A stretch of 64,000 bases of DNA from Streptomyces ficellus (GTDB taxonomy: Bacteria; Actinomycetota; Actinomycetes; Streptomycetales; Streptomycetaceae): NCBI RefSeq assembly GCF_030406405.1, contig NZ_JAUEPL010000003.1:62001-126000 (forward strand), given 5' to 3'. The translations under genes were made by a program, and so were the position numbers. Shown one piece after another: positions 1 to 64,000 of the stretch (positions are counted from its first letter, which is position 1; each line of letters opens with the position of its first letter). The notes beneath the pieces were generated by a model. That model did not search any database. It was given only the letters and a program-made list of their open reading frames with translations, and was not told where the DNA came from.

Positions 1-94
1 TCACGGGCCGCGCGCCCGGCGGCCCCGCCGACCGCCGCCACGGGTGTGGCCGACCGCCTCGAACGACCGCTGATTTCCGGCGTACGCTGAGGGT

Positions 95-424
95 ATGAGC
101 ACCGCCCCCACCCCCGGACCGCGCGATGCGAAGGCCGAATCAGCGCCTGAGGAAGAGAAGAATCCACACAATCCGGAGAACCTGAAGAGTCCAAGCAGTC
201 CGGACGATCCGAGCAGTCCGCAGAGCAGTCCGCAGAGCACTCCGAACAGCCCGGACGGGCCGGAGAGTCCCAAGAAGAGGAAACCGGCGCTGATCTTCGA
301 CGATCCGCTGGACCAACAGTCCGCGGACGATACGGGCCGTGGGTGGGGTGAGCGGCCTCCCGTCGGCGACAGCGCCGCCGACCTCGCGCGTTTCCTTGAC
401 GAGAAGCCGCCGCACCACCTCTGA
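95..424 (+). CDS. Small disordered conserved-looking hypothetical protein
   Basis: A 109-residue soluble protein with no signal peptide or membrane segment. Residues 1-75 are very rich in Ser, Pro, Asn, Asp and Glu and look disordered. The last 35 residues (RGWGE, then DLARFLDEKPPHHL) look folded or conserved and probably carry the function. The ATG follows GAGGGT closely. It converges on mscL, whose stop lies 10 bp away. I recognise no domain and assign no function. The coding call rests on GC bias, the clean start and the ordered C-terminus; the reverse frame across it is also open and is judged a shadow. Confidence 0.7.
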   Translation: MSTAPTPGPRDAKAESAPEEEKNPHNPENLKSPSSPDDPSSPQSSPQSTPNSPDGPESPKKRKPALIFDDPLDQQSADDTGRGWGERPPVGDSAADLARFLDEKPPHHL

Positions 425-434
425 GCCGGCGGCC

Positions 435-914
435 TTACGGGGTGCCGCGCCCCGAGCCCCCGCGCTGTGAGACGAGGGCGTCGCGGATCTCCTTGAGCAC
501 CTCCAGCTCGGTGACTTCCAGGGTTTCCTCCACGCCCTTCTTCTGCTTCTCCAGTGCCGCGCGCCGCGCCAGGTACTTGGCCATGGGCAGCACCATCAGG
601 AAGTAGACGATCGCCGCGGTGATGAGGAAGCTGAGCGTGGCGCTGAGCACCGAGCCCCACAGGATTGTGACGCCGCTGACGACCTCCCCACTGGCGTTCA
701 CCTCGCACGGGCCCTTCAGGCAGGCCCGGTAGCCGTCCAGGTTCTGGGTGCCGAAGGCGCCGACGATCGGGCTGATCACTCCCTTGACGATCGCGTTCAC
801 GATGTTGGTGAACGCGGCGCCGATGACCACCGCGACCGCCAGGTCGATCACGTTCCCGCGCATGAGGAAGGCCTTGAAGCCCTCCAGCAAGCTCTGATTC
901 TTCTCCTGGCTCAC
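435..914 (-). CDS. mscL: Large-conductance mechanosensitive channel MscL
   Basis: MscL forms a homopentameric pore in the membrane that opens under tension and releases solutes during hypo-osmotic shock. The protein begins (M)SQEKNQSLLEGFKAFLMRGN, continues with the TM1 motif DLAVAVVIGAAFTNIV, a periplasmic loop with two Cys, TM2 (SFLITAAIVYFLMVLPM) and a charged cytoplasmic helix. At about 159 residues it is near the usual family size with a somewhat longer tail. Two adjacent GTG codons lie at 917 and 914; AAAGG is 7 nt before the second, so 914 was chosen. An upstream ATG at 953 has no ribosome binding site. It is monocistronic, facing the small disordered gene. Confidence 0.95.
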   Translation of the reverse strand: MSQEKNQSLLEGFKAFLMRGNVIDLAVAVVIGAAFTNIVNAIVKGVISPIVGAFGTQNLDGYRACLKGPCEVNASGEVVSGVTILWGSVLSATLSFLITAAIVYFLMVLPMAKYLARRAALEKQKKGVEETLEVTELEVLKEIRDALVSQRGGSGRGTP

Positions 915-1025
915 CACGGTGCCTTTCGTCGCATGTGCAGTTGGCGGAGCCATTAGGCCGTGCGCCGCACACCACCGTCCAATCCGTGCACAGCGAAAGG
1001 GGACGTGACAGGCAAACGGTGCGGC

Positions 1026-1688
1026 TCAGCACAGGGTCACCGCCAGGCGGGACGTCGCACCCGCGCCGGCCAGCACCGCCGCGGTGGCACGCGGGACGGA
1101 GAGGACGACCAGCGCTCCACCCTCCGCGGAGGCCTCGGGTGCCCGCGGCACCTCGGCGACACGCACGCCCCCGGCCACCACCCGGGCCTTCGTCCCCTCA
1201 CCGGACGCCGGGTCGGGTGCGGCGATCACATCCACCCGGTCTCCCGGCCTCAGCAGCCGTACCGTCGCCCCGTCCGCGATCCGCACCGGGGCGGACACCC
1301 ACTCCATCGGCTTCCGCTCCTGCTGTGGCGCCGCGGCGGCCCGTGGCGCGCCCGTGTCGGCGAGCCCGCCGGCCCCCGAAGCGGCAAGCGCGGCCGCCGT
1401 CATGGCGAGCCCCGCCGCCATCGCCCGCCGCCTCCGCCGCAGGGCGCGCCGCAACCGGTGCCGCCCGCCGCGCACGCGCAGCGGTGCGAACTGCGGCACC
1501 CCGCACGGCTCGGGCACCGGAGAAACGAAGGGGGAAGCAGCGGAAGGAACCGCAGGAGGATCAGAGGGAGAAGAGCCAGCGGGAGAGGAACCAGAGGGAG
1601 AGGAACCAGAGGGAGAGGAACCAGAAGGAGAGGAACCAGAAGGAGAGGAACCAGAGGGATAAGAAGCGGAGAACGAGAGGGACGCCAT
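1026..1688 (-). CDS. SAF / RcpC-CpaB-like domain membrane protein
   Basis: About 220 residues: a low-complexity N-terminus with SGSSP repeats, a very basic stretch (RHRLRRALRRRRR), one hydrophobic Ala-rich membrane or signal segment, then a C-terminal SAF-type domain (PVRIADGATVRLLRPGDRVDVIAAPD...VVAGGVRVAEVPR). This matches the RcpC/CpaB-like proteins of Streptomyces, related in fold to pilus-assembly CpaB, but no pilus genes are nearby, so a role in pilus assembly is not supported. The start is uncertain: ATG 1688 follows AGGCGG; an in-frame ATG at 1811 and a GTG at 1844 would add up to 52 Arg-rich residues without a better ribosome site. A 15-bp minisatellite encodes the SGSSP region. Confidence 0.7.
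   Translation of the reverse strand: MASLSFSASYPSGSSPSGSSPSGSSPSGSSPSGSSPAGSSPSDPPAVPSAASPFVSPVPEPCGVPQFAPLRVRGGRHRLRRALRRRRRAMAAGLAMTAAALAASGAGGLADTGAPRAAAAPQQERKPMEWVSAPVRIADGATVRLLRPGDRVDVIAAPDPASGEGTKARVVAGGVRVAEVPRAPEASAEGGALVVLSVPRATAAVLAGAGATSRLAVTLC
1567..1656. repeat. 15-bp tandem repeat, six units, in frame
   Basis: Five near-identical copies of ggagaggaaccagag (1582-1656) plus one degenerate copy (1567-1581). On the minus strand each unit encodes the pentapeptide SGSSP in the N-terminal part of the SAF-domain protein. Because the unit is 15 bp, gain or loss of copies keeps the frame. Confidence 0.9.
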
Positions 1689-1853
1689 GGCAACCACCGC
1701 CTGCCGTGAGAGACCGGATCGAGAAGCAGCTCCGCCGGCTCTTCCGCCGACGTGCCTCACGATCCCGCGTCCCCGCCGATCCCGCTCGTGCCTGTGGATG
1801 ACCACCGGCATGTGGAAAACCCGCTCACCCGCCGGGGTGACCACCCGCCACGA

Positions 1854-2717
1854 TCACGGCAGTTCGATCCCCAGGTCCCAGCCGTCGTGCACCCGCGTGC
1901 ACAGGCACGAACGGCTCTCGGTCTCGGGCAGCGCGGCGACCGCGTCGAAGAGCACCTCGCGCAGCCGTCCCACGTTCTCGCCGAACACCCGCAGCACCTC
2001 GGTGTGCGAGACGCCGTCGCCCGTCTCCGCGCCCGCGTCCAGATCCGTGACCAGCGCCATCGACGTGTAGCAGAGCCCCAGCTCGCGGGCGAGCAGCGCC
2101 TCGGGGTGCCCGGTCATGCCCACCACCGACCAGCCCATCGCGGCGTGCCACTGGGACTCGGCCCGGGTCGAGAAGCGCGGGCCCTCTATGACCACCATGG
2201 TCCCGCCGTCCACCGCCTCCCAGCCCCGGCCGTGCGCCGCGGCCAGGGCGACCTTGCGGCCGTCGGGGCAGTAGGGGTCGGCGAAGGAGGTGTGCACGAC
2301 GTTCGGCACGGTGCCGTCCGGCAGCGGCTCGCCGTCGAAGAACGTCTGCGTGCGCGCCTTCGTACGGTCCACCAGCTGGTCCGGTACCAGCAGCGTGCCC
2401 GGTCCGTACTCCGGCCGCAGCCCGCCCACCGCGCACGGCCCCAGCACCTGCCGTACGCCGGCCGAACGCAGCGCCCACAGGTTGGCCCGGTAGTTGATCC
2501 GGTGCGGCGGCAGATGGTGGCCGCGCCCGTGCCGGGGCAGGAACACGACCCGCCGCCCGGCCAGCTCACCGAAGAACAACGAGTCGCTCGGGCTGCCGTA
2601 CGGGGTGGTCACCTCGACCTCGGTCACGTCCTCCAGGAAGGAGTAGAACCCCGAGCCGCCGATGACCCCGATGTCCGCGCCGTTCCCTGCGTTCCCTGCG
2701 TTCCCTGCGTTCGCCAT
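1854..2717 (-). CDS. mtnP: S-methyl-5'-thioadenosine phosphorylase family
   Basis: A purine-nucleoside phosphorylase-fold enzyme, 287 residues, that splits 5'-methylthioadenosine with phosphate to adenine and methylthioribose-1-phosphate, salvaging purine and methionine sulfur from polyamine and AdoMet metabolism. Visible family motifs: IGVIGGSGFYSF near the N-terminus (phosphate loop), LPRHGRGHHLPPHRINYRANLWAL, ACAVGGL-like VLGPCAVGGL, IEGPRFSTRAES, and GMTGHPEALLARELGLCYTSMALVTDLDAG (base-binding Asp region). The start at ATG 2717 places a short NAGNAGNAGN leader before the fold, encoded by a 9-bp repeat. It may prefer another nucleoside; MTA, inosine and guanosine enzymes share this fold. 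It sits downstream of fmdB but beyond a terminator. Confidence 0.9.
   Translation of the reverse strand: MANAGNAGNAGNGADIGVIGGSGFYSFLEDVTEVEVTTPYGSPSDSLFFGELAGRRVVFLPRHGRGHHLPPHRINYRANLWALRSAGVRQVLGPCAVGGLRPEYGPGTLLVPDQLVDRTKARTQTFFDGEPLPDGTVPNVVHTSFADPYCPDGRKVALAAAHGRGWEAVDGGTMVVIEGPRFSTRAESQWHAAMGWSVVGMTGHPEALLARELGLCYTSMALVTDLDAGAETGDGVSHTEVLRVFGENVGRLREVLFDAVAALPETESRSCLCTRVHDGWDLGIELP
2682..2708. repeat. 9-bp tandem repeat, three units, in frame
   Basis: Three perfect copies of gttccctgc directly after the start codon of the methylthioadenosine phosphorylase gene, encoding (AGN)n on the minus strand. The unit length preserves frame, so copy number could vary without inactivating the enzyme. 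Confidence 0.85.
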
Positions 2718-2751
2718 GCGGCTCACCCTAACGGGGCCCGGATATGCCGAG

Positions 2752-2778
2752 GACCCCGCCGTGGGAAACGGCGGGGTC
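2752..2778 (-). terminator. Terminator hairpin after fmdB-like gene
   Basis: Perfect 10-bp stem gaccccgccg / cggcggggtc with a 7-nt loop, 41 bp beyond the stop codon of the FmdB-family gene and upstream of the phosphorylase start. There is no T tract, as is common in Streptomyces. Confidence 0.65.
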
Positions 2779-2818
2779 ACGGAAAGTGGATCAGGCAAAG
2801 CGGACCGGGGAGAGCCGA

Positions 2819-3160
2819 TCAGGCGGCGGTGCTGGAGCTTCCGGCCGTGCTCGACGTCGCGGACTTGGCCTTCGCATCCGAGGACGAGGAGCCCGACGAC
2901 GAGGAGTCCGAGGACGAGCTGGACGCGCTCGACGCGGCGGATCCGTTCGCCGGCTTCGATGCGGGCGTGCTGCTCGACGACGAACCGCGGCTGTCGTTGC
3001 GGTAGAAGCCGGAGCCCTTGAAGACAATGCCGACGGCGGAGAACACCTTCTTCAGGCGTCCCTGGCAGCTCGGGCACTCGGTCAGGGCGTCATCGGTGAA
3101 CTTCTGCACCGCCTCGAGGCCCTCGCCGCACTCGGTGCACTGGTACTGGTAGGTCGGCAC
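2819..3160 (-). CDS. FmdB-family zinc-ribbon protein, likely heat-shock regulated
   Basis: 113 residues. The N-terminal 55 residues are a FmdB/CxxC zinc ribbon (PTYQYQCTECGEGLEAVQKF...LTECPSCQGRLKKVFS...GIVFKGSGFYRNDSR) with two CxxC pairs that should bind one zinc. The rest is a Ser/Ala-rich low-complexity tail. The name comes from a regulator of formamide/amide genes; most members are of unknown function and may bind nucleic acid or protein. GTG 3160 was chosen because AGGAGG lies 7 nt before it. A CIRCE operator directly abuts this ribosome site, which predicts HrcA control and heat induction, an inference from the site alone. Confidence 0.85.
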   Translation of the reverse strand: MPTYQYQCTECGEGLEAVQKFTDDALTECPSCQGRLKKVFSAVGIVFKGSGFYRNDSRGSSSSSTPASKPANGSAASSASSSSSDSSSSGSSSSDAKAKSATSSTAGSSSTAA

Positions 3161-3171
3161 TTGTCTTCCTC

Positions 3172-3198
3172 CTGGCACTCTCACTCGATGAGTGCTAA
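3172..3198 (-). promoter_or_regulatory. CIRCE element (HrcA operator)
   Basis: Read on the minus strand the site is TTAGCACTC, nine bases, GAGTGCCAG. The CIRCE consensus is TTAGCACTC-N9-GAGTGCTAA, so the first half is perfect and the second has two mismatches; spacing is exactly nine. It lies in the presumed 5' leader of the FmdB-family gene with its last bases merging into the AGGAGG ribosome site, the usual CIRCE position between promoter and start codon. Confidence 0.85.
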
Positions 3199-3228
3199 CG
3201 ACAGTCCATACTGACGTATTCCGCTGGA

Positions 3229-4641
3229 TCAGTCCACCGTCACCGGCACGCGGTGACCGACGCCACGTGCCACGGTCCGGCCCGCAGGGCGCGGAGCCAG
3301 CCGCGACCGGAGCGCCACCAGGGTGGTCAGCGCCAGGGCCGTGCCGGCCAGCGGTACCAGGAAACCGGCGCTCGCGCCGTATCCGTCCGCGAGCCGGCCG
3401 GACACCGTCACGGCGGCAGCCTGGCCCAGCGCCACGGCGCCGGTCAGCCAGGTGAACGCCTCGGTACGGGCGGACGCCGGCACCAGGGACTCGACCAGCG
3501 TGTAGCCGCTGATCAGGGCCGGCGCGATGCACAGGCCGACGACCAGGCCCAGGGCGCCGAGCAGGGCCACGGAGTGCACGGACCACAGCAGCGAGGCGGC
3601 CACGGTCAGTCCCGCGTACCCGAGGACCAGCCGGTGCCGGGGGCCGCTCTTCCAGGCGATGGCGCCGACGGCGAGGCCGGCCAGCATGTTGCCCGCGGCG
3701 AAGAGCCCGTACAGCAGGCCGTTCATGCCCGGCTGGCCGATCTCCTCGGTGAACGCGGTCAGCGAGACCTGCATACCGCCGAAGACCGATCCGATGCCCA
3801 GGAAGGCCACAGCCAGGACGCGCACGCCCGGCACGGACAGGGCGGAAACGCGCTCCACGCGCGCGTGGGCACCGGCGGCGTACCCGTGTGCGGGCTGAGT
3901 ACCGCGCTGCGCGGCGAACAGCAGGCCGCCGGCCAGCGTCAGCGACGCTTCGGCGATCAGGCCGGCGGCCGGGTGGACGCCGGTGCACAGGGCGGTCGCC
4001 AGCACGGGGCCCACCACGAACGTGAACTCGTCCGTCACGGACTCGAAGGCCGCCGCCGTCGACATCAGCGGGGAGCCCTCCAGCTTCGCGGCCCAGCGGG
4101 ACCGCACCATGGGCCCGACCTGCGGCACGGAGGCGCCGGTCGGCACCGCCGCCGCGAACAGGACCCACAGGGGGGCATCGGCCAGCGCCAGCGCCGTCAG
4201 CGCCGACACCGACACGGTGTGCACCAGTACGCCGGGGACCAGGACGGCACGCTGTCCGAAGCGGTCGGCGAGCTTGCCGCTCTGCGGCGCGAACAGGGCC
4301 ATGGAGACACCGGTGAACGCCGCGACGGCGCCGGCGCTGCCGTACGAACCGGTGGTGTGCTGCACCAGCAGGACGATGCCGATGGTGAGCATCGCGAAGG
4401 GCTGCCGCGCCGCGAAACCGGGCAGCAGGAACGTCCAGGCGCCGGAAGTGCGCAGCAGCTGCCCATAGCCGGGACGCTTCCCGGAAGCCCCGGAAGCCCC
4501 GGAAGCCCCGGAAGCCCCGGAAGCCCCGGAAGCCCCGGACGACGCCGCCGCGCCGGATGACGCGGAAGCCCCGGTTGACGCCGGAGTCCCGGGCGTCGAC
4601 GCCCCGGACGTCGAAGCGTCAGAAGTGACCGTGGATGCCAC
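3229..4641 (-). CDS. Major facilitator superfamily transporter
   Basis: 470 residues with about twelve hydrophobic segments in two bundles, a pattern of MFS drug or metabolite exporters. The loop after TM2 reads LFAPQSGKLADRFGQRAV, a clear variant of the MFS motif G-x-x-x-D-R-x-G-R-R. The first 65 residues are an unusual Ser/Gly/Ala-rich cytoplasmic leader with SGA repeats encoded by a 9-bp minisatellite. The start at GTG 4641 has AGAAAGG 8 nt upstream; the upstream ATG at 4740 lacks a ribosome site. The substrate cannot be read from the sequence. It is monocistronic and its stop lies 30 bp from the CIRCE site of the neighbouring gene. Confidence 0.88.
   Translation of the reverse strand: MASTVTSDASTSGASTPGTPASTGASASSGAAASSGASGASGASGASGASGASGKRPGYGQLLRTSGAWTFLLPGFAARQPFAMLTIGIVLLVQHTTGSYGSAGAVAAFTGVSMALFAPQSGKLADRFGQRAVLVPGVLVHTVSVSALTALALADAPLWVLFAAAVPTGASVPQVGPMVRSRWAAKLEGSPLMSTAAAFESVTDEFTFVVGPVLATALCTGVHPAAGLIAEASLTLAGGLLFAAQRGTQPAHGYAAGAHARVERVSALSVPGVRVLAVAFLGIGSVFGGMQVSLTAFTEEIGQPGMNGLLYGLFAAGNMLAGLAVGAIAWKSGPRHRLVLGYAGLTVAASLLWSVHSVALLGALGLVVGLCIAPALISGYTLVESLVPASARTEAFTWLTGAVALGQAAAVTVSGRLADGYGASAGFLVPLAGTALALTTLVALRSRLAPRPAGRTVARGVGHRVPVTVD
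4483..4536. repeat. 9-bp tandem repeat, six units, in frame
   Basis: Six perfect copies of ggaagcccc, encoding SGASGASGA on the minus strand in the cytoplasmic N-terminal leader of the MFS transporter, just before its first membrane segment. Confidence 0.9.
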
Positions 4642-4895
4642 GGCCCGTGCCTTTCTGCCGCCTGGTAGCGCTCCCCTGGGTGTCGGGAGCCGCCGAGAGC
4701 TGTCCTCTTGCGCGGAACTGCGGTAGATGCCGGGCCCCACTCGGGAGGGGCGTCACCGGCCGCCATACGGTCGCGCCAGCTCTGCGTCAGGCAGAGTTGG
4801 TCGATCAGTGTGCCTTCATGATACAGGGGAGAGCGGGTGTGGTCCCTGTGAAATTGCCAATACGGGCGAGTCCACACCTCCGATTAACCGGACGT

Positions 4896-6416
4896 TCACC
4901 TTCCAGCGCCGCCGGTCCCCAGCCAGCCGGCCAGCTTGCCGCCCTGTCCGACCGCCCGCAGCCGCCTCTCGGCCGCGTCCCGCACCGGATCCGTCGCCAC
5001 CACCAGCAGCTCGTCCCCGCGCCGCAGCACGGTCGTCGGCGCCGGTACGAAGCTGGTTCCGTCCCGTACGACGAGGGTGACGGCCGCCCCCTGGGGCAGC
5101 CGTAGCTCCGCGACCTCCACGCCGTGCATCTTGGAGCCCTCGGGGATGGCCACGGACAGCAGGTGCCCGCCGAGCCGCTCCAGGGGGGCCGATTCCACGC
5201 CCAGGTCCGCTGCCCCGGCCGAGTCGCCCAGCCGCAGCGCCCTGGCCAGCCAGGGCAGCGTCGGGCCCTGCACCAGCGTGTAGACGACCACCAGGATGAA
5301 GACGATATTGAAGATCTTCTTGCTGCCCTCGATCCCGGACACCATGGGGATGGTCGCCAGAATGATGGGCACCGCGCCGCGCAGCCCCGCCCAGGACATC
5401 AGCGCCTGCTCCTGCCAGGGGATCCGGAACGGCATCAGGCTCACGAAAACGGACAGGGGCCGCGCCACCGCCGTCAGCACCAGTCCGACCATCACCGCCG
5501 GCCAGAAGTCCTCGACCAGCTCGTGCGGGGTCACGAGCAGGCCCAGCAGCACGAACATGCCGATCTGGGCGATCCAGCCCAGCCCCTCGGCGAAACCGCG
5601 GTTGGCGGGCGCGTGCGGCAGCTTGGCGTTGCCCAGGACCACCGAGGCGAGATAGACCGCCAGGAAGCCGCTGCCGTGGGCCATGGCGCCGGCCGCGTAC
5701 GCCACCACGGCGATGGCCATCACGGCGATCGGGTAGAGGCCGGAGGCGGGCAGGGCCACATGCCGCAGCCCGTACGAGCCGAGGAGGCCCACCGCCAGTC
5801 CGATGCCCGCGCCGATGGCCAGTTCCAGCACGATGGTGCCGAGCAGCGCGTACCAGGTGTCGACCGGACCGGCCGTCGAGAAGGCCACCACAAGGATCAG
5901 GACAGGGGCGTCGTTGAAGCCGGACTCCGCCTCAAGGGCGCCGGTCACGCGCGAAGGGAGGGGCACTTTGCGCAGGACGGAGAAGACGGCGGCGGCGTCC
6001 GTCGAGGAGACGACCGCGCCGATGATCAGCGACTGCCGCCATTCCAGGCCGACCAGGTAGTGCGCCGCCGTGGCGGTGACGCCCACGCTCACCGCGACGC
6101 CGGCGGTCGACAGCACGGCCGCCGCGGGCAACGCGGGTTTGATCTCCTTCCACTGGGTGCCCAGGCCGCCCTCGGCCAGGATCACCACAAGCGCGGCATA
6201 GCCGATCACCTGGGTCAATTCGGCATTGTCGAAGGCGACGTTGCCGATCCCGTCCTGCCCGATGGCGACCCCGATCCCGAGGTACAGCAGCAGGCTGGGG
6301 AGCCCGCTGCGGGACGAGACACGCACCGCCGCGACGGCGACGAGCAGCACGAGCGAGCAGATGAGCAGGAGTTCGTTGAGCTGGTGGACAGTCAGTGGCC
6401 GATCCTTTCCTGACAT
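4896..6416 (-). CDS. Cation:proton antiporter with TrkA-C domain (CPA1, NhaP2/CvrA type)
   Basis: 506 residues. About 390 residues of membrane domain (starting HQLNELLLICSLVLLVAVAAVRVSSRSGLPSLLLYLGIGVAIGQDG) carry the antiporter signature GAVVSSTDAAAVFSVLR and the downstream acidic ESGFNDAPVLILV motif, both needed for ion exchange. The C-terminal 110 residues contain a TrkA-C/RCK_C-like fold (SKMHGVEVAELRLPQGAAVTLVVRDG) that binds a regulatory ligand. It probably exchanges K+ or Na+ for H+ in pH and osmotic balance. The start is uncertain: ATG 6416 has no ribosome site, while a CTG at 6395 gives (M)TVHQLNEL and lies 7 nt after GGAAAGGAT. Confidence 0.9.
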   Translation of the reverse strand: MSGKDRPLTVHQLNELLLICSLVLLVAVAAVRVSSRSGLPSLLLYLGIGVAIGQDGIGNVAFDNAELTQVIGYAALVVILAEGGLGTQWKEIKPALPAAAVLSTAGVAVSVGVTATAAHYLVGLEWRQSLIIGAVVSSTDAAAVFSVLRKVPLPSRVTGALEAESGFNDAPVLILVVAFSTAGPVDTWYALLGTIVLELAIGAGIGLAVGLLGSYGLRHVALPASGLYPIAVMAIAVVAYAAGAMAHGSGFLAVYLASVVLGNAKLPHAPANRGFAEGLGWIAQIGMFVLLGLLVTPHELVEDFWPAVMVGLVLTAVARPLSVFVSLMPFRIPWQEQALMSWAGLRGAVPIILATIPMVSGIEGSKKIFNIVFILVVVYTLVQGPTLPWLARALRLGDSAGAADLGVESAPLERLGGHLLSVAIPEGSKMHGVEVAELRLPQGAAVTLVVRDGTSFVPAPTTVLRRGDELLVVATDPVRDAAERRLRAVGQGGKLAGWLGTGGAGR

Positions 6417-6618
6417 GCGTGCCGGATCATTCCAGCCGGCGGTACTTCGTTACCTTACCTAATCATTAACGGTTCCTTGACGTCGCCTCCGGACCCGCGG
6501 CCCTCTCGCGACGGCGCCCGGAAAGGCGCCCTTACTGACACCGCGTCCGGGCCGGCCGGGCGCTGCGCCTATGGTTGCTCCAGCACTCCAGGACCAGCCT
6601 GCGCCTCGAAGGACAGCG

Positions 6619-9465
6619 ATGCCCGCCAACACCACCGCCGCTTCCACCAAGAAGAAGGGGCGACGTGCCCGTCTGCTCGTGATCGCCCTGGTGCTGGCGC
6701 TGGTCGCGGGCGTCGGCTACGGCGCCTACTGGAGCGTCAGCACGGTGCGCGCCCCCTTCCCGCAAACCACCGGCAATCTGAAGCTCGACGGGTTGTCCGG
6801 GCCCGTCGACGTCAAACGCGACGACTACGGCGTCCCGCAGATCTACGCGTCCACCGACGAGGACCTCTTCCGCGCCCAGGGCTATGTCCAGGCGCAGGAC
6901 CGGTTCTGGGAGATGGACGTCCGCCGCCATATGACGGCCGGGCGCCTCTCCGAGATGTTCGGCAAGGAGCAGCTCGACACGGACGCCTTCCTGCGCACCC
7001 TGGGCTGGCACCGGGTGGCGCAGGAGGAGTACGACAAGCACCTGTCGGCCGACACCAAGAAGTACCTCCAGGCGTACGCGGACGGCGTCAACGCCTACCT
7101 GAAGGGCAAGGAGGGCCGCGACATCTCCGTGGAGTACGCCGCCCTGGCCTTCAGCAACGACTACACGATCGAGCCCTGGACGCCGGTCGACTCCGTGGCC
7201 TGGCTCAAGGCGATGGCCTGGGACCTGCGCGGCAACATGCAGGAGGAGATCGACCGTTCGCTGATGACCAGCCGGCTCAGCGAGAAGCAGATCAAGGACC
7301 TCTACCCGCGGTACCCGTACGACCTGCACCGCCCGATCGTGGACCGGGGCGGCATCGACACGAGCACCGGAAAGTTCGACCCGTCGGCCACGGGCATGGG
7401 CTCGGGCTCGGGCGAGGGTGCGGGCACGGACTCCGGAGCGGGCACCGGTACGGGCTTCCAGGGCAGCGAGAGCGGCCAGGGCGGCGCCGGCGCCTCCGGC
7501 CAGGGCGGCACCGGCCCGGGCGGCTCCGACACCGCCCAGGGCGCCGCACAGGGCCTCCAGTCGCAGCTGTCCTCGCTGTCCGCGTCGCTGGAGCGGATCC
7601 CCGCCCCGCTCGGCCCCAACGGCAACGGCATCGGTTCGAACTCCTGGGTCATCTCGGGCAAGTACACGACCACCGGGAAGCCGCTGCTCGCCAACGACCC
7701 GCACCTGGCGCCCCAGCTGCCCTCGGTCTGGTACCAGATGGGCCTGCACTGCCGTTCCGTCTCGGACAAGTGCCGTTACGACGTGGCCGGCTACACCTTC
7801 GCCGGCATGCCCGGCGTGATCATCGGCCACAACCAGGACATCGCCTGGGGCTTCACCAACCTGGGCGCGGACGTCAGTGACCTGTACCTGGAGAAGGTCA
7901 CCGACAGCGGTTACCAGTACGACGGCAAGGAACTGCCCTTCGCCACCCGCGAAGAGGTCATCAAGATCGCCGGCGGCGGCAGCAGGACCATCACCGTCCG
8001 TACGACGAACAACGGCCCCCTGGTCTCCGACCGCAGCAACGAGCTGGAGAAGGTCGGCGAGGAGGCCCCCGTCGACAACCTCGCCCCGGACCGCGGCGAC
8101 GGCTACGCGGTGGCCCTGCGCTGGACCGCGCTCGACCCGGGCAAGTCCATGGACGCCGTCTTCAAGCTGAACCGCGCCAAGGACTTCAAGCAGTTCCGCG
8201 CGGCCGCCCGCGACTTCGACGTGCCCTCCCAGAACCTGATCTACGCCGACGCCAAGGGCGCCACGGGCAACATCGGCTACCAGGCGCCCGGCAGGATCCC
8301 GGTCCGGCAGAAGGGCCACGACGGGACCATGCCGGCGCCCGGCTGGGACTCGAAGTACACCTGGAAGAAGACCTTCGTCCCGTTCGACGAGCTGCCCTAC
8401 GAGGAGAACCCCGAGCGCGGCTACATCGTGACCGCCAACCAGGCCGTCATCGACGCGGACAGCTACCCCCACCTCCTGACCGAGGACTGGGGATACGGCT
8501 CGCGCAGCCAGCGGATCAACGACCTCATCGAGTCCAAGACCAAGGACGGGGCCAAGGTCTCGACCGAGGACATGCGCGCCATGCAGATGGACAACAGCAG
8601 CGAGATCGCCAAGCTGCTGACGCCCTACCTGCTGAAGATCGACATCTCGGACCCGCACGTCCGTGAGGCCCAGAAGCTCCTCGAAGGCTGGGACTACACC
8701 CAGGAGGCGGACTCCGGCGCGGCCGCCTACTTCAACGGCGTCTGGCGCAACGTCCTCAAGCTCGCCTTCGGCGACAAGCTGCCCAAGGAGCTGCGGGTCA
8801 AGGGCGAGTGCCTCAACGTCCGCCCGGCCGACTCCACCGGTCCTGTCGACGAGCAGAACAGGCTCGTACGGGAGTGCGGCCAGCGTGACGCCGATACGGC
8901 CCAGCCGGACGGCGGCGACCGCTGGTACGAGGTGGTCCGCCGGATCCTGAAGGACGAGAAGAACGAGTGGTGGACGTCGGCGTCCAGCCGTACCCACCCG
9001 GGCACCGCCACCCGTGACGAACTGCTGAAGCGGGCCATGGAGGACGCTCGCTGGGAGCTGACCTCCAAGCTCGGCAAGGACGTCTCCAGCTGGAGCTGGG
9101 GCCGGCTGCACCAGCTGACCCTGAAGAACCAGACCCTCGGTACAGAGGGCCCGGGTTTCCTTCAGTCCCTGCTCAACCGGGGCCCGTGGAACCTGTCCGG
9201 CGGCGAGGCGGCGGTCAACGCCACCGGCTGGAACGCGGCCGGCGGGTACGGGGTGATGTGGGTGCCGTCGATGCGGATGGTCGTGACCGTCGGCGACTGG
9301 GACAAGTCCCGCTGGATCAACCTGACCGGCGCCTCCGGGCACGCCTACAGCTCCCACTACACCGACCAGACGGAAAAGTGGGCCAAGGGCGAACTGCTCG
9401 ACTGGCCCTACGGCAAGCAGGCGGTCGACGCCAAGACGGTCGACACGCTCGTCCTGACCCCTTAA
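6619..9465 (+). CDS. Penicillin acylase (Ntn-hydrolase) family, membrane-anchored
   Basis: 948 residues. After a basic KKKGRRAR stretch there is one hydrophobic anchor (LLVIALVLALVAGVGYGAYW), so the enzyme should lie outside the membrane. The alpha chain (RDDYGVPQIYASTDEDLFRAQGYVQAQDRFWEMD) and beta chain are typical of penicillin/aculeacin/AHL acylases. The beta chain should start by self-cleavage at Ser340 in GIGSNSWV, the N-terminal nucleophile. A Gly/Ser-rich stretch of about 50 residues lies in the spacer region just before it. Such enzymes hydrolyse amide bonds of acylated beta-lactams, lipopeptides or homoserine lactones; the substrate here is unknown. ATG 6619 follows GAAGGA. The gene stands alone, converging on the cyclo-ligase gene. 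Confidence 0.92.
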   Translation: MPANTTAASTKKKGRRARLLVIALVLALVAGVGYGAYWSVSTVRAPFPQTTGNLKLDGLSGPVDVKRDDYGVPQIYASTDEDLFRAQGYVQAQDRFWEMDVRRHMTAGRLSEMFGKEQLDTDAFLRTLGWHRVAQEEYDKHLSADTKKYLQAYADGVNAYLKGKEGRDISVEYAALAFSNDYTIEPWTPVDSVAWLKAMAWDLRGNMQEEIDRSLMTSRLSEKQIKDLYPRYPYDLHRPIVDRGGIDTSTGKFDPSATGMGSGSGEGAGTDSGAGTGTGFQGSESGQGGAGASGQGGTGPGGSDTAQGAAQGLQSQLSSLSASLERIPAPLGPNGNGIGSNSWVISGKYTTTGKPLLANDPHLAPQLPSVWYQMGLHCRSVSDKCRYDVAGYTFAGMPGVIIGHNQDIAWGFTNLGADVSDLYLEKVTDSGYQYDGKELPFATREEVIKIAGGGSRTITVRTTNNGPLVSDRSNELEKVGEEAPVDNLAPDRGDGYAVALRWTALDPGKSMDAVFKLNRAKDFKQFRAAARDFDVPSQNLIYADAKGATGNIGYQAPGRIPVRQKGHDGTMPAPGWDSKYTWKKTFVPFDELPYEENPERGYIVTANQAVIDADSYPHLLTEDWGYGSRSQRINDLIESKTKDGAKVSTEDMRAMQMDNSSEIAKLLTPYLLKIDISDPHVREAQKLLEGWDYTQEADSGAAAYFNGVWRNVLKLAFGDKLPKELRVKGECLNVRPADSTGPVDEQNRLVRECGQRDADTAQPDGGDRWYEVVRRILKDEKNEWWTSASSRTHPGTATRDELLKRAMEDARWELTSKLGKDVSSWSWGRLHQLTLKNQTLGTEGPGFLQSLLNRGPWNLSGGEAAVNATGWNAAGGYGVMWVPSMRMVVTVGDWDKSRWINLTGASGHAYSSHYTDQTEKWAKGELLDWPYGKQAVDAKTVDTLVLTP

Positions 9466-9510
9466 GCCCCCTTTAGCCCCTTAAGCCCCATCCCGATGGC
9501 TAGGGAGACC

Positions 9511-10170
9511 TCAGTCGCCGTAGCCGTCCGTGGGCCGGAAGTGGAGGGTGACCTCCGGGGTGACCACCGTGTGCACGGGGTGGTCGTGCGGTTCCTCCGG
9601 GACCCGCGCGACCACCTCGTTCGCGTACAGCAGCACCACCAGGGCCGGATCGGTCCCCGCCCGTACGATGCGGGCCAGCACCCGGTCGTACGAGCCGCCG
9701 CCCCGCCCGAGCCGCATGCCCCGCGCGTCCACCGCCAGGCCCGGCAGCAGCACCGCGTCGGCCTCCAGGACGGCGTCCACGCCCAGCCCGGGCCCCGATG
9801 GCTCCAGGAGCCCGCGCCGGGCCCGTACGAGCCGCTCGGCGCCCTCGTAGGCCGCCCAGTCCAGGTCGTTGTCCTCCAGCAGGACCGGCAGCAGCACCCG
9901 TACGCCCCGCTCGCGCAGCGCGTCGAGCAGCGCCCGCGTGCCCGGTTCGCTCCCTATGGACACATATGCGGCGACCGTGCGGGCCCGGCGCAGCTCGGGC
10001 AGGTGCAGGGCCGTCCGCGTCAGGGCCGAGGCCGCCTCCTGGACGTCAGCGCGGGTCAGCCGCGCGCGGGCGGCGAGGAGTTGGCGCCGCAGAGCGGTCT
10101 TCTCGGGCACGCCGCCGGACCTGTTGACGGTCGTGTCGCCGGTCGTGCCACCGGTCATGTCGCCGGTCAT
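9511..10170 (-). CDS. 5-formyltetrahydrofolate cyclo-ligase
   Basis: About 219 residues. Catalyses ATP-dependent conversion of 5-formyl-THF to 5,10-methenyl-THF, returning stored folate to the active pool. Motifs: basic KTALRRQLLAARARL N-terminal helix, AAYVSIGSEPGTRALLDALRERGVRVLLPVL, and the ATP/phosphate-binding stretch LPGLAVDARGMRLGRGGGSYDRVL, which is the family signature. The N-terminus is long; ATG 10170 gives a TGD-repeat leader and has only a distant purine run upstream, so the true start may lie further in. It is divergent from galU across 94 bp containing an 11-bp inverted repeat. Confidence 0.88.
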   Translation of the reverse strand: MTGDMTGGTTGDTTVNRSGGVPEKTALRRQLLAARARLTRADVQEAASALTRTALHLPELRRARTVAAYVSIGSEPGTRALLDALRERGVRVLLPVLLEDNDLDWAAYEGAERLVRARRGLLEPSGPGLGVDAVLEADAVLLPGLAVDARGMRLGRGGGSYDRVLARIVRAGTDPALVVLLYANEVVARVPEEPHDHPVHTVVTPEVTLHFRPTDGYGD

Positions 10171-10201
10171 GGTGAATTCGCGAACCTCTCTTATGTGTCC
10201 A

Positions 10202-10242
10202 TATGGGAAGGAAGTTAACCGGAAGCTCATCTCCTTCCCATA
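10202..10242. promoter_or_regulatory. 11-bp inverted repeat in divergent galU/cyclo-ligase promoter region
   Basis: Arms tatgggaagga (10202-10212) and tccttcccata (10232-10242) are perfect inverted repeats separated by 19 bp. The site lies 23 bp before galU and 32 bp before the cyclo-ligase start. It could be an operator for a dimeric regulator controlling both genes or a leader hairpin for galU. No regulator is encoded next to it. Confidence 0.5.
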
Positions 10243-10264
10243 CCGACCGGATATGGTGCTCGGC

Positions 10265-11176
10265 ATGACTCAGTCGCACCCCAGGATCAGCAAGGCTGTC
10301 ATCCCCGCCGCAGGGCTCGGCACCCGGTTCCTGCCGGCCACGAAAGCCACTCCCAAAGAGATGCTTCCTGTGGTCGACAAGCCCGCCATCCAGTACGTGG
10401 TCGAAGAGGCCGTGGGGGCCGGTCTCACCGATGTACTGATGATCACCGGCCGCAACAAGCGTCCGCTCGAGGACCACTTCGACCGGAACTACGAGCTGGA
10501 GGAAGCCCTCGTCAGGAAGGGCGACCAGGAGCGGCTCGCCAAGGTCCAGGAGTCCAGCGACCTGGCCACCATGCACTACGTCCGCCAGGGCGACCCGCGC
10601 GGCCTCGGGCACGCCGTCCTGTGCGCCGCCCCCCACGTCGGCAGCGAGCCGTTCGCCGTCCTCCTCGGCGACGACCTCATCGACCCCCGTGACCCGCTGC
10701 TGTGCCGGATGGTCGAGGTCCAGGAGCGGGAAGGCGGCAGCGTGATCGCGCTGATGGAGGTCGATCCGGCCCAGATCCATCTCTACGGCTGCGCTGCCGT
10801 CGAGCCGACCGGCGACGCCGACGTCGTGCAGGTGACCAACCTCGTCGAGAAGCCCGACCCGGGCGACGCGCCCAGCAGCTACGCCATCATCGGCCGGTAC
10901 GTCCTGGACCCCGCCATCTTCGCCGTACTGCGCGAGACCCAGCCGGGCCGTGGCGGCGAGATCCAGCTCACCGACGCCCTCCAGAAGCTCGCCGCGGACG
11001 AGAGCATCGGCGGCCCGGTGCACGGCGTGGTCTTCAAGGGCCGCCGCTATGACACCGGTGACCGGGGCGACTATCTGCGGGCCATTGTCAGACTCGCGTG
11101 CGAACGTGAAGATCTGGGACCGGAGTTCCGGAACTGGCTTCGCAGTTACGTCACCGAGGAGATGCAGGGACTGTGA
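10265..11176 (+). CDS. galU: UTP-glucose-1-phosphate uridylyltransferase
   Basis: 303 residues. Makes UDP-glucose from UTP and glucose-1-phosphate, feeding wall polymers, glycogen-like and trehalose synthesis and, with galE/galT elsewhere in this window, the Leloir pathway. The nucleotidyltransferase signature KAVIPAAGLGTRFLPATKATPKEMLPVVDKP is present at the N-terminus, followed by IQYVVEEAVGAGLTDVLMITGRNK, LLGDDLI and NLVEKPDPGDAPSSYAIIGRY. ATG 10265 has no clear ribosome site (only GGATATGG upstream), so a leaderless or near-leaderless mRNA is possible; ATG 10253 is the alternative. The stop overlaps the moeA start by 4 nt, so the genes are co-transcribed. Confidence 0.95.
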   Translation: MTQSHPRISKAVIPAAGLGTRFLPATKATPKEMLPVVDKPAIQYVVEEAVGAGLTDVLMITGRNKRPLEDHFDRNYELEEALVRKGDQERLAKVQESSDLATMHYVRQGDPRGLGHAVLCAAPHVGSEPFAVLLGDDLIDPRDPLLCRMVEVQEREGGSVIALMEVDPAQIHLYGCAAVEPTGDADVVQVTNLVEKPDPGDAPSSYAIIGRYVLDPAIFAVLRETQPGRGGEIQLTDALQKLAADESIGGPVHGVVFKGRRYDTGDRGDYLRAIVRLACEREDLGPEFRNWLRSYVTEEMQGL

Positions 11177-12480
11177 GTACGACCTGGTCGGTGGACGAGC
11201 ACCTGGAGGACATCCTCCAGAGCGTCCACCCGCTCGACCCGATCGAGCTGCCGCTGCCCGACGCCCAGGGCTGTGTCCTGGTCGAGGACGTCATGGTGCC
11301 CGTCGCCCTGCCGCCCTTCGACAACAGCTCCATGGACGGGTACGCGGTGCGGGTCGCCGACGTCACCGGCGCCACCGAGGAGTTCCCGGCGGTCCTGACC
11401 GTCATCGGTGACGTCGCGGCGGGCAGCGGGGGCCTTCCCACGGTCGGCCCCGGCCAGGCCGCACGCATCATGACCGGCGCTCCGCTGCCGCCCGGCGCCG
11501 AGGCGGTCGTCCCGGTCGAGTGGACCGACGGCGGCACCGGCGGCGCGCCCGCCACCGGCATGCGCGCCGCCAGCGCGGCCCCCGAGGGCGCCGGGGGCGA
11601 GGTCCGCGTCCACCGCCCCGCCGAGGCCCGGGCGCATGTACGCGCGCGTGGCAGCGACGTCCAGGCCGGCGACCTGGCCCTGGAGGCCGGCACGGTCCTC
11701 GGCCCGCCCCAGATCGGCCTGCTCGCCGCCATCGGACGCGGCACCGTGCGGGTGCGCCCCCGCCCGCGCGTGGTCGTGATCTCCACCGGCAGCGAACTGG
11801 TCCAGCCCGGCGAGGAGCTGGGCCCGGGCCAGATCTACGACTCCAACAGCTTCGCGCTGGCCGCCGCCGCGCGCGACGCCGGCGCCATCGCCTACCGGGT
11901 CGGCGCGGTCACCGACGACGCCGAGAGCCTCCGCGCCACCATCGAGGACCAGCTGATCCGCGCCGACCTGCTGGTGACGACCGGCGGGGTCAGCGTCGGG
12001 GCGTACGACGTCGTCAAGGAGGCCCTGTCCTCGGTGGGCGACCAGGACGAGCCCGGCGGCGGCGTCGACTTCCGCAAGCTCGCCATGCAGCCCGGCAAGC
12101 CGCAGGGCTTCGGTTCCATCGGACCCGAGCACACCCCCCTGCTCGCCCTCCCGGGCAACCCGGTCTCGTCGTACGTCTCCTTCGAGCTGTTCGTCCGCCC
12201 GGCGATCCGCGCCCTGATGGGCCTCACGGACGTCCCGGACTCCCAGCGCCCACGCGCGCGTGCCGCGCTCGCCGCCGACAAGCCGCTGTCCTCACCCTCC
12301 GGCAAGCGCCAGTTCCTGCGCGGCACGTACGACGCCGAAGCGGGCACCGTCACGCCCGTGGGCGGCGCCGGGTCCCATCTGATCGCCGCCCTCGCACACG
12401 CCGACGCGCTGCTCGTCGTCCCCGAGGACACCACCACGGTCGAGCCCGGCAGCGAACTGGAGGTGATCCTCATCGGCTGA
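11173..12480 (+). CDS. moeA: Molybdopterin molybdotransferase MoeA / gephyrin-like Glp
   Basis: 435 residues. Inserts molybdate into adenylylated molybdopterin to give active molybdenum cofactor. Motifs: LPPFDNSSMDGYAVR, RIMTGAPLPPGAEAVVPVE, VVISTGSELVQPGEELGPGQIYDSN, TTGGVSVGAYD and LPGNPVSSYVSFELF. GTG 11173 overlaps galU (GTGA). There is a Gly/Ala-rich insert after VPVEWTDGG. Work in Corynebacterium showed a gephyrin-like MoeA (Glp) that binds FtsZ and a membrane receptor GlpR; the GlpR/SepX homologue lies five genes along in this cluster, so this copy is the likely Glp partner. Whether it is catalytic, structural or both cannot be told here. Confidence 0.93.
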   Translation: MSTTWSVDEHLEDILQSVHPLDPIELPLPDAQGCVLVEDVMVPVALPPFDNSSMDGYAVRVADVTGATEEFPAVLTVIGDVAAGSGGLPTVGPGQAARIMTGAPLPPGAEAVVPVEWTDGGTGGAPATGMRAASAAPEGAGGEVRVHRPAEARAHVRARGSDVQAGDLALEAGTVLGPPQIGLLAAIGRGTVRVRPRPRVVVISTGSELVQPGEELGPGQIYDSNSFALAAAARDAGAIAYRVGAVTDDAESLRATIEDQLIRADLLVTTGGVSVGAYDVVKEALSSVGDQDEPGGGVDFRKLAMQPGKPQGFGSIGPEHTPLLALPGNPVSSYVSFELFVRPAIRALMGLTDVPDSQRPRARAALAADKPLSSPSGKRQFLRGTYDAEAGTVTPVGGAGSHLIAALAHADALLVVPEDTTTVEPGSELEVILIG

Positions 12481-12653
12481 CCGTCCCCCCAGGACCCGAG
12501 AGGACGGACCTATGCCCGGCGGGCGTGGAGGTGCCCGCGGCGTGGCGGTACCGTGTCTGCCGCTGTGCCTTCCCGGGGGACGACCCCCGGCCCCCGGCGG
12601 CGCGACAATGGGCCGTGCGGGGCAATCGGCGCCGGAACGCGAGGCGGAGTTCA

Positions 12654-13148
12654 GTGAGTACGCAAGGCAGCCTGACGCACATCGACGAGTCGGGGGCGGC
12701 CCGTATGGTCGACGTCTCGGAAAAGGACGTCACCGCCCGCACCGCCCGCGCCACCGGCCGGGTCCTGGTCTCCCCGCGCGTGATCGAGCTGCTGCGCGGC
12801 GAGGGCGTCCCCAAGGGCGACGCCCTGGCCACCGCCCGTATCGCGGGCATCATGGGCGCCAAGCGCACCCCCGACCTGATCCCGCTGTGCCACCCGCTGG
12901 CCGTCTCGGGCGTGAAGCTGGACCTGTCGGTCGCGGACGACGCGGTCGAGATCGCGGCGACCGTGAAGACCACCGACCGCACGGGCGTCGAGATGGAGGC
13001 CCTGACGGCGGTGTCCGTCGCGGCGCTCACCGTCGTCGACATGATCAAGGCCGTCGACAAGGCGGCGGTCATCACCGACGTACGGGTGGAGGAGAAGACG
13101 GGCGGCAAGTCGGGCGACTACCGCCGCGCGGAAGGACCGGGACAGTGA
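12654..13148 (+). CDS. moaC: Cyclic pyranopterin monophosphate synthase MoaC
   Basis: 164 residues, the usual length. Second enzyme of molybdenum cofactor synthesis; with MoaA it turns GTP into cyclic pyranopterin monophosphate. Motifs: LTHIDESGAARMVDVSEKDVTARTARATGRV, GIMGAKRTPDLIPLCHPLAVSGV (active-site Lys and His region), VKTTDRTGVEMEALTAVSVAALTVVDMIKAVDK and the terminal EKTGGKSGDYRR. GTG 12654 follows GGCGGAG. It is separated from moeA by 173 bp with no gene, and its stop overlaps mog by 4 nt. No moaA is present in the window. Confidence 0.96.
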   Translation: MSTQGSLTHIDESGAARMVDVSEKDVTARTARATGRVLVSPRVIELLRGEGVPKGDALATARIAGIMGAKRTPDLIPLCHPLAVSGVKLDLSVADDAVEIAATVKTTDRTGVEMEALTAVSVAALTVVDMIKAVDKAAVITDVRVEEKTGGKSGDYRRAEGPGQ

Positions 13149-13771
13149 CCCCCCGGGCCGGAAATGTCACCGGCGCGCACGCCCACGAGCCCGGCGCGCA
13201 CGGGGACCGGCCCGGCGCGCACGCCACGGGTTCCGCCGCGCCCGGAACCGCCCCCGGGACCGCCCCCGGGCCGCACGAGGGCCGGGCCTCGTACCGCGCC
13301 CTGGTCGTCACGGCCTCCAACCGGGCGTCCGCCGGGGTGTACGAGGACAAGGGCGGCCCCATCCTCGCCGAAGGGCTGGCCAAGCTGGGCTTCGCCGTCG
13401 ACGGGCCCCAGGTCGTCCCCGACGGCGACCCCGTCGAGGCCGCCCTGCGTGCCGGGGTGGCGGCGGCGTACGACGTCATCCTCACCACCGGCGGCACCGG
13501 CGTCTCACCCACCGACCGCACCCCCGACGTCACCCGCCGCGTCCTGGACCACGAGGCGCCCGGCATCCCGGAGGCCATCCGCGCGTACGGCCGCGACAAG
13601 GTGCCGACCGCCGCGCTCTCCCGGGGCCTCGCCGGGGTCGCCGGCCGCACGCTGATCGTCAACCTGCCCGGCTCGACCGGCGGTGTCCGCGACGGCCTGG
13701 CCGTCCTGGAGCGACTCCTCGTCCACGCGGTCGACCAGCTGCGCGGCGGCGACCACCCCAGACCGTCATGA
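13145..13771 (+). CDS. mog: MogA/MoaB family molybdenum cofactor protein
   Basis: 208 residues. Adenylylates molybdopterin before metal insertion. The conserved core starts at about residue 57: RALVVTASNRASAGVYEDKGGPILAEGLAKLGF, VILTTGGTGVSPTDRTPDVTRRVLD, EAIRAYGRDKVPTAALSRGLAGVAGRTLIVNLPGSTGGVRDGL. The first 55 residues (GAHAHEPGAHGDRPGAHATG and APGTAPGTAPG repeats) are low complexity and not part of the fold. GTG 13145 overlaps the moaC stop (GTGA), and the stop overlaps the next gene by 4 nt, so translation is probably coupled. A start inside the repeats cannot be excluded. Confidence 0.92.
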   Translation: MTPRAGNVTGAHAHEPGAHGDRPGAHATGSAAPGTAPGTAPGPHEGRASYRALVVTASNRASAGVYEDKGGPILAEGLAKLGFAVDGPQVVPDGDPVEAALRAGVAAAYDVILTTGGTGVSPTDRTPDVTRRVLDHEAPGIPEAIRAYGRDKVPTAALSRGLAGVAGRTLIVNLPGSTGGVRDGLAVLERLLVHAVDQLRGGDHPRPS

Positions 13772-14388
13772 ACCCTGCCTGGCCCGTGATCCTGGCGGAC
13801 GGCGGAGTCGTCCTCCGTCCGATAAAGCTGCGCGACCAGCGGGCCTGGCGGGAGGTCAACCGGCGCAACCGCGACTGGCTGCGGCCCTGGGAGGCGACCA
13901 TCCCACCGCCCGCCCCCGGCGGCCCGCTCGCCCAGCGGCCCACGTACCGTCAGATGGTCCGCCACCTGCGCGCCGAGGCCAACGCGGGCCGGATGCTGCC
14001 GTTCGTGATCGAGTACGAGGGGCGGCTGGTCGGCCAGCTGACCGTCGCCGGGATCACCTGGGGCTCGATGTGCTCCGGCCACGTCGGGTACTGGGTGGAC
14101 CGCGAGGTCGCCGGCCGGGGCGTCATGCCGACCTCCGTCGCCCTCGCCGTCGACCACTGCTTCCGTACGGTCGGACTGCACCGGATCGAGGTGTGCATTC
14201 GGCCGGAGAACACCCCCAGCCGCCGGGTCGTGGAGAAATTGGGATTCCGCGAGGAGGGCCTGCGCCCGCGCTACCTCCACATCGACGGCGCATGGCGGGA
14301 CCATCTCGTCTTCGCGCTCACGGCGGAGGAGGTCCCGGAGGGCCTGCTGCGCCGCTGGCACCGGGTGAGCCGCGGAACACCGCGATAA
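13768..14388 (+). CDS. GNAT N-acetyltransferase, RimJ/RimL type
   Basis: 206 residues. GNAT acetyl-CoA fold with RimJ-like features: opening DGGVVLRPIKLRDQRAWREVNRRNRDWLRPWEAT, central GYWVDREVAGRGVMPTSVALAVDHCF (acetyl-CoA pyrophosphate loop around VAGRGV) and HRIEVCIRPENTPSRRVVEKLGFREEG. These enzymes acetylate protein N-termini or small amines; ribosomal protein modification is the family precedent, not shown here. ATG overlaps the mog stop by 4 nt (ATGA). It is the last gene of the galU-mog run before sepX, which has its own AT-rich upstream region. Confidence 0.9.
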   Translation: MNPAWPVILADGGVVLRPIKLRDQRAWREVNRRNRDWLRPWEATIPPPAPGGPLAQRPTYRQMVRHLRAEANAGRMLPFVIEYEGRLVGQLTVAGITWGSMCSGHVGYWVDREVAGRGVMPTSVALAVDHCFRTVGLHRIEVCIRPENTPSRRVVEKLGFREEGLRPRYLHIDGAWRDHLVFALTAEEVPEGLLRRWHRVSRGTPR

Positions 14389-14531
14389 ATAAAATACTTG
14401 TTCGAATTACCTCTCCTCGCGAGACGGCCGGTCTGTCAATCAGAAAAAAATTCGGTGATATCAGCCAGATCGTGCGACACACCGGCTCAATTGGCCGATG
14501 GCCGGATGGGAACCCCTCTACGGTGTGAGGC

Positions 14532-15599
14532 GTGAGCAGCAGCGGCCTCATCTACGCAGTCATCGTCGGGGCCTGGGCCGCCTACCTGGTGCCGATGTGG
14601 CTCCGAAGGCAGGACGAGCTGAACGAAGCCCGTCCGACGGAACGCTTCAGCACCGCCATCCGGCTCCTGTCCGGACGGGCGGGCATGGAGCGCCGGTACG
14701 CCAGGGAGTTGCGCGAGCGCACCGCCGGTGAGGCGGCGCCCGACGTCGACCCGGACGCCGAGACCGAGCATCTGAGCTCGGTCGACGTCCGGGCCTTCGC
14801 CGCGCCCCCGGCCCATACGGAAGCCCGCCTGGAGATCCCCGCACCGGCGAGGCCCCGGCCCGTCCGGCGGCCCGTGTCGCCCGGCGCGGCCGAACGCGCC
14901 CGGCGCTCCAAGGTCCTCGCCCGGCGCCGGCGCACCACGGTGGTCCTCTTCCTCGCCTTCACGCTCGGCGCGATCGTCGCGGCGGTCGGCGGGCTGGCGT
15001 TCCTGTGGGCCCCGGGCGTCCCGGCCGTGCTGCTGAGCGCGTACATCGTGCACCTGCGGGCCCAGGAGCGCCGCCGCTTCGTGTACGTGATGGACCGGCG
15101 CCGCGCGGAGGCCGCGGCCCAGCGCCTGCGCGAGAGCCGGCCGCGCAACCGGCCCGCGCCGGACCGGGGTGACGCACCCGAGGCCCACCACCCGCACCGC
15201 CCGCACCACCCGCAGCCCGAGCCCGAACCGGCGCCCGCGCTGTCCCCGCAGGAGGCGGGGCGCCGCGCGCTGGTCGAGCAGACGGACCACGCGGAGTGGG
15301 TGGACCAGCAGCGGGACCACGGCCCGGCCCACGGCGACAGCTGGGACCCGGTCCCGGTGCCGTTGCCCACGTACGTCACCGCCCCGGTCGCGCCGCGTGC
15401 GACGGGTGGCGTGGACGTGACGGACCCGGAGACCTGGAGCGCGGCCCGCTCCTCCCCGGCGGAACCCACCCCGCCCCCGGCCACCCGCCAGAACCCCAAC
15501 CCCAGCGCCACCCCGCCGCGCCGCTCCCACGACCACGGCCGGACACCGCTCTTCGATCAGTACGCGGACGAGGACCGGCCCCGCGCGGCCAACGAGTGA
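14532..15599 (+). CDS. sepX: SepX/GlpR divisome membrane protein
   Basis: 355 residues. N-terminal membrane segment SSGLIYAVIVGAWAAYLVPMWLRRQDELNEARPTERFSTAIR, a cytoplasmic linker, a central pair of membrane segments (TTVVLFLAFTLGAIVAAVGGLAFLW and GVPAVLLSAYIVHL), then a long disordered Pro/His-rich tail. This architecture and the mog-rimJ neighbourhood match Streptomyces SepX, which stabilises division at vegetative and sporulation septa, and actinobacterial GlpR, receptor for the gephyrin-like MoeA. GTG 14532 has no ribosome site; a -10-like TACGGT at 14519-14524 puts the transcript start at or beside the GTG, so the mRNA may be leaderless. The preceding 140 bp are A/T-rich for this genome. 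Confidence 0.85.
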   Translation: MSSSGLIYAVIVGAWAAYLVPMWLRRQDELNEARPTERFSTAIRLLSGRAGMERRYARELRERTAGEAAPDVDPDAETEHLSSVDVRAFAAPPAHTEARLEIPAPARPRPVRRPVSPGAAERARRSKVLARRRRTTVVLFLAFTLGAIVAAVGGLAFLWAPGVPAVLLSAYIVHLRAQERRRFVYVMDRRRAEAAAQRLRESRPRNRPAPDRGDAPEAHHPHRPHHPQPEPEPAPALSPQEAGRRALVEQTDHAEWVDQQRDHGPAHGDSWDPVPVPLPTYVTAPVAPRATGGVDVTDPETWSAARSSPAEPTPPPATRQNPNPSATPPRRSHDHGRTPLFDQYADEDRPRAANE

Positions 15600-15674
15600 C
15601 GGGGCCCTCCGCCGCCGCCCGGGAACGGATTTCCAAGCACCCGGATCGGGATGCTAATGTTTCACACGTCGCAA

Positions 15675-15748
15675 GGGCCTGTGGCGCAGACTGGTAGCGC
15701 ACCTCGTTCGCATCGAGGGGGTCAGGGGTTCAAATCCCCTCAGGTCCA
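15675..15748 (+). tRNA. tRNA-Ala (anticodon CGC)
   Basis: Complete cloverleaf: acceptor GGGCCTG pairing with CAGGTCC (one G-U), D stem GCGC/GCGC with loop AGACTGGTA, anticodon stem CCTCG/CGAGG with 7-nt loop TTCGCAT (anticodon CGC at 15709-15711), T stem AGGGG/CCCCT with TTCAAAT loop, discriminator A. CCA is not encoded. It reads GCG Ala codons. Its 3' end is the probable attachment site for the decayed element that follows. Confidence 0.93.
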
Positions 15749-15755
15749 CGCACGT

Positions 15756-15791
15756 CAAAGCCCCTGTCGGAAAAATCCGGCAGGGGCTTTG
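15756..15791 (+). terminator. Terminator after tRNA-Ala
   Basis: Perfect 11-bp stem caaagcccctg / caggggctttg with an A-rich loop, 8 bp after the tRNA 3' end. The position and strength suggest it ends the tRNA transcript. Confidence 0.8.
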
Positions 15792-15862
15792 AGTTGTTGT
15801 ACAGCAGCGAAGTACAGCAATTACTGCGGATCTTGCTTGCCCAGGTGCTTGCCGAGCTTGCG

Positions 15863-16100
15863 CCCGTCGAGCCGAGGAACTTCACCGCGCCTTTGCCGAC
15901 CGGTCCGCGAAAGCAGGTGTCCGTAGGATCCGGCTGCACGAACGCGCCACACGTGCGGTTCGCTTCTCGCGGCCCTGGACGTGCACCCTCGCATCGCCAT
16001 GCAGATCCTCCGTCACAGCAAGATCGCAGTGACAATGGAGGTCTACAACGCCAGGCACCCCGGGGGAGGCTCCAGAACGATCCAGTCGTCATCCTCGTAG
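15863..16100 (+). pseudogene. Tyrosine integrase C-terminal remnant, frameshifted
   Basis: Pieced across frames this stretch reads PVEPRN / LHRAFADRSAKAGVRRIRLHE / RHTCGSLLAALDVHPRIAMQ then ILRHSKIAVTMEVYN, the C-terminal catalytic part of an actinobacterial phage or AICE tyrosine recombinase (R-H-T-C box, ILRHS box, catalytic Tyr in MEVY). The reading frame changes twice, near 15881 and near 15942, each consistent with a 1-bp loss, and the N-terminal two thirds are absent. The tail runs to a stop at 16098. Location just beside tRNA-Ala shows that an element once integrated here and decayed. Confidence 0.8.
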
Positions 16101-16158
16101 CGCGGAGGCTGCCGCACGTACAGCAGGGCGTGACGCCAGAACTCGCCCCGCCCTCCTG

Positions 16159-16485
16159 TCATGGACCACGCCCAGCGAAACCTGCTTGATCGTCGCCATG
16201 CCGGCAGCCCAGGCATGCCCTGTCTGCGTGCTTTGAAGTCGGCCGGGCCGCCTGGCTGTCCGCGAACGCTAGAAGCTCAAAAGGGACATTCCCCGTGCTG
16301 CCAGCGTTGTCGTACTGAACTCGTGCGGCGCCCTTCAGGCCCACGCAGTTGTCTCGAGTTCTCCCGCACAGCGTGTCCTTTCTGTGCCAGTGCTCGACGG
16401 GCTTCGCTTCACGGACACTGCACCCGACGGCCGACAGCACATCAGCGATCACCACCGCAACCCATGCACGTGCCGCTAACCGACC
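16159..16485 (-). pseudogene. Possible degenerate lipoprotein gene
   Basis: On the minus strand an open frame reads AARAWVAVVIADVLSAVGCSVREAKPVEHW, which resembles a signal peptide with a lipobox-like AVGC, then CVGLKGAARVQYDNAGSTGNVPFELLAFADSQAA, a pattern like small secreted Streptomyces proteins. There is no good start codon or ribosome site and the C-terminal part loses sense, so it looks like a decayed gene in the tRNA-adjacent scar. I do not recognise the family; chance similarity remains possible. Confidence 0.3.
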
Positions 16486-16525
16486 CGGGCTGTTCTACCA
16501 CAAGATCGTGGAGCCGGACCGGGTA

Positions 16526-17362
16526 TTAGGAGGTGTAACGGAAGTCCGCCGGCGAAATACCTCCTTTACACCTCTCGTGAGGTGACTTAGTGCATACGAC
16601 CCAGTCCTGAGTTCCTGGTGGCACTTGATAGATCCGTTCACTGTTCCACGCTGTCGTCATGAAAGACTTACCGCGATTATTCACCTCGACCGTCTGCCGC
16701 TCACCGCCAACTACCAGATCCAATTGAATCACCCAATCGACGGTACCCTTGGTAGTGGCCGCCAAGTCGAAGATTTCCGTCTCACCCTTCTGCAGAGTGA
16801 AGCCGAAAGGCTTCAACTGTCCAGGCACCTTTTCTGCATAGTCAGCAGCTCGGCCTTCTGAGTCCAAGTCGATGACCAGTTGTCTAGGGCTGGCCTCTCC
16901 CTGCGTTCCCCCGCAGCGGAAGCCAATGCCGGCTGGTTCGGGCTTAACGGACCGGCGGATAATCTTGGCTCGCAAGTTCTCGATCAGCACGCCTTTATCC
17001 GTGGCGCCTTGAATGACGAGTCGAACCCGAGTCGCCTGGTGGTCGGCGGCTCTATTGCGTCGAACCCAGTCAACCATTCGGCCGCAGTCTGTGGATGGTT
17101 GGCCGACGGGAGTAACATCCTTGGGCATGACGAAACCGAACTTCTCACCGCTCCAAGTGTTTACCGTGGCGGGATTGTTGACGACATTTACTGCTATGGG
17201 GCGAGTGTCCTGTGGATCCAGAATTTTGGGCACATAAACACTTGCAGCAGCGCCAATCACAGCAGTGGTCACACCGGCGGCCAGAAACCACCATCCCTTA
17301 CGAACTGATGCGAGCGCCCGGACCCGAGGACTTTCGGCTTCTTCGTTCGTTTCCGTCGTCAC
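16526..17362 (-). CDS. Single-pass membrane protein of unknown function (island gene B)
   Basis: 278 residues: a charged cytoplasmic N-terminus of about 23 residues, one membrane helix (GWWFLAAGVTTAVIGAAASVYVP), and a 230-residue extracytoplasmic domain with four or more Cys (STDCGRMVDWVRR, FRCGG, WVVCTKSPHERCKGG) that may form disulfides. The domain ends with beta-rich segments (FGFTLQKGETEIFDLAATTKGTVDWVIQLDLVVGGERQTVEV). GTG 17362 was chosen because GGAAGGGGG lies 8 nt before it and it overlaps the upstream lipoprotein stop by 4 nt. GC content is clearly below the neighbours, consistent with transfer. I do not recognise a family. Confidence 0.8.
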   Translation of the reverse strand: MTTETNEEAESPRVRALASVRKGWWFLAAGVTTAVIGAAASVYVPKILDPQDTRPIAVNVVNNPATVNTWSGEKFGFVMPKDVTPVGQPSTDCGRMVDWVRRNRAADHQATRVRLVIQGATDKGVLIENLRAKIIRRSVKPEPAGIGFRCGGTQGEASPRQLVIDLDSEGRAADYAEKVPGQLKPFGFTLQKGETEIFDLAATTKGTVDWVIQLDLVVGGERQTVEVNNRGKSFMTTAWNSERIYQVPPGTQDWVVCTKSPHERCKGGISPADFRYTS

Positions 17363-18306
17363 TGCGCGGCCCCCTTCCACGACCCTACCTGCTTGCCATC
17401 CGGGACAGACCACACCCTGCCACTATCGAGGAAGTATGTGAGGAGCCATTTCCCATCCTCGGAGAACGCCATGTCCGCACCGGCATAGCTTCGCTCATAA
17501 CCATCTTGGACCACAGGCGGAAGCTTCCATCGGGAAACTTCGCGACGAGTGGACCTTTCCCATAGAGAAATCCCTTCTGGAAGGATGTAGGCCACGCGAT
17601 GGGCTCGACGGTCGATGGCAGCCCCTGTTGACTGACAGCCGCATGGCACCCATTCGACCTCACGCTCACTGGTCGACCAAAAAAAATACCCGTCAGCACC
17701 GGCAGCCACCACATGCTTCCCTGCGTCGAAAACCGCCAGTTCGTCGGCGACCCAAATGGTCGCATCGTCCCGCTTCACCGTCGGCGGTTGCGGAGAAGTC
17801 GACCGCTGCCCAGTGCGCACGTTGAATAACACATATCTACCACTGCGGTCCTCAATGAACTCTTCTCCCACCAGGTACGCACTGTCGGCCGAGAATCTGA
17901 TGTTCATGAGTTGCTGACCAAGGATCGCACGCGGATTTTTCGTGGCGAAGTCATAAAGGATCACGGAGTCGGATACCGCAACCGCAAGGAAGCGGCCATC
18001 CGGAGAGAAGTCCATTGGCGGGTCGCCCCAATCCGACCCGGTGTCGAACGAATCGAACTCGTCGCCCTGAGCAGACGTGATGACCAGCCGGCCATTGGTA
18101 TGCCGTGCCTCGTATCGTCCGTCCGGACTTATATGCGAGCCTTCGATCGCCCGCCGTTCCAGGTCGAACTGCCTGTCCAGCGTTGGGCTGACGCTGGATG
18201 GCTTCTCGGTGATGGCGTCCGTCCCGTCAAGGACGCCCTCTTCAGACGGCTGTGTGCAACCGGCTAAGAAGAGTGAGACCAGAGCAAAAGCCGCAACGAA
18301 ACGCAT
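17359..18306 (-). CDS. WD40-like beta-propeller lipoprotein (island gene A)
   Basis: 315 residues. A short signal peptide ends in a lipobox (MRFVAAFALVSLFLAGC), so the mature protein is a membrane-anchored lipoprotein starting at Cys17. The rest has propeller-blade repeats: ISPDGRYEARHTNGRLVITSAQG, FSPDGRFLAVAVSDSVILYDFATK, IRFSADSAYLVGE, AFSEDGKWLLTYFLDSGRVWSVPDGKQVGSW. Such propellers usually bind protein or peptide partners. ATG 18306 follows GGGGAGAG. A TTGACA-containing promoter lies just upstream. It overlaps the membrane-protein gene by 4 nt, so the two form an operon and probably act together at the outer face of the membrane. GC is below average. Confidence 0.85.
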   Translation of the reverse strand: MRFVAAFALVSLFLAGCTQPSEEGVLDGTDAITEKPSSVSPTLDRQFDLERRAIEGSHISPDGRYEARHTNGRLVITSAQGDEFDSFDTGSDWGDPPMDFSPDGRFLAVAVSDSVILYDFATKNPRAILGQQLMNIRFSADSAYLVGEEFIEDRSGRYVLFNVRTGQRSTSPQPPTVKRDDATIWVADELAVFDAGKHVVAAGADGYFFWSTSEREVEWVPCGCQSTGAAIDRRAHRVAYILPEGISLWERSTRREVSRWKLPPVVQDGYERSYAGADMAFSEDGKWLLTYFLDSGRVWSVPDGKQVGSWKGAAQ

Positions 18307-18345
18307 GAGTTAAAAAGCTCTCCCCGTGTGGCATCAGTCGAAGCG

Positions 18346-18375
18346 AATACACACCTGCGATCCAGAGTCTGTCAA
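18346..18375 (-). promoter_or_regulatory. Predicted promoter of the island operon
   Basis: On the minus strand TTGACA (18375-18370) and TGTATT (18351-18346) are spaced by 18 bp, a near-consensus housekeeping pattern with a weak -10. The predicted transcript start is about 30 bp before the ATG of the propeller lipoprotein gene. Confidence 0.55.
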
Positions 18376-19271
18376 GGCGCTTCCTGGCCCTTCTGCATCC
18401 TTCGCTACCGCGGCGGGACGCTCGACACCGGCCCGGCCGCGCCCCACCCCTCGCGCCGGACGGCGCCCCGCACTCGTGGTTTTGCCCCGCCGGATGACGC
18501 CCAGTCGGCGCAGGTCCGTATCGAGCCGGCTGACTCGTGCATTCATGGTCGTCACGGCGGCACATCCCGCAGCCCCGCTGTAGAGGGTTACTACAGGGTG
18601 GAGGGTCGTCCGGTGGCGGTATGGCGGGCGGTGGTCCGCCGGCTCAGCGGCCGCTGCTGCTGGGCCCCTCGGCCAACCAGCCTTTTTGGGAACCCTGGCA
18701 GGGGGCGCGGCCCTCTCCGCACGCCTCGCGGCGGGGAGAAAGGGGCGCCAGCGACTGACCACCCCCGGCCCGCCCCTCCGGCGGCTCACTGGCGGCCCGG
18801 GCCCAGAAGCCCCGTGTTGGAACAGCCCTCAACTGACGTCAACTGACCCCCTGTCCCACCCGGAAAGGCTGGGGAACGATCACCACGCAGACGGGGAAAG
18901 ATCTTCAACGGCCGACGACGCAGCAGGTCACATCCACTCGTGAACGCCCCACGCACACGCAAGATCCCGCACGATCATTCCGATCGGAACGGGATCTTGT
19001 CGTTGTGCCCACCCTGCTGCCCGTGCCGTGCCCCGCCGGCGGCAGGTTGTGGAAGCTCATGGAGCGGGAATCCGCGGTAGTGGTGCGGGCGGGCGGAACT
19101 CTTGTTCCAAAGTGGCGAGTTATGCAAAGCTGTGCAGCCCCGCAGCCCAACAGGGACTTATTGAGCGGACGTTCGAATTACCTTGTGTGTGGCTTCCTTA
19201 AAAGGGAATCGGCCCCACAAGGTATGTACCAATCAGGCGCACGTCTTCAGCCCCCCACCGCAATGCCCTGA
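18376..19271. other. Long intergenic region without a convincing gene
   Basis: About 0.9 kb separates the island operon from the ricin-domain gene. Short open frames exist on both strands but lack ribosome sites, codon bias or recognisable motifs. The 18400-18830 part is GC-rich and low in pattern. 18960-18999 holds a strong hairpin. 19160-19270 is more A/T-rich and probably carries the promoter of the following gene. No second copy of the tRNA 3' end (attR) was seen here. Confidence 0.5.
18960..18999. terminator. Hairpin, terminator-like
   Basis: Perfect 10-bp arms caagatcccg (18960-18969) and cgggatcttg (18990-18999), with a further inner pair cgatc/gatcg. No gene ends close by on either strand, so it may terminate an unannotated transcript or be the relic of a lost gene. 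Confidence 0.5.
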
Positions 19272-21125
19272 ATGGAAACGCCCATGTCTTCTTTCCGTAC
19301 CGATCGCCCCGTACCGCCGCCGCCTCCCTACGCGCCCACGTCGGGAGGGGCGGACGCCGCGCTGGCCAGGATGCTGAGCGCGCCCGGCGGTGCGGGGGAC
19401 GCGTACCCCGGCACCGTGCTGATGGCGCGGCACTGGAGAGCGGCGGCCGACTACGCGGCGCTGCTCACCGCCTCGCGCACCCACGCGTCGATGGCCGTGG
19501 CGGCCGCCTTCGAGCGGGTGCTGGAGGAGCTGCGGGAGGGCGTCGGGCCGGAGGAGGCCGTGCGGCCACGGCTGCTGGTGGCGGTACGGAGGGCCGTCGC
19601 CGACTGGGCGGCGGACCCGCGCCTCGTGGCGCTGCTGAGCTCAGTGCGCGATCCGGCCGGGCCCGCGCCCGACCGGCAGCTCGCGGCGCGCGCATTCGCG
19701 GCATTGCCCGGTACGGCGCAGGTTCTCCTGTGGCACCGGGAGGTCGAGGCGGAGGGCATATCCATTCCGGCCGCATTGCTGGCCATCGACCCCCGGGCCG
19801 CGACAGAGCAACTGGAACGGGCCCGAGAACTCTTCCGTGACGGTTGTGTACGCGCCCATTCGGAGCTCGCCGCGGACCCGGAATGCCGCCACTACAACCG
19901 GCTGCTCGACATATCGCTGCGGCGCGGTACCGCGCTGATCCCGGACATTCAGCGGCATTTGGCGAAGTGCCGGCACTGCCGGTACGCGGCTGATCAGCTG
20001 CGCCATTTTCGCGGGCGGCTCCCGGTGCTGCTGGCCGAGGGGGTGCTCGGGGAGGGCGCCCGGGGCTACCTCGACTCCCGGCCCGGACGCCGCCGGACCC
20101 GTACGCAGGCCGGGGCGCGCGGAATGGGCCGCCACTCGCGCGCGGCACGGGCGCGCGTGGCGCGGGGGCTGTCCGTGCCGAGCCGGGGAGCGCTCCTGGT
20201 GGGTCTCGGGGTCGTGATGACCGGCGTGCTGGCCGTGGCGGCCGTCTCCAGTCTGTGGAGCCAGGACGACAGCGCCGGTCCGGGTACGGGGACGGCGGCC
20301 CCCAGCGGTCCGGTTCCCAGTGGTTCGACCTCCAGCGGTCCCGTCACCGTCGCCCCGCCCGTGGTCCCGAGCGACGCCGTCAGCAGCGCCGCCCCCGCGC
20401 CCGGCTCCCGTCCCACCACTGCCGGACCGCCCGCGTCCGCCGGGTACGGCGACACCACCGGCCCCCTGACCACCCGGCTGCGCAACGCCGAGGCCGGACT
20501 GTGCCTCGACATCCGGGACGGCCGGCCCTCGGTCGGCGCCGAACTGACGCTCGCGCCCTGCTCGGCGTCGGCGACGCAGCAGTGGCGGTACGAGGCGGAC
20601 GGGCTGCTGCACAGCGCGGCGGCGCCCGTCCTGTGCCCCAACTCCCAGGAGCACGCGGGTGTGGTCGTGCTGCGGCTGTGCGCGGCGCAGGACGCCGCCA
20701 GTGTGCGCTACGACCTGAGCGTCCAGGGCCATATCACGCCCCGCTGGCACGCGGGCCTGGCGCTCATGCCGGCCACCGCGGACCCCGGGACGAGCGTGGT
20801 CGTCAAGCTCCGCGACGGGTCGGCGTCCCAGCGCTGGCTGACCGACTCGGCACCCGGCTCGCCCGAGCCCCGGCGGGCCGAGGAGGTCGAGAGCGCGGGC
20901 TCCCGGCCCGCGCCGACGCCGCCGCCTCCCGCGACGGGCCACGAGGCGCGGCCCGAGGGCTCCGACGCGCGCCCCGGCGTACGCAGCGTCAACGACCCGG
21001 CGACGCCCGAGCCGGACCAGGGGCGCCGGGGGCCCGCGCAGGAGGCCGTGTCGCTCGTCGCCGGCCTGGTACCGGTGCCGGTACCGGTGTCCGTGCCGGT
21101 ACCGGCGCCCGGGCTCGCCAGGTGA
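19272..21125 (+). CDS. Sigma-like / zinc-binding / ricin-lectin membrane fusion protein
   Basis: 617 residues in four parts. Residues 1-210 are helical and resemble a degenerate ECF sigma factor (RHWRAAADYAALLTASRTHASMAVAAAFERVLEEL, then ARAFAALPGTAQVLLWHREVEAEGISIPAALLAID). Residues 225-250 contain RHLAKCRHCRYAADQL, an H-x3-C-x2-C zinc motif like anti-sigma ZAS domains. One membrane helix follows (GALLVGLGVVMTGVLAVAAVSSLW). The outside part has a Ser/Pro/Thr linker, then a ricin B-type beta-trefoil (NAEAGLCLDIRDG...LAPCSASATQQWRYEADG, ASQRWLTD) and a Pro-rich tail. It may sense sugars outside; whether the N-terminal part binds RNA polymerase is unknown. ATG 19284 is an alternative start. Confidence 0.85.
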   Translation: METPMSSFRTDRPVPPPPPYAPTSGGADAALARMLSAPGGAGDAYPGTVLMARHWRAAADYAALLTASRTHASMAVAAAFERVLEELREGVGPEEAVRPRLLVAVRRAVADWAADPRLVALLSSVRDPAGPAPDRQLAARAFAALPGTAQVLLWHREVEAEGISIPAALLAIDPRAATEQLERARELFRDGCVRAHSELAADPECRHYNRLLDISLRRGTALIPDIQRHLAKCRHCRYAADQLRHFRGRLPVLLAEGVLGEGARGYLDSRPGRRRTRTQAGARGMGRHSRAARARVARGLSVPSRGALLVGLGVVMTGVLAVAAVSSLWSQDDSAGPGTGTAAPSGPVPSGSTSSGPVTVAPPVVPSDAVSSAAPAPGSRPTTAGPPASAGYGDTTGPLTTRLRNAEAGLCLDIRDGRPSVGAELTLAPCSASATQQWRYEADGLLHSAAAPVLCPNSQEHAGVVVLRLCAAQDAASVRYDLSVQGHITPRWHAGLALMPATADPGTSVVVKLRDGSASQRWLTDSAPGSPEPRRAEEVESAGSRPAPTPPPPATGHEARPEGSDARPGVRSVNDPATPEPDQGRRGPAQEAVSLVAGLVPVPVPVSVPVPAPGLAR

Positions 21126-21158
21126 GCGGTGCCGCTCAGGGCGTCAGGAAACCCGGCC

Positions 21159-22124
21159 CTAGGAGGCCTGGGCCTTGTCGTACAGGGCCTTGGCCTCGTT
21201 GCCGAAGTACGGGCCGAACATCCGGTTGGGCAGGAAGGTGTAGCCGAAGCTGTTCACCGAGACCTGGAGGCCCGTGCCGGCGCTCTCGCTGAAGCCGGTG
21301 AACCAGGGGCCGCCGCTGGAGCCGCCCGTCATGTTGCAGCCCAGGCTGTGGTCCTGCGAGAACAGGAAGTCCTTGGAGGAGTTCCCGCTGCAGTAGATCA
21401 GCTTGGAGCCGTCGTACGGGGACGCGGCCGGGAAGCCGAAGGCGTACATCGGCTTGTTGTAGCCGCCGTTGAACTGGATGCCCTGCGCGCCGGTGACGGC
21501 GGTGAGCTTGCGGCCGTTGAGCGGGGCGAGAACGGCCGCGCCGATGTCGTAGTTGATGTCCTCACTGGCCTCCCACTGCGGGGTGGTCAGCGTCTTGGAG
21601 GCGGTCCACTGGCCGTAGGGTGCCTGGCCGTTGTCGTACGCGGGGACGAAGACCCAGTTGGTGTGCCAGCTGCCCTGGTACTTCACACAGTGCCCGGCCG
21701 TGATGACCGTGCTGGCGTTCTGGCTGGTCACCGCGTTCGCGGAGCACGAGGCGTTACGGCCCTGGAAGGTGAAGAACACCCGCCCGGACGTCTTGACGAC
21801 CGCGCCGCCACCGGTCCAGGCCCCGCCCGCCTGCGGGAAGGCGGTGGGCGCGATGGTGGTCGTCTCCTCGCCCGGCGCGGGGGTCTTGAGCCGCTTGACG
21901 GCCTTGGGGGTGAGCACCAGGTCCAGCGGGGTCGCGGCGCGCATGCGCTCGGCGGTCCAGAAGGTGCGGGCCTGGCGCTGCTCGGCGGTGGTGATGTTTC
22001 GGGTGGAAGGGGTGGGGGTGGAGGGAGTGGGCGCCGCGGTGGCCGCGGTGGCGGTCGACAGGGCGCTCGTGAGCAGGGCTCCGACGGTCAGCAGGATGCC
22101 CGTGGCAGTGCGTTGGCGTCTCAC
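21159..22124 (-). CDS. Secreted trypsin-like serine protease
   Basis: 321 residues with a Sec signal peptide (MRRQRTATGILLTVGALLTSALSTATAATAA), a propeptide-like segment and a chymotrypsin-fold domain. The catalytic triad is visible: His145 in VITAGHC, Asp193 in NYDIGAAVL, Ser270 in TGGSSGGPW. Cys pairs (SCSAN/AGHC and YCSGN/GCNMTGG) probably form disulfides. It resembles the V8/glutamyl-endopeptidase-like secreted proteases of Streptomyces; specificity is not readable. GTG 22124 follows AAGGAG. It converges on the ricin-domain gene with 33 bp between stops. Confidence 0.93.
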   Translation of the reverse strand: MRRQRTATGILLTVGALLTSALSTATAATAAPTPSTPTPSTRNITTAEQRQARTFWTAERMRAATPLDLVLTPKAVKRLKTPAPGEETTTIAPTAFPQAGGAWTGGGAVVKTSGRVFFTFQGRNASCSANAVTSQNASTVITAGHCVKYQGSWHTNWVFVPAYDNGQAPYGQWTASKTLTTPQWEASEDINYDIGAAVLAPLNGRKLTAVTGAQGIQFNGGYNKPMYAFGFPAASPYDGSKLIYCSGNSSKDFLFSQDHSLGCNMTGGSSGGPWFTGFSESAGTGLQVSVNSFGYTFLPNRMFGPYFGNEAKALYDKAQAS

Positions 22125-22263
22125 GCAGGTCTCCTTCTGCCGTGCCCGGGCATGGCTCGCGGCGGCCCGGGCAGGGTGGGGGAACGAAGAGCGGTGCGGA
22201 TCGACGTGCGTGAGAAGGGTGCCACGGACGGCGCCTGTTTGTCAGGGGCGCGTCACGGCCGGT

Positions 22264-22749
22264 TCACGGTCGCTTCAGCGGTTTCGCGAAACAGCGGCTG
22301 CTGTCGTACGTGCGGTAGTAGCCGAACTTGGCGCACGGCTGGTACCCGCTGGAGGTGTAGAGCGCGATGGCCTCCGGCTGCGCGTCGCCCGTCTCCAGCA
22401 CCATCCGGGTGCGGCCGGCGGCACGGGCGTCGTCCTCCAGGGCGGCGAGGATGCGGCGGGCCAGACCCCGCCCCCGGGCCTCGGGGATGACGTACATGCG
22501 CTTGAGCTCGGCGTCGCCGTCCGCGTACCCCTTGTCGTTCTCGTCCTGGGTGCGCCAGCCGCCCGTGGCGACGGGGCGGTCCTTGGCGTCGTACGCGATG
22601 AGGTACAGGCCGCGCGGCGGGCGGAACATCAGGGGGTCCAGCGGTGTGAGGTCGCCCTCGTCGCCGTAACGCTCGGCGTACTCCTCCTGGACCATGTCGT
22701 TGAGCTTGCGGGCGTCCGGGTGGTCGAACGGCAGAGGGCGAATAATCAT
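22264..22749 (-). CDS. GNAT family N-acetyltransferase
   Basis: 161 residues, a full-length single GNAT domain. The acetyl-CoA binding motif reads AELKRMYVIPEARGRGLARRILAALEDDARAAG, followed by MVLETGDAQPEAIALYTSSGYQPCAKFGYY, the usual beta5-alpha4 block. The substrate is unknown. ATG 22749 lies in a short divergent region with the exonuclease gene (59 bp between starts), so the two may share promoter sequences. Confidence 0.92.
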   Translation of the reverse strand: MIIRPLPFDHPDARKLNDMVQEEYAERYGDEGDLTPLDPLMFRPPRGLYLIAYDAKDRPVATGGWRTQDENDKGYADGDAELKRMYVIPEARGRGLARRILAALEDDARAAGRTRMVLETGDAQPEAIALYTSSGYQPCAKFGYYRTYDSSRCFAKPLKRP

Positions 22750-22808
22750 GCGGAGTATCGTACATTCATGCGGAGTGACCTTCGAGGCGTTGTCGGTAGG
22801 GTGCCGGG

Positions 22809-23606
22809 ATGCTCATTGTGACGTCCGTGAATGTCAATGGTCTGCGCGCCGCCGCCAAGAAGGGGTTCGTGGAGTGGCTGGCCGCCACCGAGGCCGATGT
22901 CGTGTGCCTCCAGGAGGTCCGGGCCGAGGAGTCGCAGCTCCCCCAGGCGGCCGGCGCGCCCGAGGGCTGGCACACCTTCCACGCCCCGGCCGCCGCCAAG
23001 GGCCGCGCGGGCGTCGCCCTCTACACGCGGCGGGAGCCGGACGCCGTACGGATCGGGTTCGGGTCGAGCGAGTTCGACGGCGGCGGCCGGTACGTGGAGG
23101 CCGACCTGCCCGGCGTCACGGTCGCCAGCCTCTACCTGCCCTCCGGCGAGGTCGGCACCGAGCGGCAGGAGGAGAAGACCCGCTTCATGGGCGAGTTCCT
23201 GCCGTACCTGAAGGAGCTCAAGGAGCGCGCGGCCGCCGATGGCCGGGAGGTGCTGGTCTGCGGCGACTGGAACATCGCCCACCAGGAGGCCGACCTGAAG
23301 AACTGGAAGTCCAACCGCAAGAACTCCGGCTTCCTTCCCGAGGAGCGGGAGTGGCTGACCCGCGTCTTCGACGAGGCGGCGTACGTGGACGTGGTGCGGG
23401 CGCTCCACCCGGAGCAGGAAGGGCCGTACTCGTGGTGGTCCTACCGCGGCCGCGCCTTCGACAATGACGCCGGGTGGCGCATCGACCTCCAGGTGGCCAC
23501 GCCCGGCCTCGCGGCCCGCGCGGTCAAGGCCTGGGTCGAGCGGGCGGCGACGCACGGCGAGCGCTGGAGCGACCACGCGCCGGTGACGGCGGCGTACGAA
23601 CTGTAG
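22809..23606 (+). CDS. xthA: Exodeoxyribonuclease III
   Basis: 265 residues, standard length. Mg-dependent AP endonuclease/3'-exonuclease of base excision repair. Motifs: VTSVNVNGLRAAAKKGFVEWL, VVCLQEVRAEESQLP (metal-binding Glu), GDWNIAHQEADLKNWKSNRKNSGFLPEEREW (catalytic Asp/Asn), WWSYRGRAFDNDAGWRIDLQ and terminal WSDHAPVTAAYEL (catalytic His in SDHAPV). ATG 22809 begins the conserved MLIVTSVNVNG. There is no operon partner; it is divergent from the GNAT gene. Confidence 0.96.
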   Translation: MLIVTSVNVNGLRAAAKKGFVEWLAATEADVVCLQEVRAEESQLPQAAGAPEGWHTFHAPAAAKGRAGVALYTRREPDAVRIGFGSSEFDGGGRYVEADLPGVTVASLYLPSGEVGTERQEEKTRFMGEFLPYLKELKERAAADGREVLVCGDWNIAHQEADLKNWKSNRKNSGFLPEEREWLTRVFDEAAYVDVVRALHPEQEGPYSWWSYRGRAFDNDAGWRIDLQVATPGLAARAVKAWVERAATHGERWSDHAPVTAAYEL

Positions 23607-23670
23607 GCCCGGCGCGGCCTGTGGGGGTGTCAGGGCCGGGGTGGGGAACGAGGGCTGCCACGGTGGTGTG

Positions 23671-24675
23671 ATGCGGATCACCGTGGCCCTCTTCGTGGCG
23701 CTCGCGCTGCTCGCCGTCTCCCCGCCCGGCGTTCCCGCCGGCACCCCCGACGTGCTGCTCACCGACCAGGCGTCCCGGCGCGTCCTGCTGCTCGACGGTA
23801 CGCGGCGCGACTGGGACCCGGCCGCCGAGCCGGGCGTCGTGAGGTGGGCGTTCTCGCCGCTCGGCGACGCCCGGTACGCGGACCTTCAGCCGGAGCGCAG
23901 CTGGGTCCATCCCAACGAGGCCAAGGTGCGCGGGTACCGGGGGCGGACGTATGTGCTGACCAGCGCGTCGTACGGGTTCGCGGCGGTCGTGGCGTACCCG
24001 TCGGGGGAGCGGTACTGGGCCGGCGCGCTGGCGCCCGGCACCATCAGGGTCAACCCGCACAGCGTGGAGCTGCTGCCGAACGGCGATGTGGCGGTCGCGG
24101 GCAGCACGGGGGACGTGGTGCGGCTGTACGCGGCCGGGTCAGGGGGGCGCGAGCGGGGGCGCGAGCCGGGGCCTGAGCGGGGGCGGGAGCCGGCCGGGGC
24201 GGCGTTCGCGGCGTACGCGCTCGATGACGCGCACGGGCTCCAGTGGGACGACCGGTGGCGGGTGCTGTGGGCGCTGGGCCGGGACCGGCTGGTGGCGCTG
24301 AAGGCGGGGCGTGAGCGCGGGCTGCCCGCCCTCACCCGGGTCTTCGAGGTGGCGCTGCCCACACCGGGCGGGCACGACCTGGGGCAGGTGGCGGGGGACC
24401 CTGACCGGTTGTGGGTGAGCAGCGGGTCGGCCGTGTACCAGTACGTGAAGAGCGCAGGGAGGTTCGTCCGGGACTTCGCGGGCGCGGCGCGGATCAGCCG
24501 GGCACGGGTCAAGGCGGTGGGGGACGACCCGGTGACCGGACAGGTGCTGTCGACGGTTCCGGAGAGCGGCCTGGCGGAGCCCTGGTGGACCCGGACGGTG
24601 GCGGTGCACCGGCCGTCCGGCACGTACCGGCTGGTCAACGGCGGGATCTACAAGGCGCGTTGGTGGCTGCCCTGA
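23671..24675 (+). CDS. Secreted DUF6528-like propeller protein
   Basis: 334 residues starting MRITVALFVALALLAVSPPGVPAG, a clear signal peptide. The mature part has propeller-like repeats (DVLLTDQASRRVLLLDG, VRWAFSPLGDARYADL, VNPHSVELLPNGDVAVAGSTGDVVRLY, YALDDAHGLQWDDRWRVLWALGRDRLVAL, PGGHDLGQVAGDPDRLWVSSGSAVYQY), as in the DUF6528 family of secreted proteins of unknown role. A charged RERGREPGPERGREP insert interrupts one blade. ATG 23671 was preferred over 23641 because it starts the signal peptide. The last 28 bp overlap the end of the convergent MerR gene. Confidence 0.8.
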   Translation: MRITVALFVALALLAVSPPGVPAGTPDVLLTDQASRRVLLLDGTRRDWDPAAEPGVVRWAFSPLGDARYADLQPERSWVHPNEAKVRGYRGRTYVLTSASYGFAAVVAYPSGERYWAGALAPGTIRVNPHSVELLPNGDVAVAGSTGDVVRLYAAGSGGRERGREPGPERGREPAGAAFAAYALDDAHGLQWDDRWRVLWALGRDRLVALKAGRERGLPALTRVFEVALPTPGGHDLGQVAGDPDRLWVSSGSAVYQYVKSAGRFVRDFAGAARISRARVKAVGDDPVTGQVLSTVPESGLAEPWWTRTVAVHRPSGTYRLVNGGIYKARWWLP

Positions 24676-25385
24676 TCCTGGGCGGTGGTGCGCTGGTTCC
24701 CATGGTCCTGGGCGGTGGTGCGGTGATTCCCATGGTCCTGGGCGGTCGCGCGTAGCCGGCGGTCCAGGGCCATCGACAGCTCGGCGTCCACCACGCTCTT
24801 GGCGAGCGGCCGCAGCCGCGCGATGTCCTGGGCGTCGTGCACGTGCTCGTGCAGCAGGTCGGTGAAGAGGGCGGCCAGGGACTCCGCCTGTTCCCGGACG
24901 CGCCCGGCGGCCGCGAGGACGGCCGCCAGCGGGACGCCTTCCTTGACCAGGGCGGCCGAGACGTCGAGCAGGCGGCGGCTGACGTGGACGATCTGCTCGC
25001 CGTCGGTGGCGAGGTAGCCCAGTTCCAGGGCGGCGGCGAAGTTCTCGGGCGTGACCTGGTCGCCGAAGTGGTCGGCCAGCTCCTCCGGGGTCAGCCGGAC
25101 CGGTTCCTCCTCGGTCGGCTCGCCCAGCCCCAGCACCTCGCCGACGTCACGGCCCGACTCGAAGGCGGCGGCCAGGTCGGCGATGCCGGTGAGGGTGTGG
25201 CCGCGCTCCAGCAGGGCCGCGATCGTCCGCAGCCGGGCCAGGTGCCGGGCTCCGTACCAGGCGATGCGGCCCTCGCGGCGGGGCGGCGGGATCAGCCCGC
25301 GCTCGCGGTAGAAGCGCAGCGTCCGCGCCGTGATGCCGGCCGCCTCGGCGAGCTCCTCCATACGGTACTCACGCTCATCGGTCAC
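24648..25385 (-). CDS. MerR family transcriptional regulator
   Basis: 245 residues. N-terminal winged-helix DNA-binding domain REYRMEELAEAAGITARTLRFYRERGLIPPPRREGRIAWYGARHLARLRTI is classic MerR. The effector part (residues 75-210) is helical, without the Cys cluster of metal sensors, so a small hydrophobic ligand is more likely. The C-terminus ends in a 10-residue repeat (TAQDHGNHRT, TAQDHGNQRT, TAQDQGSHQR) encoded by a 30-bp duplication, partly overlapping the convergent DUF6528 gene. It is divergent from the monooxygenase operon across 138 bp with two palindromes, so it is the probable regulator of that operon. Confidence 0.92.
   Translation of the reverse strand: MTDEREYRMEELAEAAGITARTLRFYRERGLIPPPRREGRIAWYGARHLARLRTIAALLERGHTLTGIADLAAAFESGRDVGEVLGLGEPTEEEPVRLTPEELADHFGDQVTPENFAAALELGYLATDGEQIVHVSRRLLDVSAALVKEGVPLAAVLAAAGRVREQAESLAALFTDLLHEHVHDAQDIARLRPLAKSVVDAELSMALDRRLRATAQDHGNHRTTAQDHGNQRTTAQDQGSHQRAL
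24665..24750. repeat. 30-bp tandem repeat at a convergent gene end
   Basis: Two adjacent 30-bp copies beginning ggtggtgcgctggttccc (24682) and ggtggtgcggtgattccc (24712), with a shorter degenerate copy before them, encode the C-terminal decapeptide repeat of the MerR protein. The first part also overlaps the 3' end of the DUF6528-like gene. Confidence 0.7.
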
Positions 25386-25403
25386 GCCCGCAACCCTATG
25401 TCG

Positions 25404-25445
25404 TACCGCCGGTAACTTTAGCTGCCCGACCCCTACCGTTCGGTA
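25404..25445. promoter_or_regulatory. Twin palindromic operators between MerR and BVMO genes
   Basis: Two palindromes with the same half-sites: TACCG-C-CGGTA (25404-25414) and TACCG-TT-CGGTA (25434-25445), centred about 30 bp (three helical turns) apart. They lie 19 bp from the MerR start and 79 bp before the monooxygenase start. Half-sites and spacing fit binding by a dimeric regulator controlling both directions, most simply the MerR protein itself, though the short centre would also suit a TetR-type protein. Confidence 0.6.
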
Positions 25446-25523
25446 AGTCCCTGCTCTACGCTCCCCTCAACCGTGCCAGTGATCGCTGGCAGGGTTTCAC
25501 CGGATTTCCGATGCGGAGGCGGC

Positions 25524-27029
25524 ATGAGCCAGCACGAGCATGTACGAGTGGCGGTGATCGGATCCGGATTCGGTGGCCTGGGAGCCGCCGTCCGGCTGCG
25601 CCGCGAGGGGATCACCGACTTCGTCGTCCTGGAGCGGGCCGACTCAGTCGGCGGCACCTGGCGCGACAACAGCTACCCCGGCTGCGCCTGTGACGTCCCG
25701 TCACACCTCTACTCGTTCTCGTTCGCGCCCAACCCCGACTGGCCACGCACCTTCTCCGGGCAGCGGCACATCCGCGCCTATCTGGAGCACGTCACCGACA
25801 CCTTCCGGCTGCGCCCGCACCTCCGCCTGGGCCACGAGGTGCTGATGGCGCGCTGGGACAACGACGAACTGCGCTGGGAGATCGAGACCTCGCGGGGGAC
25901 CCTGACCGCCGACGTCGTCGTCTCCGCGACCGGGCCGCTGTCCGACCCCAAGATCCCGGACATACCGGGGCTCGCCGCCTTCGAGGAAGCGGGCGGCAAG
26001 GTCTTCCACTCCGCCCGCTGGGACCACGACTACGACCTGACCGGCAAGCGCGTCGCGATGGTCGGCACGGGCGCCTCGGCCATCCAGATCGTCCCCGCCA
26101 TCCAGCCCGAGGCCGGGAAGGTGACGCTGTTCCAGCGCACCGCGCCGTGGGTCATGCCCCGCATGGACCGCGCCATCAGTGGCGCCGAGCGGTGGCTGCA
26201 CCGGCGACTGCCCCTCACCGCGACCGCGCGGCGCGGACTGCTGTGGGGCATCCGGGAGCTCCAGGTGAGCGCCTTCACCAAGCGGCCGGCGCAGCTCGGG
26301 CTCGTCGAGTCCCTCGCCAAGGCCAACATGGCCAAGGCCATCAAGGACCCGGCGCTGCGGGCCAAGCTGACCCCCTCGTACCGCATCGGCTGCAAACGCA
26401 TCCTGCTGTCCAGCGACTATTACCCGGCCCTGGCCCGGCCCAATGTGGACGTCGTCGCCTCCGGGCTCGCTCAGGTGCGCGGCTCGACGGCCGTCGCGGC
26501 CGACGGGACCGAGGCCGAGGTCGACGCGATCATCTTCGGTACGGGATTCCACGTCACCGACATGCCGATCGCCGAACGCGTCGTCGGCGCGGACGGGATC
26601 ACGCTCGCCGAGGCGTGGAAGGACGGCATGGAGTCGCTGCGCGGCGCGACCGCCGCCGGCTTCCCCAACTGGATGACGATCATCGGCCCGAACACCGGGC
26701 TCGGGAACTCCTCCATGATCCTGATGATCGAGTCCCAGCTGAACTACCTGGCCGACTACCTGCGGCAGTTGGACACGCTCGGCGAGCGGGTGGCGCTGAG
26801 CCCCCGCCCCTCGGCGGTGGGCGCCTGGAACCGGCGCGTACAGGCCCGGATGGAGCGGACCGTGTGGAAGGCGGGCGGCTGCGACAGCTGGTATTTGGAC
26901 GCCAACGGGCGCAACACCACGCTGTGGCCGGGCACGACGAGCGAGTTCCGGCGCGCGACACGGTCGGTGGACCTGTCGGAGTACGAGGTCGTCCGCGCCC
27001 GTTCGCCGCGGAAGGAGGCCGTGCGATGA
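25524..27029 (+). CDS. Flavin-containing Baeyer-Villiger-type monooxygenase
   Basis: 501 residues. An FAD-binding Rossmann motif (VAVIGSGFGGLGAAVRLRREG), typical GGTWRDNSYPGCACDVPSHLYSFSF, a second dinucleotide motif for NADPH (VAMVGTGASAIQIVPAI), and between them the BVMO-like stretch GKVFHSARWDHD, matching G-x3-H-x3-W of the fingerprint, while the leading F-x is altered. It should insert oxygen next to a ketone carbonyl to form an ester. ATG 25524 follows GGAGGCGGC. The hydrolase gene overlaps by 4 nt, and an SDR follows, giving an oxidation-ester-cleavage cassette like the mycobacterial mymA-lipR-sadH genes. Confidence 0.92.
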   Translation: MSQHEHVRVAVIGSGFGGLGAAVRLRREGITDFVVLERADSVGGTWRDNSYPGCACDVPSHLYSFSFAPNPDWPRTFSGQRHIRAYLEHVTDTFRLRPHLRLGHEVLMARWDNDELRWEIETSRGTLTADVVVSATGPLSDPKIPDIPGLAAFEEAGGKVFHSARWDHDYDLTGKRVAMVGTGASAIQIVPAIQPEAGKVTLFQRTAPWVMPRMDRAISGAERWLHRRLPLTATARRGLLWGIRELQVSAFTKRPAQLGLVESLAKANMAKAIKDPALRAKLTPSYRIGCKRILLSSDYYPALARPNVDVVASGLAQVRGSTAVAADGTEAEVDAIIFGTGFHVTDMPIAERVVGADGITLAEAWKDGMESLRGATAAGFPNWMTIIGPNTGLGNSSMILMIESQLNYLADYLRQLDTLGERVALSPRPSAVGAWNRRVQARMERTVWKAGGCDSWYLDANGRNTTLWPGTTSEFRRATRSVDLSEYEVVRARSPRKEAVR

Positions 27030-27895
27030 GGGTGATCTCCGCGGACGGCTCTCCGATACACGCCGAGGTGTACGGGCCCGAGGGCGCCCCCGCCGTGGTG
27101 CTGGTGCACGGCTGGACGTGCTCGACACGGTTCTGGGCGGCGCAGGTCCGGGACCTGTCCGCCGACCACCGGGTGGTCGTCTACGACCAGCGCGGTCACG
27201 GTCGCACCCCGGCGGTCGGGCGGGCCGGTTACTCGACGGACGCCCTCGCCGACGACCTGGAGGCCGTGCTCGCCGCCCCGCTGGAACCGGGCGAGAAGGC
27301 CCTGCTCGTCGGTCACTCCATGGGCGGCATGACGCTGATGGCCGCTGCCGGGCGGCCGGGCTGGCGTGCGCACGCGGCGGCGGTCCTGCTGTGCAGCACC
27401 GGCCCGTCGCGGCTGGTCGCCGAGTCGCTGGTGCTGCCGCTGCGCGCGGGGCGGCTGCGGACGTGGCTGACGCGTGCCGTGCTCGGGGCGCGGGCGCCCC
27501 TCGGGCCGGTCACGCCCCTGTCGAAGGCCCTCCTCAAGTACGCCACGATGGGCCCTGGCTCGGCGGCCGAGCGGGTCGCGGAGTGCGCCCGGATCGTGCA
27601 CGCCTGCCCGCGAGCGGTGCGGGTGGCGTGGTCGCGCGTGCTCGCGGAGCTCGATGTCGAGGCGAACGTACGGAAGTTGACGGTGCCGGCGGCGGTGATC
27701 GTCGGTACGGCCGACCGGCTCACCCCGCCCGTGCACGCGCGGGCGCTGGCCGCCGCGCTGCCCGACTGCGTGGGCCTGGAGGAACTGGCGGGCGTCGGGC
27801 ACATGACGCCGGTGGAGGCGCCCGAGGCCGTGACGGCCCGGATACGCGACCTGGTGGCGACGTACGTCCGTAGCGAGAGCGAGGAAGTGGCATGA
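27026..27895 (+). CDS. Alpha/beta hydrolase (esterase)
   Basis: 289 residues. Alpha/beta-hydrolase fold: oxyanion HGWTCSTRFW, nucleophile elbow VGHSMGGMTLM (Ser), acid in VGTADRLTPP (Asp) and catalytic His in GVGHMTPVEAP. It probably cleaves the ester made by the monooxygenase encoded immediately upstream, an inference from the ATGA overlap and analogy with lipR-type genes. It has no signal peptide, so it is cytoplasmic. The stop overlaps the SDR gene by 4 nt. Confidence 0.92.
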   Translation: MRVISADGSPIHAEVYGPEGAPAVVLVHGWTCSTRFWAAQVRDLSADHRVVVYDQRGHGRTPAVGRAGYSTDALADDLEAVLAAPLEPGEKALLVGHSMGGMTLMAAAGRPGWRAHAAAVLLCSTGPSRLVAESLVLPLRAGRLRTWLTRAVLGARAPLGPVTPLSKALLKYATMGPGSAAERVAECARIVHACPRAVRVAWSRVLAELDVEANVRKLTVPAAVIVGTADRLTPPVHARALAAALPDCVGLEELAGVGHMTPVEAPEAVTARIRDLVATYVRSESEEVA

Positions 27896-28785
27896 GCAAG
27901 GTGAGCCTGGACGGGCAGGTCGCCGTCGTCACGGGCGGCGCGCGGGGCGTCGGGGAACTGCTGGCGCGCAAACTGTCCGCGCGCGGCGCGAAGGTGGCGC
28001 TGCTGGGCCTGGAGCCGGAGCTGCTGAAGGAGGTCTCGGGGCGGCTGCACACCGAGAGCGACTGGTGGCACGTCGACGTCACCGACCACGAGGCGATGGC
28101 CCGGGTCGCGGGCGAGGTGAAGGAACGCTTCGGCAAGGTGGACATCGTCGTCGCCAACGCGGGCGTCGCGGCGGGCGGCCCGTTCGCGGACTCCGACCCG
28201 GTCGCGTGGCGGCGCGTCATCGAGGTCAACCTGATCGGCGGCGCGGTCACGGGGCGGGCGTTCCTGCCGGTCCTCATGGAGAGCCGGGGGTACTTCCTCC
28301 AGATCGCCTCGCTGGCCGCCATCACCCCGGCGCCGATGATGACCGCGTACTGCGCGTCCAAGTCGGGCGTCGAGGCGTTCGCGCACAGCCTGCGCGCGGA
28401 GGTCGGTTACAAGGGCGTACGGGTCGGCGTCGGGTACCTGTCGTGGACCGACACCGACATGGTGCGCGGCGCCGACGAGGACGACGTCATGCGGGAGTTG
28501 CGCCGGCGGCTGCCGTGGCCGTCCAACCGTACGTACCCGCTGGGCCCGGCGGTCGACCGGATCGTCGCCGGGATCGAGCGGCGTTCGGCGCACGTGTACG
28601 CGCAGTGGTGGCTGCGGGGCATGCAGGGCGTGCGCGGGTACCTGCCGGCCCTCATCGCCACGGTCGGGCAGCGCGAGATGCGGCGCTTCGAGCCGCGGCT
28701 GGCGGGCGTGCGCAAGGGGCTGGTCGGGGCCGGCGGAGCGGCGGACGAGCTGGCGCGCAGGGCGGCCGCTACCGACCGTAACTGA
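27892..28785 (+). CDS. Short-chain dehydrogenase/reductase
   Basis: 297 residues. Classical SDR: cofactor motif VVTGGARGVGELLA, NAG motif (VVANAGVAAGG), catalytic Ser in LQIASLAA and YCASK (Tyr, Lys). The long C-terminus (about 100 residues past the core, including WWLRGMQGVRGYLPALIATVG) is as in SadH-like enzymes that act on long-chain or membrane-associated alcohols. In this operon it could supply the ketone for the monooxygenase or oxidise the released alcohol. ATGA overlap with the hydrolase shows coupled translation. Confidence 0.92.
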   Translation: MSKVSLDGQVAVVTGGARGVGELLARKLSARGAKVALLGLEPELLKEVSGRLHTESDWWHVDVTDHEAMARVAGEVKERFGKVDIVVANAGVAAGGPFADSDPVAWRRVIEVNLIGGAVTGRAFLPVLMESRGYFLQIASLAAITPAPMMTAYCASKSGVEAFAHSLRAEVGYKGVRVGVGYLSWTDTDMVRGADEDDVMRELRRRLPWPSNRTYPLGPAVDRIVAGIERRSAHVYAQWWLRGMQGVRGYLPALIATVGQREMRRFEPRLAGVRKGLVGAGGAADELARRAAATDRN

Positions 28786-28881
28786 TCGAAATGCGCGCCA
28801 TGTCCGGGCGTGCCAGGCTGGTCGAGGCCGGGAGCCGAGCACGGCTCCCGCAGTCCCCACATCCTTTCAGGAGACACCTCG

Positions 28882-29085
28882 ATGGGTATCGCAGACCAGT
28901 TCAAGGACAAGTCGCAGGAGATGAAGGACCAGGCCAAGCGCCGGGCCCAGGACGCCAAGCGCGAGGCGCAGGAGCGTACGCAGAAGGGCCGCGGGCGCGA
29001 GGAGGGGCAGGGCCGGGACCGGACCCTGGACGACGAGATGCCAGCCGCTGAGCGCCGGGGTCGCGACACGGGCTACGACGTCTGA
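28882..29085 (+). CDS. Small highly charged CsbD-like protein
   Basis: 67 residues, MGIADQFKDKSQEMKDQAKRR then Glu/Lys/Arg-rich helix (AKREAQERTQKGRGREEGQGRDR) ending DEMPAAERRGRDTGYDV. The protein is predicted to be one long amphipathic helix with a disordered tail and resembles small CsbD/general-stress proteins of actinobacteria, though the match is by composition only. ATG 28882 has AGGAG 9 nt upstream. It has a strong terminator after it and stands as a single transcript. Confidence 0.75.
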   Translation: MGIADQFKDKSQEMKDQAKRRAQDAKREAQERTQKGRGREEGQGRDRTLDDEMPAAERRGRDTGYDV

Positions 29086-29132
29086 CGTCCGCTCACGCCG
29101 ACGTTCGACGCACCGCGCTCACGCGCACGGTG

Positions 29133-29163
29133 AGGCGCACCCGGGACGCCGGGTGCGCCTTTC
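29133..29163 (+). terminator. Terminator after CsbD-like gene
   Basis: Perfect 11-bp stem aggcgcacccg / cgggtgcgcct with a 6-nt loop followed by TTT, 48 bp after the stop codon. Confidence 0.85.
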
Positions 29164-29241
29164 GCCGTGGCGCCTCCGGTCTCCTTGACAGGTGCACGCG
29201 CTCCTCCCATCCTTCCCGTACCGACTGCGGGGGGAGTACGC

Positions 29242-29646
29242 ATGGCGTCACAGACCGTTCCCGAACGGATGCCCGGCAAGCTGAAGGTCGCTCTGGTGGC
29301 CGTCTGGCTGCAAGGAGTCCTCAACGCCGCGGGCGGTGTGCTGCTGCTGGCGGTGGTCAACGACGAGGCGCAGCACGGCCGGGACGACGGCCTCGGCCTC
29401 CTGCGCTTCCTGGCCGTCCTGTCGTTCCTGGCCGCGGCCGCGCTGATCACCTGCGCCGTGCTGACCCCGCGCCGGACCGGGTGGGTCCGGGGCACCGTCA
29501 TCGGCCTGGAGATCGTCACGGTCGTCAGCGTGCTGATCACGTTCTTCTCGGGCGGCGCGCCCTCGGCCATCGTGGGGCTGGCACTCGCGGCGGCGGTGCT
29601 GACCGCGTTCATGTCGCCGGAGGGCAAGGCGTGGTTCGCGCGGTGA
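29242..29646 (+). CDS. Small four-helix membrane protein
   Basis: 134 residues with four hydrophobic segments (VALVAVWLQGVLNAAGGVLLLAVV, FLAVLSFLAAAALITCAVL, GTVIGLEIVTVVSVLITFF, PSAIVGLALAAAVLTAFM). No motif beyond membrane topology is visible and no function is assigned. ATG 29242 follows GGGGGGAG by 5 nt. It ends at a strong two-way hairpin shared with the convergent tricorn gene. Similar small membrane proteins are common in Streptomyces. Confidence 0.8.
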   Translation: MASQTVPERMPGKLKVALVAVWLQGVLNAAGGVLLLAVVNDEAQHGRDDGLGLLRFLAVLSFLAAAALITCAVLTPRRTGWVRGTVIGLEIVTVVSVLITFFSGGAPSAIVGLALAAAVLTAFMSPEGKAWFAR

Positions 29647-29730
29647 ACGGCCCAACTGGTTCAGCCGGCCGGTTCGTTGAAGCCGGCGGACCTGTTGAGC
29701 CGGCGTACCCGTTGAGCCGGCACATCTGTT

Positions 29731-29768
29731 GACCGGCCGCCCCGGACCCGTGTCCGGGGCGGCCGGTC
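29731..29768. terminator. Bidirectional terminator, 16-bp stem
   Basis: Perfect 16-bp inverted repeat gaccggccgccccgga / tccggggcggccggtc with a 6-nt loop, between the convergent membrane-protein gene (+) and tricorn protease gene (-). It abuts the tricorn stop codon at 29773. Confidence 0.85.
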
Positions 29769-29772
29769 CCGG

Positions 29773-32700
29773 TCAGCCCGTCCGGCGCGGTGGCAGCGGT
29801 GGCCGCTTCAGTGACGGGACCTCGGAGTAGTCCGGGGGCCGTGACGCCGGGTGCGTGGCGAGGAGCTTCAGCGCCACCTCCACCGCGTCCGCGAGCTGGC
29901 GGTGGCGGCCCTCCGCCCAGTCCAGCGGGGTGCGCAGGATCTCGATGTCCGGGGCCACCCCGTGGTTCTCCACGGACCAGCCGTACTCGTCGAACCACGC
30001 CGCGTTCATCGGCACCGTGATCACCGTGCCGTCGCCCAGCCGGTGGCGGCCCGTCATACCGACCACCCCGCCCCAGGTGCGCTGGCCGACCACGGGGCCC
30101 AGGCCGAGCAGTTTGAAGGCGGCCGTGATCATGTCGCCGTCCGACGCCGTGGCCTCGTCGGCGAGCGCGACGACCGGGCCGCGCGGCGCGTTGGAGGCGT
30201 ACGAGACGGGCTGGGCGTCGCGGGTGAGGTCCCAGCCCAGGATCTTGCGCGTGAGCTTCTCCACGACCAGTTCGCTGATGTGGCCGCCGGCGTTTCCCCG
30301 TACGTCCACGATCAGGGCCGGCCGGGAGACCTCAAGGCGCAGGTCCCGGTTGAACTGCGCCCAGCCCGAACCGCCCATGTCGGGGATGTGCAGGTACCCG
30401 CACTTGCCGCCGCTCAGCTCCCGCACCACGTCGCGGCGCTTGGCGACCCAGTCCTGGTACCGCAGCGGCCGCTCGTCAATGAGCGGGACGACGGCGACGC
30501 GGCGCGGACCGCCCTCGCCCTCGGCGGGCTCGAAGGTCAGCTCGACGGTCGTACCGCCCGCCGCGGAGAGCAGCGGGTAGGGCCCCGCCACGGGGTCGAC
30601 CGGGCGGCCGTCCACGTGGGTGAGCACCGCGCCCTCCCGGATTCCGGTACCGGCGAGCGGCGAACGGGCCTTGGAGTCGGACGACTCGCCCGGCAGGATG
30701 CGCTTGACCACCCAGTGGCCGTCGCGGGGCACGAAGTTGGCGCCGAGGAGCCCCTGCGCCCGCTGGTAGTGCGGCGGCCCCTCATTGCGGCGCGCGGGCG
30801 TCACATACGCGTGCGACGTGCCCAGCTCGCCGAGCACCTCGCGCAGCAGGTCGGCGAACTCGTCGGGCGAGGCGACCCGTTCGACCAGCGGGCGGTACTG
30901 GTCGAGGACCGCCTGCCAGTCGATGCCGCTCATCCCCGGGTCCCAGAAGTACGCGCGGATGATCCGCCCCGCCTCGTCGTAGGCCTGCCGCCACTCCGCG
31001 CCCGGGTCCACCTCGTGCAGGATCCGGCGGGAGTCGACGTACACCGTGCTGTCGCTGTCGCCCACCTCCGTCGCCGGGACTGCCCGCAGGTCGCCCTCGT
31101 CGACCACGACCAGCCGTGTCCCGTCGCCGCTCACCGCGAACCAGTCGAGGTGGTCGACCAGTTCGGTCTTGCGGGCCTTGGCGAGGTTGAAGTGCTCCAG
31201 GGTCGGCCGCCCGGAGGTGTCCGCCGGGTTGACGAACGTCTCGCCCAGCGCGCCCGAGATCGGCCAGCGCAGCCACACCAGGCCCCCGCCGCTCACCGGG
31301 TGGAGGCCCGAGTACTTGGACGCGATGACCGGGAACGGCGTCACCCGGTTCTCCAGCCCCTCGAACTCCACCACCACCGCCCCGTCGCCGCCCGGCTCGT
31401 CGGCCGGGTCCAGCCCGCCCGCCGCCGGCCGCCCCTCCGGGGACAGCGCGAACGGCGAGGGGGTGGTGGAGGCGAGGGGTACGAGGTAGGGGCGGCAGCC
31501 CAGCGGGAACGACAGGTCGCCGGTGTGCACGTCGTACACCGGGTCGAAGCCCCGCCAGGACAGGAAGGCCAGGTACCGGCCGTCGCGCGTGAAGACCGGG
31601 TTCTCGTCCTCGAAGCGGCCGTTGGTGACGTCCACGATCGTCCGGTCGTTGATCCGCGCGATCTTGATCTGGCGCAGCGACCGGCCGATACCGGGATGCG
31701 ACCAGGTCAGCCACGCGCCATCGGGGGAGAAGGCGAGATCCCGAACGGGCCCGTTGAGGGAGCGGGTCAGCTCCGTGACCTCCCCGTCCGACTCCTCGGA
31801 TGCGGTGACGAGGAGCAGCCGGCCGTCGTGGGAGGCGATCGCGAGCCGCACCCCGTCCGGGTCGGCCTCCATCTCGGTCACATGGCCCAGCTCGCCCGCC
31901 GCGAGCCGCCTCGGCTGCCGGTAGCCGCTCGCCCGCGGCAGGTAGGCCACCTCGATGGCCTCCTCGCCCTCCGCGTCCGTGACGTACGCGATGCGCCCGC
32001 CGCTGCCGAGCATCACCGGCAGGCGCACCCGCACCCCCGGCGTGTCGGCGATCGTCCGCGCGGGCCCGTCCCGGTGCGTGAGCCAGTACAGGCTGCCGCG
32101 TACGGAGACGGCGCTGGCCCGTCCGGTCTCGTCCACCGCCACCGCGTCCACGTTGTTCGCCGCCGGCACCTGGTAGGTGCGCCGCCCGGCGCGCGGCCCG
32201 CCCAGCCGTACCGCCAGTTTGCGCGGCACCGAGTCGGGGGTCAGCGCGTCCACGATCCACAGGTCGCCCGCGCACTGGTAGACCACGCGGCGCCCGTCGG
32301 AGGAGGCGTGCCGGGCGTAGAAGGCGTCGTGGTCGGTGTGCCGCTGGAGGTCGGTGCCGTCCGGCAGGCAGGAGTACAGGTTGCCGACGCCCTCGTGGTC
32401 GGAGAGGAACGCGATCCTGCCGTCCACGAACATCGCGCAGTCCAGGTGGCCGCCGATGTTCGGCAGCAGCCGCTCCCCGTGCAGCCACAGCCGCCCGGTG
32501 GCGCCGCCCCGGTACCGCTTCCACGCGGCCGGTTCGTGCGGGGGCTTGCCGGTCAGCAGCAGGGTGAGGTGACGTCCGTCGACGTCGGCGACCGCGATGT
32601 CCGAGACCGGCCCCCACGGCAGCCGGCCGCCGGGGGAGCCGTCGAGGGGCACTTTGTACGCCCAGGAGAAGTGCGAGAACGGCTGGCCGTGCGAGGCGAC

Positions 32701-33027
32701 GGCCAGGATCTCGCCGTCCGGTGTCCACCCGCACACACGCGTGTCGAGCGACCCCCAGTAGGTCAGCCGGCGCGCGGGCCCGCCGTCGACCGGCACCAGG
32801 TGGATCTCCGGATCCAGGCTGCGCCAGGTCGTGTACGCGATGTGCCGCCCGTCCGGTGAGAACCGCGGGTGTCCCACCCGCGTCCGGTCGACCGTCAACC
32901 GCCAGGCGCGGCCGGGCGGTTCGCCGTCCCCGGCCAGGGGGGCGATCCACAGGTCGTCCTCGGCCGCGAAGCACAGCAGGTCGTCGTGGAGGTGGGGATA
33001 GCGGAGGTATGCGCCGTCGCTGCTCAC
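29773..33027 (-). CDS. Tricorn protease (S41 family)
   Basis: 1084 residues. Tricorn is a large cytosolic protease that trims peptides downstream of the proteasome. Order: N-terminal six-bladed propeller (SSDGAYLRYPHLHDDLLCFAAEDDLWIAPL...FSPDGRHIAYT), second propeller, C1 helical domain, PDZ domain (GTGIREGAVLTHVDGRPVDP), and C2 catalytic domain with GGKCGYLHIPDMGGSGW, DVRGNAGGHIS and the nucleophile Ser962 in EATASDGDMITAAFK. GTG 33027 is chosen: GGAAAG lies 9 nt upstream and the conserved (M)SSDGAYLRYPHLH begins there. It is divergent from tetR across two palindromes, so it may be controlled by that repressor. Confidence 0.93.
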   Translation of the reverse strand: MSSDGAYLRYPHLHDDLLCFAAEDDLWIAPLAGDGEPPGRAWRLTVDRTRVGHPRFSPDGRHIAYTTWRSLDPEIHLVPVDGGPARRLTYWGSLDTRVCGWTPDGEILAVASHGQPFSHFSWAYKVPLDGSPGGRLPWGPVSDIAVADVDGRHLTLLLTGKPPHEPAAWKRYRGGATGRLWLHGERLLPNIGGHLDCAMFVDGRIAFLSDHEGVGNLYSCLPDGTDLQRHTDHDAFYARHASSDGRRVVYQCAGDLWIVDALTPDSVPRKLAVRLGGPRAGRRTYQVPAANNVDAVAVDETGRASAVSVRGSLYWLTHRDGPARTIADTPGVRVRLPVMLGSGGRIAYVTDAEGEEAIEVAYLPRASGYRQPRRLAAGELGHVTEMEADPDGVRLAIASHDGRLLLVTASEESDGEVTELTRSLNGPVRDLAFSPDGAWLTWSHPGIGRSLRQIKIARINDRTIVDVTNGRFEDENPVFTRDGRYLAFLSWRGFDPVYDVHTGDLSFPLGCRPYLVPLASTTPSPFALSPEGRPAAGGLDPADEPGGDGAVVVEFEGLENRVTPFPVIASKYSGLHPVSGGGLVWLRWPISGALGETFVNPADTSGRPTLEHFNLAKARKTELVDHLDWFAVSGDGTRLVVVDEGDLRAVPATEVGDSDSTVYVDSRRILHEVDPGAEWRQAYDEAGRIIRAYFWDPGMSGIDWQAVLDQYRPLVERVASPDEFADLLREVLGELGTSHAYVTPARRNEGPPHYQRAQGLLGANFVPRDGHWVVKRILPGESSDSKARSPLAGTGIREGAVLTHVDGRPVDPVAGPYPLLSAAGGTTVELTFEPAEGEGGPRRVAVVPLIDERPLRYQDWVAKRRDVVRELSGGKCGYLHIPDMGGSGWAQFNRDLRLEVSRPALIVDVRGNAGGHISELVVEKLTRKILGWDLTRDAQPVSYASNAPRGPVVALADEATASDGDMITAAFKLLGLGPVVGQRTWGGVVGMTGRHRLGDGTVITVPMNAAWFDEYGWSVENHGVAPDIEILRTPLDWAEGRHRQLADAVEVALKLLATHPASRPPDYSEVPSLKRPPLPPRRTG

Positions 33028-33110
33028 ACAGCAATGCTTTCCGCGCGGCGGGGGCCCGGCAACCCGGCCGGATGACCTTGTTGGCACGGACACCGTGATC
33101 CGCGCCACGT

Positions 33111-33125
33111 ACGAAACTGTTTCGT
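33111..33125. promoter_or_regulatory. Palindromic operator 1, TetR-type
   Basis: ACGAAAC-T-GTTTCGT, a perfect 7-1-7 palindrome in the divergent tetR/tricorn region. It is identical in half-site to a second copy 47 bp away. It lies nearer the tricorn start and could repress that promoter as well. Confidence 0.75.
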
Positions 33126-33157
33126 TTCGCTAGCGGCTGTCGTAAGGTCATAGGTGT

Positions 33158-33172
33158 ACGAAACCGTTTCGT
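33158..33172. promoter_or_regulatory. Palindromic operator 2, TetR-type
   Basis: ACGAAAC-C-GTTTCGT, a perfect 7-1-7 palindrome 19 bp before the tetR start. Together with operator 1 it suggests autoregulation by the adjacent TetR protein; the half-site is of the size TetR dimers normally read. Confidence 0.75.
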
Positions 33173-33191
33173 CTCGATGGGAGCAGGAGAC

Positions 33192-33764
33192 ATGGCGCGC
33201 GGCAGGCTCACCCCGGAACGCGAGGCCGAGCTGTACGAAGCCGTGCTCGACCTGCTCCGCGAGGTCGGCTACGACGCCCTCACCATGGACGCCGTCGCCG
33301 CCCGCACCCACTCCAGCAAGGCCACCCTCTACCGCCAGTGGGGGAGCAAGCCGGAACTGGTCGCCCACGCCCTGCGGCACAACAAGCCGGTGAGCATCGC
33401 CGAGATCGACACCGGCTCGCTGCGCGGCGACTTCCACGAGCTGCTCGCGCGTTCCGACGACTGCCAGATGGAGAAGGACTCCGCGCTGATGCGGGGCCTG
33501 GCCCATGCCGTCCACGACAACCCCGATCTGCTCCAGGCGCTGCGCGACCTGCTCATCGAACCCGAGATGACCGGGCTCAACGAGGTGCTGGACCGTGCGG
33601 TGCGGCGCGGTGAGGTCGCCCCGGACAACCCGGCGCTGGGGCTCGTCCCGCATATGTTCATCGGTGCCTTCGTCGCCCGCCCCCTCGTCGAGGACCGGCC
33701 GGTCGACCAGGCGTTTCTCACCGCGTACGTCGACGCCGTGGTCCTCCCCGCCCTGGGCGTCTGA
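33192..33764 (+). CDS. TetR family transcriptional repressor
   Basis: 190 residues. N-terminal helix-turn-helix: EREAELYEAVLDLLREVGYDALTMDAVAARTHSSKATLYRQWGSKPELVAHAL, the TetR signature. The C-terminal ligand domain is typical of the TetR_C class (LRDLLIEPEMTGLNEVLDRAVRRGEV). ATG 33192 has AGGAGAC directly upstream; the ATG at 33177 has none. It is followed by an MMPL exporter gene, so the likely role is repression of an exporter, relieved by its substrate. Two matching palindromes lie in the divergent region. Confidence 0.94.
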   Translation: MARGRLTPEREAELYEAVLDLLREVGYDALTMDAVAARTHSSKATLYRQWGSKPELVAHALRHNKPVSIAEIDTGSLRGDFHELLARSDDCQMEKDSALMRGLAHAVHDNPDLLQALRDLLIEPEMTGLNEVLDRAVRRGEVAPDNPALGLVPHMFIGAFVARPLVEDRPVDQAFLTAYVDAVVLPALGV

Positions 33765-33943
33765 CCGCTTCACCGCACCACCCGCACACCAGCCCCGCCG
33801 CGTACAAGCACCACCGGCACCACCGGCACAGCACCGCCGGCACCGTCGGCATCACGCACCACCTGCACCACCTGACACGTACCGCTCACGCTGTCGGGCC
33901 GACTCCCCATGTCCTGTCCCACTCATCACCGGGAGACGCCCCC

Positions 33944-36193
33944 GTGGCAACGTTCCTTTACCGACTCGGCCGGTCCGCCTTCCGGCGCCGCCATCTCGTG
34001 ACCCTGATATGGATCGCGCTGCTGGCGCTCGCCGGAGTGGGCGCCGCCTCGGCGCCCGCCGCGACCTCCAGCTCGTTCTCCATACCGGGTACGGAGGCCC
34101 AGAAGGCCTTCGACCTCCTCGAAGAGCGCTTCCCGGCCGCCGGCGCCGACGGCGCCACCGCCCGTGTCGTCTTCAAGGCCCCCGAGGGCGGGAAGATGAC
34201 CGACCCGGCGAACAAGGCCGAGGTCCACAAGGCCGTGGGCGCGCTGAAGTCCGGCTCCGGCCAGGTCGCGAACGTCACCGACCCGTACACCGCCCAGGCG
34301 GTCTCCCGGGACGGCACCACCGCCTACATCCAGGTGTCGTACAAGGTCAGCGGCATGGAGCTGACCGACGCCACCCGCGAGGCGCTGGAGAAGACCGGCG
34401 ACGAGGCGCGCGAGAGCGGGCTCACCGTCGAGATCGGCGGCGACGCCCTGCAGACCGTGCCCCAGACCGGCGCGGGCGAGGTCATCGGCGTGATCGTCGC
34501 CGGGGTGGTCCTCGTCATCACCTTCGGCTCCCTGGTCGCCGCCGGGCTGCCGTTGCTGACGGCCCTCATCGGCGTGGGCATCGGCGTCTCCACCATCACG
34601 GCGCTCGCCAACGCGCTGGACCTCGGGTCGACCACCTCCACGCTCGCGATGATGATCGGCCTCGCGGTCGGCATCGACTATGCCCTGTTCATCGTCTCCC
34701 GCTACCGCGCCGAGCTCGCCGAGGGCCGCGACCACGAGGAGGCGGCCGGGCGCGCCGTCGGCACCGCCGGTTCCGCCGTCGTCTTCGCCGGGCTCACCGT
34801 GGTCATCGCGCTCGTCGGCCTGGCCGTGGTCAACATCCCGATGCTGACCAAGATGGGCTTCGCGGCGGCCGGCACGGTCGCGATCGCCGTCCTCATCGCG
34901 CTCACCCTCATCCCCGCGCTGCTCGGCTACGCGGGCAAGCGGGTCGTCGGACGCAAGGCCCGCGAGGCCGGGGAGGCTCGCGAGGCCCGGAAGGCCCGCG
35001 GGGCCGGCGATGCCCGCGGGGCCGGCGATGCCCGCGAGGCCGGCGATGCCCGCCAGGCTGCCGCGAGCGTGCCGGCGGCCGACAAGCCCAACATGGGCAC
35101 CCGCTGGGCCCGCTTCGTGCTGCGCCGCCCCGTCACCGTGCTGCTCGTCGGTGTCCTCGGCCTCGGCGCGATCGCCGTGCCGGCCGCGTCCCTGGAGATG
35201 GGCCTGCCCGACGACGGCGCCCAGCCCACCTCCACCACCCAGCGCCGCGCCTACGACCTGCTCTCGGACGGCTTCGGGCCCGGCTCCAACGGGCCGCTGA
35301 TGGTCGTCGTCGACGGCGACAAGGCCGCCGCGGACCGTACCGTCACGGACATCAAGGGCCTCGACGGTGTCGCGGTCGTCACCCCCGCCACGCCCAACAA
35401 GGCCGGTGACACCTCCATCATCACCGTCGTACCGAAGGACCGTCCCTCCTCCGTCGAGACGGAGAACCTGGTCCACTCCATCCGGGACACCACCGGAGAC
35501 GATGTGCTGGTCACCGGCGCGACCGCGATGAACATCGACTTCTCGCAGAAGATGAACGACGCGCTGCTGCCCTATCTGGCGCTCGTCGTCGGTCTCGCCT
35601 TCCTGCTGCTGATGGTGGTCTTCCGGTCGGTGCTGGTGCCCCTGAAGGCGGCGCTCGGCTTTCTGCTGTCGGTGGTCGCCGCGCTCGGCGCGGTCGTCGC
35701 CGTCTTCCAGTGGGGCTGGCTCGGCTCGCTCTTCGGCGTCGAGCAGACCGGCCCGATCATGAGCATGATGCCGATCTTCATGGTGGGTGTGGTCTTCGGC
35801 CTGGCCATGGACTACGAGGTCTTCCTCGTCACCCGGATGCGTGAGGCGTACGTCCACGGGGAACGGCCCGCCGAGGCGATCGTGACCGGCTTCCGGCACG
35901 GGGCGCGGGTCGTCACGGCCGCCGCGGTGATCATGATCGCGGTCTTCGCGGGCTTCATCGGCTCCAGTGAGCAGATGGTGAAGATGATCGGCTTCGGGCT
36001 GGCCATCGCCGTCTTCTTCGACGCGTTCGTCGTCCGCATGGCGATCGTCCCGGCGGTGCTCGCACTGCTGGGCCGCACGGCGTGGTGGCTGCCGTCCTGG
36101 CTGGATCGCGCCCTGCCGAACGTGGACGTCGAGGGCGAGCAGCTGCGTACGGCCGCTCCCGAGGAGGACGAGCGGGAGCTCGTACGGGTGTGA
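33944..36193 (+). CDS. MMPL family RND transporter
   Basis: 749 residues. RND-type exporter with about twelve membrane helices in two repeats. Key repeats include GLAVGIDYALFIVSRYRAELAEGRDHEEAAGRAVGTAG in the first half and FGLAMDYEVFLVTRMREAYVHGERPAEAIVTGFRHGARVVTAAAVIM in the second, with the Asp residues that carry protons. It exports hydrophobic compounds or lipids using the proton gradient. The central cytoplasmic linker contains GDARGAGDAREAGDARQ repeats. GTG 33944 follows GGGAGACG. It lies 179 bp after tetR, a gap of Pro/His-codon-like CACC repeats with no gene, and is probably TetR-controlled. Confidence 0.94.
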   Translation: MATFLYRLGRSAFRRRHLVTLIWIALLALAGVGAASAPAATSSSFSIPGTEAQKAFDLLEERFPAAGADGATARVVFKAPEGGKMTDPANKAEVHKAVGALKSGSGQVANVTDPYTAQAVSRDGTTAYIQVSYKVSGMELTDATREALEKTGDEARESGLTVEIGGDALQTVPQTGAGEVIGVIVAGVVLVITFGSLVAAGLPLLTALIGVGIGVSTITALANALDLGSTTSTLAMMIGLAVGIDYALFIVSRYRAELAEGRDHEEAAGRAVGTAGSAVVFAGLTVVIALVGLAVVNIPMLTKMGFAAAGTVAIAVLIALTLIPALLGYAGKRVVGRKAREAGEAREARKARGAGDARGAGDAREAGDARQAAASVPAADKPNMGTRWARFVLRRPVTVLLVGVLGLGAIAVPAASLEMGLPDDGAQPTSTTQRRAYDLLSDGFGPGSNGPLMVVVDGDKAAADRTVTDIKGLDGVAVVTPATPNKAGDTSIITVVPKDRPSSVETENLVHSIRDTTGDDVLVTGATAMNIDFSQKMNDALLPYLALVVGLAFLLLMVVFRSVLVPLKAALGFLLSVVAALGAVVAVFQWGWLGSLFGVEQTGPIMSMMPIFMVGVVFGLAMDYEVFLVTRMREAYVHGERPAEAIVTGFRHGARVVTAAAVIMIAVFAGFIGSSEQMVKMIGFGLAIAVFFDAFVVRMAIVPAVLALLGRTAWWLPSWLDRALPNVDVEGEQLRTAAPEEDERELVRV

Positions 36194-36232
36194 CAACGGG
36201 TGTGACAACGGGTGTAACAGGTCTGACAGACC

Positions 36233-36305
36233 CCGGGGCGGCCGCTTGAGCGGAGGGGCCGCCCCGGTTCGCGCCCGGGCCGTGGTGGGGACCACGGCCC
36301 GGGCG
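36233..36305. terminator. Double hairpin terminator between convergent genes
   Basis: Two strong hairpins. First: 11-bp stem ccggggcggcc (36233-36243) / ggccgccccgg (36257-36267). Second: perfect 15-bp stem cgcccgggccgtggt (36272-36286) / accacggcccgggcg (36291-36305) with loop GGGG. They separate mmpL (+) from the convergent SsgA-like gene (-) and are preceded by three tandem copies of a cgggtgtgacaa-like unit (36186-36219). Confidence 0.85.
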
Positions 36306-36319
36306 GCGGCGTCACGCCG

Positions 36320-36682
36320 TCATCGCGTCACGGACGACGCGGTGGCGGAGTACGTGCGTCGCAGGAAGCGCAGCAGCGCCGAGGAGTCGAACTGCACCAC
36401 GGCCACGCCGTCCGACGAGTGGAACTCCACGATCGCCTGCACCCGGCCGCACGGCCAGATCCCGATGTCACCGCCGCGGGCGGGGGTGCGCAGCCCCGAC
36501 TCCAGCAGGGAGCGCGGGACGCTCCACTCCGTGCCGCCGGGGAAGCAGAAGCGTACGGTGGCGGGCTCGGCGCCGGCCGGCGCGTCGTAGCGCAGGGCGA
36601 CGGGGACGGGGCGCGAGAGGGGGCCGTCGGTCACGAGCTGCGCCTTGGTGTGGACTACGACACCTTTCTCAGCGGGGTACAT
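36320..36682 (-). CDS. SsgA/B-like (SALP) sporulation regulator
   Basis: 120 residues. SALP family pattern: HTKAQLVTDGPLSRPVPVALRYDAPAGAEPATVRFCFPGGTEWSVPRSLLESGLRTPARGGDIGIWPCG then VVQFDSSALLRFLRRTY. SALPs are found in sporulating actinomycetes and act in septum placement and peptidoglycan remodelling; SsgB recruits FtsZ. Which paralogue this is cannot be told from the sequence alone. ATG 36682 follows GAGGAG by 6 nt; a GTG at 36685 is in frame. It is divergent from the ECF transporter operon. The unusual start MYPAEKGVVV may help identify the subgroup. Confidence 0.88.
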   Translation of the reverse strand: MYPAEKGVVVHTKAQLVTDGPLSRPVPVALRYDAPAGAEPATVRFCFPGGTEWSVPRSLLESGLRTPARGGDIGIWPCGRVQAIVEFHSSDGVAVVQFDSSALLRFLRRTYSATASSVTR

Positions 36683-36769
36683 CACCGACTCCTCACGCTC
36701 GCCTCATTTGTCTCTAATGTCCCACCATTCCGTGGTGTGCGCCCGTCCCCTTCTGTGACATGCCCGCTC

Positions 36770-36786
36770 TTGCAAGTCGTTTGCAG
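36770..36786 (+). promoter_or_regulatory. Nur-box-like site before the ECF transporter
   Basis: TTGCAA-GTCGT-TTGCAG. The reported box for the Streptomyces nickel regulator Nur (Fur family) is tTGCaa-N5-ttGCAA; only the last base differs and spacing is exact. It lies 54 bp before the CbiM-type gene, a position that would allow nickel-dependent repression of the transporter. Confidence 0.7.
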
Positions 36787-36839
36787 GAGGACCCATCATC
36801 GAACCCGTTCATATCCGCCTGTCCGAAAGCGGTCCCCGC

Positions 36840-37910
36840 ATGCATGTCCCCGACGGATTCATCAACGCACCGGTCTCCGCGGCCGCCGGACTCGTCGCCG
36901 CCGGAGCCGTCGCCGCCGGCCTGCGCGGAGCGCGGCGTGAGCTGGACGAGAGGACCGCCCCGCTCGCCGGGCTGGTGGCGGCGTTCATCTTCGCCGTACA
37001 GATGCTGAACTTCCCCGTCGCGGCCGGCACCAGCGGGCACCTGCTCGGCGGCGCCCTCGCCGCGATCCTGGTCGGGCCTTACACGGGTGTGCTGTGCATC
37101 GCGGTCGTGCTGCTGATGCAGGGTGTGCTGTTCGCGGACGGCGGGCTCACCGCGCTGGGCGTCAACATCACCGTCATGGGCGTGGTCACCGTCGTCGTCG
37201 CCTACGGGCTCTTCCGCGGCCTGGTCATGGTCCTGCCCCGCACCCGCCGCTCGGTGACCATCGCCTCGTTCGTCGCCTCGCTGGTGTCGGTACCGGCCGC
37301 GGCGGCCGCGTTCACGGCCATCTACGCGATCGGCGGCACCACCGACGTACCCGTCCCCAAGGTCCTCACCGCCATGGTCGGCGTCCATGTCCTGATCGGC
37401 ATCGGCGAGGCGGTGATCACGACGGCGACGGTCGGCGCGGTCATCGCCGTACGGCCCGACCTGGTGTACGGGGCGCGCGGCCTGACCGCGCCGCTGAAGC
37501 TGCGGGTGGGCGGCGAGCTGATCGACGCGCCCACGGCCCCCGTGGCGGTCGCGGCGCGCTCCACGCGCAAGGTGTGGGCCACCGGCCTGGTCACCGCCCT
37601 CGTGCTGGCCGGATTCGTCTCCTTCTACGCCTCCGCCAGCCCCGACGGCCTGGAGAAGGTCGCCGCCGACCAGGGCATCGACCGGAAGGCCGAAGAGCAC
37701 GCCGTGAAGGACTCGCCGCTCGCCGACTACGGCGTCAGCGGCGTCACCGACACCCGCCTGTCCGGGGGGCTGGCGGGCACCATCGGCGTCGGCGCCACGG
37801 TCGCGGTCGGCACGGGCGTGTTCTGGGCCGTGCGCCGGCGCCGTACGGAGTCCGGGGCCGATTCCCGTACGGATTCCCGGACCGCTTCCCGTACCGGGGA
37901 AAGCGTCTGA
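36840..37910 (+). CDS. cbiM: ECF transporter substrate-binding subunit CbiM/NikM-N fusion
   Basis: 356 residues. S component for Co2+ or Ni2+. It starts MHVPDGFINAP, where the free N-terminus and His2 bind the metal, and continues with the CbiM membrane core (LAGLVAAFIFAVQMLNFPVAAGTSGHLLGGALAAILVGP). The C-terminus is a fused CbiN/NikN-like part (GFVSFYASASPDGLEKVAADQGIDRKAEEHA...ADYGVSG) ending with a membrane helix. Nickel is favoured because of the Nur-box-like site upstream and no cobalamin riboswitch pattern, but the protein alone fits either metal. The Q subunit starts 1 bp after the stop. Confidence 0.92.
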   Translation: MHVPDGFINAPVSAAAGLVAAGAVAAGLRGARRELDERTAPLAGLVAAFIFAVQMLNFPVAAGTSGHLLGGALAAILVGPYTGVLCIAVVLLMQGVLFADGGLTALGVNITVMGVVTVVVAYGLFRGLVMVLPRTRRSVTIASFVASLVSVPAAAAAFTAIYAIGGTTDVPVPKVLTAMVGVHVLIGIGEAVITTATVGAVIAVRPDLVYGARGLTAPLKLRVGGELIDAPTAPVAVAARSTRKVWATGLVTALVLAGFVSFYASASPDGLEKVAADQGIDRKAEEHAVKDSPLADYGVSGVTDTRLSGGLAGTIGVGATVAVGTGVFWAVRRRRTESGADSRTDSRTASRTGESV

Positions 37911-37911
37911 C

Positions 37912-38669
37912 ATGGGCGCCGGCCACGCGCACAAGCTCTACCGGCACGGTCGCTCGCCCGTGCACCGCCTGCCGCCGCACTGCAAGCTCGCCGCCGTCTT
38001 CTGCTTCGTCGTGGTCGTCGTCTCCACGCCCCGCGAGGCGGTGTGGGCCTTCGGCGCGTACGCCGTGCTGCTCGGCGCGGTCGCGGCGGTGGCCCGCGTC
38101 CCGGCGGGCTTCGTGCTGCGGCGCCTCGTCATCGAGATACCGTTCGTCGCGTTCGCGTTCCTCATGCCGTTCGTCGTGCCCGGCGAGCAGACGGTCCTCT
38201 TCGGGGTCTCCGTCTCCGTCCCCGGCCTGTGGGACGCCTGGAACGTCCTCGCCAAGGGCACCCTCGGCGTCGCCGCGTCCGTCCTGCTCGCCGCCACCAC
38301 CGAACTGCGCGCGCTGCTGCTCGGCCTGCAACGGCTGCGGCTGCCGCCCCTCCTCGTACAGATCGCCTCCTTCATGATCCGGTACGGCGACGTCATCACC
38401 GGCGAGATGCGGCGCATGTCCATCGCCCGGCGCTCGCGCGGCTTCGAGGCGCGGGGCGTACGGCACTGGGGCGTGCTCGCCAAGTCCGCCGGCGCCCTGT
38501 TCATCCGCTCCTACGAGCGCGGCGAACGCGTCCACCTGGCGATGGTCAGCCGCGGGTACGCCGGTTCCATGCCCGTCATCGACGAGGTGACCGCGTCGCG
38601 CGCCCAGTGGTCGGCGGCGGCTGTTCTGCCCTGCACCGCCCTGCTCATCTGTCTGCTGGGATGGACCCT

Positions 38670-38673
<4 letters not shown>
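37912..38673 (+). CDS. cbiQ: ECF transporter transmembrane subunit CbiQ/NikQ
   Basis: 253 residues. T component that couples the ATPase to the substrate subunit. It has about five membrane segments and the cytoplasmic coupling motif MRRMSIARRSRGFEARG near residue 165 (A-x-x-x-R-G-F type), with the second coupling element RGERVHLAMVSRGYAG. ATG 37912 follows the cbiM stop by 1 bp. The ATPase gene overlaps its stop by 4 nt. A Gly-His leader (MGAGHAHKLYRHGRSPVHRLPPHCK) is His-rich, possibly metal-binding. Confidence 0.93.
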
Positions 38674-39443
<770 letters not shown>

Positions 39444-39490
39444 CACGTTGCACCATGGGTGTGACCGATCGGTGGGAAGGAGCGTGGGGC

Positions 39491-40651
39491 GTGGACGTCC
39501 AGGGCACGGTGCAGGCGGGCTTCGAGCCGGTGAGGGACGCGTTCGTACGCAACTTCGAGCAGCGCGGGGAGCGGGGCGCCGCCGTCGCCGTGTACCGGGA
39601 CGGCCGCAAGGTGGTCGACCTGTGGGCGGGCGTGAGGGACGTGGGCGGGTCCGCGCCCTGGGCGGTGGACACCGCGCAGGTGATCCGCTCCGCGACGAAG
39701 GGCGTCGCCGCGGCCGTACCGCTGCTGCTGCACCAGCGCGGGCAGCTCGACCTGGACGCACCGGTCGGCACCTACTGGCCCGAGTTCAAGGCGGCCGGCA
39801 AGGAGCGGGCGCTGGTGCGCCACCTGCTGTCGCACCAGGCGGGCGTCCCCGTCCTGGACCGCCCCCTGACCTTCGCCGAGGCGGCCGACCTCTCCGTGGC
39901 GTCGGCCGCCATCGCGGCCCAGGAGCCCGCCTGGGAGCCGGGCACCGACCACGGCTACCACGCGCAGACGTACAGCTGGCTGCTGAGCGCGCTGGTCCAG
40001 CGGGTCACGGGCCGCACCATCGGCCGCTGGGTCGCCGAGGAGATCGCCCGGCCGCTGGGCCTCGACCTGTGGATCGGGCTCCCGGCGGACGAAGCGCACC
40101 GGGTGGGCCGTATCGGGCCGGTCGAGCAGCCGGCGGACGGCGGTGCCGCGCTGAGGCTGCGCCCGAAGCGGTCGGTCGCCGAGGCGTACGCGGACCCGGC
40201 TTCCCTGACCCGCCGCGCGTTCGAGGCGATCACCCCGGCCCCGGACGAGAACGACCCGGCGTACCGCGCCGCCGAACTCCCCGGCTCGGCGGGCGTCTCC
40301 ACGGCCCGCGCCCTGGCCCGCTTCTACGCGGCCACGCTGGGCCCCGTCGACGGCCACCGGCTCTTCGCCCCGGCGACGCTCGCCATGGCCCGCACGGAGG
40401 AGTCCACGGGCCCCGACCGGGTCCTGGTGGTCGGCACCCGCTTCGGCCTCGGCTACATGCTGCACGGCCCGGCCTCGCCGCTCCTGTCGCCCGGCTCCTT
40501 CGGCCACCCCGGGCGCGGCGGCTCCCTCGGCTTCGCCGACCCGGCCTCGGGCATCGCGCTCGGCTACGTGACCAACGGCATGCGCAAGGGCGTCACCGCC
40601 GACCCCCGGGCGCAGGCACTGATACGGGCGGTGCGTACGGCCCTCGCGTAA
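39491..40651 (+). CDS. Serine hydrolase, beta-lactamase/esterase EstB type
   Basis: 386 residues. Class C beta-lactamase-fold esterase. The nucleophile is in SATKG (S-x-x-K), the Tyr region is [39 protein letters not shown], and the C-terminal box reads [27 protein letters not shown] in place of K-T-G. Such enzymes hydrolyse short esters rather than beta-lactams. There is no signal peptide, so it is cytoplasmic. GTG 39491 has GAAGGAG 8 nt upstream; ATG 39455 would add twelve residues but has no ribosome site. It follows the ECF operon by 47 bp and may be independent. Confidence 0.9.
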
Positions 40652-40683
40652 GGCTCCCCCAGGGGTCACCTAGAGTGATGCCC

Positions 40684-41181
40684 ATGACTGACAACAGCAA
40701 CGTCTTCTTCGACATCACGATCAACGACGAGCCGGCCGGCCGGATCGTCTTCACCCTCTTCGACGACGTCGTCCCCAAGACGGCCCGCAACTTCCGCGAA
40801 CTGGCCACCGGCCAGAACGGCTTCGGCTACGCGGGCTCCAGCTTCCACCGCATCATCCCGGACTTCATGCTCCAGGGCGGCGACTTCACCGCCGGCAACG
40901 GCACCGGCGGCAAGAGCATCTACGGCGAGAAGTTCGCCGACGAGAACTTCCAGCTCAAGCACGACCGCCCGGGCCTGCTGAGCATGGCCAACGCCGGCCG
41001 GAACACCAACGGCTCGCAGTTCTTCATCACGACGGTCGTCACCGACTGGCTGGACAACAAGCACGTCGTCTTCGGCGAGGTCGTCGAGGGCATGGACCTG
41101 GTCAAGAAGATCGAGTCCCTCGGCACCCGCGCCGGCACGCCGCAGGCCAAGGTCACCATCGCCGCCTCCGGCACGATCTGA
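40684..41181 (+). CDS. Cyclophilin-type peptidyl-prolyl isomerase
   Basis: 165 residues, the length of a minimal cytosolic cyclophilin. Motifs: [56 protein letters not shown] (catalytic Arg in FHRIIP), [19 protein letters not shown] and [19 protein letters not shown]. It accelerates proline isomerisation in folding. There is no signal peptide. ATG 40684 gives the conserved start; an in-frame ATG at 40678 is possible. It is monocistronic, converging on the frameshifted gene. Confidence 0.96.
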
Positions 41182-41196
41182 CGCCCCCACCGGCGC

Positions 41197-41653
41197 TCAC
41201 CCCTGTGGGCCGCCCTTCAGCACACCGACGAAGGCGCGCCACTGGCCTTCCGCAAAGGCGAGGGCGGCACCAGAGGGCTTCTTGAGCACTCCGCCCAACG
41301 TGGTAATCCCGTAACAGCGAACCTGCTGCCACTCGCCCCGGGTCAGCACTGAGGTGTCGACGTCCGAGAGAGGCATAGTGAGCTGCTCGCGATGGAGCAC
41401 CACAAAACCCGTGTCGGTGAAGGCTCGGGCCCACGGGGGCGGTGCGAGGAACTCCTCGGTGTACCACTCCCGGCGTTCCTGAGCGAATGCGATCCAGGGG
41501 TGGTAGGCGTGGCACAGGACGATGCACTCACCTGTGCCGTCGACGACCGTCGCGGTGTGGAAGGTCGGTCTCGGGAAGCGGACCGTCCTTCGGGCGGAAG
41601 AAGCCTGTCGCTCCCCTGGGGAGTGTGAAGCCCGCGTTCTCGTCGTTGACCAT
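41197..41653 (-). pseudogene. Frameshifted gene with DUF397-like C-terminus
   Basis: Two reading frames join to a coherent protein. The first starts at ATG 41653 (GAGGAC before it): MVNDENAGFTLPRGATGFFR then PKDGPLPETD. The second, without any start of its own, continues FHTATVVDGTGECIVLCHAYHPWIAFAQERREWYTEEFLAPPPWA through VLTRGEWQQVRCYG to ALAFAEGQWRAFVGVLKGG, which resembles the end of DUF397 proteins. The frames meet near 41565-41575, consistent with a single-base change or a sequencing error. Without a shift only a short product from GTG 41403 would be made. In Streptomyces DUF397 genes often pair with helix-turn-helix genes; none is here. Confidence 0.7.
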
Positions 41654-41719
41654 GTCCTCGGCTTTGTTGCTGTCTTGTGGTGCCACTACTGCCGGATGGG
41701 TCGGCCCGTGCGAGGGCGG

Positions 41720-43354
41720 TTACCGGGCCTTCAGTACGGAGGCGACCAGTGGGCCCGCCGCGTCGCCGCCGTGGCCGGCGGACGGGACGACTGCCGCGGC
41801 GGCCAGGTCGTCGGCGAAGCCGGTGAACCAGCTGTTGGAGGTGGCCTGGCCGTCCACTTCCGCCGAGCCGGTCTTGGCGCCCTTGTCGCCGCCGACGCCG
41901 GCCATGGCTGCCGCGCCCGTGCCGCTGGTCGCGGTGGCCCGCATCATGTCGCGCAACTGGCGGGCCGCGGAGCCCTCCAGGGGGCGCGAGGCGGTGGCGA
42001 TCTCGCGGTCGTCCAGCTCGCGCGGCACCAGGATGGGCTGCTTGAAGCCGCCGTGCTTCGCGGTGGCGGTGATGGACGCGACGTTGAGCACGTTCATCTG
42101 GATGGTGCCCTGCCCGATGTACTGGGCCGCCGCCACACCGCCGCTCTCCGCGGGCACGGAACCGTCCTCGGTCGCCACGCCCGTCTGCCAGTTCAGGCCG
42201 ATGCCGAAGACGTCCCGCGCCTCCTTGCCCAGCGCCGCGTCGTCGCCGACGTCGTCGATCAGCTTGATGAAGGCGGTGTTGCAGGACTGCTTGAAGCTCT
42301 CCGTGAAGGTGCTTGACGCCGGGAGGTCGAAATGGCCCAGGTTGTGGAAGGACCGGCCCTGGTACATGACGTCCTTGGGGCACTCGGCCGGGCGGTCGGC
42401 GCTCACCAGCCCCTTCTCCAGCAGCATGGCCGCCGTCACGATCTTCATCGTGGAGCCGGGTGCCTGCACGCCCAGGAAGGCGGCGTTCCAGCCGTCCTGG
42501 CGGTTGTTGGCGACCGCCCGTATCTCGCCCGTGCTCGGCTTGATGGCGACGACCGACGACTCGGCGTACCGCTTCACCGCCTGCTCGGCCGCCGCCTGGA
42601 CGTCCGCGTCCAGCGTCGTCTCCAGCGTGCCCGGGACGCCCTTGGCGAGCGTCAGCAGCGTCTGGTCGGCGACGCTCTCGTTCACGGACTCGATCCACGT
42701 CTCGATGCCGGGCCGACCGCCCGCCTCCGAGCCGTACTTCTCGCGCAGCTGGTCCAGGACCGGCTTGAGGGACGGGTACTTCTCCGGCGTCAGTTCCGCG
42801 CCGTTGCGGTCGACGGCCTTCACCGGCGGGTTCGGCGCCTCGCCCGTATGCAGCGCCGACTGGTCGGTCAGCTTCGGGTGGATCACCGACGGCTCCCAGT
42901 CGACCAGCGGCCTGCCGGTGGTGAGGCCCCGTACGACGGTGAGCTCCGAGGCGTACGTCCAGCGCTTCGACCGGCCTTCGTACGTCACCGTCGCGTCGAC
43001 CGTGAAAGGCACCTTCGGGCCCACCGCCCTGCCCGGGGTGATCACCGCCTTGGAGACGTGGGCGGTGTCCCGGAAGTCCTGTATGGCAGGTCCGGCGCCG
43101 CCCGCGTTGTTGGTCAGCTCACCGGCGGCGGCCGCGTCGCCCTCCGCCCAGGCCGCGAGGAACGCCTTCGCCGTCTCCTCGACCTCCCCGGCGGTCACCG
43201 GCCCCGAGCCGGCCTTCCGCGGGGCGGCGGCCGACGTGGTCCGCGTCTCGCCGCCCGTGATCCCGTTCCAGAGGTTGTACGCCCCGTACCCCACGCCACT
43301 GGCGACCACCGTGAACACGCCGCCGACGATGGCGACCTTCGCTCCACCGCGCAT
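41720..43354 (-). CDS. Class B penicillin-binding protein (transpeptidase)
   Basis: 544 residues. N-terminal membrane anchor (KVAIVGGVFTVVASGVGYGAYNLW), an NTF2-like MecA_N domain (residues 50-150), a dimerisation region, then the D,D-transpeptidase domain: S301-T-M-K in QAPGSTMK, S-C-N at 357-359, K-T-G at 494-496 in GAKTGSAE. It crosslinks peptidoglycan. It resembles the lineage of PBPs found outside the division cluster, such as MecA/PBP2a-like. ATG 43354 follows GGGGAGGGGG. A 16-bp palindrome lies just upstream and suggests dedicated regulation. Confidence 0.94.
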   Translation of the reverse strand: MRGGAKVAIVGGVFTVVASGVGYGAYNLWNGITGGETRTTSAAAPRKAGSGPVTAGEVEETAKAFLAAWAEGDAAAAGELTNNAGGAGPAIQDFRDTAHVSKAVITPGRAVGPKVPFTVDATVTYEGRSKRWTYASELTVVRGLTTGRPLVDWEPSVIHPKLTDQSALHTGEAPNPPVKAVDRNGAELTPEKYPSLKPVLDQLREKYGSEAGGRPGIETWIESVNESVADQTLLTLAKGVPGTLETTLDADVQAAAEQAVKRYAESSVVAIKPSTGEIRAVANNRQDGWNAAFLGVQAPGSTMKIVTAAMLLEKGLVSADRPAECPKDVMYQGRSFHNLGHFDLPASSTFTESFKQSCNTAFIKLIDDVGDDAALGKEARDVFGIGLNWQTGVATEDGSVPAESGGVAAAQYIGQGTIQMNVLNVASITATAKHGGFKQPILVPRELDDREIATASRPLEGSAARQLRDMMRATATSGTGAAAMAGVGGDKGAKTGSAEVDGQATSNSWFTGFADDLAAAAVVPSAGHGGDAAGPLVASVLKAR

Positions 43355-43381
43355 CTCGCAGTCCCCCTCCCCAGGAGCTCA

Positions 43382-43397
43382 CTTGAACATGTTCAAG
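43382..43397. promoter_or_regulatory. 16-bp perfect palindrome before PBP gene
   Basis: CTTGAACATGTTCAAG is its own reverse complement and lies 27 bp upstream of the PBP start codon, just above its ribosome site. Form and position fit an operator for a TetR-type or similar dimer. No regulator gene adjoins it, so the regulator must be encoded elsewhere. Confidence 0.65.
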
Positions 43398-43462
43398 CAA
43401 GTGATGGGAGGCACTCTATGGGACAGCACTGACAAGGGAGGCGGTCGTTACCCGACCGGAAC

Positions 43463-45205
43463 TCAGACCCACGTATCCAGCCACATGCGGTTGCGCCAGG
43501 AGTCCATCGGAATCGGCTGCCCTGTGTACAGGGGCCAGAAATAAATAAAGTTCCAGATGATGAGGAGCACCAGCACCCCCGCGCCGACCGCCCCGATCGT
43601 CCGGCGCCGCTCGGCCGCGCCGCCGCGCCCCGGGGGCCCGAGCATCGCGCCGATCATCATCGCCACCGCCAGGCACAGGTACGGCACGAACACCACCGCG
43701 TAGAACAGGAAGATCGTGCGCTCCTGGTAGTGCAGCCACGGCAGCCACCCGACCGCGATCGCGCACGCGATCGCCCCCGCCCGCCAGTCGCGCCGGAAGA
43801 ACCAGCGCCACAGGACGTACAGGATCGCGAAGCACGCCGCCCACCACAGCAGTGGCGTACCGATCGCCAGCACCTCGCGCGCGCACTTCCCCGCCGCGTT
43901 CGCGGGACAGCCGTCCTGGCCGGGCGCGGGGTCCTCGTAGAAGTACGACACGGGCCGGCCCAGCACGATCCAGCTCCATGGGTTGGACTCATACGTGTGC
44001 CCGGACGTCAGGTTGCGGTGGAAGCTGTAGACCTCGGCCTCGTAGTGCCACAGGCTGCGCCACCAGTCCGGGAACAGCCAGGACCAGGAACTGTCCTTGC
44101 CGTCCGTGGTGGCCCAGTTCCGGAAGTAGCCCTTGTCCGTGAAGATCCAGCCGGACCACGACACGATGTACGTCGCGATCGCCACCGGCACCGTCGAGAC
44201 GAACGCGGGCAGCAGATCCCGCTTCAGCACGGTCCGGTACGGCCGCCAGGCACCGGCCGTGCGCCGCGCGCCCACGTCCCACAGCACCGTCATCACCCCG
44301 AACGCGGCCAGGAAGAACAGGCCGTTCCACTTCGTGGCCGCCGCCAGGCCCAGCATCACACCGGCCGTCAGACGCCACGGCCGCCACCCCAGGCGCAGCG
44401 TTTCCGCAACCGCGGCGTCCGGCCGGAGCACCCCGTCCTCGTCCACCGGCAGCGCGGCCGCGAGCCTGCGGCGCGCACGGTCACGGTCGATCAGCAGGCA
44501 GCCGAACGACGCCAGGACGAAGAACATCAGCACCTGGTCGAGCAGTGCCGTACGGCTCATCACGAAGTGCAGCCCGTCCACCGCGAGCAGCGCGCCCGCC
44601 AGGCACCCCAGGAACGCCGACCGCAGCAGCCGCCGGCCGATCCGGCACAGCATCAGCACCGACAGCGTGCCGAGCACCGCCACCATGAAGCGCCAGCCGA
44701 ACGGATCGAACCCGAACAGCCACTCGCCGGCCCCGATGACCCACTTCCCGACCGGCGGGTGCACCACATAGCCCGGGTCCGTGGGGACGGCCACCGCGCC
44801 GGGGTCCTTGAGGATCGACGCGTCGACGTTCTTGGGCCACGATCCCTCGTAGCCCTGATTGATCAGCGCCCAGGCGTCCTTGGCGTAGTACGTCTCATCG
44901 AATATCACCGCCCTGGGCTCGCCCAGGCGCCAGAACCGCATCAGCCCCGCGACGAGCGCCACCAGCAGCGGCCCTCCCCACGCCGCCAGCCGCCATACCC
45001 GCTCCGCCCGCCACGGCGGCACACCGAGCACCGTCCACACCCGGTCCGAGGGCCGGACGTACGGAGGCACCAGCCGCTCGCGCAGGCCGGTCACCGGGCG
45101 CGGCGCGTAGCCGAAACGGCGAAGGCGCCGCTGCCATGGGGGCGGCTGTCTCCCGGCGGTCCCGGCGTCCTGCCCGTGCAGTGCCTCTGGCGCAGTACTG
45201 GTCAC
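43463..45205 (-). CDS. Dolichyl-phosphate-mannose-protein mannosyltransferase (PMT)
   Basis: 580 residues. Transfers mannose from polyprenyl-phosphate-mannose to Ser/Thr of exported proteins (GT39). The catalytic acidic motif AVIFDETYYAKDAWALINQGYEGSWPKN is in the first outside loop, followed by VHPPVGKWVIGAGEWLFGFDPFGWR and about eleven membrane helices; C-terminal SNPWSWIVLGRPVSYFYED and WLPWLHYQERTIFLFYAVVFVPYLCL are typical bacterial Pmt. GTG 45205 gives the expected short cytoplasmic start; its ribosome site is weak. It is divergent from rsmI across 61 bp. Streptomyces Pmt glycosylates lipoproteins such as PstS and is the phage phiC31 receptor-glycosylation enzyme. Confidence 0.95.
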   Translation of the reverse strand: MTSTAPEALHGQDAGTAGRQPPPWQRRLRRFGYAPRPVTGLRERLVPPYVRPSDRVWTVLGVPPWRAERVWRLAAWGGPLLVALVAGLMRFWRLGEPRAVIFDETYYAKDAWALINQGYEGSWPKNVDASILKDPGAVAVPTDPGYVVHPPVGKWVIGAGEWLFGFDPFGWRFMVAVLGTLSVLMLCRIGRRLLRSAFLGCLAGALLAVDGLHFVMSRTALLDQVLMFFVLASFGCLLIDRDRARRRLAAALPVDEDGVLRPDAAVAETLRLGWRPWRLTAGVMLGLAAATKWNGLFFLAAFGVMTVLWDVGARRTAGAWRPYRTVLKRDLLPAFVSTVPVAIATYIVSWSGWIFTDKGYFRNWATTDGKDSSWSWLFPDWWRSLWHYEAEVYSFHRNLTSGHTYESNPWSWIVLGRPVSYFYEDPAPGQDGCPANAAGKCAREVLAIGTPLLWWAACFAILYVLWRWFFRRDWRAGAIACAIAVGWLPWLHYQERTIFLFYAVVFVPYLCLAVAMMIGAMLGPPGRGGAAERRRTIGAVGAGVLVLLIIWNFIYFWPLYTGQPIPMDSWRNRMWLDTWV

Positions 45206-45266
45206 CGCGCCATCGTAGGGAACGCACCTGTGCGAGTCGCCCGTCCGGGCTGCGAGGATGGCCCCT

Positions 45267-46157
45267 GTGACAGGAACGGTGACCGGAACGCTCGTACTCG
45301 CAGGGACCCCGATCGGAGACGTCGCGGACGCCCCGCCCCGCCTCGCCGCCGAGCTGGAGAGGGCGGACGTCGTCGCCGCGGAGGACACCCGGCGGCTGCG
45401 CCGGCTGACCCAGGCGCTCGGCGTGCACACGACCGGGCGGGTCGTGTCGTACTTCGAGGGCAACGAGTCCGCCCGTACGCCCGAACTGGTCGAGGCCCTC
45501 ACGGGAGGCGCGCGGGTCCTGCTGGTCACCGACGCGGGCATGCCGTCCGTCTCCGACCCCGGCTACCGGCTGGTCGCCGCCGCCGTCGAGCGGGACATCA
45601 AGGTCACCGCCGTGCCCGGGCCGTCCGCCGTCCTGACCGCGCTCGCGCTGTCCGGGCTGCCCGTGGACCGGTTCTGCTTCGAGGGCTTCCTGCCGCGCAA
45701 GGCGGGGGAGCGGCTGTCCCGGCTCCGGGAGGTCGCCGGTGAGCGGCGCACGCTCGTCTACTTCGAGGCCCCGCACCGCCTCGACGACACGCTCGCCGCG
45801 ATGGCCGAGGTGTTCGGCGAGGAGCGCCGGGCCGCCGTGTGCCGCGAGCTGACCAAGACGTACGAGGAGGTCAAGCGCGGCGGGCTGGGCGAGCTGGCGC
45901 GCTGGGCGGCCGAGGGCGTACGGGGCGAGATCACCATCGTCGTGGAGGGCGCGCCCGAGACCGGGCCCGCCGAACTGGACGCGGCCGAGCTGGTGCGCAG
46001 GGTGCGCGTGCGCGAGGAGGCCGGGGAGCGCCGCAAGGAAGCCATCGCGGCGGTCGCCGCGGACGCGGGGCTGCCCAAGCGGGAGGTCTTCGACGCGGTC
46101 GTCGCGGCGAAGAACGCCTCTCCCGAGGGCTCAGCGGACGGTAAAGGACTATCGTAA
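45267..46157 (+). CDS. rsmI: 16S rRNA 2'-O-methyltransferase (C1402) RsmI
   Basis: 296 residues. Tetrapyrrole-methylase fold enzyme that methylates ribose of C1402 in 16S rRNA. Motifs: GTLVLAGTPIGDVADAPPRL, VVAAEDTRRLRRL, TDAGMPSVSDPGYRLVAAAV, VTAVPGPSAVLTALALSGLPVDRFCFEGFLPRK and VYFEAPHRLDDTLAAMAEVFGEERRAAVCRELTKTYEEVKRGGL. GTG 45267 has GAGG 9 nt upstream; ATG 45258 is an in-frame alternative. It sits three genes from rsmA, so two rRNA methylases lie close. Confidence 0.96.
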   Translation: MTGTVTGTLVLAGTPIGDVADAPPRLAAELERADVVAAEDTRRLRRLTQALGVHTTGRVVSYFEGNESARTPELVEALTGGARVLLVTDAGMPSVSDPGYRLVAAAVERDIKVTAVPGPSAVLTALALSGLPVDRFCFEGFLPRKAGERLSRLREVAGERRTLVYFEAPHRLDDTLAAMAEVFGEERRAAVCRELTKTYEEVKRGGLGELARWAAEGVRGEITIVVEGAPETGPAELDAAELVRRVRVREEAGERRKEAIAAVAADAGLPKREVFDAVVAAKNASPEGSADGKGLS

Positions 46158-46259
46158 AAAGCAAAGACCAGCACCGTGCGGCAGGCCTTTCGGCATGGAA
46201 AGCCCCAAAACCGGTCCAACATTCGGCAGGTGCCTACGCACTCCCGCCCGTAAAGGCGT

Positions 46260-46274
46260 CCACTGGTGCAGTGG
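46260..46274 (+). promoter_or_regulatory. Hairpin directly before the ribosome site of the zinc-ribbon gene
   Basis: CCACTG-GTG-CAGTGG, a perfect 6-bp stem with a 3-nt loop ending one base before AAAGGAG, the ribosome binding site for the start at 46287. It could influence translation by stacking next to the site. There is no direct evidence of function. Confidence 0.4.
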
Positions 46275-46286
46275 AAAGGAGCTGGC

Positions 46287-46697
46287 ATGAGCGAGACCAC
46301 ACATACTCCGGCCGGCCACGAGGCATACGCCTTCGCCTGCATGAACTGCGGGTACGGCTGGGAGCAGGCCTACGACATCGAGCACCACACCGACATCAGC
46401 GGTCATGAGTTCGTCGTGTACAAGGCGGGGGGCCACCGGGTGCCGTCACCGCTCTCCGACCCCACCTGTGTGAACTGCGGACGGCACCGCGTCCGGATCA
46501 TGCGGGCCGGCCAGGTCTCCTCGGTGCTCGAACTGCTCGCCCAGCACCAGGCCGAGCCGACGAAGGGGTCCGTCGGGTCCGCCGGGCCGACCCTCGCCCA
46601 GGAGCGGACCGCGGCCGAGGCCGCGCAAGCGCCGCCCGCCAGGGAGCCGCACCACTGGCACCTGTCGGATCTGCTGCACGCCTTCCACCGCAAGTAG
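46287..46697 (+). CDS. Conserved actinobacterial zinc-ribbon protein
   Basis: 136 residues. Two CxxC pairs (FACMNCGYGWEQAYDIEHHTD and DPTCVNCGRHRVRIMRAG) plus several His make a likely zinc ribbon of about 65 residues. The rest is an Ala/Pro/Glu linker ending in an amphipathic helix (HHWHLSDLLHAFHRK). I do not recognise a known function; the gene looks like a conserved Streptomyces hypothetical. ATG 46287 follows AAAGGAG. A small hairpin abuts the ribosome site. It lies between rsmI and tatD, all on the same strand with separate upstream regions. Confidence 0.85.
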   Translation: MSETTHTPAGHEAYAFACMNCGYGWEQAYDIEHHTDISGHEFVVYKAGGHRVPSPLSDPTCVNCGRHRVRIMRAGQVSSVLELLAQHQAEPTKGSVGSAGPTLAQERTAAEAAQAPPAREPHHWHLSDLLHAFHRK

Positions 46698-46737
46698 GCC
46701 CGGGCCGGTCTTCGCCGGTCTTTCGTACGATCGGGGC

Positions 46738-47607
46738 ATGAGTTCCAAGGACGCCCCGCCGCCGCTGCCCGAGCCCCTCGGGGTGCCGGTCGCCGATTCC
46801 CACACCCATCTGGACATGCAGTCCGGCACCGTCGAGGAGGCCCTCGCCAAGGCGGCGGCCGTTGGCGTCGAGACCGTGGTCCAGGTGGGCTGCGACATCA
46901 AGGGCTCCCGCTGGGCCGCGGAGACCGCCGCCGCGTACGACCCCGTGTGGGCGGCCGTCGCCCTGCACCCCAACGAGGCCCCGCGCATCGTGCTCGGAGA
47001 CCCCGCCGGCTGGTCCCGGCAGGGGGCGAGGGAGGCGGGCGGCGACACGGCGCTGGACGACGCGCTCGCCGAGATCGACCGGCTGGCCGCGCTGCCCGAG
47101 GTCAAGGCGGTCGGCGAGACCGGCCTGGACTACTTCCGTACGGGGCCGGAGGGCATGGTCGCCCAGGAACGGTCCTTCCGCGCCCACATCGAGATCGCCA
47201 AGCGGCACGGCAAGGCCCTCGTCATCCACGACCGCGACGCCCACGACGACGTCCTGCGGATCCTCGCCGAGGAGGGCGCCCCCGAGCGGACCGTCTTCCA
47301 CTGCTACTCCGGGGACGCCGACATGGCCCGGATCTGCGCGGAGGCGGGATACTTCATGTCCTTCGCCGGGAACGTCACCTTCAAGAACGCCCAGCCGCTG
47401 CGCGACGCGCTCGCCGTCGCCCCGCTGGACCTGGTCCTGGTGGAGACGGACGCGCCCTTCCTGACGCCCGCGCCGTACCGCGGACGGCCCAACGCCCCGT
47501 ATCTCGTTCCGATCACGGTCCGGGCGATGGCGGCGGTGCGGGGTATCGACGAGGAGGCCATGTCGACCGCGATCGCCGTCAACACGGCACGGGCCTTTGA
47601 TTACTGA
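46738..47607 (+). CDS. tatD: TatD family metal-dependent hydrolase/DNase
   Basis: 289 residues. Amidohydrolase-fold TatD: metal ligands in VADSHTHLDM (HxH), GETGLDYFR (Glu), ALVIHDRDAHDDVLRIL, VFHCYSGDADMARICAEAGYFMSFAGNVTFKNAQPLR and VETDAPFLTP (Asp). TatD enzymes are 3'-5' exonucleases or DNases in repair and DNA turnover. An insertion VLGDPAGWSRQGAREAGGDT follows WAAVALHPNEA. ATG 46738 lies 40 bp after the zinc-ribbon gene. The order tatD-rpfB-rsmA-ispE is a conserved actinobacterial cluster. Confidence 0.95.
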   Translation: MSSKDAPPPLPEPLGVPVADSHTHLDMQSGTVEEALAKAAAVGVETVVQVGCDIKGSRWAAETAAAYDPVWAAVALHPNEAPRIVLGDPAGWSRQGAREAGGDTALDDALAEIDRLAALPEVKAVGETGLDYFRTGPEGMVAQERSFRAHIEIAKRHGKALVIHDRDAHDDVLRILAEEGAPERTVFHCYSGDADMARICAEAGYFMSFAGNVTFKNAQPLRDALAVAPLDLVLVETDAPFLTPAPYRGRPNAPYLVPITVRAMAAVRGIDEEAMSTAIAVNTARAFDY

Positions 47608-47705
47608 GCGATAACGGGCGGGTCCGCTCGCAGGGCCCGCTTGGCGACACCCGGTAACCGGCTTGCTTTGGAGAGTGACCGGCCCTCCGCTAGGGTCCCG
47701 GCCTC

Positions 47706-49136
47706 GTGAGCTACTCCCAGGGCAGACACCGGAGCGTCGCCGGGTACGGAGGCGGCGCGGTCGCGTACGAGCCGCTCCTGCCGGCCCAGGGCGCCGACCC
47801 CGACGCTCCGACGATCACGGCGGTCCCGGGAGCCACCGCCGGGGGACTCGGGACCGCCACCGTCCCGGCGCCCGGTCTGAGGACCACCACCGTCCCGGGG
47901 TCCGGTCTCGGGACCTCGACCCTGCCGGGGCAGGGGGCCGCGCCCCTGGACATCCCCGCACGGGTGCCAACGCCCGCCCCCGTGGGCGGCCGCGCCGAGG
48001 CCCGCCGTGCCGCACGCCGCCGCAAGGCCGCCTCTCCGGCCGCCCCCGAGGGGCTGCGGCGGCTGGTCCCGCAGGCCCTGGTCGTGGCCTTCCTCGCGGG
48101 CGGCACCAGCGCGTTCGTCGCCAGCGACAAGGCCGTACGGCTCAGCGTCGACGGCGTACCCCGCACCATGCACACCTTCGCCGACGACGTGTCCGAGCTG
48201 CTCGCCGACGAGGGCCTGAACGTCGGCGAGCACGACCTCGTCGCCCCCGGCCCGAACGCCGCCCTCGCCAGCGGCGACGAGGTCGTCCTGCGCTACGGCC
48301 GTCCCCTCACCCTCACCCTCGACGGCAGCCGCCGTCAGGTGTGGACCACCGCCCGCACCGTCGAGGAGGCGCTGCGCCAGTTCGGCGTCCGCGCCGAGGG
48401 CGCCTACCTGTCCGTGTCCCGCTCGTCCCCCATCTCCCGCCGCGGGCTCGCCCTCGACGTACGCACCGAACGCACCGTGACCTTCATGGCCGACGGCCGC
48501 GAGCGCACCGTCCGCACCAACGCCGCCACCGTCCGCGAGGCCGTCGAACAGGCCGGGATCACCCTCAGCGGCCAGGACACGACCTCCGTACCGCCCGGCA
48601 GCTTCCCGCGCGACGGCCAGACGATCACCGTCATGCGGATCACCAGCGGCAGGGAGGTGCGCGAGGAGCCCATTCCGTACGAGGTGGAAAGGGTGGAGGA
48701 CCCGTCGCTGTTCACCGGCACCGAGGTCGTCGAGCGGCAGGGGCAGCAGGGCTCGCGACGTGTCACGTACGCGCTGCGCACGGTCAACGGCGTCCGGCAG
48801 GAACCGCGCAGGATCGACGAGGAGGTCGTACGCGAGCCGGTCGACCGGCTCGTGAAGGTCGGCACCAAGCCCATGCCCACCTCCGTCGCCGGCGCCGACC
48901 ACCTCGACTGGAACGCCCTGGCCCAGTGCGAGTCGGGCGGCCGGCCGGACGCCGTCGACGCGTCGGGCACCTACGGCGGGCTGTACCAGTTCGACCCCGG
49001 CACCTGGCGCTCCCTCGGCGGCACCGGCGTCGCCCAGGACGCACCCGCCGCCGAACAGACATACCGGGCGAAGAAGCTCTACGTGCAGCGGGGGGCGAGT
49101 CCGTGGCCGCACTGCGGCCGTAGGCTGTATCGGTGA
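47706..49136 (+). CDS. rpfB: Resuscitation-promoting factor, RpfB-like
   Basis: 476 residues. A disordered N-terminus, basic stretch and one signal/membrane segment ([20 protein letters not shown]) are followed by three DUF348 repeats ([74 protein letters not shown]), a G5 domain, and the C-terminal Rpf lysozyme-like domain ([15 protein letters not shown], catalytic Glu, to [15 protein letters not shown]). It cleaves peptidoglycan and promotes spore germination and growth resumption. GTG 47706 has no ribosome site; a -10 TAGGGT (47691-47696) and TTTGGA 18 bp above it predict a nearly leaderless mRNA. The stop overlaps rsmA by 4 nt. Confidence 0.93.
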
Positions 49137-49996
49137 GCACCACTGAGCCCGACGCCCTCCTCGGCCCCGCCGACATCCGTGAACTGGCCGCAGCGCTGGG
49201 CGTACGCCCCACCAAGCAGCGCGGCCAGAACTTCGTCATCGACGCCAACACGGTCCGCCGGATCGTGCGGACGGCGGAGGTACGGCCCGAGGACGTCGTC
49301 GTGGAGGTCGGGCCCGGGCTCGGCTCGCTGACCCTGGCGCTGCTGGAGGCGGCGGACCGGGTCGTCGCGGTCGAGATCGACGACGTACTGGCGGGCGCCC
49401 TGCCCGCGACCATCGCCGCCCGGATGCCCGCGAAGAAGGACCGCTTCTCCCTGGTCCACTCCGACGCGATGCACGTGCGGGAGCTGCCCGGCCCGCCGCC
49501 GACCGCGCTCGTGGCGAACCTGCCGTACAACGTCGCCGTGCCCGTCCTGCTGCACATGCTCGACCGCTTCCCGACCATCGAGCGCACCCTCGTCATGGTC
49601 CAGGCGGAGGTCGCCGACCGGCTGGCCGCCCGGCCCGGCAACAAGGTGTACGGCGTGCCGTCGGTCAAGGCCAACTGGTACGCGGAGGTCAAGCGGGCCG
49701 GCGCGATCGGGCGCAACGTCTTCTGGCCCGCCCCGAACGTCGACTCGGGCCTGGTGTCCCTGGTACGCCGCTCGGAGCCGGTGAAAACCAGCGCCACGAA
49801 GGCGGACGTCTTCGCGGTCGTCGACGCGGCGTTCGCCCAGCGCCGCAAGACGCTGCGCGCCGCGCTGGCGGGCTGGGCCGGGTCACCGGCGGCCGCGGAG
49901 GCCGCGCTGGTCGCGGCCGGGATCTCGCCGCAGGCGCGGGGCGAGGCCCTGACCGTGGAAGAGTTCGCACGCATCGCGGAGGCCAAGTCAGCGTGA
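49133..49996 (+). CDS. rsmA: 16S rRNA dimethyladenosine transferase RsmA (KsgA)
   Basis: 287 residues. Dimethylates A1518 and A1519 of 16S rRNA late in 30S assembly. Motifs: [24 protein letters not shown] loop [33 protein letters not shown] in [18 protein letters not shown], and [34 protein letters not shown] 49133 overlaps the rpfB stop (GTGA) and its own stop overlaps ispE, so the three are translationally coupled. Confidence 0.97.
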
Positions 49997-50886
49997 GCAT
50001 CACCGTACGGGTACCGGCCAAGGTCAACGTCCAGCTGGCGGTCGGCGCCGCACGCCCCGACGGCTTCCACGACCTGGCCAACGTCTTCCTCGCCGTATCG
50101 CTCTACGACGAGGTGACCGTCACGCCCGCCGACGAGCTGCGGATCACCTGCTCGGGCCCGGACGCCGGCCAGGTGCCGCTGGACGCGTCCAACCTGGCCG
50201 CGCGGGCGGCCATGGCGCTCGCTGCCCGGTACGGCATCACCCCGGACGTCCACGTCCACATCGCCAAGGACATCCCGGTCGCGGGCGGCATGGCGGGCGG
50301 CAGCGCGGACGGCGCGGGCGCGCTGCTGGCCTGCGACGCCCTGTGGGGCACGGGTGCCTCCCGCGACGAACTCCTCGCCATCTGCGCCGAGTTGGGCAGC
50401 GACGTGCCGTTCAGCCTGATCGGCGGGGCGGCGCTGGGCACCGGGCGCGGCGAGCGGCTGACGCCGCTGGAGGTGGGCGGCACGTTCCACTGGGTGTTCG
50501 CGGTCGCGGACGGCGGGCTGTCGACACCCGCGGTGTACGGGGAGTTCGACCGGCTCGCGGCCGGCGCGGACGTCCCGGAACCGGCCGCCTCACCCGCGCT
50601 GCTGGACGCGCTGCGTACGGGGGACGCCGCCGCCCTGGCCGGTGCCCTCGCCAACGACCTCCAGGCCGCCGCCCTGTCGCTGCGCCCCTCGCTCGCCGAC
50701 ACGCTGGCGGCGGGCACGGCGGCGGGCGCGCTCGCGGGCCTGGTCTCCGGCTCGGGGCCCACGACCGCGTTCCTGGTCAAGGACGAGGACGCCGCCCGGA
50801 CGGTCGCCGAAGCCCTGCTCGCCTCGGGCACCTGCCGCACGGCCCGCGTGGCGACGTCCCCGGCGCCGGGCGCGCGCGTCCTGTGA
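49993..50886 (+). CDS. ispE: 4-diphosphocytidyl-2-C-methyl-D-erythritol kinase IspE
   Basis: 297 residues. GHMP kinase of the MEP isoprenoid pathway, phosphorylating CDP-methylerythritol. Motifs: [37 protein letters not shown] (substrate site), the ATP loop [42 protein letters not shown], and C-terminal [17 protein letters not shown] 49993 overlaps rsmA. The 283 bp after it hold no convincing gene; a tgtgaggtggggcg direct repeat follows the stop. Confidence 0.97.
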
Positions 50887-51169
50887 GGTGGGGCGGCCTG
50901 TGAGGTGGGGCGTCAGCGGCGGCAGTCGGCTCCCCGGCTACGGGCGGCACGGATGCGGGCTCGCGGGACACGGGCTTCCCGGCCGCGAACCCTGCGGCGG
51001 CGAGCGCCGCTGGACTCGTCGCCCATGTCCACGGTGACACGGTGACCCGCCCCGGGCGGTAGAGGCCGGTCCTGGCCGGCCTCGGCGGCCTGAGGGAGGC
51101 CACCCGGTCTCGGTGAGGCGGATCGCGGTCCACGTCACGCCCGGCGGCGGTCGCCATGGCCTGCAGGGG

Positions 51170-51808
51170 TCAGTCCGTCACGGCCATCGTCCTCCTGGCC
51201 AGCTCGTACGCCGGCAGCATCTGCTGGTGCTCCGCCGTGTCCAGGCCGCCCAGGTGCACCACGACCGCGCCGCGCGGGGTGGTGACGGCGAGGGCGCGCT
51301 CGGTCTTCGGCTCGTCCTGGAACTCACCGGAGACGGTGTACGTCACCTCGGCGGCGGGCAGCCGGCCCGCCTCCACGTCCCGGTAGCGGGCCTTGCTCGC
51401 GGACGTGTCGGCCGCGATGAAGCCCTCCAGGATCTCGCGGGGCGTGGCGCCCTTGGCGGCGGCCTCGGCCTCGCCGGTCCAGACGCGGAGGAAGCCGATG
51501 TTCCCGGCGGGCTTCGCGTCGATCTCGCAGGCCAGCACGACGGGGCCCTGGTCGAGAACGCCGATCGCGGGATCGGACGTCACCGCCTCCGCCGTCCACT
51601 CGGGCGCCGTCTCGAAGGACACCGGCAGGGCGCACGGCGTGCCGGCCCCGCCGATCAGGCGCTTCGGCTGTGCGGCGGCCCGGACGCTCCCGGACGGCTT
51701 CGCGGCCGGCCCGGCACCCTCCGCCGCGCACCCGGCCGCCAGCCCCCCGGCCACCACCAGCACCACCATCGCGGCCACGCCCCGCATCCCGTACCGGCCC
51801 ATCACCAT
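51170..51808 (-). CDS. Secreted lipoprotein of unknown function
   Basis: 212 residues. A signal peptide ends in a lipobox (VAAMVVLVVAGGLAAGC), giving a lipid-anchored mature protein starting CAAEGAGPAAKPSGS. The domain (residues 50-210) begins PKRLIGGAGTPCALPVSFETAPEWTAEAV and holds a Cys pair (PCALP, LACEID) that probably forms a disulfide, as in small Streptomyces lipoproteins of unknown role. ATG 51808 follows GGGGGGTGG. It is divergent from the ABC-F gene and converges with ispE across a gap. Confidence 0.87.
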   Translation of the reverse strand: MVMGRYGMRGVAAMVVLVVAGGLAAGCAAEGAGPAAKPSGSVRAAAQPKRLIGGAGTPCALPVSFETAPEWTAEAVTSDPAIGVLDQGPVVLACEIDAKPAGNIGFLRVWTGEAEAAAKGATPREILEGFIAADTSASKARYRDVEAGRLPAAEVTYTVSGEFQDEPKTERALAVTTPRGAVVVHLGGLDTAEHQQMLPAYELARRTMAVTD

Positions 51809-51951
51809 GCCACCCCCCGCGCTCGAACGAACGCCGCACGCTACCGCACGGGTGCCGCGCCCCCCGTGGGGGTCCGCCCCACGCGGACGCCGACGCACCG
51901 GCCGCGGCGGCTACCCTGGTAGGTCGGCCCGTCCCCCTGCACAGGAGTGAA

Positions 51952-53751
51952 ATGGCAGTCAACCTCGTCAATGTCGAGGCAGTCAGCAAGGTGTACGGCA
52001 CCCGTGCCCTGCTCGACGGCGTGTCCCTCGGCGTCTCCGAGGGGGACCGGATCGGTGTCGTCGGGCGCAACGGGGACGGCAAGACCACCCTCATCCGGAT
52101 GATCGCCAAGCTGGAGGAGGCCGACACCGGGCGCGTCACCCACAGTGGCGGGCTGCGGAGCGGGGTGCTCACGCAGCACGACTCGCTCGACCCGGCCGCC
52201 ACCGTCCGGCACGAGGTCATCGGCGACCTCGCCGACCACGAGTGGGCCGGCAACGCCAAGATCCGGGACGTGCTGACCGGGCTGTTCGGCGGGCTGGAGA
52301 TGGCCGGGTTCCCGCAGGGCCTCGACACCGTCATCGGGCCGCTGTCCGGTGGTGAGCGCCGCCGTATCGCCCTCGCCAAGCTGCTGATCGCCGAGCAGGA
52401 CCTGATCGTCCTGGACGAGCCGACCAACCACCTGGACGTCGAGGGCATCGCCTGGCTGGCCCGGCACCTGCGGGAGCGGCGCTCCGCACTCGTCTGTGTC
52501 ACCCACGACCGCTGGTTCCTCGACCAGGTCTGCACACGGATGTGGGACGTGCAGCGCGGGGCGGTCCACGAGTACGAGGGCGGCTACTCGGACTACGTCT
52601 TCGCGCGCGCCGAGCGTGAGCGCATCGCCGCGACCGAGGAGGTCAAGCGGCAGAACCTGATGCGCAAGGAGCTGGCGTGGCTGCGGCGCGGCGCCCCGGC
52701 CCGGACGTCCAAGCCGCGCTACCGCATCGAGGCCGCCAACGAGCTGATCGCCGACGTGCCGCCGCCGCGCGACACCTCCGAGCTGATGCGGTTCGCCAAC
52801 GCCCGGCTCGGCAAGACCGTCTTCGATCTGGAGGACGTCACCATCACGGCCGGGCCGAAGGTGCTGCTGAAGCACCTCACCTGGCAGCTCGGCCCCGGTG
52901 ACCGCATCGGCCTCGTCGGCGTCAACGGCGCCGGCAAGACCTCGCTGCTGCGGGCCCTCGGCGACGCCGCCACCACGGGGGGCGAGAAGCAGCCGGCGGG
53001 CGGGCGGATCGTCGTGGGCAAGACGGTGCGGCTGGCCTACCTGTCGCAGGACGTGGCCGAACTGCCGCCGACGCTGCGCGTGCTGGAGGCGGTCCAGCAG
53101 GTGCGTGACCGCGTCGACCTCGGCAAGGGCCGGGAGATGACGGCGGGGCAGCTGTGCGAGCAGTTCGGGTTCACCAACGAGAAGCAGTGGACGCCCGTCG
53201 GCGACCTCTCCGGTGGTGAGCGGCGCCGCCTCCAGCTTCTGCGGCTGCTGATGGACGAGCCGAACGTCCTCTTCCTCGACGAGCCCACCAACGACCTCGA
53301 CATCGAGACGCTGACGCAGCTGGAGGACCTCCTCGACGGCTGGCCCGGCTCGATGGTCGTCATCTCCCACGACCGGTTCTTCATCGAGCGGACGACGGAC
53401 AGGACGTACGCGCTCCTCGGCGACGCCACGCTGCGCATGCTGCCGCGCGGTATCGACGAGTACCTGGAGCGGCGCCAGAGGATGATCGAGGCGGCCGTCC
53501 CGTCCCCGGCGTCCGCCCCGGTCAAGGAGAAGTCGGCGGGCGACGCCCGTGCCGCGAAGAAGGAGCTGCAGAAGATCGAGCGCCAGCTCGACAAGATCTC
53601 CGAGAAGGAGAGCACCCTGCACACCCAAATCGCCGACAACGCCACGGACTTCGAGAAGGTGGCGAAACTCGACGCGGAGCTGAGAGAACTCGCGGCCCAG
53701 CGCGAGGACTTGGAGACGCGGTGGCTGGAACTCGCCGAGGACGCCTCCTAG
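51952..53751 (+). CDS. ABC-F family ATP-binding protein (Uup/EttA-like)
   Basis: 599 residues without membrane segments. Two ABC domains: GRNGDGKTTLIRM and GVNGAGKTSLLRAL (Walker A), signatures PLSGGERRRIALAKLL and DLSGGERRRLQLLRLL, Walker B VLDEPTNHLDVE and FLDEPTNDLDIE. Between them the P-site linker region (RAERERIAATEEVKRQNLMRKELAWLRRGAPARTSKPRYR) matches ABC-F proteins that act on the ribosome, not transporters. The C-terminal charged coiled coil (KKELQKIERQLDKISEKESTL) resembles the Uup DNA- or RNA-binding tail. ATG 51952 follows CAGGAG. A strong terminator follows the gene. Confidence 0.95.
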   Translation: MAVNLVNVEAVSKVYGTRALLDGVSLGVSEGDRIGVVGRNGDGKTTLIRMIAKLEEADTGRVTHSGGLRSGVLTQHDSLDPAATVRHEVIGDLADHEWAGNAKIRDVLTGLFGGLEMAGFPQGLDTVIGPLSGGERRRIALAKLLIAEQDLIVLDEPTNHLDVEGIAWLARHLRERRSALVCVTHDRWFLDQVCTRMWDVQRGAVHEYEGGYSDYVFARAERERIAATEEVKRQNLMRKELAWLRRGAPARTSKPRYRIEAANELIADVPPPRDTSELMRFANARLGKTVFDLEDVTITAGPKVLLKHLTWQLGPGDRIGLVGVNGAGKTSLLRALGDAATTGGEKQPAGGRIVVGKTVRLAYLSQDVAELPPTLRVLEAVQQVRDRVDLGKGREMTAGQLCEQFGFTNEKQWTPVGDLSGGERRRLQLLRLLMDEPNVLFLDEPTNDLDIETLTQLEDLLDGWPGSMVVISHDRFFIERTTDRTYALLGDATLRMLPRGIDEYLERRQRMIEAAVPSPASAPVKEKSAGDARAAKKELQKIERQLDKISEKESTLHTQIADNATDFEKVAKLDAELRELAAQREDLETRWLELAEDAS

Positions 53752-53798
53752 CGCGTACGCGTGGCGAAGGCGTGGAGAGCCGATAACGACGGCGTCAC

Positions 53799-53841
53799 GG
53801 GCCGGTCCTCCCTTGGGAACAGGGGGCGGACCGGCCCTTTT
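53799..53841 (+). terminator. Rho-independent terminator after ABC-F gene
   Basis: 10-bp perfect stem gggccggtcc (53799-53808) / ggaccggccc (53828-53837) followed by TTTT, 48 bp after the stop. Confidence 0.88.
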
Positions 53842-53993
53842 CGTGTCAGTGCCGGGTGATAGAAAGAAGCCCCGCTCGACTCACGTGACACTGCGGAATC
53901 CATGTCCGATTCGCTCCTTTCCGGCGGTACGTGTGCGCCGGAATCGCGGGGGAGGCCGGTCGGGCAGCGGGCCGCACGAAGGGGGATGCGCTG

Positions 53994-56063
53994 ATGACTC
54001 AGCCGCCCAGCCAGCAACCGCCGCAGGGAGGCTCCGGGTCCCCGCAGGACCCGCCCCAGCAGCCCCACCAGCCCCCGGCCCCACCCCAGCCGCCAGCCGC
54101 CCCCGCCGCGCCGGGTCAGCCGCCGGTGCCGCCGACCGCCGCACCGCGGGTGCCGCCGGGCCGGCCGGGGCACGCACCCGCCGCCGGGCCGGGCGTGCCG
54201 CCGCAACAGCCTGCCGCCGCACCGCAGATGCCGCAGCCGTCCCAGACGCCGCCGGCCGCGCCCGGCCAGCCGCCCACCGCCGCACCCGGGTACCCGCAGC
54301 CTCCGGCCGCCGCGCCCGGTTACGGCACCGCGCCTGGTTACGGCACCGCGCCTGACGCCCCCGGTTACGGCAACCCGCCTGCCGCCGCCCCTGGTTACGG
54401 CAACGCGCCCGCCGCCGCGCCCGGTTACGGCTACCCGCAGGCACCGGCCGCGCAGCCCGGTTACGGCTACCCGCAGGCGCCCGGCCAGCAGCCCGGCCAG
54501 CAGCCCGGCCCGTACGGGGCGCAGCCGGGGCCCTATGGCCGGCAGCCCAACCCGTACGGCGGTTACCCGGCCCAGCCGCAGTACCCCGGCGCGCCCACCC
54601 CTCCCCCCGGCGGGGGCAAAGGCCCCTTCAAGGGCAAGCCCGCCGTCATCATCGGCGCGGCCGTCGCCGCCCTGCTCGTCATAGGCGGCGGCACGTACCT
54701 CGCCCTCAGCGGCGACGACAGCGGCACCAAGCCGGACGCCAAGAGCTCCGGCGCCGCGCCGGACCCGACCACCTCCGAGTCCGCCGACCAGGGCGACGGC
54801 AGCGGCGACGGGCGTGAGGCCAACGACGACCTCAACGCCGGGCGCAAGCCGGGCGAGGCCAAGGTCGAGTGGCTGGTCACCAACGACGTGGACCTGCCGC
54901 GCAACGGCGCGGACGTGCACGGCCCGTGGGTCGTCGGCGACACCATCGCCAAGGCGATGTACAAGGGCCTCTCGGGCTACTCGGTGGCCGACGGCAAGAA
55001 GAAGTGGGACCTGCCCTTCACCACCGAGGTCTGCGCCGCCCCGGTCGCGCCCGCGGCCAACGGCACGATCGTCATCGGCCTGAACGACAAGACCGGCGAC
55101 AAGGCCGACTGCACCGTGTTGCAGCAGATCGACCTCAAGACCGGCAAGGCGGGCTGGAAGAAGCCCATCCCGAAGGGCACGGGCTTCGGCTCGCTCTCCG
55201 ACTTCACGCTGGCCATCAGCGGCAACACCGTGACGGCCGCGGGCACCGGCAACTCGTACGGCTTCTCGCTGGCGGACGGCACGCAGCTGTTCGGCAAGCC
55301 GTCCACCGACTGCAAGCCGTTCGCGTTCGCGGGCGGCCCCAAGCTGATCGCCGCGTCGAGCTGCCCCACGGGTGACTACGAGAAGGTCCAGCACCAGGTC
55401 AGCGAGGTCGACCCGACGACCGGCAAGCCGAAGTGGACGTACCGGCTTCCGCTCAACTGGGAGGTCGACAAGGTCTTCTCGGTGAGCCCGCTGGTCGTCT
55501 CCACCACCGAGCCCGACAGCAAGAAGTGGAGCGTCATCGCGCTGACGGACGCCGGCAAGCTCCGCTCGACGCTCGACGGCGGCAAGGACAAGTTCCAGCC
55601 CGACTGCGGCGGCAGCTTCGTCGTGTTCGGCCAGAACCTGGAGGGCTGCGTCGGTGTCGCCGCCGACGCGACCACCTTCTACATGGCGACGGTGCCGACC
55701 CAGGTCAGCAACGGCACCAACGACGTGGTGGCCTTCGACCTGAACACCGGCAAGCCCAAGTGGCGCGCACCGGCGGGCCCGCAGCGGACCGCGACCCCGC
55801 TGCGCATGGAGGGCGGCGACGTCCTGATGTACATGGAGGGCTCCTGGGACCGCGGCGGCGCCGTCGCCACGCTCGCCCCGACCGGCGGCAGCCCCAAGGT
55901 GCTGCTCCAGCACCCGGCGTCCACGGCCGAGATCGAGCGCGACTTCTACTCGCCGCAGTACGCCTACGCGGACGGCCGCTTCTTCATCGTCAGCGGCCGC
56001 GTGAGCGCCCGCAATGACGCGGAGGAGAAGCAGACCAAGACGATGATGGCCTTCGGGAAGTGA
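53994..56063 (+). CDS. PGYQ-rich membrane protein with PQQ-like beta-propeller (paralogue 1)
   Basis: 689 residues. Residues 1-205 are low complexity (QPPSQQPPQGG, repeated PGYGTAPGYG and PGYGYPQAP), then one membrane helix (AVIIGAAVAALLVIGGGTYLAL), then a 400-residue outside domain of propeller repeats (VVGDTIAKAMYKGLSGYSVADGKKKW, TGKAGWKKPIPKG, DPTTGKPKWTYRLPL, DLNTGKPKWRAPAGP) like PQQ-binding/BamB-type propellers, which usually bind protein. No quinone-enzyme residues were sought beyond this. ATG 53994 follows AAGGGGG at a long spacing. The next gene is a paralogue 50 bp later, so both are probably co-transcribed. Function unknown. Confidence 0.88.
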   Translation: MTQPPSQQPPQGGSGSPQDPPQQPHQPPAPPQPPAAPAAPGQPPVPPTAAPRVPPGRPGHAPAAGPGVPPQQPAAAPQMPQPSQTPPAAPGQPPTAAPGYPQPPAAAPGYGTAPGYGTAPDAPGYGNPPAAAPGYGNAPAAAPGYGYPQAPAAQPGYGYPQAPGQQPGQQPGPYGAQPGPYGRQPNPYGGYPAQPQYPGAPTPPPGGGKGPFKGKPAVIIGAAVAALLVIGGGTYLALSGDDSGTKPDAKSSGAAPDPTTSESADQGDGSGDGREANDDLNAGRKPGEAKVEWLVTNDVDLPRNGADVHGPWVVGDTIAKAMYKGLSGYSVADGKKKWDLPFTTEVCAAPVAPAANGTIVIGLNDKTGDKADCTVLQQIDLKTGKAGWKKPIPKGTGFGSLSDFTLAISGNTVTAAGTGNSYGFSLADGTQLFGKPSTDCKPFAFAGGPKLIAASSCPTGDYEKVQHQVSEVDPTTGKPKWTYRLPLNWEVDKVFSVSPLVVSTTEPDSKKWSVIALTDAGKLRSTLDGGKDKFQPDCGGSFVVFGQNLEGCVGVAADATTFYMATVPTQVSNGTNDVVAFDLNTGKPKWRAPAGPQRTATPLRMEGGDVLMYMEGSWDRGGAVATLAPTGGSPKVLLQHPASTAEIERDFYSPQYAYADGRFFIVSGRVSARNDAEEKQTKTMMAFGK

Positions 56064-56113
56064 GGGCCGCCGCCCCGCTCGCCCTTCTTCAGATCCTCAG
56101 AGGTACATAGCCC

Positions 56114-57889
56114 ATGACGCAGCCACCGCCGCCACCGCCGAACCAGCCCCCGGGCCCCCCGCCGAACCAGCCCCCCGGCCCGCCAACCGGCTCGCCGCAG
56201 CCGGGCGGCTTCGGTGCCCCGCAGGACCCTCCGCCCGGCTTCGGCGCCCCCACGCCGCCGCCGCAGGACCCCGCGTACGGCTATCCCCAGACGCCGCCCG
56301 CCCAGCCCCCCGGCTACGGCTACCCCCAGGCCCCGTACCAGGCTCCCGGGCAGCAGCCCGGGTACGGCTCCGGCTACCCGGCCGCTCCCATGCACCCCAT
56401 GGGGCAGCCCGCGCCCATGCCGGGCGGGCCCGGCGGCGTCAAGAAGCTGTCCACGCCGACGCAGATCATCATCGCCGCGACCGTCGCGGTGGTCCTGATC
56501 ATCGCCGCCGGTGTCTGGTACGCCGCCGGCAGCGGAGGCAGCGAGAAGACCAACGACGCCAAGGGCTCCTCCGGCGCCGCCGACGGCGGCAAGGACGGCG
56601 GCCAGCAAGGTCTCGGCGGCAAGGAGAAGGTGCCCGCGAACACCAAGTCCAGGGTGGCCTTCCAGCTGCCCCAGCCCGAGGTCGGCGACCTGACGTTCGT
56701 GGGCGGCTCATGGGTCACGGACAAGGCGTACGTCAAGACGAACGTCCGCTCCGTCGTCGGCCACGACCTCGCCAAGGGCACCCCCCTGTGGACCCTCCAG
56801 CTCCCCGGTGACGTGTGCGCGGTGTCGCGCCACATGAAGGACAACAAGACCGCCATCGCCTTCGAGGCCACCAAGCGTGTGCCGCCGAAGAACTTCCAGC
56901 CGTGCACCGAGGTCGGCGCCATCGACCTGAACACCGGCAAGCTGTTGTGGACCAGGTCCGTCTCCGGCGGCAACGCCGGTGACAGGAAGGTCGCGTACAA
57001 CGAGGTCACCCTGGGCGCCTCCACCGTCGCGGCGGGCGGCACGGACGGCGGCGCGGCCTGGGACCTGACCACCGGCAAGGAGCTGTGGAAGCCGCAGGTC
57101 GACGCCGACTCCTGTTACGACATGGGTTACGGAGGCGGCGAGGGCCTGGTCGCCGCGCGCAAGTGCGGTCCGTACGACAACCAGTACGTCCTCATCCAGA
57201 ACCTGGAGCCCGGGACCGGGGCGCCGATCTCCTCGTACAAGATGCCGACAGGCGTCGAGTACGCGAGCGTCGTCTCCACCAAGCCGCTGGTCGTGGCGGC
57301 CGATGTCGGCGACACCGCCGGTGACGGCTCCGGCATCTCTGACTTCTTCTCCATCGATGAGAAGACCGGCAAGCTGAAGGCCAAGATCTCGGCCAACGCC
57401 GAGCGGTACGCGGGCGAGTGCGGCTCCACCGAGGTCGAGGCGTGCGAGAAGCTCGTCGTCGGCAACAACCGGCTCTACCTGCCGACCGAGGACCACGAGG
57501 GCGGCGGCGAGTACGGGGACACCAACGAGATCGTCTCCTTCGACCTCACCACCGGCAAGCCGACCACCGACAAGGCCGACGCGGGAGACCGGTACTCGAT
57601 GGTCCCGCTGCGCATGGACGGCGCCAACCTGATCGCGTACAAGGTGCCCCCGTACGACAAGGGCGGCCAGGTCGTCAGCATCGACGGCTCCACCTTCAAG
57701 CAGACGGTCCTGATGGAGAACCCCTCCGACGAAGCCGTCCGGGACGCGGAGGAGAGCTTCTCGCTGGAGTACAACGAGATGCTGTACGCCGGTGGGCGGC
57801 TGTTCCTGTCCGAGAACATGCTGTCCGAGCGCAGCTCGTCCTCTTCCGACGAGAAGAAGTACCTGGCGATGTCGTTCACCACGAACTGA
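56114..57889 (+). CDS. PGYQ-rich membrane protein with PQQ-like beta-propeller (paralogue 2)
   Basis: 591 residues with the same plan as its upstream neighbour: Pro-rich leader (QPPPPPPNQPPGPPPNQPPG and PGYGYPQAPYQAPGQQPGYG), membrane helix at residues 116-138 (TQIIIAATVAVVLIIAAGVWY), and a propeller domain with blades of the type DLNTGKLLWTRSVSG, DLTTGKELWKPQVD, DEKTGKLKAKISAN and DLTTGKPTTDKADA. The outside domain has several Cys (SCYDMGY, RKCGPY, ECGSTEVEACE) that may pair. The duplication is old, since the sequences have diverged while the order is kept. A strong terminator follows. Function unknown. Confidence 0.88.
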   Translation: MTQPPPPPPNQPPGPPPNQPPGPPTGSPQPGGFGAPQDPPPGFGAPTPPPQDPAYGYPQTPPAQPPGYGYPQAPYQAPGQQPGYGSGYPAAPMHPMGQPAPMPGGPGGVKKLSTPTQIIIAATVAVVLIIAAGVWYAAGSGGSEKTNDAKGSSGAADGGKDGGQQGLGGKEKVPANTKSRVAFQLPQPEVGDLTFVGGSWVTDKAYVKTNVRSVVGHDLAKGTPLWTLQLPGDVCAVSRHMKDNKTAIAFEATKRVPPKNFQPCTEVGAIDLNTGKLLWTRSVSGGNAGDRKVAYNEVTLGASTVAAGGTDGGAAWDLTTGKELWKPQVDADSCYDMGYGGGEGLVAARKCGPYDNQYVLIQNLEPGTGAPISSYKMPTGVEYASVVSTKPLVVAADVGDTAGDGSGISDFFSIDEKTGKLKAKISANAERYAGECGSTEVEACEKLVVGNNRLYLPTEDHEGGGEYGDTNEIVSFDLTTGKPTTDKADAGDRYSMVPLRMDGANLIAYKVPPYDKGGQVVSIDGSTFKQTVLMENPSDEAVRDAEESFSLEYNEMLYAGGRLFLSENMLSERSSSSSDEKKYLAMSFTTN

Positions 57890-57908
57890 GCGCACCCAGC
57901 CTCCGGCC

Positions 57909-57943
57909 CGGCCCGGCACATCGATCCGCGATGTGCCGGGCCG
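57909..57943 (+). terminator. Terminator after propeller paralogue pair
   Basis: Perfect 15-bp stem cggcccggcacatcg (57909-57923) / cgatgtgccgggccg (57929-57943) with a 5-nt loop, 19 bp beyond the stop codon. Confidence 0.88.
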
Positions 57944-58107
57944 TCCACTTGGTGAGTCTCAAGTAGCCCTGTTTGACGAAGAATTCGACATTCTGGGGGG
58001 CTTCTGGCAGGTAGGGGGCGCGCAACGTCGAACAAGCGTGTAGCTTGCCGGGTCAACAGTGCCGGGGTGCGGCGGGGGGCCGGTCCCGGGGGATGGGGGG
58101 ATGGTGG

Positions 58108-58833
58108 ATGGGCGTGCGGCTCATGGTGGTCGACGATCACCGACTTCTCGCCGAGGCGCTCGCCTCGGCGTTGAGGCTGCGCGGACACCGGGTGCTCGCG
58201 GCCACCGCGCCCACGGCGGGCGCGGCCGAGCTGGTGGTCAGCAGGGCGCCCGAGGTGTGCCTGCTGGGGACGGCGGCACCGGCCGAGCCCGGGGTCTTCG
58301 ACCCGATCGTGACGATCAAGCGGGAGCGTCCGCAGGTGGCGGTCGTGGTGCTCGGGCCGGTGCCCAGCCCGCGCGGGATCGCGGCGGCGTTCGCGGCCGG
58401 TGCTTCGGGGTACGTCCGCCACGACGAGCGCATCGAGGGCGTGGAGCGCGCCATGGCCAAGGCGCGGGCGGGTGAGGCGGCGGTGGCGCCGCAGCTGTTG
58501 CAGGGTGCCTTCACCGAGCTGCTGAACCCGGCCGCGCAGCCGGACGACGAGGGCCGGCGGCTGTTGCGGATGCTGACGCCCCGTGAGGTCGAGGTGCTGG
58601 TACGGGTCGCGGAGGGCGAGGACACGCGGCTGATCGCGGCCGGCATGGGCATCGCGCCGAGCACGGCGCGCACACATGTGCAGCGCGTGCTGATGAAGCT
58701 GGGCGTGGGGTCACGCCTGGAGGCCGCCGCCCTCGCCGCCCGTACGGGCCTGCTGGACCGGGCGGCCGCCGGTGCGCGAAACGGGCACCCCGGCCCGCAC
58801 CGACCCGGGGCGGAGGGGCCCGGCCCGGTGTGA
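58108..58833 (+). CDS. LuxR family regulator with degenerate receiver domain
   Basis: 241 residues. N-terminal receiver-like domain with the acidic pair (VVDDHRLL, Asp9-Asp10), but the phosphorylation site is lost: the equivalent strand reads EVCLLGTAAP with Gly54 in place of Asp, and the conserved Lys region reads GYVRHDE. The C-terminal LuxR/NarL helix-turn-helix is intact (LTPREVEVLVRVAEGEDTRLIAAGMGIAPSTARTHVQRVLMKLGV). No histidine kinase is near, so it is an orphan acting without classical phosphorylation. ATG 58108 has GGGGG 8 nt upstream. It lies just before the gal operon, but no link is shown. The Arg/His-rich tail is low complexity. Confidence 0.9.
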   Translation: MGVRLMVVDDHRLLAEALASALRLRGHRVLAATAPTAGAAELVVSRAPEVCLLGTAAPAEPGVFDPIVTIKRERPQVAVVVLGPVPSPRGIAAAFAAGASGYVRHDERIEGVERAMAKARAGEAAVAPQLLQGAFTELLNPAAQPDDEGRRLLRMLTPREVEVLVRVAEGEDTRLIAAGMGIAPSTARTHVQRVLMKLGVGSRLEAAALAARTGLLDRAAAGARNGHPGPHRPGAEGPGPV

Positions 58834-58912
58834 CGGGCGGCGGGCCCCGGTCGACTCTGGTGGTCTCTGTTGGGTTCTTTGTCGATGGCGAGTGCGCCAG
58901 GCGATATGTCCG

Positions 58913-58926
58913 TTGCAAGCGCTTAC
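58913..58926 (+). promoter_or_regulatory. LacI-type operator before galT
   Basis: TTGCAAGCGCTTAC is centred on the palindrome AAGCGCTT (58917-58924), the core pattern of LacI/GalR-family operators (G-n-A-A-n-C-G-n-T-T-n-C). It lies 126 bp before the galT start. No LacI-type gene is in the window, so the regulator, if any, is encoded elsewhere. Confidence 0.5.
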
Positions 58927-59051
58927 CCGCGCCCCGCTGACTCACTGGCTCATTGGCTCACCCATTGACGTGACTGTTCGAGTATGGTTGGTTGTGTTTG
59001 TTTCTGTTGAATGAGTGTGCGTGCCACCGCGTGTGAGCGAGGAGTCCCGGA

Positions 59052-60095
59052 GTGAAGAAGACGTCGACCCGGCTGGCCGACGGGCGTGAGCTGGTCTACT
59101 ACGACCTGCGGGACGACGTCGTACGTGACGCCGTGGACCCGCGGCCGCTCGACCCGATCTCCACGACCTCCGAGGTCCGCCGCGACCCGCTGCTCGGCGA
59201 CTCGGTCGCCATCGCCTCGCACCGCCAGGGCCGCACCTACCACCCGCCCGCCGACGCATGCCCGCTGTGTCCCTCACGGGACGGCCGGCACAGCGAGATA
59301 CCGGACGGTGACTACGACGTCGTCGTCTTCGAGAACCGTTTCCCCTCCCTCGCCGATGACTCCGGCCGCTGCGAGGTCGTCTGCTTCACCTCCGACCACG
59401 ACGCCTCGTTCGCCGATCTCACCGAGGAACGGGCCGCACTCGTCCTGGAGGCCTGGACGGACCGCACCGCCGAACTCGCCGAGCTCCCCCACGTCCAGCA
59501 GGTGTTCTGCTTCGAGAACCGGGGCGCCGAGATCGGGGTCACCCTCGGCCACCCGCACGGCCAGATCTACGCCTACCCCTTCACCACTCCCCGTACGGCG
59601 CTGATGCTCCGCTCGCTCGACGACCACCGCGCCGCCACCGGCCGCAACCTCTTCGACGACGTGGTCGCCCGCGAGCGCGCCGAGGCCGAACGGGTGGTCC
59701 TGGAGACCGGCGAATGGGTGGCCTTCGTGCCGTACGCCGCGCACTGGCCGTACGAGGTCCACCTCTACCCCACACGGCGCGTCCCCGACCTGCGGGCGCT
59801 GGACGACGCGGCACGCACGGAGTTCCCCCAGGTCTATCTGGAACTCCTGAGGCGCTTCGACCGGATCTTCGGGCAAGGTGAGCCGCCGACGCCGTACATC
59901 TCCGCCTGGCACCAGGCGCCGTTCGGCGACCCGCGGCGCGACGCGTTCGCGCTGCATCTCGAGCTTTTCACCATCCGCCGCACTTCCGGCAAGCTGAAGT
60001 TCCTCGCGGGCTCGGAGTCCGGCATGAGCGTATTCATCAACGACGTGCCGCCGGAGGCCGCGGCCCGGCGACTGCGAGAGGTAGCGAGCGCGTGA
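59052..60095 (+). CDS. galT: Galactose-1-phosphate uridylyltransferase
   Basis: 347 residues. Leloir enzyme exchanging UMP between UDP-glucose and galactose-1-phosphate. The active-site motif is [12 protein letters not shown] (nucleophile His of H-P-H), with zinc ligands in [13 protein letters not shown] and the following RHSE region; [20 protein letters not shown] and [14 protein letters not shown] are also conserved. GTG 59052 follows GAGGAG. The leader (58834-59051) is long with a LacI-type operator; a TTGACG/TATGGT pair there has only 12-bp spacing. The stop overlaps galE by 4 nt. Confidence 0.96.
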
Positions 60096-61054
60096 AATAT
60101 CTGGTTACGGGCGGGGCCGGCTATGTCGGCAGTGTGGTCGCCGCGCATTTGCTGGAGGCCGGACACGAGGTCACCGTCCTGGACGACCTGTCGACCGGGT
60201 TCCGCGAGGGAGTCCCGGCGGGCGCCCGCTTCATCGAGGGCCGCGTCCAGGACGCCGCCCGCCACCTCGACGCCTCCTACGACGGCGTCCTGCACTTCGC
60301 CGCGTTCAGCCAGGTCGGCGAGTCCGTCACCGACCCGGAGAAGTACTGGGTGAACAACGTCGGCGGCACCATGGCCCTGCTCGCCGCGATGCGCGACGCG
60401 GGGGTGCGCAGGCTCGTCTTCTCCTCGACCGCCGCCACGTACGGGGAGCCGGTCTCCACCCCCGTCACCGAGACCGACCCCACCGCGCCCACCAGCCCCT
60501 ACGGCGCCTCCAAGCTCGCCGTCGACCACATGATCACCGGCGAGGCCCGCGCGCACGGCCTGGCCGCCGCGTCCCTGCGGTACTTCAACGTGGCGGGCGC
60601 GTACGGCGACTGCGGCGAGCGCCACGACCCCGAGTCCCACCTCATCCCGCTCGTGCTCCAGGTCGCGCTCGGCGGGCGCCAGTCGATCTCGGTGTACGGC
60701 GACGACTACCCCACCCCCGACGGCACCTGCGTACGCGACTACATCCATGTCGCCGACCTCGCCGAGGCACACCTGCTCGCGATGGACGCGGTCACCCCCG
60801 GCGAGCACCTGATCTGCAACCTCGGCAACGGTAACGGCTTCTCGGTCCGCGAGGTCATCGAGACCGTACGGGAGGTCACCGGCCACCCGGTTCCCGAGGT
60901 CGTCGCCGCGCGCCGTGCCGGTGACCCGGCCGTGCTGGTCGCCTCGGCCGTCACCGCGCGCGAGCGGCTCGGCTGGCAGCCGTCCCGGCCGGACCTCGCG
61001 GGCATCGTGGCCGACGCGTGGGAGTTCGCGCGGAAGCGGGAGGCGGGGCGGTGA
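60092..61054 (+). CDS. galE: UDP-glucose 4-epimerase
   Basis: 320 residues. NAD-dependent extended SDR converting UDP-galactose to UDP-glucose. Motifs: [32 protein letters not shown], catalytic Ser/Tyr in [14 protein letters not shown] and [13 protein letters not shown] (YxxxK), and [15 protein letters not shown] 60092 overlaps the galT stop (GTGA); galK overlaps the stop here the same way, so the three enzymes are made in proportion. Confidence 0.97.
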
Positions 61055-62220
61055 CCGGGGGCGGAGAGACCGGGGGCGGAGCCGTCGCGGAGGGCTTCCG
61101 CGAGCTGTACGGGTACGCGCCGCAGGGCGTGTGGGCCGCGCCGGGCCGGGTCAACCTCATCGGCGAGTACACCGACGTCAACGACGGCTTCGTGATGCCG
61201 CTGGCCCTCCCGCACACCGCGGTCGCCGCGGTCTCCCGGCGGGACGACGGGCAGCTGCGCGTCCACTCGGCCGACGCCGACCAGGGCGTGATCCAGCTCG
61301 GCGTCGAGGCGCTGGAGCCGCTCTCCGACACCGGGTGGGCCGCTTACCCGGCCGGTGTGGTGTGGGCGCTGCGCGAGGCGGGCCACCGGGTCGGCGGCGC
61401 CGACATCCACCTCGCCTCGACCGTGCCCACCGGAGCCGGCCTGTCCTCGTCGGCCGCCCTGGAGGTCGTCACCGCGCTCGCCCTCAATGACGTGTACGGG
61501 CTCGGGCTGGCGCCGCGGGAACTGGCCGTCCTGGCACAGCGCGCCGAGAACGCGTTCGTGGGCGTCCCGTGCGGCGTGATGGACCAGATGGCGTCGGCGT
61601 GCTGCACCGAGGGCCACGCCCTGTACCTCGACACCCGGGACCTGACGCAGCGCCACGTGCCGTTCGACCTCGCCGCACAGGGCCTTCAGCTCCTGGTCGT
61701 CGACACCCGGGTGAAGCACGCGCTCGGGGACGGCGCGTACGCAGAGCGGCGCGCCGGATGCGAGGCCGGTGCGCGGGCGCTGGGTGTGCGCACGCTGCGC
61801 GAGGTCGAGTACGCGCATCTATTCGACGCCCTCGGGCGGCTGGCTGATGAAACGGTTCGCTCGTACGTCCGCCACGTGGTGACCGACAACCACCGGGTGG
61901 AGCGGACCGTCGCGCTGCTGGACGCGGGGCACGTGCGCGCGGTCGGGCCCGTCCTGACGGAGGGCCACACCTCGCTCCGCGACGACCTCAGGGTCTCCTG
62001 CCCGGAACTGGACCTCGTCGTGTCGGCCGCGAACGCCGCCGGGGCGCTGGGCGCCCGGATGACGGGCGGCGGGTTCGGCGGCTCGGCGATCGTGCTGGTC
62101 GAGGCGGCGGACGCGGACACGGTGACCAAGGCGGTCGGGGAGGCGTTCGCGGCGGCCGGGTACACGGCCCCGCGGGTCTTCCCGGCCGTGCCGTCGGCGG
62201 GGGCGCGCCGCATCGGGTGA
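61051..62220 (+). CDS. galK: Galactokinase
   Basis: 389 residues. GHMP kinase phosphorylating galactose at C1. Signature [25 protein letters not shown] loop [23 protein letters not shown], and C-terminal [19 protein letters not shown]; substrate region [15 protein letters not shown] 61051 overlaps galE (GTGA). It ends the operon with a 17-bp-stem terminator 38 bp downstream. The N-terminal TGGGETGGG leader is low complexity. Confidence 0.97.
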
Positions 62221-62257
62221 GCGTGGGTGCCCGCCGCGTCCCCGGCGGACGGGCGGC

Positions 62258-62296
62258 ACGGCTTCGGCCCGTCCCCGGCGGACGGGCCGAAGCCGT
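62258..62296 (+). terminator. Gal operon terminator, 17-bp stem
   Basis: Perfect arms acggcttcggcccgtcc (62258-62274) / ggacgggccgaagccgt (62280-62296) around a 5-nt loop, right after galK. Confidence 0.9.
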
Positions 62297-62513
62297 GAGT
62301 TCGGCCAATCACCCTCCCCCTTCGCCCGCCCGGTCGTAGTCTGTGCACAGCACCGGTGGGGGCCGGTGTTGATCAGGGGGCGAGAGAAGCCGGGTACGAC
62401 GCCCGGGGCGGGGGTAACAGTCACTGCACGGCGGCGGCCGCGCGACCACTGGACACCTCAACTCCGGGCGCCGTACCCGCAGCTGCTCCGCTTCTCGACA
62501 CTTGGGGGTGTCA

Positions 62514-63323
62514 GTGGTCCGTATCCGGGTTCTGGTGGTGGACGACCACCGCATCTTCGCCGAATCGCTCGCCGCCGCTCTGGCGGCCGAGCCCGACGTG
62601 GATGTCGCGGCGGCCGGCAGCGGCCCCGCCGCGCTGCGCTGCCTGGACCGCGCGGCCGCCGAGGGCCGCCGGTTCGACGTGCTGCTGGTCGACGCCGACC
62701 TGGGCGCGGCGGCCACGCCCCCGCCCGCCCCGGGCACGCCGGCGGTCTCCGCGGTCACGCCTTCGGTGGTGGCGCCCCGCGCCGTGCCGGACGACGGCGA
62801 GGGCGCCGTGGACGGTATCTCGCTGGTGGCCGGGGTCCGCGAGGGCCGGCCCGAGGTGCGTACGGTCGTGCTGGCCGAGAAGGACGACGCGCGCCGGGCC
62901 GCGCTGGCCCTCCAGGCGGGGGCGTCCGGCTGGGTGGCCAAGGACTGCTCGCTGCAACGGCTGCTGACGGTGATACGGGGTGTACTGCGCGACGAGACCC
63001 ATCTGCCGCCCGCGCTGCTCACCGGTGTGCTGCGGGAGCTGACGGCCGCGCGCAAGCACCGCACCGAGAGTGAACGGCTGGTGGAGTCGCTCACCCCGCG
63101 CGAGCGCGAGGTGCTGCGGTGCATGGTGGCGGGCCTGGGCCGCAAGGCGGTGGCGGAGCGGCTGTTCCTGTCCCCGCACACGGTCCGTACGCATATGCAG
63201 AACGTGCTGGGGAAGCTGGGCGTGCACTCCACGCTGGCGGCGGTGGCACTGGCCCGCCGGGCGGGTGTGGGGCCGGCCGAGTTAGCCGGGGATGTTGTCG
63301 AACGGGGCGGTCAGCTGGCGTAG
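62514..63323 (+). CDS. LuxR family response regulator with a TTA codon
   Basis: 269 residues. Receiver domain with acidic pair VLVVDDHRIF, phosphoacceptor Asp60 in DVLLVDADLG and Lys in GWVAKDCS, but about 40 Pro/Ala-rich residues (PPPAPGTPAVSAVTPSVV, then a DDGEGA stretch) are inserted just after the active-site strand. The C-terminal helix-turn-helix is typical (LTPREREVLRCMVAGLGRKAVAERLFLSPHTVRTHMQNVLGKLGV). No histidine kinase gene is near. Codon 257 is TTA (63282-63284), rare in Streptomyces and read by bldA tRNA, so full-length product should depend on bldA. The 3' end overlaps the convergent marR gene by 42 bp. GTG 62514 follows GGGGG. Confidence 0.92.
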   Translation: MVRIRVLVVDDHRIFAESLAAALAAEPDVDVAAAGSGPAALRCLDRAAAEGRRFDVLLVDADLGAAATPPPAPGTPAVSAVTPSVVAPRAVPDDGEGAVDGISLVAGVREGRPEVRTVVLAEKDDARRAALALQAGASGWVAKDCSLQRLLTVIRGVLRDETHLPPALLTGVLRELTAARKHRTESERLVESLTPREREVLRCMVAGLGRKAVAERLFLSPHTVRTHMQNVLGKLGVHSTLAAVALARRAGVGPAELAGDVVERGGQLA

Positions 63324-63779
63324 CAGCGCGGCCAGTTCGGCGCGCTGCGCGCGGGACAGCTCGGCCAGGATGGCCCGCTCCTGGGCGAGGAGCCCGGCGA
63401 GGGCCTGGTCGGCCCGGTCGCGGCCCTCGGCGGTGAGGCGGACCAGGACGCCGCGCCGGTCGCTCGGGTCGGGCAGCCGTTCGACGAGACCCTTCTTGGC
63501 GAGCCGGTCGATGCGGTTGGTCATGGTGCCGGAGGTGACCAGCGTCTGGGTGAGCAGCTGGCCGGGGGAGAGCTGGTAGGGGGCGCCCGCGCGGCGCAGT
63601 GACGTCAGGACGTCGAACTCCCAGGGCTCCAGGTTGTGCTCGGAGAAGGCGAGCCGGCGGGCCCGGTCCAGATGCCGGGCCAGCCGTGAGACCCGGCTGA
63701 GCACCTCGAGCGGTTCCACGTCGAGGTCGGGGCGCTCACGGCGCCATGCAGCGACCAGTCGGTCGACCTCGTCCTCCAT
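63282..63779 (-). CDS. MarR family transcriptional regulator
   Basis: 165 residues. Winged helix of MarR type: LEPWEFDVLTSLRRAGAPYQLSPGQLLTQTLVTSGTMTNRIDRLAKKGLVERLPDPSDRRGVLVRLTAEG, including the D-x-R-x-G wing. It probably represses the divergent trans-aconitate methyltransferase gene, its own gene or both, in response to a small molecule. ATG 63779 (MEDEVDR) has no ribosome site; a -10-like TACACT ends 7 nt before the ATG, so the mRNA may be leaderless. A 14-bp palindrome lies 35 bp upstream. Its TAA stop is the complement of the TTA codon in the convergent LuxR gene. Confidence 0.93.
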   Translation of the reverse strand: MEDEVDRLVAAWRRERPDLDVEPLEVLSRVSRLARHLDRARRLAFSEHNLEPWEFDVLTSLRRAGAPYQLSPGQLLTQTLVTSGTMTNRIDRLAKKGLVERLPDPSDRRGVLVRLTAEGRDRADQALAGLLAQERAILAELSRAQRAELAALLRQLTAPFDNIPG

Positions 63780-63814
63780 GGCGATCAGTGTAGGCGATCT
63801 GTCGACGTGAAGTC

Positions 63815-63828
63815 TCTTGACGTCAAGA
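63815..63828. promoter_or_regulatory. 14-bp palindromic operator between marR and tam
   Basis: TCTTGACGTCAAGA is a perfect palindrome, with a nearby partial copy CGACGTGAAG at 63803-63812. The form is common for MarR dimers, and the site lies 35 bp before marR and 82 bp before the methyltransferase gene, placing it well to control both. Confidence 0.7.
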
Positions 63829-63910
63829 AATACTCTCCTGGACCATTGGGCATGACGGGGCCGGGACACTCTTCCGCTTCCGTATGACGTTCCAGCAAGG
63901 GGGCTCGAAC

Positions 63911-64000
63911 ATGCATTCCGCGCCAACGTGGGATCCACAGCAGTACCTGCGCCACTCCTCACACCGCACACGCCCGTTCCTGGACCTGCTCGCTCGCATA
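63911..64000 (+). CDS. tam: Trans-aconitate 2-methyltransferase, partial (start only)
   Basis: The window ends after 30 codons: MHSAPTWDPQQYLRHSSHRT, RPFLDLLARI. The opening P-T-W-D-P-Q-Q-Y-L-R-H then R-P-F-x-D-L-L-A-R-I matches the start of SAM-dependent trans-aconitate methyltransferases, which methylate the aconitase inhibitor trans-aconitate. ATG 63911 follows AAGGGGG by 8 nt. The rest lies beyond the window. Divergence from marR across a palindrome suggests control by MarR. Confidence 0.75.
   Translation, partial: MHSAPTWDPQQYLRHSSHRTRPFLDLLARI

Follow-up and report, generated by a model that had tools for sequence, protein, structure and literature searches.

A CIRCE-type operator overlapping a predicted SigR-type promoter precedes the ruc orthologue of Streptomyces ficellus

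In Streptomyces ficellus, a conserved CIRCE-type operator for the repressor HrcA stands directly before a small FmdB-family zinc-ribbon gene, orthologous to the gene of the mycobacterial redox chaperone Ruc, and overlaps the -10 element of a predicted SigR-type promoter. We consider it very probable that this site is the operator-promoter of Streptomyces ruc, where HrcA would block transcription, stress would lift the block, SigR would initiate and the product would act as a redox-regulated holdase. The window to which coordinates refer (Table 1) is the whole stretch of DNA that was analysed, 64,000 nucleotides in length.

Table 1. Features of the ruc region and their coordinates in the window.
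Feature	Position	Strand	Basis or remark
CIRCE-type HrcA operator (predicted), TTAGCACTC-N9-GAGTGCCAG	3172..3198	-	sequence, pattern search, conservation
Operator, left arm TTAGCACTC	3198-3190	-	
Operator, spacer ATCGAGTGA	3189-3181	-	
Operator, right arm GAGTGCCAG	3180-3172	-	
Ribosome-binding site AGGAGG	3168..3173	-	overlaps operator by two bases
SigR/SigH-type promoter GGAAT-N18-GTT (predicted)	3197..3222	-	motif search, fixed geometry
Second conserved block GTGGACTGA	3229-3237	-	
ruc orthologue, FmdB-family zinc ribbon, 113 aa, GTG start	2819..3160	-	profile matches, cysteines, synteny
mscL, conserved ruc neighbour	438..953	-	PF01741; synteny
5-formyltetrahydrofolate cyclo-ligase (5-FCL), conserved ruc neighbour	9514..10266	-	PF01812; synteny
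Phosphorylase gene after ruc	1857-2717		

The operator agrees at 16 of 18 positions with the CIRCE consensus, which we take to be the inverted repeat TTAGCACTC-N9-GAGTGCTAA, the form also given in the preliminary description, and it is followed on the minus strand by GAGGAAGACAA and then by the GTG at 3160-3158. When the window was searched for the full palindrome with up to three mismatches, this was the one match, against 0.01 expected from shuffles (a match was obtained in 1 of 100 shuffled windows). The preliminary description had reported a minus-strand site with 16 of 18 matches and exact spacing, merging with the ribosome site of the gene; its sequence and coordinates proved exact, and the merging corresponds to the two bases shared with AGGAGG.

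Within the genus the site accompanies the gene. The protein was found in 98 of 101 genomes, the CIRCE core joined to the protein start likewise in 98 of 101, and the operator in all 98 that have the gene, the three genomes that lack protein and site alike being 79%, 82% and 99% complete. Conservation before orthologues across Streptomyces, which had been proposed as a check on the site, is thus clear. Column by column, the named loci compared were the best 80 of 581 confirmed relatives, all of them Streptomyces, Kitasatospora, Mangrovactinospora or Actinacidiphila, which presumably share the family Streptomycetaceae. In these best 80 of 581, the 18 arm columns are all invariant and 8 of the 9 spacer columns vary, and the columns of AGGAGG are 99-100% conserved.

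The gene product scores above the cut-off with both TIGR02605 (72.7 bits, cut-off 31.3) and PF09723, Zn_ribbon_8 (56.1 bits, cut-off 34.4), in agreement with its earlier assignment to the FmdB-family zinc ribbons, a family named from a formamidase gene regulator system. Its N-terminal zinc ribbon holds two CxxC pairs (Cys 8, 11, 29 and 32), present in 96 of the 96 relatives translated, one genome per non-Streptomyces genus, and is followed by a tail that by eye is hydrophilic, rich in Ser, Ala, Thr, Asp and Lys, and probably disordered. The positions of these cysteines equal the Cys numbers in the names of Ruc mutants that appear in passages of PMC7448276. Two 19-kb Mycobacterium-like stretches (family f4) also carry ruc, and the protein there contains FTDDALTTC-E/A-KCSGRLRKLF, closely resembling the Rv0991c peptide encoded by published primers. 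The neighbours of ruc common to the window and both Mycobacterium-like loci are mscL, the 5-FCL gene, a GalU-like gene, MoeA, GNAT and a MoCF-domain gene; five window genes (the one at 1029-1844, the phosphorylase, an MFS transporter, an antiporter and an acylase) had no match in the two 19-kb stretches. Taken together, cysteine positions, shared neighbours and peptide likeness identify the window gene, at the level of sequence, as the orthologue of M. tuberculosis Rv0991c/Ruc. Tandem repeats were also observed in the region, at 1562-1659 in the coding region beside mscL (15-bp unit) and at 4480-4592 in the stretch encoding the N-terminal part of the MFS transporter (9-, 18- and 36-bp units).

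The -10 GTT of the predicted promoter (3199-3197) shares two bases with the start of the operator, a feature that the preliminary description had overlooked. Motifs of this type have 2 matches in the window against 0.24 expected, and the ruc promoter fits the consensus GGAAT-N18-19-GTT that passages of PMC9205884 give for SigR and its thiol-stress regulon in S. coelicolor; it also agrees with the SigH consensus GGAAYR-N17-GTT of PMC4803200. Among the best 80 of 581 relatives, the exact geometry is kept in 77, the exceptions being N19 in one locus, a motif one base further upstream in another and GGAAA in a third, while the looser GGAAN-N18-GT occurs anywhere before the operator in 78 of 80. 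A variant with N15, found in 69 of these best 80 of 581, is due to another GT lying three bases upstream. In the same Streptomycetaceae loci the columns of GGAAT and GTT reach 96-100% conservation. Given the overlap of -10 and operator, competition for one spot is predicted between HrcA and the thiol-stress sigma factor SigR. The genome also has rsrA, with one match above the cut-off of the RsrA model and two below it; RsrA is the anti-sigma factor of SigR. The sharing of two bases between a SigR-type -10 and the HrcA operator of Streptomycetaceae ruc is apparently new: no report of a SigR/HrcA overlap in Streptomyces was found among the papers listed, tables of SigR genes may contain a prior mention, and the S. 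coelicolor SigR regulon passages of PMC9205884 name no ruc orthologue, which its gene tables may still include.

Across the class, the Ruc protein was found in 235 of 246 genomes and in 97 of 103 genera. The strict pattern of CIRCE core plus protein start was present in 22 of 22 same-genus genomes and in 24 of the 224 others of the class sample; many sites outside the genus read GCAGTC or sit further from the start, and this pattern is too strict to measure presence there, therefore a looser upstream score was applied to the 150 bases before the start in one genome per non-Streptomyces genus with the protein (n = 96). The scores have two peaks, 77 of the 96 genera showing 15-18 of 18 matches and 19 showing 12 or fewer. 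Control windows further upstream (192) had a maximum of 12, none attaining the site score of 15 or more, and 480 shuffles, which preserve base composition only, a maximum of 13. The distance from operator to start in these other genera ranges from 9 to 95 nt. Beyond the class, the strict pattern, taken alone and gene presence aside, was found in 1 of 109 genomes of the phylum's other classes.

Loss of hrcA was considered as the cause of the 19 operator-less genera and rejected. A search of 80 genomes, comprising all 19 without the operator and 61 of the 77 with it, returned an HrcA match in 79; the sole exception (G224) is 86% complete and has the operator, and two of the 19 (G124 and G312) match the HrcA model partially. 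All 19 also hold CIRCE-like sites with up to two mismatches elsewhere. Since HrcA matches and CIRCE elsewhere are kept, these lineages seem, from their sequences, to have dropped or never had the ruc operator while retaining the repressor. With one genome per genus, ruc and an HrcA match without CIRCE were observed in genera g25, g71, g76 and g96 of family f25, in g60, g67 and g90 of f36 and in g55, g77 and g86 of f33. As for the SigR-type motif, it lies near the operator in 5 of the 77 site-bearing loci outside the genus, two of the five in family f4, against 1 of 672 control windows. On this count, the idea that the whole class has dual SigR/HrcA control was rejected.

Would the operator act through the SigR-type promoter, or through another one? 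HrcA might instead control ruc by way of a housekeeping-type promoter further upstream, CIRCE blocking that other start and the SigR-type motif being inherited or of minor use. The second conserved block, GTGGACTGA, could possibly be such a promoter, although this identity is a guess; counted back from the operator, its start is at -39 in 70 of the best 80 of 581 loci, and two others have it at -40. Outside the genus, TGGAC at -29/-28 is found in 21 of the 77 site-bearing loci, with A at -4 in 82%; it is commoner there than the SigR-type motif and is perhaps a housekeeping-type promoter. A passage of PMC7448276 also mentions, for M. tuberculosis, a second start 19 nt upstream. The columns of GGAAT and GTT, with a spacing fixed in 77 of the best 80 of 581 loci, would nonetheless be hard to explain without use, and we judge control through an upstream housekeeping-type promoter to be unlikely.

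Far less credence can be given to a palindrome acting in RNA, as a 5' hairpin that masks the ribosome-binding site or adjusts the stability of the mRNA, HrcA being secondary. The operator arms are able to pair in the transcript and the right arm touches AGGAGG, but the RNA fold does not surpass that of shuffled sequences (z = -0.36; equalled in 67 of 200), the ground on which a hairpin hiding the ribosome site was rejected, and AGGAGG itself lies outside the hairpin, two of its G pairing elsewhere in the minimum-energy fold and none in the centroid. Transcription from the SigR-type promoter would, moreover, begin within or after the left arm, the arm sequence is invariant beyond mere pairing in the best 80 of 581 loci, and distances to the start as varied as those of the other genera also speak against an RNA hairpin. 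That the palindrome arose by chance and has no function, to which the two positions deviating from the consensus might lend some colour, has a negligible probability and is rejected on conservation: within the genus the operator accompanies the gene in all 98 genomes that carry it, and it is present in 77 of 96 other genera; in addition, 0.01 matches were expected in the window.

The operator-promoter reading of the ruc site also agrees with the rest of the genome. Over the whole 6.33 Mb, the palindrome search with up to three mismatches gave six sites (12 rows, both strands), and the reversed-pattern control over the same 6.33 Mb gave none. Two of the sites lie before groES (Cpn10), two before a chaperonin-60 gene (Cpn60), one before hrcA and one before ruc. 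The genome has hrcA, with one HrcA match (E 1.5e-58). The CIRCE before hrcA, at 4176-4202 of contig C15 (L010), has three mismatches and suggests that hrcA may repress itself. GGAAY-N17-19-GTT is absent at the genome's three other CIRCE-bearing regions, searched from 120 bases before each site. A genuine CIRCE, conserved before orthologues, makes membership of the HrcA regulon the best reading for ruc, and in this part the preliminary interpretation holds.

We propose that in unstressed cells HrcA bound to CIRCE would cover the -10 and the start, blocking the overlapping SigR promoter. Heat or protein damage would cause HrcA to leave CIRCE, thiol oxidation would free SigR from RsrA, and RNA polymerase carrying SigR would then initiate from GGAAT-N18-GTT. 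Once their cysteines were oxidised, Ruc molecules would become holdases and support refolding by DnaK, a function presumed by orthology to Ruc. In a bolder form of this proposal, on which we are evenly divided, the ruc promoter would be a one-spot HrcA/SigR gate giving full output only on the joint arrival of heat-type and oxidative signals; the class would have inherited HrcA control from its ancestor, and the overlap with SigR would have been acquired later and retained in Streptomycetaceae and in Mycobacterium-like lineages. The presence of the site in 77 of 96 genera suggests that HrcA control of Ruc may be a broad actinobacterial trait, extending beyond mycobacteria. The analysis joins two literatures, one on the zinc ribbon that genomes annotate as FmdB-family and one on the mycobacterial redox chaperone Ruc, and offers a likely function for a gene present in 98 of 101 Streptomyces genomes. 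Streptomyces ruc provides a defined promoter, open to testing, on which the responses to heat and to thiol stress may converge.

The preliminary description had called the role of the protein unknown and knew of no report linking it to HrcA; neither point is supported. Passages of PMC7448276 describe Rv0991c (Ruc) as a protein that binds zinc, has a disordered tail, acquires chaperone activity upon oxidation and supports refolding by DnaK, and place its gene among four under direct HrcA repression in M. tuberculosis, the one orthologue for which binding by HrcA and derepression on heating were found on record. The same source, in part, reports induction by SigH, and an excerpt of PMC4803200 tabulates Rv0991c, with a value of 40.3 +/- 12.2, under SigH-dependent transcription, while according to a passage of PMC8557902 rv0991c-rv0990c is an HrcA-controlled operon. 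The main text of the Ruc paper (PMC7448276) nowhere uses the name FmdB, which may be how the link could escape notice. No paper with both FmdB and CIRCE was found; among titles and abstract starts, nothing relevant on FmdB and Streptomyces appeared, nor any report of HrcA control of Streptomyces ruc. The connection of ruc with HrcA is, however, already known from M. tuberculosis, and what the window shows is known biology in its Streptomyces form.

Compared with the chaperonin genes and hrcA, which form the HrcA/CIRCE regulon, the ruc site has the same operator sequence and spacing; groES and groEL have two CIRCE sites each whereas ruc has one, and the targets of the chaperonin regulon are chaperonins whereas the ruc product is a presumed redox holdase. 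With M. tuberculosis Ruc the window gene has in common the zinc ribbon, the cysteine positions and the neighbours. The gene following ruc differs, being Rv0990c, directly downstream in M. tuberculosis (PMC7448276, in part), and the phosphorylase gene in the window. Overlapping HrcA and SigH sites before the start codon are published for M. tuberculosis ruc in a passage of PMC7448276, and the overlap of HrcA and SigR-type sites in Streptomyces is its predicted counterpart. The arrangement in detail is not the same: GTT stands immediately ahead of the operator in both Mycobacterium-like loci, whereas the Streptomyces GTT shares the first two bases of the operator, and, as compared with those two loci, the Streptomyces operator merges with the ribosome site.
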